From positions 1 to 22,390 of the IMG/VR virus record IMGVR_UViG_3300023119_001112: a DNA stretch of 22,390 nucleotides. One strand, written 5' to 3'. The position numbers were made by a program, and so were the translations under genes. The notes below the pieces were generated by a model. The model had not been told where the DNA came from, did no database searches, and worked only from the letters and a program-made list of their open reading frames with translations. This DNA comes from a virus. Shown piece by piece: positions 1-22,390 of this stretch. Numbering within the stretch: the stretch's first letter is position 1; each line of letters opens with the position of its first letter.

Positions 1-3
1 TGG

Positions 4-32
4 TTGACAGTATAGCCCAATGAGGCTATACT
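4..32 (+). promoter_or_regulatory. Sigma70-like promoter for the 66-443 gene
   Basis: A consensus -35 box TTGACA (4-9) is followed after exactly 17 bases by TATACT (27-32), one base from the -10 consensus. Transcription would start near 39-40, giving a leader of about 26 bases to the ATG at 66. A GAGGG Shine-Dalgarno site at 54-58 lies inside that leader. This is a conventional promoter plus ribosome-binding site, unlike the leaderless-type promoters elsewhere in the window. An inverted repeat overlaps its spacer and -10 box. Confidence 0.8.
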
Positions 33-33
33 G
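8..33 (+). repeat. Perfect inverted repeat overlapping the promoter
   Basis: CAGTATAGCC (8-17) and its exact reverse complement GGCTATACTG (24-33) are separated by 6 bases. The left arm includes the last two bases of the -35 box, and the right arm includes the whole -10 box. It could be an operator for a dimeric repressor. It could also be the hairpin of a terminator ending a gene upstream of the window, although only GTTTAT follows it rather than a good T run. Both readings are inference. Confidence 0.7.
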
Positions 34-65
34 TTTATATAAGTTAAACAAACGAGGGCAATACT

Positions 66-443
66 ATGACAACATCAACTCTTACTCCAGTAGAACTAGC
101 AACACGCTATTCAGTAGAAGACCTACAAGTGATTGTAGAACGTGCAAAGGCAGCAGCATATGCAGCAGCCGAGCAACATGAGAACACATACTATCCCAAC
201 GGCGCTTGGGGTGCATGTGGCTTTGCTTGGGTTAGCATCTACGGTGTTAAAGGCAACACCAAGATTGGACGCAGGCTCAAGTGTGCAGGTGTAGATCAAG
301 CATGGGACAAGAGCTTCCAGATATGGAACCCCAGCAAGTATCCTACACAGAACGTGGACACGCTAGAAGCAGGTGCACAGGCAGCAGCTCGTGTGCTACA
401 AGGCTACGGCTTTAGAGCTTACGCAGGTTCACGCTTAGACTAA
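66..443 (+). CDS. Conserved phage protein of unknown function, 125 aa
   Basis: The ATG at 66 is preceded by GAGGG seven bases upstream and a near-consensus promoter, so the start is well supported. The product has an acidic and alanine-rich N-terminal helix (about residues 15-38, with runs such as AKAAAYAAAEQ). A compact aromatic segment follows around residues 43-58 (YPNGAWGACGFAWV), then a basic stretch (KGNTKIGRRLK), an IWNPSKYP segment and an alanine-rich C-terminal helix. I see no signal peptide, membrane segment or catalytic motif that I recognise. The style resembles small conserved proteins of T4-like marine phages, but I cannot name a function. The gene is monocistronic: a strong terminator follows 33 bases after the stop codon. 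Dedicated promoter, ribosome-binding site and terminator suggest that the product is made in quantity. Confidence 0.85.
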   Translation: MTTSTLTPVELATRYSVEDLQVIVERAKAAAYAAAEQHENTYYPNGAWGACGFAWVSIYGVKGNTKIGRRLKCAGVDQAWDKSFQIWNPSKYPTQNVDTLEAGAQAAARVLQGYGFRAYAGSRLD

Positions 444-475
444 TCACAGTCGACACTAACTAGAAAGGTTCAAGG

Positions 476-503
476 GGAGTAGTAGAAATACTACTCCTTT
501 TTT
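476..503 (+). terminator. Strong intrinsic terminator after the 66-443 gene
   Basis: A 9-bp perfect stem, GGAGTAGTA (476-484) with TACTACTCC (489-497), encloses a GAAA tetraloop of the stable GNRA type. It is followed directly by six T residues (498-503). This is a textbook Rho-independent terminator on the plus strand. It is the best terminator in the window. Confidence 0.93.
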
Positions 504-711
504 CTTTTCAAAAAAAAATTTTTTTCTCGAGGCGGGAGGGGCACGGTGGGGTATATTATATAATAAAAACAACTAGTTAGCGCGGCCTTAAGCCAACTCT
601 TTTAAAAACCCACCGACGCAGAATCACCACCTCACTTCTATAAGTACTTCACCACAATTTTTTGCGCGACAGATTTTTTTGGTGCTAGGACCCATTTCGG
701 GTAAATACCGT
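504..711. other. Non-coding interval with A/T tract and GC-rich patch
   Basis: No convincing gene is present on either strand. From the terminator onward it holds nine A residues followed by seven T residues (510-525), a likely bent-DNA element. A G-rich patch (528-551) and an AT-rich segment with TATATT/TATAAT boxes (552-564) come next. I could not pair those boxes with a -35 sequence. A short GGC-CTTAA-GCC hairpin lies near 578-588. A promoter for the 712 gene may lie here, but the element next to that gene (699-709) is the better candidate. Confidence 0.5.
699..711 (+). promoter_or_regulatory. TAAATAC start element of the 712 gene
   Basis: GGGTAAATACC (699-709) ends two bases before the ATG at 712, giving TAAATAC-CGT-ATG. 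T4 late promoters have a single TATAAATA-type -10 element with transcription starting about six bases after it. Here that would put the mRNA start at or near the ATG. The same TAAATAC-NGT-ATG arrangement precedes the genes starting at 2240 and 18090. No Shine-Dalgarno site lies at normal spacing. The role is inference. Confidence 0.45.
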
Positions 712-927
712 ATGAAACAATATTGCATATACACTCGAGACTTTTCAACTATTCCTCAAGGGTTCTTTCAGCTGCTTGAAAACTTTGATATAGACTACAG
801 CACACACATAAATCGCACACGCTATTGGATTGATCACGACAATCCAAATCATTTGTATGTGTACTTGCGTTACTCAGATTGGTCAAAGGACATCACACAC
901 GAAGTGGATCATGCGCTAGGCGTATAG
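712..927 (+). CDS. Small hypothetical protein, 71 aa
   Basis: I chose the ATG at 712 over the in-frame TTG at 679. The extra N-terminal residues run through the putative promoter element, and the ATG sits in the recurring TAAATAC-NGT-ATG context. The product begins MKQYCIYTRDF and is rich in aromatic and charged residues (FFQLLENFDIDY, RYWIDHD, LYVYLRYSDW), ending in DHALGV. It looks like a small soluble alpha/beta protein with no signal peptide or membrane helix. I do not recognise the family. No gene overlaps it, and a small hairpin with a short T run follows the stop codon. Confidence 0.6.
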   Translation: MKQYCIYTRDFSTIPQGFFQLLENFDIDYSTHINRTRYWIDHDNPNHLYVYLRYSDWSKDITHEVDHALGV

Positions 928-936
928 CCGTGCGCT

Positions 937-954
937 CGTGCTTTAGCACGTTTT
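937..954 (+). terminator. Weak hairpin with short T run
   Basis: CGTGC (937-941) and GCACG (946-950) form a 5-bp stem with a TTTA loop, followed by only four T residues (951-954). It sits ten bases after the stop of the 712-927 gene, which favours a weak terminator, but the stem is short. Confidence 0.4.
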
Positions 955-962
955 AGGTCCTC

Positions 963-1086
963 TACACTGTGCAGCTAGGGTAAATACACTGTGCGTACAG
1001 TGCTTACTCGCAGTTTGAACACTTGTCAAGTATTGCTTAGTGTAGCTAACCAACATTCAGCAGACTAGCCGACACACTGTACGCAC
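963..1086. repeat. Nested direct and inverted repeats in a non-coding stretch
   Basis: TACACTGTGC occurs at 963-972 and again at 985-994. CACTGT (987-992) and ACAGTG (997-1002) form a local hairpin with a GCGT loop. GTGCGTACAGTG (991-1002) is also the exact reverse complement of CACTGTACGCAC (1075-1086), so the same strand can pair either locally or over 72 bases. A GGGTAAATAC element (978-987) sits between the direct repeats. The arrangement could be a structured RNA with alternative folds, or a protein-binding array. No gene is visible here. Confidence 0.55.
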
Positions 1087-1100
1087 TACCTTTGTTGACT

Positions 1101-1319
1101 ATGTATAAACTAAAACTCATATACGATCCGGAGCCAAGAACACAAACGCTCAAAGAAACAGTTACATTTTGTGCTGCCAATGATTTGTACATAGAGCATG
1201 GCATAGATGCAGCTCAGTGTAGTGCTAGTGAACTACTGTTTGATTCAGATAGAGATCGTGTGTTTGCACTACTATATCTAAGTGCTAGTGGTTCGTTTAC
1301 GCCAGTGTGTGTAGAATAA
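1101..1319 (+). CDS. Small hypothetical protein, 72 aa
   Basis: The ATG at 1101 is preferred to the in-frame TTGs at 1092 and 1095, although no clear Shine-Dalgarno site precedes either. The product starts MYKLKLIYDPEP and continues through a TQTLKETVTFCAANDLYIEHG segment. It ends in a mixed hydrophobic stretch (DRVFALLYLSASGSFTPVCVE). It reads like a small alpha/beta protein with no signal peptide. The family is not recognised. Its support is an open frame with sensible composition between two non-coding stretches and no competing frame, so it is a probable rather than certain gene. Confidence 0.5.
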   Translation: MYKLKLIYDPEPRTQTLKETVTFCAANDLYIEHGIDAAQCSASELLFDSDRDRVFALLYLSASGSFTPVCVE

Positions 1320-1374
1320 ACGGCCTAAAACAGTCAATCACCATTTAAGGGGTATTGCAACACGTTGTTTGACA

Positions 1375-1412
1375 CCGTACGACTAGGGTTTCTTCGTTTG
1401 GCTGTTGTACGG
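1375..1412. repeat. Stem-loop in the 1320-1532 intergenic region
   Basis: CCGTACGAC (1375-1383) can pair with GTTGTACGG (1404-1412) through nine base pairs, one of them G-U on the plus-strand RNA. The loop is 20 bases. No T run follows, so it is not an intrinsic terminator. It is the first of several hairpins between the 1101 gene and the convergent gene ending at 1533. Confidence 0.5.
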
Positions 1413-1452
1413 GCTCTGTAGTGTCGTTATACTCGGTGCTATTTTGCGCATG

Positions 1453-1487
1453 GGTAAACGCTGTATTTTGTGCAAAAAGCGTTTACC
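1453..1487. repeat. 10-bp inverted repeat with inner hairpin
   Basis: GGTAAACGCT (1453-1462) is the exact reverse complement of AGCGTTTACC (1478-1487). The 15-base loop contains TTTT-GTGC-AAAA, which can form an inner stem. It lies just downstream of the minus-strand gene ending at 1533 and could end transcription from that side. It adjoins the first of the three GCTTCGC hairpins. Confidence 0.6.
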
Positions 1488-1547
1488 GCTTCGCGGCTGT
1501 TTTGTGCGCAAGCGGCTTCGCCGTTTTGGGGCTTAACGCTTCGCGCT
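1486..1547 (-). repeat. Cluster of three GCGAAGC mini-hairpins
   Basis: Read on the minus strand, GCGAAGC occurs three times in 57 bases (plus-strand GCTTCGC at 1488-1494, 1515-1521 and 1538-1544). The first two lie in 11-base perfect hairpins, CCGCTTCGCGG (1486-1496) and CGGCTTCGCCG (1513-1523). The third is flanked by CG pairs and overlaps the end of the 1533-2240 gene. The d(GCGAAGC) heptamer is known for forming an unusually stable mini-hairpin in single-stranded DNA. Tandem terminators, an RNA-stabilising 3' end or a replication-related structure are possible; the sequence does not decide. Confidence 0.6.
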
Positions 1548-2240
1548 TTGTTTGCGATTCTTGCGGGCTTGTTTGTTCTGTTTGCTTTCTAGTTTTTGAA
1601 ACAACCAACGGCATGCATCGTATAGGCTTGCGTGGTTTCCTTCTAGTTCTGTGTTGGCTTCTGTGACTCTTGCCACTATCCATTTGCGAGCACCACGGTT
1701 TATGTAGTGTGTGCGTCCACCGTGTAGATGCAGTTTGCCTCCCCAATCAACTAGACGTTCTTGTGCCCACTGTTCGGGCATTTCTAACCAGTTGTTGGCT
1801 GTGGGCGCATATGAGCCGTGCGACCATACGTAGAGATCGCCTCGACGATAAAAGTCAAACTTAGTTTCGTATTCAAACTCACGTGTGTCCAGTAGTGTTA
1901 CGTTGCGTATGCCGTTGAGCACATACTGCCATTCTCTATTGATTGTGATAATACGTGCGGGTTTCCATGGTCGATCTCCCAGTATGCTGCGTCCTATGAA
2001 TCTGTTTTGTCCAGGATGCAGTTCAACATCACCCGACTCGTGTTGCAGCACAGTTAGGGGATCATCAAAGTCCACACAGTAGAAATAGTACCACATGGGC
2101 AAACAGTCCACGTGACGATCTCTCGAGACTTTGCGCCACAGCATCTGCTGCATGTGTATTTCGTTGCTTTGACGGAATGCCAAGTGCGGCATCTTTACCT
2201 GCACTTCGCAAGCATACTGATGAAATTTTGTTAGAGCCAT
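1533..2240 (-). CDS. Conserved phage protein of unknown function, 235 aa
   Basis: The last gene of the late minus-strand cluster starts eight bases after the stop of the giant fibre gene. The product is soluble with no signal peptide. It is rich in aromatic residues near residues 45-60 (LPMWYYFYCVDFDDP) and has a notable DVELHPGQNRFIGRSIL segment near residues 70-87. A middle region contains many W and Y residues (WSHGSYAPTANNWLEMPEQW). The tail after residue 210 is strongly basic (KLESKQNKQARKNRKQSAKR) and may bind nucleic acid or be disordered. I do not recognise a characterised family. The start context is TAAATAC-GGT-ATG with no Shine-Dalgarno site, so it may have its own leaderless late transcript. 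Its last codons form one of the GCGAAGC hairpins. Confidence 0.75.
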   Translation of the reverse strand: MALTKFHQYACEVQVKMPHLAFRQSNEIHMQQMLWRKVSRDRHVDCLPMWYYFYCVDFDDPLTVLQHESGDVELHPGQNRFIGRSILGDRPWKPARIITINREWQYVLNGIRNVTLLDTREFEYETKFDFYRRGDLYVWSHGSYAPTANNWLEMPEQWAQERLVDWGGKLHLHGGRTHYINRGARKWIVARVTEANTELEGNHASLYDACRWLFQKLESKQNKQARKNRKQSAKR

Positions 2241-2250
2241 ACCGTATTTA
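2241..2250 (-). promoter_or_regulatory. TAAATAC start element of the 2240 gene
   Basis: On the minus strand TAAATAC (2250-2244) is followed by GGT and the ATG at 2240. The TAA of this element is also the stop codon of the upstream 1412-residue gene. Spacing to the ATG is identical to that before the 712 and 18090 genes. No Shine-Dalgarno site is visible at normal spacing. A late promoter giving a leaderless mRNA is my inference. Confidence 0.45.
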
Positions 2251-5200
2251 ATAGATATAGATCCAGGTTACAGTAGAACCGATATCTTCTTCAAATGCTA
2301 GTGCAAGATATTGATCTGATATACAACCTTCTCTGTCATTTATTCTGCGATCAGGATCGACTGATGTGTCAATCGCAATGTCTGTGCCTTGTTGAGCACC
2401 ATTGTTGTTGTATACTCTAGCTATGGCGTTGGATTGATCATATGTGTCGCCCCAAAGTATCATAAATTTATCGCCCGCTTTGTTGCGTTTGATGCTTTGT
2501 GCTAGGACTTCGTAGTTTAGTTCATCTGTAGAGGTACTGACCACATTAGGATGATTAAGTACAGCACGAGTACTGCCAAACCAAGTTGTAAATCTTATTC
2601 GTCCTGCATCTGTGAATCCGTTGTAGTCGTCTCCTATACTTGCAAATACAAATCTATCATTTCCTACACATACAGCAGCTCCAAGATAATAGTTAAAACT
2701 TTCTGCGCCACCTTGGCTTCCACCTGAAATTCGATATCCTTCTCTTGTATAACTACTGTTGAGTTGACCATTATTAGCATTGTGTACTGCTAGTATTCCC
2801 TGTCTTGCACTACCTGCTCCTGTGTGAAATGGGTTACCCATAACAGCCAAAGGAGTTGAGCCATCACCCCAAATGTCAGCACCCCATGCTACCCATCCAT
2901 CGTCTATTGCTGTGTATTCTGTTATAAGTGCTGCTGTAGTTGCATTGAACACCCAGCAAACACCTCCTGTATATCCACTTACTATAATAAAGTTTCCGTG
3001 CCACTGTATTTGTCCTAGACGACCAAAATTAGTGTAACCAACTTGGAGATATGAATTAGGCTGTTCACAAATTCTGTCTAGCACAGGTGATGTTGGATCA
3101 CTTATATCGTATATAAACACTTTACCTCTATATAATGTACCTGAGTTGATTGATTCGTGCGCTGGACATAATATAGCTACCTCAGTTCCGTCCGGAGAAA
3201 AACTAGCAGCCTCGCCGAACTTATTGCCGCCTAATATTAGTTCTGCTCCGGTGTTAACAGTTTGCGGCATATCAATTCTAGCAATCCATTGGCTTGGAGT
3301 GTTTGCTGCTGCTATGTCAAGTATCCAACAAACACCTTCACTAGTTGATGCAGCACCTGTAACTGCTTGGTTGCTGTTGTTAGGATTACTACACAGCACG
3401 TAATCGTCTGTCATTGCTTTTGGAAAAATATACAGTCCTGCATGTCCTGCTGCATTTGATGGTCTTTCTACTTTCTTTACTAGACTGCTTCCTGGTTGTC
3501 TAGGAGTTAAGCTAGTATCATTAATAGTTGCTGTTGCAGATAGTTGAGGAACAGTTTCACCTAAGTTGCTTAAATTACCTAGAGTAACTGTAAGTGTTTC
3601 TGCACCTTCTGTTAACAAGTCTTCTGTAATGACTATAGGATCTGAAGTTCCAACTGCACTACTTTGAGTAGTATTACCATCTAACAATCTTAGTGTTCCA
3701 GATGTTCTGTAATCTTCAAAGTCGTAGTAACCACCTGAAGCGTCATTGGTACTAACAGTATAACTTAATAACATTACTTTGTCTTCGTTGCCTGTATAAT
3801 CAACAGTTATATTAACCGTATCGCCTTCGTTGTATGTTGCTTTGTCTAGTGAGATACTGTTGTATACTGTAGCAGGAAAAATGTCTACTATTGTTACATT
3901 AGGACTTTCTAAATTTTCAGTATCGTTACCTAAACTATCAGTGTCTGATAATCGTATCTTAAATACTTCTCCGCCTGTTTCAGTAAGGAAGTCAGCACTT
4001 GCATACATGGTTACTGTGCCTTCTCCATTTTCGTCAATTGTAAATTCTGTATCAGCATTGTAAAAGTCGTTTTCTGTTACAGTTCCGCTTACACCTACAA
4101 TTGAATAACCTACTGTTGTTCCTGCAGGAACATCTGTTGTGCTAACTGTAAATGTTACGAATTGATTGTAGTTTGTAGTTTCTCGTTCTTCAAAACTTGT
4201 TGTACTTGCTACTAGAGTATCGTATGTTCCAGGAACACTTGGAGCTTCGTCAGTTACTCTTGTGTTAGGAAATTGTCTGACAGAACCGGGATATATAATT
4301 CTTACAGCACCACCAGCGCCAGTTCCGCCAGTTCTTGAACCAGAGTTTTGAGATCCACCTGCACCGCCACCATATATACCAGCCAACACACCAACTGCAT
4401 CAGTTCCGCCAGAGCCGCCAGTACCTTTTTGATATGTGCTAACACCACCTGTACCGCTAGTGCCTTGACCATCTATGCCAACGCCACCGCCACCTGCTAG
4501 ATTCGTATCTCCTCCTGAAGCACCACCTGCACCAGCTGCTCCACCAGTACCGTCACCACCGCGAGCACTTTGATAGTTTCCACCTGTGCCGCCTGCACCA
4601 CTGTATCCACCTGCTCCGCCTCCGCCACCTCCATAAGAGAATCCACCAAAGCCGCCATTGCCGCCATTGCCACCACCGTCGTTCTCAGGCTGGACTGCAT
4701 CACCGCCAGTACCTCCAGGAGAAGAACTACCAGTCCATTGTCCGCCTGCGCCACCTCCGGGTGCTATAGCATGTTGACCTCCAGCAGTAATGTTTTCAAT
4801 ATAACTATCTGTCCCAGCAGAACCATCGTTACCAGTTGTTCCTCCTTCTCCTCCTGCGCCTACTGTAACAGCTATTATGTCGCCGGGCGAAACAGAGATA
4901 TTATTTTTATATGCAAGAGCGCCACCTCCGCCTCCGCCACCTGTGCGTCCAATGTTGCTGCCGCCGGCACCACCACCACCGCCACCTACTGATACAACAC
5001 TTATACTAAATGTGTCGGCAGGTACAGTCCAGTTGGTTGTTGTGCCAGCACCAACAAATTCTACTTGCCCTACTGCTTGAAATACACTTGTGTCTTCAAT
5101 TCTAACAGTATTTGCTGATTCTAAACCACCAGTTGCTGCACCGTTGCTATCTGTTGCTGCTAGTTTTATTCTAAATGATTCTGTGCCTTCTGTAATTGAA

Positions 5201-6486
5201 TCTTCTAAAAGTGTTAACGTTCTAGTTGCAGTATTGTTATTAATAGTAAAACTAAGAACCGGATTATCAAAGTCTGTTGCAGCAACAGTACCTGTTACAC
5301 TTACTAATGTAAAACTAACTGAAGTTCCGTCAGGAACATATTCTGTAGACAGTGTAAATGTAACGTTGCCATCTTCATTTAATAATGTAACATTAGGAGT
5401 GAGTGTGTTATATCTAGGTGTTGTATCTATCGAAGTGTCAACTACTGTAACAGTAACATCATCTGCACCATTATCTAAACTAAGAGTAAAAAGTTCGTCA
5501 CCTTCTTGATAACTAAAATCTTCTGTAAATGTAAATGTGATAGTGTCTGTGTTGTTTACAATATTAAAGTTACCTGTTTGCGCTCCACTTGATATATCAT
5601 CGGCAAAGTTAAAGCCAGTACCGCCTGTGATCGTGTAAGGAACATCTGTAAAGTCAGGCACATCTGTAGTTGTAAGTGTGATACTAATTGTGCCGCCTTC
5701 ATTGACCGTCGGACTACTTGCATTCAATGAGTATGTAGGATCTAAACTTGTATCATTAATAGTAATTGTTTTAGCTAGTGAACCTGTTGCAACTCCTTGG
5801 CTATCTGTTGCTGCTATTGTAAAGTCAGCAGCCTGACTGCCTTCAGTAAGTGAATCAGCTGTTGCAGTAATCGTTGCAAGTAAATTATTAACGTTCGCTG
5901 TTGTTGCAAGTGTGTCGCTTGTCTTTGTACCGATACCAGATGATAGGTCGCCTGCTTGTACATTTCCGATAGTATAATTAACTGTTGTATTTGCATTTAA
6001 GTTTGTAGTGTTAAGAACAACACCAAATGTTTCGCCTTCATTAACGCTAGTAATTGGCCCGGCAGCAAAATTAATTACGTTATTAGTATACCCGTAAAAC
6101 TGTAAACTGTTGTATGAAGGAGGATCCGGAACAACAGTTGTATCAATTAGATCAATAGTTATTGAATCGCCTGTACGGTCAAGTGTTAATGTAAGATATT
6201 GTGTGCCTTCTGCTACTTCGTCTGCTATTATAGTAAATACTGCTTGACCTGAATTGCCTTGTATTTCAAATACTCCAGTTAACGGCGCACCGGCAATTTC
6301 TGCACTTGTTATTCCTGTAATTGTATAAGGTATTTCGTTGCCGTTTGGAATACGCTGAGTATTAAGTGTAATAGTTAAAACTTCGCCTTCTTGTACACTA
6401 GATACTGCATCAAGAAGATAAGACGGAACCTTGCCGGCTTTCGAAGCAGCAAAAGTTTTTTGACTCATTGATGCAATTCTTGGCAT
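2248..6486 (-). CDS. Giant tail-fibre or adhesin protein, 1412 aa
   Basis: This is the largest gene in the window and probably encodes a host-recognition fibre. The N-terminal third has four related beta-sandwich units of Calx-beta or immunoglobulin type. Each carries a signature such as SVNEGETF, TVNEGGTISITL or LLNEDGNVTF (about residues 30, 145, 258 and 365). Residues about 474-735 form a glycine-rich block beginning VEFVGAGTTTNWTVPADTF, ending GAVRIIYPGSVRQFP and full of GGGGG runs. Glycine-rich blocks like this occur in phage adhesins. Two more Calx-beta-like units follow (about 764 and 882). The last 415 residues contain WD-like strands (GVCWILDI, GKVFIYDISDP, GVCWVFNATT, QGILAVHNANNG), which suggests a beta-propeller tip. 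No signal peptide is present. The ATG is preceded by AAGGA at good spacing, 12 bases after the preceding gene. Confidence 0.88.
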   Translation of the reverse strand: MPRIASMSQKTFAASKAGKVPSYLLDAVSSVQEGEVLTITLNTQRIPNGNEIPYTITGITSAEIAGAPLTGVFEIQGNSGQAVFTIIADEVAEGTQYLTLTLDRTGDSITIDLIDTTVVPDPPSYNSLQFYGYTNNVINFAAGPITSVNEGETFGVVLNTTNLNANTTVNYTIGNVQAGDLSSGIGTKTSDTLATTANVNNLLATITATADSLTEGSQAADFTIAATDSQGVATGSLAKTITINDTSLDPTYSLNASSPTVNEGGTISITLTTTDVPDFTDVPYTITGGTGFNFADDISSGAQTGNFNIVNNTDTITFTFTEDFSYQEGDELFTLSLDNGADDVTVTVVDTSIDTTPRYNTLTPNVTLLNEDGNVTFTLSTEYVPDGTSVSFTLVSVTGTVAATDFDNPVLSFTINNNTATRTLTLLEDSITEGTESFRIKLAATDSNGAATGGLESANTVRIEDTSVFQAVGQVEFVGAGTTTNWTVPADTFSISVVSVGGGGGGAGGSNIGRTGGGGGGGALAYKNNISVSPGDIIAVTVGAGGEGGTTGNDGSAGTDSYIENITAGGQHAIAPGGGAGGQWTGSSSPGGTGGDAVQPENDGGGNGGNGGFGGFSYGGGGGGAGGYSGAGGTGGNYQSARGGDGTGGAAGAGGASGGDTNLAGGGGVGIDGQGTSGTGGVSTYQKGTGGSGGTDAVGVLAGIYGGGAGGSQNSGSRTGGTGAGGAVRIIYPGSVRQFPNTRVTDEAPSVPGTYDTLVASTTSFEERETTNYNQFVTFTVSTTDVPAGTTVGYSIVGVSGTVTENDFYNADTEFTIDENGEGTVTMYASADFLTETGGEVFKIRLSDTDSLGNDTENLESPNVTIVDIFPATVYNSISLDKATYNEGDTVNITVDYTGNEDKVMLLSYTVSTNDASGGYYDFEDYRTSGTLRLLDGNTTQSSAVGTSDPIVITEDLLTEGAETLTVTLGNLSNLGETVPQLSATATINDTSLTPRQPGSSLVKKVERPSNAAGHAGLYIFPKAMTDDYVLCSNPNNSNQAVTGAASTSEGVCWILDIAAANTPSQWIARIDMPQTVNTGAELILGGNKFGEAASFSPDGTEVAILCPAHESINSGTLYRGKVFIYDISDPTSPVLDRICEQPNSYLQVGYTNFGRLGQIQWHGNFIIVSGYTGGVCWVFNATTAALITEYTAIDDGWVAWGADIWGDGSTPLAVMGNPFHTGAGSARQGILAVHNANNGQLNSSYTREGYRISGGSQGGAESFNYYLGAAVCVGNDRFVFASIGDDYNGFTDAGRIRFTTWFGSTRAVLNHPNVVSTSTDELNYEVLAQSIKRNKAGDKFMILWGDTYDQSNAIARVYNNNGAQQGTDIAIDTSVDPDRRINDREGCISDQYLALAFEEDIGSTVTWIYIY

Positions 6487-6498
6487 AACTTATCCTTT

Positions 6499-6768
6499 TT
6501 ATCTTGGTGCTCTAATTTGTGCTGCTCTTACTATACCTGAAGGTTTATATTCTTGACGTTCTATTTTAGCTACCCAATCTGATACACCCTTGTGTCTTTG
6601 AGAATTTAAGGTAGCTGCAAAGGCATTTGCTTTTTGTTGTGCTAGTGCTTCTTGAGTTGTATGCTTGTACGGTTCTAGTAAACTGTCTTCGTCAAAAATA
6701 CGTTTGGTTGTATTTACAGTTTTTGAGTATGCTAGTATTGCATATATGTGTGAAGGTGTTTTTGCCAT
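6499..6768 (-). CDS. Small protein of the fibre operon, 89 aa
   Basis: A small soluble protein lies between the protease and giant fibre genes. Its ATG is preceded by TAGGATAA, a Shine-Dalgarno site overlapping the protease stop codon, which suggests translational coupling. Visible features are a short hydrophobic start (HIYAILAYSKTV), a helical middle (TTQEALAQQKANAFAATLN), a GVSDWV motif near residues 61-66 and a basic proline-containing tail. The GV(S/N)DW motif and its preceding F-x(3)-LN segment recur in the plus-strand protein at 10393-10653, so the two may be distant paralogues. No function is known to me. Position suggests a virion or fibre-assembly accessory, but this is inference. 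Confidence 0.8.
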   Translation of the reverse strand: MAKTPSHIYAILAYSKTVNTTKRIFDEDSLLEPYKHTTQEALAQQKANAFAATLNSQRHKGVSDWVAKIERQEYKPSGIVRAAQIRAPR

Positions 6769-6772
6769 TGTA

Positions 6773-8395
6773 TTATCCTATTGTTAAACCTGGAGGAACT
6801 CCTCCAATTGCTGTAAATGCTTGCTTGCCGTATCTATTAAACAAAACACGATTAGGAGCACCCATTAGACTATCATATATTCTATCGTAGTCTGTGTCTG
6901 AACTTGTAGTAAACATTACTGCTTTCGAATCTTCGAATATTCTAGTCTGCATTTGTGCAGGTGTTAGAGTTGGATACTTTTGCAAATGCAAGGCTACTAC
7001 ACCAGCTACTTGTGGCGCCGCCATACTTGTACCACTAATGCTCATTATAGGAAAGGTGTTATCTCCTGGATAGCCGGTAGTACTATATGATCCTGTGTCG
7101 TAATCTCTACTAGTAGCAGCCATTATATCTGTACCAGGGGCAAATATATTTACACCTGGACCGCGTGTTGTTGATACTGAAGTTTGATCTAACAGTATTG
7201 TGTTGTCTTCACTACCGGTACTGGTTTGCGCTCCGCTGTCTATGTTGCCTACCATAAAAGCATTTTCGCTGTAAGGCGAACTTCCTCTGTGATAGGTTCT
7301 TGTAGTACCGCTAAAGGTTACTTCATTGTCGTAGTCTGGTCCTGTTGGAATTTCTACTTTGTGTAGATTGTTGCCTGCGGCAATAGTCACATGTATTCCA
7401 TCTGTGATCATATCTTCTACTTCTGCATCTACTGACGCAACACGTACAGGTATACGATGAGTGCCGCTAAAATAATTTTGACTTACACCTGTGGCTGCTT
7501 GTAGTGCAGTACGTGTAGTGTAATCAACTCCGTAGGTCCATGTAGTGCCTCTGTATGTTCCGCTTGTAGGATCACCTGATACTGTTGCACCGTATCCCCA
7601 ACTCATGTTTACTACAGTAGGACGCCCGTTAATTTTAGCATTGTGCCACAAGCGTATGCAATCAAATGCATCTGATATACTAATACCTGTGCCATCACTG
7701 CCTTGTAGTGTTTCGAGTCCTGCTAGTTTTTGTGAGTATATGTGCGCACCCTTTGCCCAACCATATCTTCTTCCTGCTGCTATACTTGCACAGTGTGATC
7801 CGTGGCCATCTAAATCTCTATAGTGATTAGCACTCTGTGTTCCAGGTAGTCCACTTTCTTGATACCAATCAATTTCTTGTAGTCGACTGTTTATACCTGC
7901 TCTGTCTAACCAGTCAGGATGCCCAGGATCTATTCCACTATCTTGTATTACTACATCAACACCTGTGCCGTCGAGAGCATATTCGTAGTCACCGGGTGAA
8001 CCTGTAGATCTAGTAGTGCCGAATGCAACAAATTCATTTGTTTCTTTAATACAACGTTTTAGTCCCCAGTTAATGTAAGTATTTGATAATCCGGCGTCTC
8101 TGTAAAAGTTATTCTCATTGGTACCGTCGTATTGATATGCATGTAACCCTATTTCAATATCGTCACGCTGCTCTGGTGGTATCTCTACAGCACGTACTCT
8201 AGGATCTGCACGTAAAGTTTCTGCTTCTTCGTCTGTGAGCATAAAGTGTGTTTGTATCTTTGAACCTGGTCTACCATTCGCAACCTCTACTTTACGATCG
8301 GGTATGTAGCCAGTACCTGTAGTAGATTCTAGTTCACGCTCTAGTCTAATTAAGGCTCGTCTGCTTCTTGCTACTACTGTGTATTCTCTTTCCAT
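6773..8395 (-). CDS. Subtilisin-like serine protease (S8), 540 aa
   Basis: The full catalytic apparatus of a subtilase is visible: Asp152 in VIQDSGIDPGHP, His198 in DLDGHGSHCAS, the oxyanion Asn342 in TIAAGNN, and Ser457 in SGTSMAAPQVAG. Residues 1-80 precede the catalytic domain and resemble an I9-type propeptide, ending FMLTDEEAETLRADPRVRAVEIPP. There is no Sec signal peptide, so the enzyme is unlikely to be exported by the host pathway. It lies between two fibre genes; its ATG overlaps the preceding stop as TAATG, and a small gene follows five bases downstream. I infer a virion-associated enzyme acting on fibre proteins or on host-surface protein. The family is certain from the motifs; the substrate is unknown. 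Confidence 0.95.
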   Translation of the reverse strand: MEREYTVVARSRRALIRLERELESTTGTGYIPDRKVEVANGRPGSKIQTHFMLTDEEAETLRADPRVRAVEIPPEQRDDIEIGLHAYQYDGTNENNFYRDAGLSNTYINWGLKRCIKETNEFVAFGTTRSTGSPGDYEYALDGTGVDVVIQDSGIDPGHPDWLDRAGINSRLQEIDWYQESGLPGTQSANHYRDLDGHGSHCASIAAGRRYGWAKGAHIYSQKLAGLETLQGSDGTGISISDAFDCIRLWHNAKINGRPTVVNMSWGYGATVSGDPTSGTYRGTTWTYGVDYTTRTALQAATGVSQNYFSGTHRIPVRVASVDAEVEDMITDGIHVTIAAGNNLHKVEIPTGPDYDNEVTFSGTTRTYHRGSSPYSENAFMVGNIDSGAQTSTGSEDNTILLDQTSVSTTRGPGVNIFAPGTDIMAATSRDYDTGSYSTTGYPGDNTFPIMSISGTSMAAPQVAGVVALHLQKYPTLTPAQMQTRIFEDSKAVMFTTSSDTDYDRIYDSLMGAPNRVLFNRYGKQAFTAIGGVPPGLTIG

Positions 8396-10341
8396 TATGA
8401 GTAACTCGTTGCTGTTCCTAATACTGCTGTCCAGGCACTAGCACCTCTCATAAGTGTAAATGAAATAACGTCAATGCCATTGGCTGTTCCACTAGGTGTA
8501 AAACCATTTTCCCAAAGTATTGTTTGTGTTGCTCCGTCGATTCTTACTGCGTTTGGTATAAATGCCGATGCACCTTGATTTAAAATAAGTGCAACTGAGA
8601 TTGCTTTATTAGCAGTAGTTGGAACATTTGTAAAATCTGCTGTAAAGTTTGATACTATACCTGTGTGAGAAAATAATCCGCTTGAAGTTAAATCATGTGT
8701 AACTACGCTAGTAGCACCAGAAATAGCAGTCATGTGTTCACTAGTTGCTGTGTTGAATGTTACAGTGGCAGTAAATGATGTAAAAGAAGAAAATTCAACA
8801 GGCTGATTTGCAACAATGCCTGTTGAATTTATTGCTAAGTCTGGCCCTGCTCGTCCAGCAGCAGCAAACAGAATATCCTGTTGTGATTTAACACTTACAT
8901 CACTTATAGTATTTTTGTTATTAATAACAATATCACCAGCCGCGGCAGCATCTTGTGATATTTCTACACCAGCTACTCCGCCGCCTCTCATTGCAACAAA
9001 CGCACCGTCAATAGTAACACCACCAGCTACTGCTCCTCCTTGTAATGTTATAAAGTCAGTTGCAATTAAATCTAAATCAGTACCGCTACTAAAAGTAGGA
9101 GTACCAGTTGCTGTTGCTACAAAGCTATCTGCTGTTACTGCACCGGTATACGTACCAGCGCCTGTGATATTAATATCACCTGTGCCTGTTATATCGTTTG
9201 TGTTTAAATCTAAAACACCACCTAACTGCGGAGTTGTATCATTAACTAAGTCTGCATTTAAGTTTGATAAATCTGCAGGAGAAAATGTAAATGCGCCACT
9301 TGTATTATTATAACTTAAACTTCCTCCACCAGATGCGGCTCCAGTTGTAACACTAAAATCAGTTAACTGTGAGTATCCGCTTAGGTTTGCAGGATTGAAC
9401 GTAAACACACCTGTGCCATTGTTGTAAGATAAATTACCTGCACTCTGTGCAGAACCGACAGTTACACTAAATGCCGCCAGTGAAGCGTATGCTGATAAAT
9501 CTGGTGGCGTATATGTAAACACGCCAGTTGTGTTGTCGTATGATATAGCGCCGTCATTACTGGCAGCTGCTGGTGCGCCTATGCTTAGATCAGCAAGCTC
9601 AATACCACCTCCGCCACCGGCAGTAGAACTTGCTATCCACTGTGACCCGTCCCATGCTAGTACATCATTTGATGAAGGATTAGAAATATTTGTGTCTGTT
9701 AAATCGTTTATACTGTAAGTAGCAGTGTTTTGTATTTCTACATTTCCTGATAAGTTAACTACAACATCAACACCAGTACCTCCGACAAAATTAATTATAT
9801 CTTGTCCGCCGTCTACATCAGTTAACGTTAAATCAATACCTGCTGTTGTATTATCTGTAGCTGCTAAGTCATAAGTTGTATTTGTATCAGTGATACCTGA
9901 TACTGTAGCTGCTACCCAATTATTGCCGTCCCATTGTAAAACTTGTCCTATAGTGAGAGGACTTGAAGAAGTATCAACATCTCCAATGTTATCTATTGTA
10001 GTAATATCAACATCAACGCCTTCAAGTAACGCAACTAAGTCAGGAGCGTTTGTTAAATCATTGTAATCGCCGCTGAATAATGTATTGCCAGAATCAGAAA
10101 GTTCGCTAACATCAGTAGGAATAAAAGGAGTATTTGTTAAATCATTATAGTTGCCACTAAAGGTATTTTCAGTAACCCAAATTCTATCAGCTAATGTTAT
10201 ATTATCGGCCTGATTAGCAGTGTATAACCTTAAGGTATTTCTGTCTGCATCAAAGAAAATTTCACCCGATGCTCCGCTGAGTGTATCTAAACTTTGAGAT
10301 GATCTCTTTTGTAATCTTATACTTCGTACTGGTATTGGCAT
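8395..10341 (-). CDS. Tail-fibre-like structural protein, 648 aa
   Basis: This first gene of the late minus-strand operon encodes a repetitive, Asn/Thr/Gly-rich beta protein typical of phage fibres. Two FSG(N/D)YNDLTN(T/A)P units occur at residues 61-72 and 89-100. Two (V/D)VL-x-WDG-x-x-W units occur near 134-143 and 226-236. Three units of the form SY(D/N)N-x-(T/S)G-x-FT(Y/F) recur at exactly 38-residue spacing (267, 305, 343). The N-terminus (MPIPVRSIRLQKRSSQSLDTL) resembles virion-attachment segments I associate with marine phage fibres. The C-terminal half is rich in short beta repeats and ends at SYS, with no chaperone-type autoprotease motif visible. A GATAAATA element and AAAGGA ribosome-binding site precede the ATG. 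The exact virion position is not known. Confidence 0.85.
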   Translation of the reverse strand: MPIPVRSIRLQKRSSQSLDTLSGASGEIFFDADRNTLRLYTANQADNITLADRIWVTENTFSGNYNDLTNTPFIPTDVSELSDSGNTLFSGDYNDLTNAPDLVALLEGVDVDITTIDNIGDVDTSSSPLTIGQVLQWDGNNWVAATVSGITDTNTTYDLAATDNTTAGIDLTLTDVDGGQDIINFVGGTGVDVVVNLSGNVEIQNTATYSINDLTDTNISNPSSNDVLAWDGSQWIASSTAGGGGGIELADLSIGAPAAASNDGAISYDNTTGVFTYTPPDLSAYASLAAFSVTVGSAQSAGNLSYNNGTGVFTFNPANLSGYSQLTDFSVTTGAASGGGSLSYNNTSGAFTFSPADLSNLNADLVNDTTPQLGGVLDLNTNDITGTGDINITGAGTYTGAVTADSFVATATGTPTFSSGTDLDLIATDFITLQGGAVAGGVTIDGAFVAMRGGGVAGVEISQDAAAAGDIVINNKNTISDVSVKSQQDILFAAAGRAGPDLAINSTGIVANQPVEFSSFTSFTATVTFNTATSEHMTAISGATSVVTHDLTSSGLFSHTGIVSNFTADFTNVPTTANKAISVALILNQGASAFIPNAVRIDGATQTILWENGFTPSGTANGIDVISFTLMRGASAWTAVLGTATSYS

Positions 10342-10359
10342 AAAAATATTCCTTTGTTA

Positions 10360-10367
10360 TATTTATC
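10360..10367 (-). promoter_or_regulatory. Late-type promoter of the minus-strand fibre operon
   Basis: On the minus strand GATAAATA (10367-10360) matches the T4 late-promoter core TATAAATA in seven of eight positions. It lies 18 bases before the ATG at 10341, with AAAGGA between them. Transcription starting about six bases after the box would leave a short leader containing that ribosome-binding site. The oppositely oriented element for the 10393 gene begins three bases away. Confidence 0.6.
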
Positions 10368-10369
10368 CA

Positions 10370-10379
10370 CTAAATACTA
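10370..10379 (+). promoter_or_regulatory. Late-type promoter of the 10393 gene
   Basis: CTAAATACTA (10370-10379) shares TAAATACTA with the T4 late consensus TATAAATACTATT. An AAAGGAG Shine-Dalgarno site (10381-10387) and ATG (10393) follow at normal spacing. It is back to back with the minus-strand element at 10360-10367, so 51 bases would serve two divergent late transcripts. Confidence 0.55.
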
Positions 10380-10392
10380 CAAAGGAGTTTCT

Positions 10393-10653
10393 ATGGCCGA
10401 TCCAAAAAAATTCAAACCTTATTATGTTGTAGAATCATTTAGTCGCAAACAAAACAAGATTAGACAACACATACTTGCTACAGAAACGGAACGTATGAAA
10501 AAGTTATCTAATTTTGACGAAGCTGTTAGACGTTGTAAAGAATTTACAAATAGTCTTAATGAAAGTTCAGCATTAGGAGTTAACGATTGGATACCAATGT
10601 TGCATTTCCATTACGAGAAAAATAAAAAAATTCCTGTTAATATACCAGACTAA
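10393..10653 (+). CDS. Small late protein, 86 aa
   Basis: The ATG at 10393 is preceded by a perfect AAAGGAG five bases upstream, so the upstream in-frame TTG at 10354 is rejected. The product is small, basic and soluble (MADPKKFKPYYVVESFSRKQNKIRQ). A helical middle carries DEAVRRCKEFTNSLNE, followed by a GVNDWIPML motif resembling GVSDWVAKI of the 6499-6768 protein. I recognise no characterised family. The gene runs opposite to its neighbours and overlaps the last codon of the helicase gene by four bases (10650-10653), so late transcription may run antisense into the helicase gene. No terminator separates them. Confidence 0.85.
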   Translation: MADPKKFKPYYVVESFSRKQNKIRQHILATETERMKKLSNFDEAVRRCKEFTNSLNESSALGVNDWIPMLHFHYEKNKKIPVNIPD

Positions 10654-12083
10654 TTACCTAAGTTATTTAAAAAATCTCTTAGTTTAGTACTATCAGTTTC
10701 AGCACGTATTTTCTTTGCAGGTTCTCCTTCACCAGGATCTGTATTTACTGTTCCTGAACTACCAGAGGTTGTTGGAGTTCTTTTAAGTGCTGCTGCTATT
10801 GAACTAGACGATCCTCCTAAACCTGCAGACGGTGCTTCTTCAGCGTCATCGCCTAAATCAAAGATTCGCAGTGTGTCTACATCAAACCCTAGATCAATCT
10901 TTTGTCCTACACCACTTGATGAACGTGTCTTCATTAGCTGGATCTGATAACGCCCACGTTCTCGCATAGCACGACTTGTAAAGATACCTATGAGATTGTC
11001 AGCTGTATTAATTTTACTAATACCACCACTAATATGTGAGTGATCAAATTCTATCTCCTCAACTGAACTTCTGTTCAACTGCGATGCTGTAACAAAGATG
11101 CAGTTTAGTTCCATTGCTAAGTTACGTAACTCTTCCGATACATACTTGTCTTTAACAAACAAGTTCTCTGCACTAATCTTTTGTCCGATCGGATGCATCA
11201 AGTCTAGATAGTCTATAAGCAGTACATCTACTTTGCGTCCTGTTTTGATTTCGTACTCTTTCAAATATGCTCTTACATCGTTTGCGTTCTTACCAGTTGG
11301 CATATACTTGACTTGAAATGCACCTGACTTCTTGCCAATCATCTTGACTTTCATTTCAACATCATCAATGCTCTTAAAGATATCACGACTTGGAATCTCC
11401 GATGTCATTGCATCTAGTCGCATACTAACTAAGTTTTCACTAAGTTCGAAAGTTAGATACATCACGTTCATGCCTGCTAAACACCAGTTTACACCCATGT
11501 TCGCCATGAACAAACTCTTGCCAGAACCAGAACCACCTGCAAAGATATTGAGCTCGCCTCTGTTGAATCCACCAAACAGTTTTTTGTCTAGCATCGGCCA
11601 ACCTGTGCTTACTTGTCCGTTCTTGTCTTTGATTGCTTCTAGCCTGCTTCTCGGGTCTGCAAAGTAGTCTGTACCCAGGTCCTTCTGTAAGCCAATCTGT
11701 ACTGCTTTCTTAACAAGGTCCTCAACTGGTCCATACTCACCTTTCTCAAGTAAGTCTGCCGAGTCAAGTATTGCTTTCTCAAGTGCTTTGTGCCTACTGA
11801 ACGTTTCAAACTCCTGTAGAAGCCAGTCATAGTGATTCTCCTGTAACTGTCCTGGATCTTTTAGATTACTATCTGTTGCTGCATTGATCATATCAAACGT
11901 AGGAAGTGCATTATGTTCTTCAACATAATCTTTTAAAAACTTTGCGCTAGTTTGTAACTTGCGATCAAATGTACTTGGATCAAATACACCTTGACATCTA
12001 ACAAACGACTCTGCGTCTGTCATAAACATCTCAAGATATACTTTTTGTATGTCGTATCCGTAATCTGTGTTCTGTCTGCTCAT
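10650..12083 (-). CDS. gp41: Replicative DNA helicase, DnaB/T4 gp41 type, 477 aa
   Basis: The protein unwinds DNA at the phage fork and is expected to work with the primase encoded at 14377-15375. Visible features are an N-terminal helical domain (about 1-140), Walker A GGSGSGKS (183-190) and the catalytic segment TFEL (211-214). The Walker B is VDVLLIDYLDLM (285-296), and a serine- and proline-rich low-complexity linker lies near 415-450 before a charged C-terminal end. Length matches T4 gp41 (about 475). The order domain-RecA core fits the DnaB superfamily, and the phage setting supports gp41. The start is the ATG at 12083, which lies six bases after a perfect -10 box. No Shine-Dalgarno site is present, so a leaderless mRNA is predicted. 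Confidence 0.95.
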   Translation of the reverse strand: MSRQNTDYGYDIQKVYLEMFMTDAESFVRCQGVFDPSTFDRKLQTSAKFLKDYVEEHNALPTFDMINAATDSNLKDPGQLQENHYDWLLQEFETFSRHKALEKAILDSADLLEKGEYGPVEDLVKKAVQIGLQKDLGTDYFADPRSRLEAIKDKNGQVSTGWPMLDKKLFGGFNRGELNIFAGGSGSGKSLFMANMGVNWCLAGMNVMYLTFELSENLVSMRLDAMTSEIPSRDIFKSIDDVEMKVKMIGKKSGAFQVKYMPTGKNANDVRAYLKEYEIKTGRKVDVLLIDYLDLMHPIGQKISAENLFVKDKYVSEELRNLAMELNCIFVTASQLNRSSVEEIEFDHSHISGGISKINTADNLIGIFTSRAMRERGRYQIQLMKTRSSSGVGQKIDLGFDVDTLRIFDLGDDAEEAPSAGLGGSSSSIAAALKRTPTTSGSSGTVNTDPGEGEPAKKIRAETDSTKLRDFLNNLGN

Positions 12084-12089
12084 GTGTAT

Positions 12090-12118
12090 ATTATATAGCC
12101 TTGTATCAGATATGTCAA
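12090..12118 (-). promoter_or_regulatory. Perfect sigma70 promoter of the helicase gene
   Basis: On the minus strand an exact TTGACA (12118-12113), a 17-base spacer and an exact TATAAT (12095-12090) are followed by six bases and the ATG at 12083. Transcription should start at or within a base of the ATG. The TTGACA begins immediately after the TAA stop of the oxygenase gene at 12119, so the 35-base intergenic gap contains only this promoter. It is read by the host sigma70-type polymerase if the consensus holds in the host. Confidence 0.9.
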
Positions 12119-12616
12119 TTAAAAATAGTTAACATTAATATTAAAACGTGCCTTAGCATCTGTGCAATTAGTACTGCTATGTTCGAGACCTGCATTAAAA
12201 AATAAAACTCTGTTTTCAATGCTTTCTATTTTTGTTCCATCAGATAATTGTGTGTAACCGTCACAAGTATTAAGACATATAATTGCTCCGTTATGATCAA
12301 AAGGAGCATCAGTATGTGGCGAATGTGTTACTAGTTCATCTTTTGCAGGATAACAGTTTGCTTTGATTCGAATTAAAGATCTAATATCAAAGTCTCCCCA
12401 TATACGATCAAATAAATGATACTCTTGACACAAAGGTTCATGTTCATATATTACATTTTGAAAATAACAATTATTATCTTCTTCAGTATGATTAGAATTA
12501 ATATTAGGCACAAACCGCCATTCGCTTTGAATAACAGTATCTCTTAATTCATTAAAATAATTTATTTCGAAAAAATTATCAATTATTTTATAGTGTTTAT
12601 TTTTTATTAACTGCAA
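12119..12616 (-). CDS. 2OG-Fe(II) oxygenase-like protein, 165 aa
   Basis: The iron-binding triad is visible as His101-x-Asp103 (in SPHTDAPFDHNGAIICLN) and His146 (in NAGLEHSSTN). Arg157, eleven residues later, is placed to bind 2-oxoglutarate. The beta strands around residues 110-142 fit the jelly-roll core of prolyl-4-hydroxylase-like enzymes. No AUG is available near the N-terminus: the start is a TTG at 12616 with GGAG seven bases upstream (12627-12624), overlapping the end of the carbamoyltransferase gene by ten bases. Coupled translation suggests that the two act in one process. The hydroxylated substrate is unknown; protein, nucleotide or glycan are all possible. Confidence 0.82.
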   Translation of the reverse strand: MQLIKNKHYKIIDNFFEINYFNELRDTVIQSEWRFVPNINSNHTEEDNNCYFQNVIYEHEPLCQEYHLFDRIWGDFDIRSLIRIKANCYPAKDELVTHSPHTDAPFDHNGAIICLNTCDGYTQLSDGTKIESIENRVLFFNAGLEHSSTNCTDAKARFNINVNYF

Positions 12617-14061
12617 ACTTTTACTCCGTACTTCTTTTCAAATTCTTTAGCGTCTGTCAAGTTGTTTACCATTGGTTTACCCTTGATATTGAGCGAAGTA
12701 TTTAACAACATAGGACAGCCAGTTTCTTCATACCAACGTTCTAGCAGTCGTCGTATTCCGCTATCGTCTTTTGGTACCACTTGGACTCTGGATGTACCGT
12801 CTGCGTGTACGATGGCAGGATACAGGTCTGGATTTTTGCAACGGGCGGTAAACTGCATATAACTATTTGCTGGCCCGTCGAACTGTTCGGTATAGTGTTC
12901 ACTGAGCACTGCTGGAGCAAAGGGCCGAAACTTTTGTCTTTGTTTAATAGCGTTGACTCTGTCTTTGATATCGTTTCCGCGTGGGTCTGCGAAAAGGCTA
13001 CGATTACCAAAAGCACGAGGACCGTATTCAGCACGGCCGTTAGCGACTCCACAAATGCCGGTGGCTTGTAGTTCTCGAATTGTTTCTTCAACTGGGTATT
13101 CCCCTTCTATGTTATAGCCCGTAAATACATGCTCCATTGGCATGTGTTCTTTACGATGGGCTAGGACTGCACCAACTGCACTCCCTGCATCTCCTGGATT
13201 AGGCATAATCCATACGTTGTCAAAATACTTGTAAGCTAAATGATTAGCACTACAGTTTAGTGCGCACCCTCCCATTAGAACTAGGTTACGGCTTTTAGTA
13301 TTTTCTTTAGCCCACTTTAATATTTGTTCTAGGGTAAACTCATAACACTTCTGAGTGGCAGCGGCAATGTCAAACATATCCTGCTCCGATGTTAACCTTG
13401 GCTTCCACCAACGGCACCCTCGGTGTAGATTATCTTTGTATCTAACTTTAGGCCCATCTATGTACTCAATCATATCATACATGTCCCACCAAAATCTTCC
13501 CGGGTCACCGTATGCAGCCATACCCATGAGGATGTATTCATCTTCGTTAGGTTTAAGTCCTACTCGTTGTGTGAGTGCTGAGTACCAGAGTCCCACGGAG
13601 TGTGGATATCCTTGTGAATATGTTTTTTTGAGTTTGGATCCTTTACCATGCCAGATAGTAAGTGTATCAAACTCTCCAATTGAGTCGATAACCACACAGC
13701 AGGCTTCGTCAAAAGGACTAGTATAATAACCGGCAGCAGCATGGGAAAGATGATGATCAGTATACCTAATAGGAGCATGTATCCCATAAGATCTAAGATA
13801 CTTACGAATATTGTTTTCACCCAGCCGTAGTCCTTGGCCTGCTCTAAGTTGTCTAAGAGTTTTGATAAAGGGTCTTTCATACCATATAACTTCATCAGGC
13901 TCTCCCCATTGTTTTGCGTACTCTATTAATTTATCATTTAAATGCGCATCATTTTTTACACCACTGAAGCGTTCGCTGTGGCTTGCAAATTCTAATCCAT
14001 CATCTGTAAATACAGCTAGAGCAGCATCATGGCTGTTAGCACTTATGCCCCAAGTAATCAT
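12607..14061 (-). CDS. Carbamoyltransferase, NodU/TobZ family, 484 aa
   Basis: Enzymes of this family transfer carbamoyl from carbamoyl phosphate through a carbamoyl-adenylate to a hydroxyl group. The N-terminal Kae1-like part shows GISANSHDAALAV (5-17), a histidine-rich TDHHLSHAAAGYY (101-113), DEYILMGMAAYGDP, and GGCALNCSANHL. The C-terminal YrdC-like part has NGRAEYGPRAFGNRSLFADPR (about 341-361), FRPFAPAVL and LLNTSLNIKGKPMVN near the end. It is shorter than many bacterial members (about 550-600). I chose the ATG at 14061 because it overlaps the preceding stop as ATGA; an ATG at 14076 would add only MDKRQ. A carbamoylated sugar or nucleotide is the likely product, and the acceptor cannot be inferred. 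Confidence 0.92.
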   Translation of the reverse strand: MITWGISANSHDAALAVFTDDGLEFASHSERFSGVKNDAHLNDKLIEYAKQWGEPDEVIWYERPFIKTLRQLRAGQGLRLGENNIRKYLRSYGIHAPIRYTDHHLSHAAAGYYTSPFDEACCVVIDSIGEFDTLTIWHGKGSKLKKTYSQGYPHSVGLWYSALTQRVGLKPNEDEYILMGMAAYGDPGRFWWDMYDMIEYIDGPKVRYKDNLHRGCRWWKPRLTSEQDMFDIAAATQKCYEFTLEQILKWAKENTKSRNLVLMGGCALNCSANHLAYKYFDNVWIMPNPGDAGSAVGAVLAHRKEHMPMEHVFTGYNIEGEYPVEETIRELQATGICGVANGRAEYGPRAFGNRSLFADPRGNDIKDRVNAIKQRQKFRPFAPAVLSEHYTEQFDGPANSYMQFTARCKNPDLYPAIVHADGTSRVQVVPKDDSGIRRLLERWYEETGCPMLLNTSLNIKGKPMVNNLTDAKEFEKKYGVKVCS

Positions 14062-14270
14062 TTGTCTTTTGTCCAAAGTCTATCTAATATAAAAAACCAT
14101 ACTGCATTTAGTAATGGTTCTACTACTGCATCAGTTATTGCAATATAAAAAGGTGCACCTGTAAAATACATAACGCACATAGCAGCAATAAGGAAGTGTC
14201 CTATTGTGTATATTACAGTACGTAACAATGTGCCCTTTAATGCACTGTATGATGATGTAAATTCGTTCAT
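14058..14270 (-). CDS. DUF2061-type membrane protein, 70 aa
   Basis: The small protein has two hydrophobic segments, about residues 17-37 (TVIYTIGHFLIAAMCVMYF) and 40-60, followed by WFFILDRLWTKDK. The arrangement SALKGTLLRTVIYTIGHFLIA...EPLLNAVWFFILDRLW matches the pattern of DUF2061, whose core is TWRIIA...K..LYYIHERVW. A clearer member is encoded at 20155-20364, so the phage carries two versions. Its start overlaps the preceding small gene as ATGA, and its stop overlaps the carbamoyltransferase start as ATGA. No function is established for the family. An inner-membrane accessory of the neighbouring enzymes is a guess. Confidence 0.75.
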   Translation of the reverse strand: MNEFTSSYSALKGTLLRTVIYTIGHFLIAAMCVMYFTGAPFYIAITDAVVEPLLNAVWFFILDRLWTKDK

Positions 14271-14389
14271 TTATAAATAAATGGATCTGACTTTTTAAGT
14301 TCTTCTAACCGTTTTTTAAGAGCACGATGCTCTTTCCATTTACGATAAGGAGTAGTTAACCAGTACCAAAATTCTTCTAAGTAAACCAT
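14267..14389 (-). CDS. 40-residue basic conserved phage protein
   Basis: A tiny gene fills the gap between the primase and DUF2061 genes. It starts with an ATG at 14389, inside the last codons of the primase gene (13-base overlap), and ends at 14267 in an ATGA overlap with the next ATG. The product begins MVYLEEFWYWLTTPYRKW, continues through KEHRALKKRLEELKK and ends SDPFIYK. It is amphipathic, with an aromatic N-terminal half and a strongly basic predicted helix. I recall similar tiny proteins in T4-like marine phages, without function. Continuous overlap on both sides is the best evidence that it is translated. It may be a small membrane-associated or nucleic-acid-binding peptide, but nothing decides this. 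Confidence 0.8.
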   Translation of the reverse strand: MVYLEEFWYWLTTPYRKWKEHRALKKRLEELKKSDPFIYK

Positions 14390-15375
14390 TTTTTAGCTCT
14401 CAATCTAATTTTAAGTGGAGATTCATCAGCCTGTGTAGCAATACTATGTAGTGTATATAATCGACCATAACGTTGCACAGCATCACCGATATCGTTTATA
14501 TCTTCTGCCCATTCAGGCATACTTACACTGTAACCTAACTCGATAGCACGTTCAACAAGTTTACTACCAGCTTTGTCTCTGTCAGGAACAACAATAATTT
14601 GCTTCTGTAATCTATTTAGTAGCATAGCTTGTTGGTCTGATATTTCTGAGCCGCCTAGTGCGCATCCTTCTACGTGTAGTGCATCTATTTGTCCTTCACA
14701 CACGATAGCAAATACTTTAGTGTGTCGTTGCTCATCTAAGTTAAACACATATCCAGGTTGCACCTCTGTGAGATATTTAGGCTTCTTGTCTGGTGTGATA
14801 GCACGAGCAGTCCAACCTACTATTCTACCTTCATAGTAGAAGGGAATAATAAGTCTATCACGATAACCTAAACTAGGGCTCCAATGATAGTCAATGTCAT
14901 CTATACGTAGATTGCGTTCAAGCATATACTGGAACACATTTACCATACGCTCTGGTATAGTGCCTACTTCTGCCCATTGATGGTCTGCAAGTCTAACAGC
15001 ATCATCTGGCAACGGTACAGTGTTGAACGTAGGCAATTCCGCTATGCGTGTTTGTGCTTGTACACCTTCGTTCTCTCTCATCACTTCAAGTGCCACCTTG
15101 TTGATTACATCGTCAGGCGCTCCGGTCCATTGTAGGAGCCTTCGCATCTTGTGTGAAAAGTTTCTGCCTGGCTGCCAGGATGCTTTAAATCCGCAGTTAA
15201 AACAATGATAACTAACTCCTCCATCTGAGTTAGATATAAGTCCACCGCGTCCTCGAGTGTCTGCTGTGTGTCCGTTATGATGACAACACGGCGCATTAAA
15301 TGATAACCAGCCACTAGGAGTTGATTTCCTCTTAGCAGGTAAGTATGTCAGAACTGTATCGTTTACTACACTCAT
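14377..15375 (-). CDS. gp61: DNA primase, T4 gp61-like, 332 aa
   Basis: The enzyme makes RNA primers at the replication fork and should partner the gp41-type helicase encoded just downstream. An N-terminal zinc-binding domain is visible: Cys30, Cys31 and nearby histidines, then Cys58-x2-Cys61 in YHCFNCGFKA. The TOPRIM catalytic region has Glu227 in VCEGQIDALH, Asp265-x-Asp267 in VVPDRDKAGSK and a third acidic site in WAEDINDIGDAV (289-300). Length is close to T4 gp61 (about 340). The ATG at 15375 lies six bases after a perfect TATAAT box, so a leaderless message is expected. The gene heads an operon running through the 40-residue protein, DUF2061, carbamoyltransferase and oxygenase. Confidence 0.93.
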   Translation of the reverse strand: MSVVNDTVLTYLPAKRKSTPSGWLSFNAPCCHHNGHTADTRGRGGLISNSDGGVSYHCFNCGFKASWQPGRNFSHKMRRLLQWTGAPDDVINKVALEVMRENEGVQAQTRIAELPTFNTVPLPDDAVRLADHQWAEVGTIPERMVNVFQYMLERNLRIDDIDYHWSPSLGYRDRLIIPFYYEGRIVGWTARAITPDKKPKYLTEVQPGYVFNLDEQRHTKVFAIVCEGQIDALHVEGCALGGSEISDQQAMLLNRLQKQIIVVPDRDKAGSKLVERAIELGYSVSMPEWAEDINDIGDAVQRYGRLYTLHSIATQADESPLKIRLRAKKWFT

Positions 15376-15381
15376 ACTATT

Positions 15382-15410
15382 ATTATAGTATCGTTATGTA
15401 GTTGTGTCAA
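15382..15410 (-). promoter_or_regulatory. Perfect sigma70 promoter of the primase operon
   Basis: On the minus strand TTGACA (15410-15405), a 17-base spacer and TATAAT (15387-15382) are exact matches to the consensus. The ATG at 15375 follows after six bases, which places the expected transcript start on the ATG. There is no Shine-Dalgarno site. The architecture is identical to the helicase and TonB-receptor promoters. It drives an operon of five genes to 12119. Confidence 0.9.
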
Positions 15411-15436
15411 GTATTTTTTTTAATATATTAATCCGT

Positions 15437-15586
15437 ATGCAATACACCAAAGTTCTAAACCTAGCTTATAAAGAAGATAGTAAAGAACTGGAGATGCAAC
15501 AAGCACTCCTGGCAAAAACATGGGATGTCTTATTAAGTTTTTCATTAAAAGTACACCTTAAATCCTGCCTTCCAATTACGCCCTAA
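15437..15586 (+). CDS. Possible small protein, 49 aa
   Basis: The only open frame in the gap between the primase promoter and the TonB-receptor stop starts at an ATG at 15437. Its product begins MQYTKVLNLAYKEDSKELE and continues through MQQALLAKTWDVLLSFSLK. The first 36 residues look like a normal charged helical protein. The last 14 codons overlap the 3' end of the receptor gene antisense. A TATATT box (15424-15429) lies seven bases before the ATG with a poor -35 (TTGTGT), and no Shine-Dalgarno site is visible. It may be a small leaderless gene or only a chance frame. Confidence 0.35.
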   Translation: MQYTKVLNLAYKEDSKELEMQQALLAKTWDVLLSFSLKVHLKSCLPITP

Positions 15587-17287
15587 TTGACTGTAACCGT
15601 CAGGTCTTTCATAGTTCTTATCGTTTATATTATACAGTCCTGCAAATATTTCTATGTTGTCTTTTAAATGTTTTAATTCGGCATCATAGGTAATAACAGA
15701 ACTTTTATCAATAGTAGCAAATGTTTTGCTATCAATGTCTTTGTGTTTGCCGTAGTAATTTGCCTTTGTACTATATTCTATACCGTTTATAATTCTAGCT
15801 ACCTTTACATTGCTTGTAAGTTTAGGACGTCTTAATTTTTGTTCGCCATTTGATTTACGTGCATCTGTAAGGGCAACATTGCCTGTAATAAAATAATCAT
15901 TTATACTGTGAGCAACTGTTGTTTCTATACCTTTAGTATATGATTTATCTGCGTCATTAACATATGTTCCATCATATATAATTGCATTAGATTCTTGAGT
16001 TACAAACACTGCTGTATCGAATATATCATTATTATAGCCTAGTTCTAAGCCTATAGTATCTTCTTCTTTTAGATTTGGATTACCTGTAAATCCGTAGTTA
16101 TCTTGTCCATACATTTCGTATAGTGTAGGTACACGATAGCCTAGAGATACACTCCCTCTATAACCGTTTTTATGTAAGCCATATCTACCAGTAACTTTAT
16201 CACCAAAGCCGTCTATACTATCATATCTTATACCTGTTGATATTATAGCGTTGTCATAGGTTTGTATATTTGTATTCACAAACAATCCGTTTGTGTTTCT
16301 AGTTTTGTCAACACTGCTAGTATACGGAAACGCTCCTCTAATGTTAGTTAAGAAGTTTGCATCTACATTTTCGTGTTCTGCTCCTATCGTAACATCGGCT
16401 TTGTTATAATTTAATATATGCGAAACAAGAAACGTATTAGTATTACTTTTATAATTTCCTTCAAGCAATCCGTCTTTTGTGTATGTTCGATTGTGTTTTG
16501 AATTGTTATAAGCAAATCTACTGTTGTTTGTGTTTGCATCAAATTGCAAATTAGTCCAATGCCATTTGCCTACGTAATCTTTTGTATCACTTGTTCCGTC
16601 TAGATTAGAATTGTTTAATTCATTAATATAATTTAATCTATAGTTTGCGTTGTCGCCGTAGTACAAAAAGTTTAAGTTGTAATTTGTACTATCATACGGG
16701 TCAGTTTCAGTGCCGCCCGGATATACACTTATGCCATCTGTTGCTTCTTGCTCTACATTAATTGTATATGATAATCTATCACTTATGTCAGATACTTGTA
16801 TTTTCTGTTTGTTTGTATTATTAGATCCTACACTCAAAGTTGCGTAGGATTCGTGCGATACGTCTGATAATAGATTTATAACTCCTCCCGAAGCATTTGC
16901 TCCGTACACACTGCTCATAGGACCTTTTATAATTTCTACAGAACTTATGCCTGTAAAATTATGCTGGCCAATGTCGTCTGTTCCTGTAGGACTAGAATGA
17001 TCCTTAATAGGTATACCGTTAAGAGTAATTAAATTTTGATCACTATCAGCGCCTCTAATATATAATGAACTTACTTGTCCTTTAGGACCGCTAGTTACAA
17101 TATCTAAATTTACCACATCTTTAATATCTTCTGCTTCTACAAACTCTTGTGTGTAAGTAAAAGGTGCTAGATAAGATGGTGTTCTTTCTGCATATATCCA
17201 AACTTCTAACGGTTCAGATTTTATAGTAGTCGTAAAAAAAGCCGCAACAAAAGTTGCGACTATAGTCAGTATTATTTTATTATTCAT
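15545..17287 (-). CDS. TonB-dependent outer-membrane receptor, 580 aa
   Basis: This is a complete receptor of the BtuB/CirA type, which imports scarce ligands such as cobalamin or metal chelates across the outer membrane using TonB energy. A signal peptide (MNNKIILTIVATFVAAFFTT, cleavage near Ser24-Glu25) is followed by a TonB-box-like EPLEVWIYAER (25-35). The plug domain carries LYIRGADSDQNLITLNGIPI (75-94) and VEIIKGPMSSVYGANASGG (117-135). A beta-barrel follows with the usual PTLYEMYG...GNPNLKEEDTIGLELGY segment. The chain ends in phenylalanine (KAGFKVYF), the standard outer-membrane insertion signal. Length is close to E. coli BtuB (614). There is no frameshift. The ATG lies six bases after a perfect promoter -10 box. 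A phage structural gene precedes it directly, so it appears truly phage-borne. Its ligand cannot be read from sequence. Confidence 0.95.
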   Translation of the reverse strand: MNNKIILTIVATFVAAFFTTTIKSEPLEVWIYAERTPSYLAPFTYTQEFVEAEDIKDVVNLDIVTSGPKGQVSSLYIRGADSDQNLITLNGIPIKDHSSPTGTDDIGQHNFTGISSVEIIKGPMSSVYGANASGGVINLLSDVSHESYATLSVGSNNTNKQKIQVSDISDRLSYTINVEQEATDGISVYPGGTETDPYDSTNYNLNFLYYGDNANYRLNYINELNNSNLDGTSDTKDYVGKWHWTNLQFDANTNNSRFAYNNSKHNRTYTKDGLLEGNYKSNTNTFLVSHILNYNKADVTIGAEHENVDANFLTNIRGAFPYTSSVDKTRNTNGLFVNTNIQTYDNAIISTGIRYDSIDGFGDKVTGRYGLHKNGYRGSVSLGYRVPTLYEMYGQDNYGFTGNPNLKEEDTIGLELGYNNDIFDTAVFVTQESNAIIYDGTYVNDADKSYTKGIETTVAHSINDYFITGNVALTDARKSNGEQKLRRPKLTSNVKVARIINGIEYSTKANYYGKHKDIDSKTFATIDKSSVITYDAELKHLKDNIEIFAGLYNINDKNYERPDGYSQLGRNWKAGFKVYF

Positions 17288-17293
17288 ATCACT

Positions 17294-17322
17294 ATTATAT
17301 AGTAATATTGTTACGTTGTCAA
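17294..17322 (-). promoter_or_regulatory. Perfect sigma70 promoter of the TonB receptor
   Basis: On the minus strand TTGACA (17322-17317), a 17-base spacer and TATAAT (17299-17294) are followed by six bases and the ATG at 17287. TTGACA begins immediately after the TAG stop of the preceding virion gene at 17323. The 35-base gap is thus fully occupied, exactly as at the helicase gene. No ribosome-binding site is present. Confidence 0.92.
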
Positions 17323-18090
17323 CTAGTTTCTGACTAGTATTTTTGTAATTTTATCTGTAGGATCTGTTTCTGTATAAAATCTCAAATAACTATATACACC
17401 GTGGAAGTTTACAGATTTAGGTTCTGTTTCTGTTCCATCAAAGTTAACAGTTACAACATTTGCCCAGCTAGTCTGATTAGTAACTTGATTTTCTAAAGTA
17501 GCTTGTATTACAATATCTCCTGCATAGCTATTAGTATAGAATGCTACTGTATGTAATGCTTCATTTCCGTTAATACCCGGTTCAGCTGTTACTGGTCCTA
17601 TTTCCCAAGCACTATCATCTACTACTGAAACTGTAGACACTTCTTTTTCTTTAACCGGACCTGGCATTGCTTCGTCACTAACAAAAATAGTTCCGTTCAT
17701 TCCAAAATGTTCGTCAGTATATGTTAAAACTGATTCGGAATTATCATTAACTAGATGTACATTATAACTAAAATATTGTTGTTTAAAGTTTAATAAATCA
17801 TTTTGTGTAACAGTAACCTTTACTAATCCTTTTGTAGCATTTACATTAGTGCCGTCGTGTTCTATAACTAATCTTTTATTTTCGTCAAACGCTTGAAATT
17901 TTGTTGTATAATTTGTTAAATCTATCGGCTTTTGATCTGCATTTAAAACTTTAAATTCTAACACATTATCAATGCCTTTATATACGTTTATATTTTTTTG
18001 ATACACTGGTCTATACTCCGTAACGAAACCTGCTTCATTAGCTAGAACTATCGATCTATTTGAGACTAAATATCTAGGTATTAATTGCAT
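17323..18090 (-). CDS. Virion structural protein of T4-like marine phages, 255 aa
   Basis: I chose the ATG at 18090 (MQLIPRYLVSNRSIVLANEAG) over the upstream start at 18144. The extra residues would run across the divergent 18111 gene start and promoter, and MQLIP is the kind of N-terminus I associate with this family. The N-terminal half has VYQKNINVYKGIDNVLEFKVLNADQKPIDLTNYTTKFQAFDE, a beta-rich segment resembling attachment domains of phage tail proteins. It runs to VTVTQNDLLNFKQQYFSYNVHLV. The C-terminal half (about 170-255) is a second beta domain with VAFYTNSYAGDIVIQATLE and SVNFHGVYSYLRFYT. There is no signal peptide. The precise virion location is unknown. A GATAAATAC element lies three bases before the ATG. 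Confidence 0.8.
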   Translation of the reverse strand: MQLIPRYLVSNRSIVLANEAGFVTEYRPVYQKNINVYKGIDNVLEFKVLNADQKPIDLTNYTTKFQAFDENKRLVIEHDGTNVNATKGLVKVTVTQNDLLNFKQQYFSYNVHLVNDNSESVLTYTDEHFGMNGTIFVSDEAMPGPVKEKEVSTVSVVDDSAWEIGPVTAEPGINGNEALHTVAFYTNSYAGDIVIQATLENQVTNQTSWANVVTVNFDGTETEPKSVNFHGVYSYLRFYTETDPTDKITKILVRN

Positions 18091-18102
18091 ACAGTATTTA
18101 TC
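18091..18102 (-). promoter_or_regulatory. Late-type promoter or start element of the 18090 gene
   Basis: On the minus strand GATAAATAC (18102-18094) is followed by TGT and the ATG at 18090. GATAAATACTGTA matches the T4 late consensus TATAAATACTATT in 10 of 13 positions. It is the best late-promoter match among the three TAAATAC-NGT-ATG sites. Transcription would start at about the ATG, and no Shine-Dalgarno site is present. Confidence 0.6.
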
Positions 18103-18110
18103 GGAAAACC

Positions 18111-18482
18111 ATGTTAACAAAGGATATACAAGAAAACTTTCCATTTATTAGTGTTGTTACCTACGGAGGTAACGAATACGTTGGTATTATAGCCAATCAA
18201 GATCAACATGTTACTACAATGTACGTTTTTACGGATTTAAAAACGGATGATCATAAAAGAATGTTTCTAGAAGCAGGCGAAGTATGGTGGTGGGAGTCAA
18301 ATCGAATGATACCTATCAATATCTTTTTAAGAAATGAAATGGAGTTTTTTCGATATTCATTAATAACAATGAATTCAAAAGATGTACGAGTAACAATAGG
18401 GCCTTGCGTTAATTTAAATAATTTAGCTGTAAAAAGAGTTAAACGCAAAAACGTGCAGCTAGTAAAAACGCCAAAAAATTAA
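18111..18482 (+). CDS. Conserved phage protein of unknown function, 123 aa
   Basis: The product starts MLTKDIQENFPFISVVTYGGNEYVGIIANQ and looks like a small beta-barrel. A motif GEVWWWESNRMIPINIFL lies near residues 60-77, and the tail is basic (KRVKRKNVQLVKTPKN). I recall close relatives with the same WWWESNR-x-IPIN motif in T4-like marine phages, without a known function. The SH3-like strand pattern and basic end would suit nucleic-acid binding, but this is inference. The ATG is only 20 bases from the divergent 18090 start, with a weak GGAAAA site. Its stop abuts that of the convergent 18483-19199 gene, with no space for a terminator. Confidence 0.85.
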   Translation: MLTKDIQENFPFISVVTYGGNEYVGIIANQDQHVTTMYVFTDLKTDDHKRMFLEAGEVWWWESNRMIPINIFLRNEMEFFRYSLITMNSKDVRVTIGPCVNLNNLAVKRVKRKNVQLVKTPKN

Positions 18483-19199
18483 TTATTTGTATCTTTTAAC
18501 GTACAACTCGGAACGATATCTGTTTCTATCACCGTTAAATAAACTGTCTGCTAAAAACTCTTTAACTTTATTTAATTTACTTGCAAAGTTGCCAACAGCC
18601 AATTTCATTTTATAATCTTCTCTTTTAAACGGAATAACTTGTACTAATGGCATTCCTTTTGGTAAAGTAATTTCAGTATTTACAGGTGCAGTAAAAAATG
18701 TGTTCACATGTGCTTCATGGTATCCGTCTGTTTCAACTATGCCGTTCATTGTTCTAAGATTAGGGTGTGTATGAAAATAAGGATTTACTAACATACAACT
18801 ATACCCTTTAGGAGTTACAATGCTCCACGGGTTTATAAACTTAACACTTCCTTTAAAAGAATCTTTATCAAACGGATACTCAGACATTTGTGCATCTGCG
18901 TGTAATTGTATTCCTCCAAAATGTTGTGCTGCTCTAGGAGGAAACATCCATCCTAATTGATCTTCGTTTCTTAGTAGTTTAAAATCACACCATAACGGAA
19001 TTATGTATCCCATACTTAAGATATCTAATGCAGCTGGACATTTTCTTATTGTAGACGAAGTAGGAGAATCATCATCAGCATCAGATAGTACAGGAGGCTG
19101 TCTTTTAAACCATTCGGGCCAAAACTTATGTGCAGGCAGCGGCGGCGCTGTATCTAATAGTTCTTCTAAATGTGTATAAAATTTTACTTCAGTTGCCAT
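18483..19199 (-). CDS. Conserved phage protein of unknown function, 238 aa
   Basis: This is the last gene of the right-hand minus-strand operon. The product has a proline-rich N-terminal part (PPLPAHKFWPEWFKRQPPVL). The central segment SVKFINPWSIVTPKGYSCMLVNPYFH lies near residues 117-142. A TMNGIVETDGYHEAHVNTFF stretch and an ITLPKGMPLVQVIPFKRE motif follow. This pattern resembles a widespread uncharacterised family found in phages and bacteria, possibly the one catalogued as DUF6065, which I could not check. It looks like a single cupin-like beta domain, with no membrane segment. Its start overlaps the end of the DnaE-like gene by 11 bases, so translation is coupled. No enzymatic motif can be asserted. 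Confidence 0.85.
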   Translation of the reverse strand: MATEVKFYTHLEELLDTAPPLPAHKFWPEWFKRQPPVLSDADDDSPTSSTIRKCPAALDILSMGYIIPLWCDFKLLRNEDQLGWMFPPRAAQHFGGIQLHADAQMSEYPFDKDSFKGSVKFINPWSIVTPKGYSCMLVNPYFHTHPNLRTMNGIVETDGYHEAHVNTFFTAPVNTEITLPKGMPLVQVIPFKREDYKMKLAVGNFASKLNKVKEFLADSLFNGDRNRYRSELYVKRYK

Positions 19200-19752
19200 T
19201 TAATTTCTCACACAATAAATTCATATGCACTACAACAGCCATCGCATAACTTATTGCGTGTGCTTTCTTAAAATAATACTCGTCATTCTCTGGCTTCGTC
19301 CAAACTTCCTTCATTATCTCCGTCCATGTCTTCCCAATCAAATGTCTCTTCGCTGGTCGTATCATAGCAAGGACGGCAGCTAATTGTTCCACGGAAGTAG
19401 GGCAAGTCTGTTTCAGTACATCCGTATGCCCGTTTAAATGAAATAACTGATCCACAAACTCTTCGTGTTGTAGTAGTTTCCATATAGGTTCTTTCTCCAT
19501 AAGTGTAGTTAAATGCTTGTCGTCTTTTACATCTTTGTATATACTAACATTCAAAAAGTCAAGTTTAAAGTAGCCTCTATCTTCTGCTGTTTTGTAGTCA
19601 ATAGTAGATAAGTTATCCACAGGGTTATGAGGAATCTCAGTAACATAGACACCAGTGTTGTGTTTCTTTTCACTGTCAAGTTTAGCAACACGGTGTTGTA
19701 TCTTCGACAACACTATGTCTCTATCTGCAAAGTCTATATCAATATCTGGCAT
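19189..19752 (-). CDS. Miniature DnaE-like (C-family polymerase) protein, 187 aa
   Basis: The sequence resembles a collapsed DNA polymerase III alpha palm region. PDIDIDFADRD (2-12) matches the PDFDVDF motif that carries two catalytic aspartates in DnaE. SEKKHNTGVYV near residue 27-37 matches the KHAGGVV segment. YFKLDFLNVSIYKDV (about 61-75) matches the KFDFLGLRTLT segment with the third aspartate. LFHLNGHTDVLKQTCPTSVEQLAAVLAMIRPAK matches the FQLESxGM...ALxRPG region. FKKAHAISYAMAVVVHMNLL matches FNKSHxxxYALVSYQ. DnaE is about 1160 residues, so fingers, PHP, tau-binding and OB parts are absent. T4-like phages normally replicate with a B-family polymerase; this could be a degenerate or accessory polymerase. 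Activity is unknown. The ATG overlaps the preceding stop as TAATG. Confidence 0.8.
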   Translation of the reverse strand: MPDIDIDFADRDIVLSKIQHRVAKLDSEKKHNTGVYVTEIPHNPVDNLSTIDYKTAEDRGYFKLDFLNVSIYKDVKDDKHLTTLMEKEPIWKLLQHEEFVDQLFHLNGHTDVLKQTCPTSVEQLAAVLAMIRPAKRHLIGKTWTEIMKEVWTKPENDEYYFKKAHAISYAMAVVVHMNLLCEKLNGN

Positions 19753-20162
19753 TAAAGTTTGCCTTCCTCTCTTAGTTTAGCTCTAATTTGTGTTGCACTA
19801 ATATTATGGATTTCTTCTCCTAAATCGTGTTGTGTAAATGTATAACCTACGCCACGTCCATAACTGATGTCTACAATATTAGGAACTTTCATTATAACAT
19901 ATTCGTTACCATATATAAAGCCTGCTTCTGCTAATCCCATCTCAATATTGTTATAAACTTCTTCAAAATCAAATGGATTATCGTCTTGTGCAACTGTACG
20001 TCCAGCGCCTGCATCTTGTCCTATAATACCACCTACATCGCGAATCATAATACACACTTGTCCTGTTTCGAGCAATGCTTTCTTAAACAATGCTGTGTGG
20101 CCATCATGCCACGGTTGCCAACGTCCTAACATCTGTGCTGTCGGCTTTTTCCAATCAAACAT
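19752..20162 (-). CDS. HIGH-type nucleotidyltransferase, 136 aa
   Basis: The protein belongs to the HIGH-motif nucleotidyltransferase superfamily, which attaches AMP or CMP to a phosphate group. GRWQPWHDGHTALFKKAL carries the nucleotide-binding HxGH-like motif, and ISATQIRAKLREEGKL near the C-terminus is the matching ISxTxIR motif. NMN adenylyltransferase, phosphoglycerol or phosphopantetheine-type transferases and ATP-sulfurylase-like enzymes all share these features, so the substrate is uncertain. I chose the ATG at 20162 because GGAG lies six bases upstream (20172-20169); the ATG at 20174 would lose that site. It follows APS-kinase-like and DUF2061 genes with overlap, which hints at a sulfate or sugar-activation role. 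Confidence 0.85.
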   Translation of the reverse strand: MFDWKKPTAQMLGRWQPWHDGHTALFKKALLETGQVCIMIRDVGGIIGQDAGAGRTVAQDDNPFDFEEVYNNIEMGLAEAGFIYGNEYVIMKVPNIVDISYGRGVGYTFTQHDLGEEIHNISATQIRAKLREEGKL

Positions 20163-20364
20163 CTTTAACTCCATATTTTATATGTTTGTACCAAACTCGT
20201 TCGTGTATATAATACAAAACAAATTTAATAATTAGATCAGCTACGAAAACAGCCCCAACTGCTTTCGGAGGTAATCCAAATGCGTATGCAATTATTGCAG
20301 TCACTATACTTGCAATAATGCGCCAAGTTATTGCCTTGGCTAAGTGTCTACTCTTTGTTACCAT
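20155..20364 (-). CDS. DUF2061 membrane protein, 69 aa
   Basis: The sequence SRHLAKAITWRIIASIVTAIIAYAFG...KAVGAVFVADLIIKFVLYYIHERVWYK is a clear DUF2061 member: a TWRIIA helix, a second hydrophobic helix, and the terminal YYIHERVW signature. It should be a small inner-membrane protein with two membrane segments (about 13-29 and 36-52). I chose the ATG at 20364 over the in-frame TTG at 20388; GGTGG lies just upstream. DUF2061 is known to occur near or fused to adenylylsulfate kinases in bacteria, and here it overlaps the end of such a kinase gene. A divergent second copy is encoded at 14058-14270. The biochemical role is unknown. Confidence 0.9.
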   Translation of the reverse strand: MVTKSRHLAKAITWRIIASIVTAIIAYAFGLPPKAVGAVFVADLIIKFVLYYIHERVWYKHIKYGVKDV

Positions 20365-20785
20365 AGTCCACCATATACTTAGATACAATTTTTACAAGTT
20401 GCTCGTGTGTGTCATCAAACCATTCAGCAACGTGATAGTCGTATTGTCCTTTGTCCAAAGGAACATACATTGCATTAGTATCTTCAAACCTACCTTCTTT
20501 GATAGTGTCCATCCATACTACATAGTCAGCACCAAACTCGTCACGTGCTTGTGGAGTAGGAGCAACAAAATCTGCTACTGCAATCTTTCCCGCCTTTACT
20601 ACACCATCTGCTAGATGACGCATACGTTGAGCTTGTCTAATACGTCCTTCGGGTGTAAAATCCCAATCGTCGTATTCTTTTCTTACTGCATCTGCATTAA
20701 GATGTACTGCACCGATTAACTGTGCAAACGGAGCAGCTAAGGTGGTTTTTCCGCTTCCGGGTAAACCACATATTAGTATTTTCAT
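20348..20785 (-). CDS. Adenylylsulfate-kinase-like P-loop kinase, 145 aa
   Basis: The P-loop GLPGSGKT (7-14) is followed by HLNADAVRKEYDDWDFTPEGRIRQAQRMRHLADGVVKAG and ADFVAPTPQARDEFGADYVVWMDT. These match the order of CysC motifs: DGDxxR, the F-x-x-x-(D/E)-R segment, the alanine-rich helix and the SPxxxxR segment. A typical APS kinase phosphorylates adenylylsulfate to PAPS, the sulfate donor. GRFEDTNAMYVPL near residue 98 occupies the usual lid position. At 145 residues it is shorter than CysC (about 200). It could instead phosphorylate another small substrate. The start overlaps the preceding gene as ATGA, and the end overlaps the DUF2061 gene. Confidence 0.8.
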   Translation of the reverse strand: MKILICGLPGSGKTTLAAPFAQLIGAVHLNADAVRKEYDDWDFTPEGRIRQAQRMRHLADGVVKAGKIAVADFVAPTPQARDEFGADYVVWMDTIKEGRFEDTNAMYVPLDKGQYDYHVAEWFDDTHEQLVKIVSKYMVDYGNKE

Positions 20786-21483
20786 AGATTACTTTCCTTT
20801 GCAATATCTTTTACGAGTTGAACATCGTTTGGCAGTCGTCTAAAACGCATTGCCCAATGTTCAGGATTAATAACGTGATAAACCATTTCTAGTTGTTCGT
20901 CGTTAAACTTACTTAGCATTTCTTTTCCGCTTGAACAATTAAGTATGAGCCAAGGTGATACTTTTCCGTCTTTGATGTGCCATACTGCCCTGTTTAAACT
21001 AACATAGTTGAAATAATGATTCCATGCTGCAGGTTCATTTTCTTCTGCCCAATCCATCATAGTTTTAACACTGCGTTCTAGTGCTGTGTGTACATCTTCT
21101 TTAAGTATAAACTCTAATACATATTTTTCATACAAGCTATCTCTAGCCCAATGATCTAATTTAACACCACTAGTAACAACGTAATCTATGTACTTCTCAG
21201 GATACAAAGGTTGTACGTTATTAAGAAAACTGCCAAATTTGACAAAAGCATTATAATACTGACTGTCAACAAAATCAGCATACGTTTTCTCTTTCTTCGT
21301 GCCCGCAGAGAGTTTGTAAAATCTCTGAAATGCATATAATCCATATCTTACTCGTTTTTCGTCTTGTTGTAACCAACGTCTTTTCTTTTCACACATATGC
21401 ACAGCAAGAGTACTTTCTTTCATATACCCTTTATTACAATATTCACATATATACGGTTTGTCAGAGTTTGATATCAATGTCAT
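20782..21483 (-). CDS. Zinc-finger-containing phage protein, 233 aa
   Basis: The N-terminus holds a putative zinc finger, YICEYCNKGYMKESTLAVHMCEKKRRW: Cys-x2-Cys, then 12 residues, His-x-Cys, followed by a basic stretch. The remainder is helical and aromatic (RVRYGLYAFQRFYKL, YNAFVKFGSFLNNVQPLYPEKYIDYVV, WAEENEPAAWNHYFNYVSLNRAVWHI). I recognise no catalytic motif. I chose the ATG at 21483; the TTG at 21531 would extend it 16 residues into the clamp-loader-like gene and lacks a ribosome-binding site. The location beside a clamp-loader-like gene suggests a role in replication or late transcription, but this is only positional inference. Confidence 0.75.
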   Translation of the reverse strand: MTLISNSDKPYICEYCNKGYMKESTLAVHMCEKKRRWLQQDEKRVRYGLYAFQRFYKLSAGTKKEKTYADFVDSQYYNAFVKFGSFLNNVQPLYPEKYIDYVVTSGVKLDHWARDSLYEKYVLEFILKEDVHTALERSVKTMMDWAEENEPAAWNHYFNYVSLNRAVWHIKDGKVSPWLILNCSSGKEMLSKFNDEQLEMVYHVINPEHWAMRFRRLPNDVQLVKDIAKESNL

Positions 21484-21922
21484 ATTCTTTAGCAAGTTCT
21501 TTGAGTTCTTTTTTTGTAGATAATCTAGCAAGTAATTCTACCTCATCTTGTTTCATATTAGGATAAATCTGTTCTAGCAGCTTTACACCTTTACTGTTGT
21601 CGCTTGTTTTCTTTTTATGACCAATCCATATATGTTTTCTAATTTCGCTTTTAGCATTTCGTGTAACACAAAGTAATTGCCATTGTAACTTAGGATGCTT
21701 TGTACTTAATACATTCCAATTTTTATTGTAAACTTCATTTGTCATTACGACAGCAAGTTCTTGCGCATCTCTATCACCAGCAACTGAACTTATCCAGCGA
21801 TTTAGTAACCAGAAGCTCACACTCTTTTTTTCTTCGTCATTTAGTTCGTCCCAAACACTCATTGAGCCTGTGTCAAGTGCTGCTAAGATATCTCTTATTG
21901 GGAGCTTTTGTTGTGATGCCAT
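21461..21922 (-). CDS. Probable clamp-loader small subunit, gp62-like, 153 aa
   Basis: The helical protein begins MASQQKLPIRDILAALDTGSMSVWDELNDEEKKSVSFWLLNRWIS. Its order of features follows the phage clamp-loader A subunit: an aromatic N-terminal helix ending at a LNRW-type segment, a KHPKLQWQLLCVTR stretch, a basic KHIWIGHKKK patch, and a C-terminal LSTKKELKELAKEYDID. T4 gp62 (187 residues) is not very similar, so the assignment rests on the pattern and on the replication gene context. Subunit A would hold the gp44-type ATPase ring to load the sliding clamp. The ATG at 21922 has GAGGA about nine bases upstream and overlaps the kdsB stop. Confidence is moderate. Confidence 0.6.
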   Translation of the reverse strand: MASQQKLPIRDILAALDTGSMSVWDELNDEEKKSVSFWLLNRWISSVAGDRDAQELAVVMTNEVYNKNWNVLSTKHPKLQWQLLCVTRNAKSEIRKHIWIGHKKKTSDNSKGVKLLEQIYPNMKQDEVELLARLSTKKELKELAKEYDIDIKL

Positions 21923-22390
21923 GTTTCTATGTCCTCTGGAGTATTAATCTCAGTACCATTAAATTGTACACTCAAACAACCAATTTGCCAACCACTTTTT
22001 AACCATCGTAATTGTTCAAGTTTTTCTACACGTTCTTCTTTTTCAGCTTGCAAGTACGGGTATGCTTGTAATGCGTTCTTTCGGTAACCATAAACGCCTA
22101 GATGCCAATCACCATAGCCTGTCATACCTCTACCGAACCATAGTGCATTATCGCCTGCTCTAACCATCTTTACTGAATTAGGATTGTTTTGTTCTTCTTC
22201 TGGCATTTGTGTAAACACAGTGCTTACACTATAATGCTTCAAACTAAACAAACACTTTTCAATCATCTCAGTAGTTACGTCTGGCATGTCGCCTTGCACA
22301 TTTATAAAATTATCATACTCGTCGAACAAACTACTTTTTATTGCACCAGCACAACGTTCTGTACCATTAGCATAATCTTTTGAGTCTATG
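21895..22390 (-). CDS. kdsB: KdsB-like CMP-KDO synthetase, partial (5' end outside window)
   Basis: The frame remains open to the window edge, so the N-terminal part of about 75 residues lies beyond 22390. The visible part shows NGTERCAGAI, then FINVQGDMPDVT, then GDWHLGVYGYRKNAL, VEKLEQLRWLKSGWQIG and NTPEDIE. These are the diagnostic motifs of 3-deoxy-manno-octulosonate cytidylyltransferase, which activates KDO as CMP-KDO. KDO is the first sugar of lipopolysaccharide inner core, so a phage version points to envelope or surface-sugar activation. The family also includes other 3-deoxy or 2-keto-sugar CMP transferases, so the exact sugar is not certain. An apparent internal start at 22329 is not a real one: the NGTER motif lies upstream of it. 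Confidence 0.9.
   Translation of the reverse strand, partial: IDSKDYANGTERCAGAIKSSLFDEYDNFINVQGDMPDVTTEMIEKCLFSLKHYSVSTVFTQMPEEEQNNPNSVKMVRAGDNALWFGRGMTGYGDWHLGVYGYRKNALQAYPYLQAEKEERVEKLEQLRWLKSGWQIGCLSVQFNGTEINTPEDIETWHHNKSSQ

Follow-up and report, generated by a model that had tools for sequence, protein, structure and literature searches.

The window analysed here, a stretch of 22,390 bases that makes up the IMG/VR virus record IMGVR_UViG_3300023119_001112, contains an intact open reading frame on the minus strand (15545..17287) that begins with ATG and encodes a BtuB-like TonB-dependent receptor (TBDR) of 580 residues. An earlier sequence-only reading had placed a phage-encoded receptor here, and we confirmed its coordinates, strand and start codon, as well as the authenticity of the phage contig. 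The neighbors of the receptor in the window are phage genes, encoding a DnaB-like helicase, a primase, a BppU-like/virion structural protein, a subtilisin-like protein and a carbamoyltransferase of a marine phage type. A chimeric assembly of receptor and phage genes, which the same reading had named as one outcome that would overturn it, was ruled out because two contigs from separate metagenomes, L001 (16.8 kb matched, 99.96%) and L002 (13 kb matched, 99.98%), are collinear with the window.

On its left the receptor gene is flanked by the BppU-like gene (17323..18144, minus strand; PF10651 at 26.9 bits, phrog_14467) and on its right, beyond a short second gene, by the primase gene (14377..15375, minus strand; phrog_47), a backbone gene of the jumbo phage group with at least 565 relatives in viral contigs. 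That the receptor is an insert between phage genes was thus borne out for the flanks, which are of phage type, and amended for the insert, which also holds a 41-residue ORF (15420..15545, minus strand; MKNLIRHPMFLPGVLVASPVLYYLLYKLGLELWCIAYGLIY) with a single transmembrane segment and a start that overlaps the receptor stop (TAATG). Two other observations were made in the window. The kinase family phrog_10255 (19752-20785) is spread over two ORFs, 20348-20785 and 19752-20174, which flank a membrane ORF of 77 aa (20155-20388), representing a split or interrupted gene, and a 70-aa membrane protein with a DUF2061 match (PF09834, 28.4 bits) is encoded at 14058-14270, adjoining the carbamoyltransferase.

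Jumbo phages related to the window, with contigs of up to 357 kb, have a conserved backbone of pol-like, BppU-like, primase and helicase genes, and one relative of 115 kb (G002) carries a terminase large subunit and a tail tube. Among 80 loci fetched by their primase, 79 had both the BppU-like gene and the primase, and in five of these, all in the clade of the window, the receptor was located between them. In most loci lacking the receptor the stop codon of the BppU-like gene is followed directly by the primase promoter, and a few slots held other cargo, such as small ORFs or genes for a radical-SAM-like or a glycosyltransferase-like protein. Of the fetched relatives without a receptor, L218 is the nearest, its primase sharing 93% identity with that of the window. 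As the slot is usually free of the receptor, we consider the receptor to be optional cargo with its own promoter.

The sequence-only reading had also described the receptor promoter as matching those of the primase and helicase genes, and this was upheld, which supports expression of the receptor in the manner of phage genes. The window has exactly three occurrences of TTGACA-N16..18-TATAAT-N5..8-ATG, upstream of the receptor (17285..17322, with spacings of N17 and N6), the primase (15373..15410, at the right edge of the cargo slot) and the helicase (12081..12118), all on the minus strand, compared with a mean of 0.003 in 300 dinucleotide shuffles; in all three the TTGACA and TATAAT boxes are 17 bases apart. 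Since the -10 box is about six bases from the ATG, the predicted transcription start coincides with the start codon or adjoins it, which suggests, from the motif, that the messages of this phage group are leaderless. The same close spacing of -10 box and ATG was observed at the receptor genes of window-clade homologs and at the primase genes of relatives of the window.

The receptor matched the Pfam models Plug (54 bits) and TonB_dep_Rec_b-barrel (76 bits), both above the curated cut-off. Its AlphaFold model (mean pLDDT 86.9, pTM 0.86), which supplied the structure prediction that the sequence-only reading had called for, has an N-terminal plug and a beta barrel, with low confidence at residues 17-37. 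The 12 best fold matches in the PDB by Foldseek were all to BtuB of E. coli, either as a structure or as a model (highest TM 0.84), and BtuB was also the best PDB match by sequence, at an overall identity of about 20-25%. With a TM of about 0.8 to BtuB over the full length, the model agrees with the TBDR architecture of a plug in a 22-strand barrel, that number describing the architecture and not an exact count of strands in the model. The best NCBIfam model for the receptor was TIGR01779 (TonB-B12) at 134.8 bits, and the same model was best, by a wide margin and below its cut-off, in three phage lineages. Because the cut-off of TIGR01779 is 599.7 bits, we refer to the receptor as BtuB-like and not as a BtuB equivalog.

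The receptor had been described as complete, and most of its elements were indeed identified. Its N-terminus resembles a signal peptide as read from the sequence (residues 1-24, 17216..17287, minus strand), being hydrophobic and ending in TTIKSEP, and is followed by a TonB-box-like segment, LEVWIYA (residues 27-33, 17189..17209, minus strand), that aligns with LVVTA of BtuB and that most members of the phage family keep as L[EV][IV]xI[YT]A. Plug, barrel and a C-terminal Phe are likewise in place. The exception is in the plug, whose core (residues 61-136, 16880..17107, minus strand) is matched by PF07715 from profile position 35 onward: alignment with cellular BtuBs showed that the helix equivalent to WQSTSVNDVLRR of BtuB, normally located just before the core, is missing. 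These approximately 12 residues are conserved in cellular TBDRs and absent from almost all of the phage receptors, an absence that could alter gating or TonB-driven opening.

Residues of the calcium/cobalamin-binding loops are partly retained. In E. coli BtuB the loop acids are D179, D193, D195, D230 and D241, and the phage residues aligned to them are S, E, D, D and D/N, respectively. The S/E/D/D pattern is also found in most of the cellular BtuBs whose genes bear a riboswitch (see below), with which the phage receptors also share an Arg corresponding to R497 of BtuB and the loop motif TDGIS..E.D..LD.

Scans of viral contigs yielded 15 loci at first and then 73, and intact homologs of the receptor were found in at least 70 viral contigs. 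The matched frames had no internal stop, and the proteins had hydrophobic N-termini and, when complete, lengths of 563-620 aa, the exceptions being fragments at contig ends. Among ten members of the window type, pairwise dN/dS was 0.08-0.2, with one pair at 0.30; the receptor is under purifying selection. Phage and cellular receptors (30 dereplicated and 18 sequences, respectively) were split at 100/100 support in a tree, which answered the question of clustering that the sequence-only reading had raised in favor of a phage-only clade. The N-terminal parts of the L015 and L014 receptors are nearly identical and their C-terminal parts divergent, a pattern that suggests recombination inside the gene.

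Cellular proteins were distant, with a best identity of about 28% over a whole-length alignment and a best profile score of 189 bits in 296 Bacteroidota genomes, versus 852 bits for contig L017 (PACV01000025.1), the sole match of the genome-wide scan among the matches listed. L017 carries tail-fibre and tail-fibre-assembly genes and is for that reason regarded as a phage contig binned in a Flavobacteriaceae MAG. The cellular sampling excludes marine Pseudomonadota genomes, so that the statement that there is no close cellular homolog is provisional. A TBDR match in INPHARED was found on inspection to be a bacterial chromosome filed as a phage, and two other full-length INPHARED TBDRs were in Salmonella records with an annotated 16S rRNA gene alongside. 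The region in L103 (CAKLQH020000002.1, “Acinetobacter phage MD-2021a”) is bacterial chromosome, with a btuB preceded by a riboswitch and with trp genes, and represents, like the binning of L017, a filing error.

These data bear on the possibility that the receptor is a functionless product of recent host capture or of chimeric assembly. The optional presence of the gene in the phage group is in keeping with such an origin. It is nevertheless highly improbable, given intact frames in at least 70 contigs, the low dN/dS, the phage-only clade and collinear contigs from independent metagenomes. A recent host gene, which the sequence-only reading had thought the less likely source, is ruled out on the present sampling, the phage-type promoters pointing the same way.

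We also considered that the receptor-like protein might be a structural or adsorption component of the phage and not a receptor of the host membrane. In two lineages it adjoins BppU-like and tail-fibre genes, and a TBDR has been annotated among the structural genes of Polarivirus skadi (PMC10504331). Its neighbors in other lineages are, however, non-structural, and nearly all members keep the signal-like N-terminus, the terminal aromatic residue and the TonB-box-like segment, making a structural role very doubtful.

Several lines of evidence link the family to cobalamin. All 17 of the nearest cellular TBDR relatives scanned have a cobalamin riboswitch (RF00174), compared with six of 20 lower-scoring Bacteroidota TBDRs. 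One phage contig, L078, which carries baseplate and virion genes, has an AdoCbl-II riboswitch (9835-9915, plus strand; 78.4 bits against a gathering score of 36.5) located between a consensus promoter and the ribosome-binding site of its receptor gene. The leader of the window receptor contained no cobalamin riboswitch, even at lax thresholds. Three sister phages have a glutamine (glnA) riboswitch upstream of the receptor region (L076:9443-9490, L062:9373-9419 and L058:9440-9487), and a relative of the window has one near the contig end (L115:13288-13335). We do not regard them as regulators of the receptor because in L076 the riboswitch precedes a separate small ORF, as read from the sequence.

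A second link is DUF6580 (PF20221), which is found in most phage lineages carrying the receptor and whose gene, in 44 locus rows, lies next to that of the receptor or overlaps it, with scores of 58-151 bits in sister phages, above the gathering score. Its predicted model is a bundle of six membrane-length helices, and in structural comparison the model came closest to ECF S-components and to cyanocobalamin-bound BtuM (8c7p; probability 0.96, TM 0.53), the matches to S-components having weak E-values (0.2-0.5). One Bacteroidota BtuB in our set also has DUF6580 next door, and when 20 cellular DUF6580 loci were sampled, eight had a cobalamin riboswitch no more than 5 kb away. That the receptor so often adjoins a gene for an inner-membrane transporter-like protein suggests that these large aquatic phages boost B12 import in infected cells. 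DUF6580 does not adjoin the receptor in the window clade, and in the available sequence of the window lineage, including its best relative of 115 kb, we found no DUF6580, cobalamin riboswitch or B12-binding protein. In L021 (11788-13074) and its relatives L022, L029, L046 and L053, a tripartite tricarboxylate transporter permease, TctA (197 bits), was observed directly after the receptor.

Enzymes that could use the vitamin are also encoded by some of these phages. Of 34 viral records with the receptor, 14 had B12-binding domains (11 of them above cut-off), compared with 2 of 19 jumbo relatives that lack it, a set of comparable total length; this difference is only suggestive because the two groups differ in lineage. 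The proteins are of the radical-SAM type and nearest to the KedN5 or PhpK methyltransferase families, below their cut-offs; among 50,697 phage records, a KedN5-like phage protein gave two matches only, both of them weak. Radical-SAM proteins encoded near the receptor, most with a B12-binding domain, were noted at L021:1106-6957, L077:13884-15665, L078:2304-4220 and L017:4278-5498. A search for B12-dependent ribonucleotide reductase with TIGR02505 matched none of 33 records, and sub-cut-off matches to TIGR02504 in L106 and L108 were class Ia NrdA, which argues against nucleotide reduction as the B12 sink in these two sister phages; a B12-dependent reductase was accordingly rejected as the source of B12 demand for the phages examined.

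In the window clade the place beside the receptor is taken by the 41-aa microprotein, which is present in all window-clade loci and is located upstream of the receptor in two other clades. No Pfam family was matched, and its pooled pN/pS was 0.34. Every locus with intact flanks had either DUF6580 or the microprotein and never both, with three changes on the tree, which suggests that the two are interchangeable partners. The microprotein family extends to 59 viral contigs (including L309-L353) from diverse large phages, its members being 35-45 aa in length with a single transmembrane segment and the motif LELWC[IL]AYG. It also adjoins a second, shorter type of phage TBDR, a porin and small exported proteins, and its occurrence beside these other exported-protein genes weakens the case for a B12-specific partner; it may accompany exported phage proteins in general. 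The second TBDR type (~485-523 aa; L313:1289-2758, L326:4048-5616, L349:4099-5553 and relatives) lies directly after the microprotein, and has a plug domain above cut-off, a TonB box like EIVVTSAP and scores of 55-71 bits to the window receptor family. The porin (PF13609, 68 bits; L329:4788-5666) is of the Gram-negative type and was observed near the microprotein in a 139-kb viral contig.

Three functions had been offered for the receptor by the sequence-only reading: superinfection exclusion, nutrient import and a decoy. Of these, nutrient import has the most evidence behind it, and the BtuB-like family and fold, the riboswitches of cellular relatives, DUF6580, the AdoCbl-II riboswitch and the B12-binding enzymes allow the nutrient to be specified further as cobalamin or a related corrinoid. 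We think it probable that the receptor is an accessory, moron-type BtuB-like TBDR of a jumbo phage that imports cobalamin or a related corrinoid in the infected cell. Counting against this reading are the low identity to BtuB and the TIGR01779 score below cut-off, the failure to find DUF6580, a cobalamin riboswitch or a B12-binding protein in the available sequence of the window lineage, the class Ia reductases of two sister phages, the missing plug helix and the weak E-values of the DUF6580 fold matches. Import of another scarce nutrient by a receptor of BtuB shape, be it haem, a siderophore or a different metal complex, appears unlikely; family predicts TBDR specificity poorly, and the haem model TIGR01785 was third-best for the window receptor, yet the B12 links agree across fold, cellular relatives, partner gene and riboswitch.

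For exclusion and the decoy we found nothing directly in favor. Here the receptor would displace or compete with the host receptor of rival phages or colicin-like toxins, or occupy TonB, or, shed after lysis, mop up phages. BtuB and other TBDRs are common phage receptors (e.g., PMC8624392), the gene is optional cargo adjoining tail and adhesion-type genes, and deletion of the plug helix could mean changed transport. Such a role, however, predicts neither the coupling with DUF6580, the AdoCbl riboswitch nor the co-occurring B12-binding enzymes. Moreover, the loop acidic residues and plug residues are invariant in 31 divergent phage receptors, where a decoy should follow a changing rival. We therefore rate these functions as improbable, to about the same degree as uptake of another nutrient.

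If the receptor does import corrinoids, the infected cell would export it to the outer membrane via the host Sec and BAM machinery, where it would use the host TonB-ExbBD to move cobalamin or a related corrinoid into the periplasm. For import across the inner membrane, sister phages with a DUF6580 gene would rely on its product and the window lineage on host transporters, perhaps aided by the coupled microprotein. The extra corrinoid could then benefit infection by feeding cobalamin-dependent reactions, such as methyl transfer and related metabolism of the host, and may also serve the phage-encoded B12-binding radical-SAM enzymes of sister phages. We tentatively propose, as a possibility somewhat short of even, a two-membrane B12 module that feeds the phage radical-SAM enzymes and is composed of the BtuB-like receptor and DUF6580, in one phage with an AdoCbl riboswitch, in which the translationally coupled microprotein of ~40 aa replaces DUF6580 in the window and two other lineages.

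Vitamin B12 is limiting for many aquatic bacteria. If corrinoid import is correct, phages would control vitamin traffic in the cells they infect and could compete for dissolved B12. The system would also be a natural experiment on the interplay of outer-membrane receptors, phage adsorption and nutrient uptake, and compact, divergent BtuB-like receptors with a shortened plug offer material for studies of TonB-dependent opening. Accessory transport genes and TBDR annotations are already known from phages; the BtuB-like family is apparently new, as the open-access literature, with subscription papers and preprints largely outside the search, gave no report on BtuB-like receptors or DUF6580 in phages, or on the microprotein.

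Among known systems, BtuB of E. coli (TIGR01779; PDB 1nqg, 1nqh, 2gsk) is the closest, as the best PDB match in both sequence and fold, in the position of the TonB-box-like segment and, in part, in the loop acidic residues, and the nearest cellular relatives of the phage receptor are riboswitch-controlled. The phage receptor differs from BtuB in its identity of only ~20% in structural alignment, the loss of the 12-residue plug helix and the replacement of D179 by Ser and D193 by Glu; it is virus-encoded, and in the window lineage has a phage promoter and no riboswitch. The megaphage Mar_Mega_1 has a SusC-type TBDR proposed to raise nutrient (carbohydrate) uptake (PMC9723777) and resembles our phages in having a TBDR gene in a large marine phage, but its receptor is of another subfamily, with carbohydrate as the proposed substrate and no B12 partner reported. 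It is probably the SusC protein of an uncultured marine phage (805 aa, 12% identity, TM 0.67) that was the one other real TBDR in a viral fold library. BtuM, a solitary S-component-like B12 transporter (PMC6072759; 8c7p), is comparable to DUF6580, a small six-helix inner-membrane protein with an S-component-like predicted fold whose gene adjoins the BtuB-like gene in sister phages, whereas no sequence match to BtuM was found for DUF6580, its TM is only 0.53, and it is absent beside the receptor of the window lineage. Finally, the receptor shares with the auxiliary metabolic genes and morons of marine phages a host-type function, an optional slot and its own promoter, and differs from them in that the cargo here is probably an outer-membrane receptor for a vitamin, accompanied by a membrane partner of its own.
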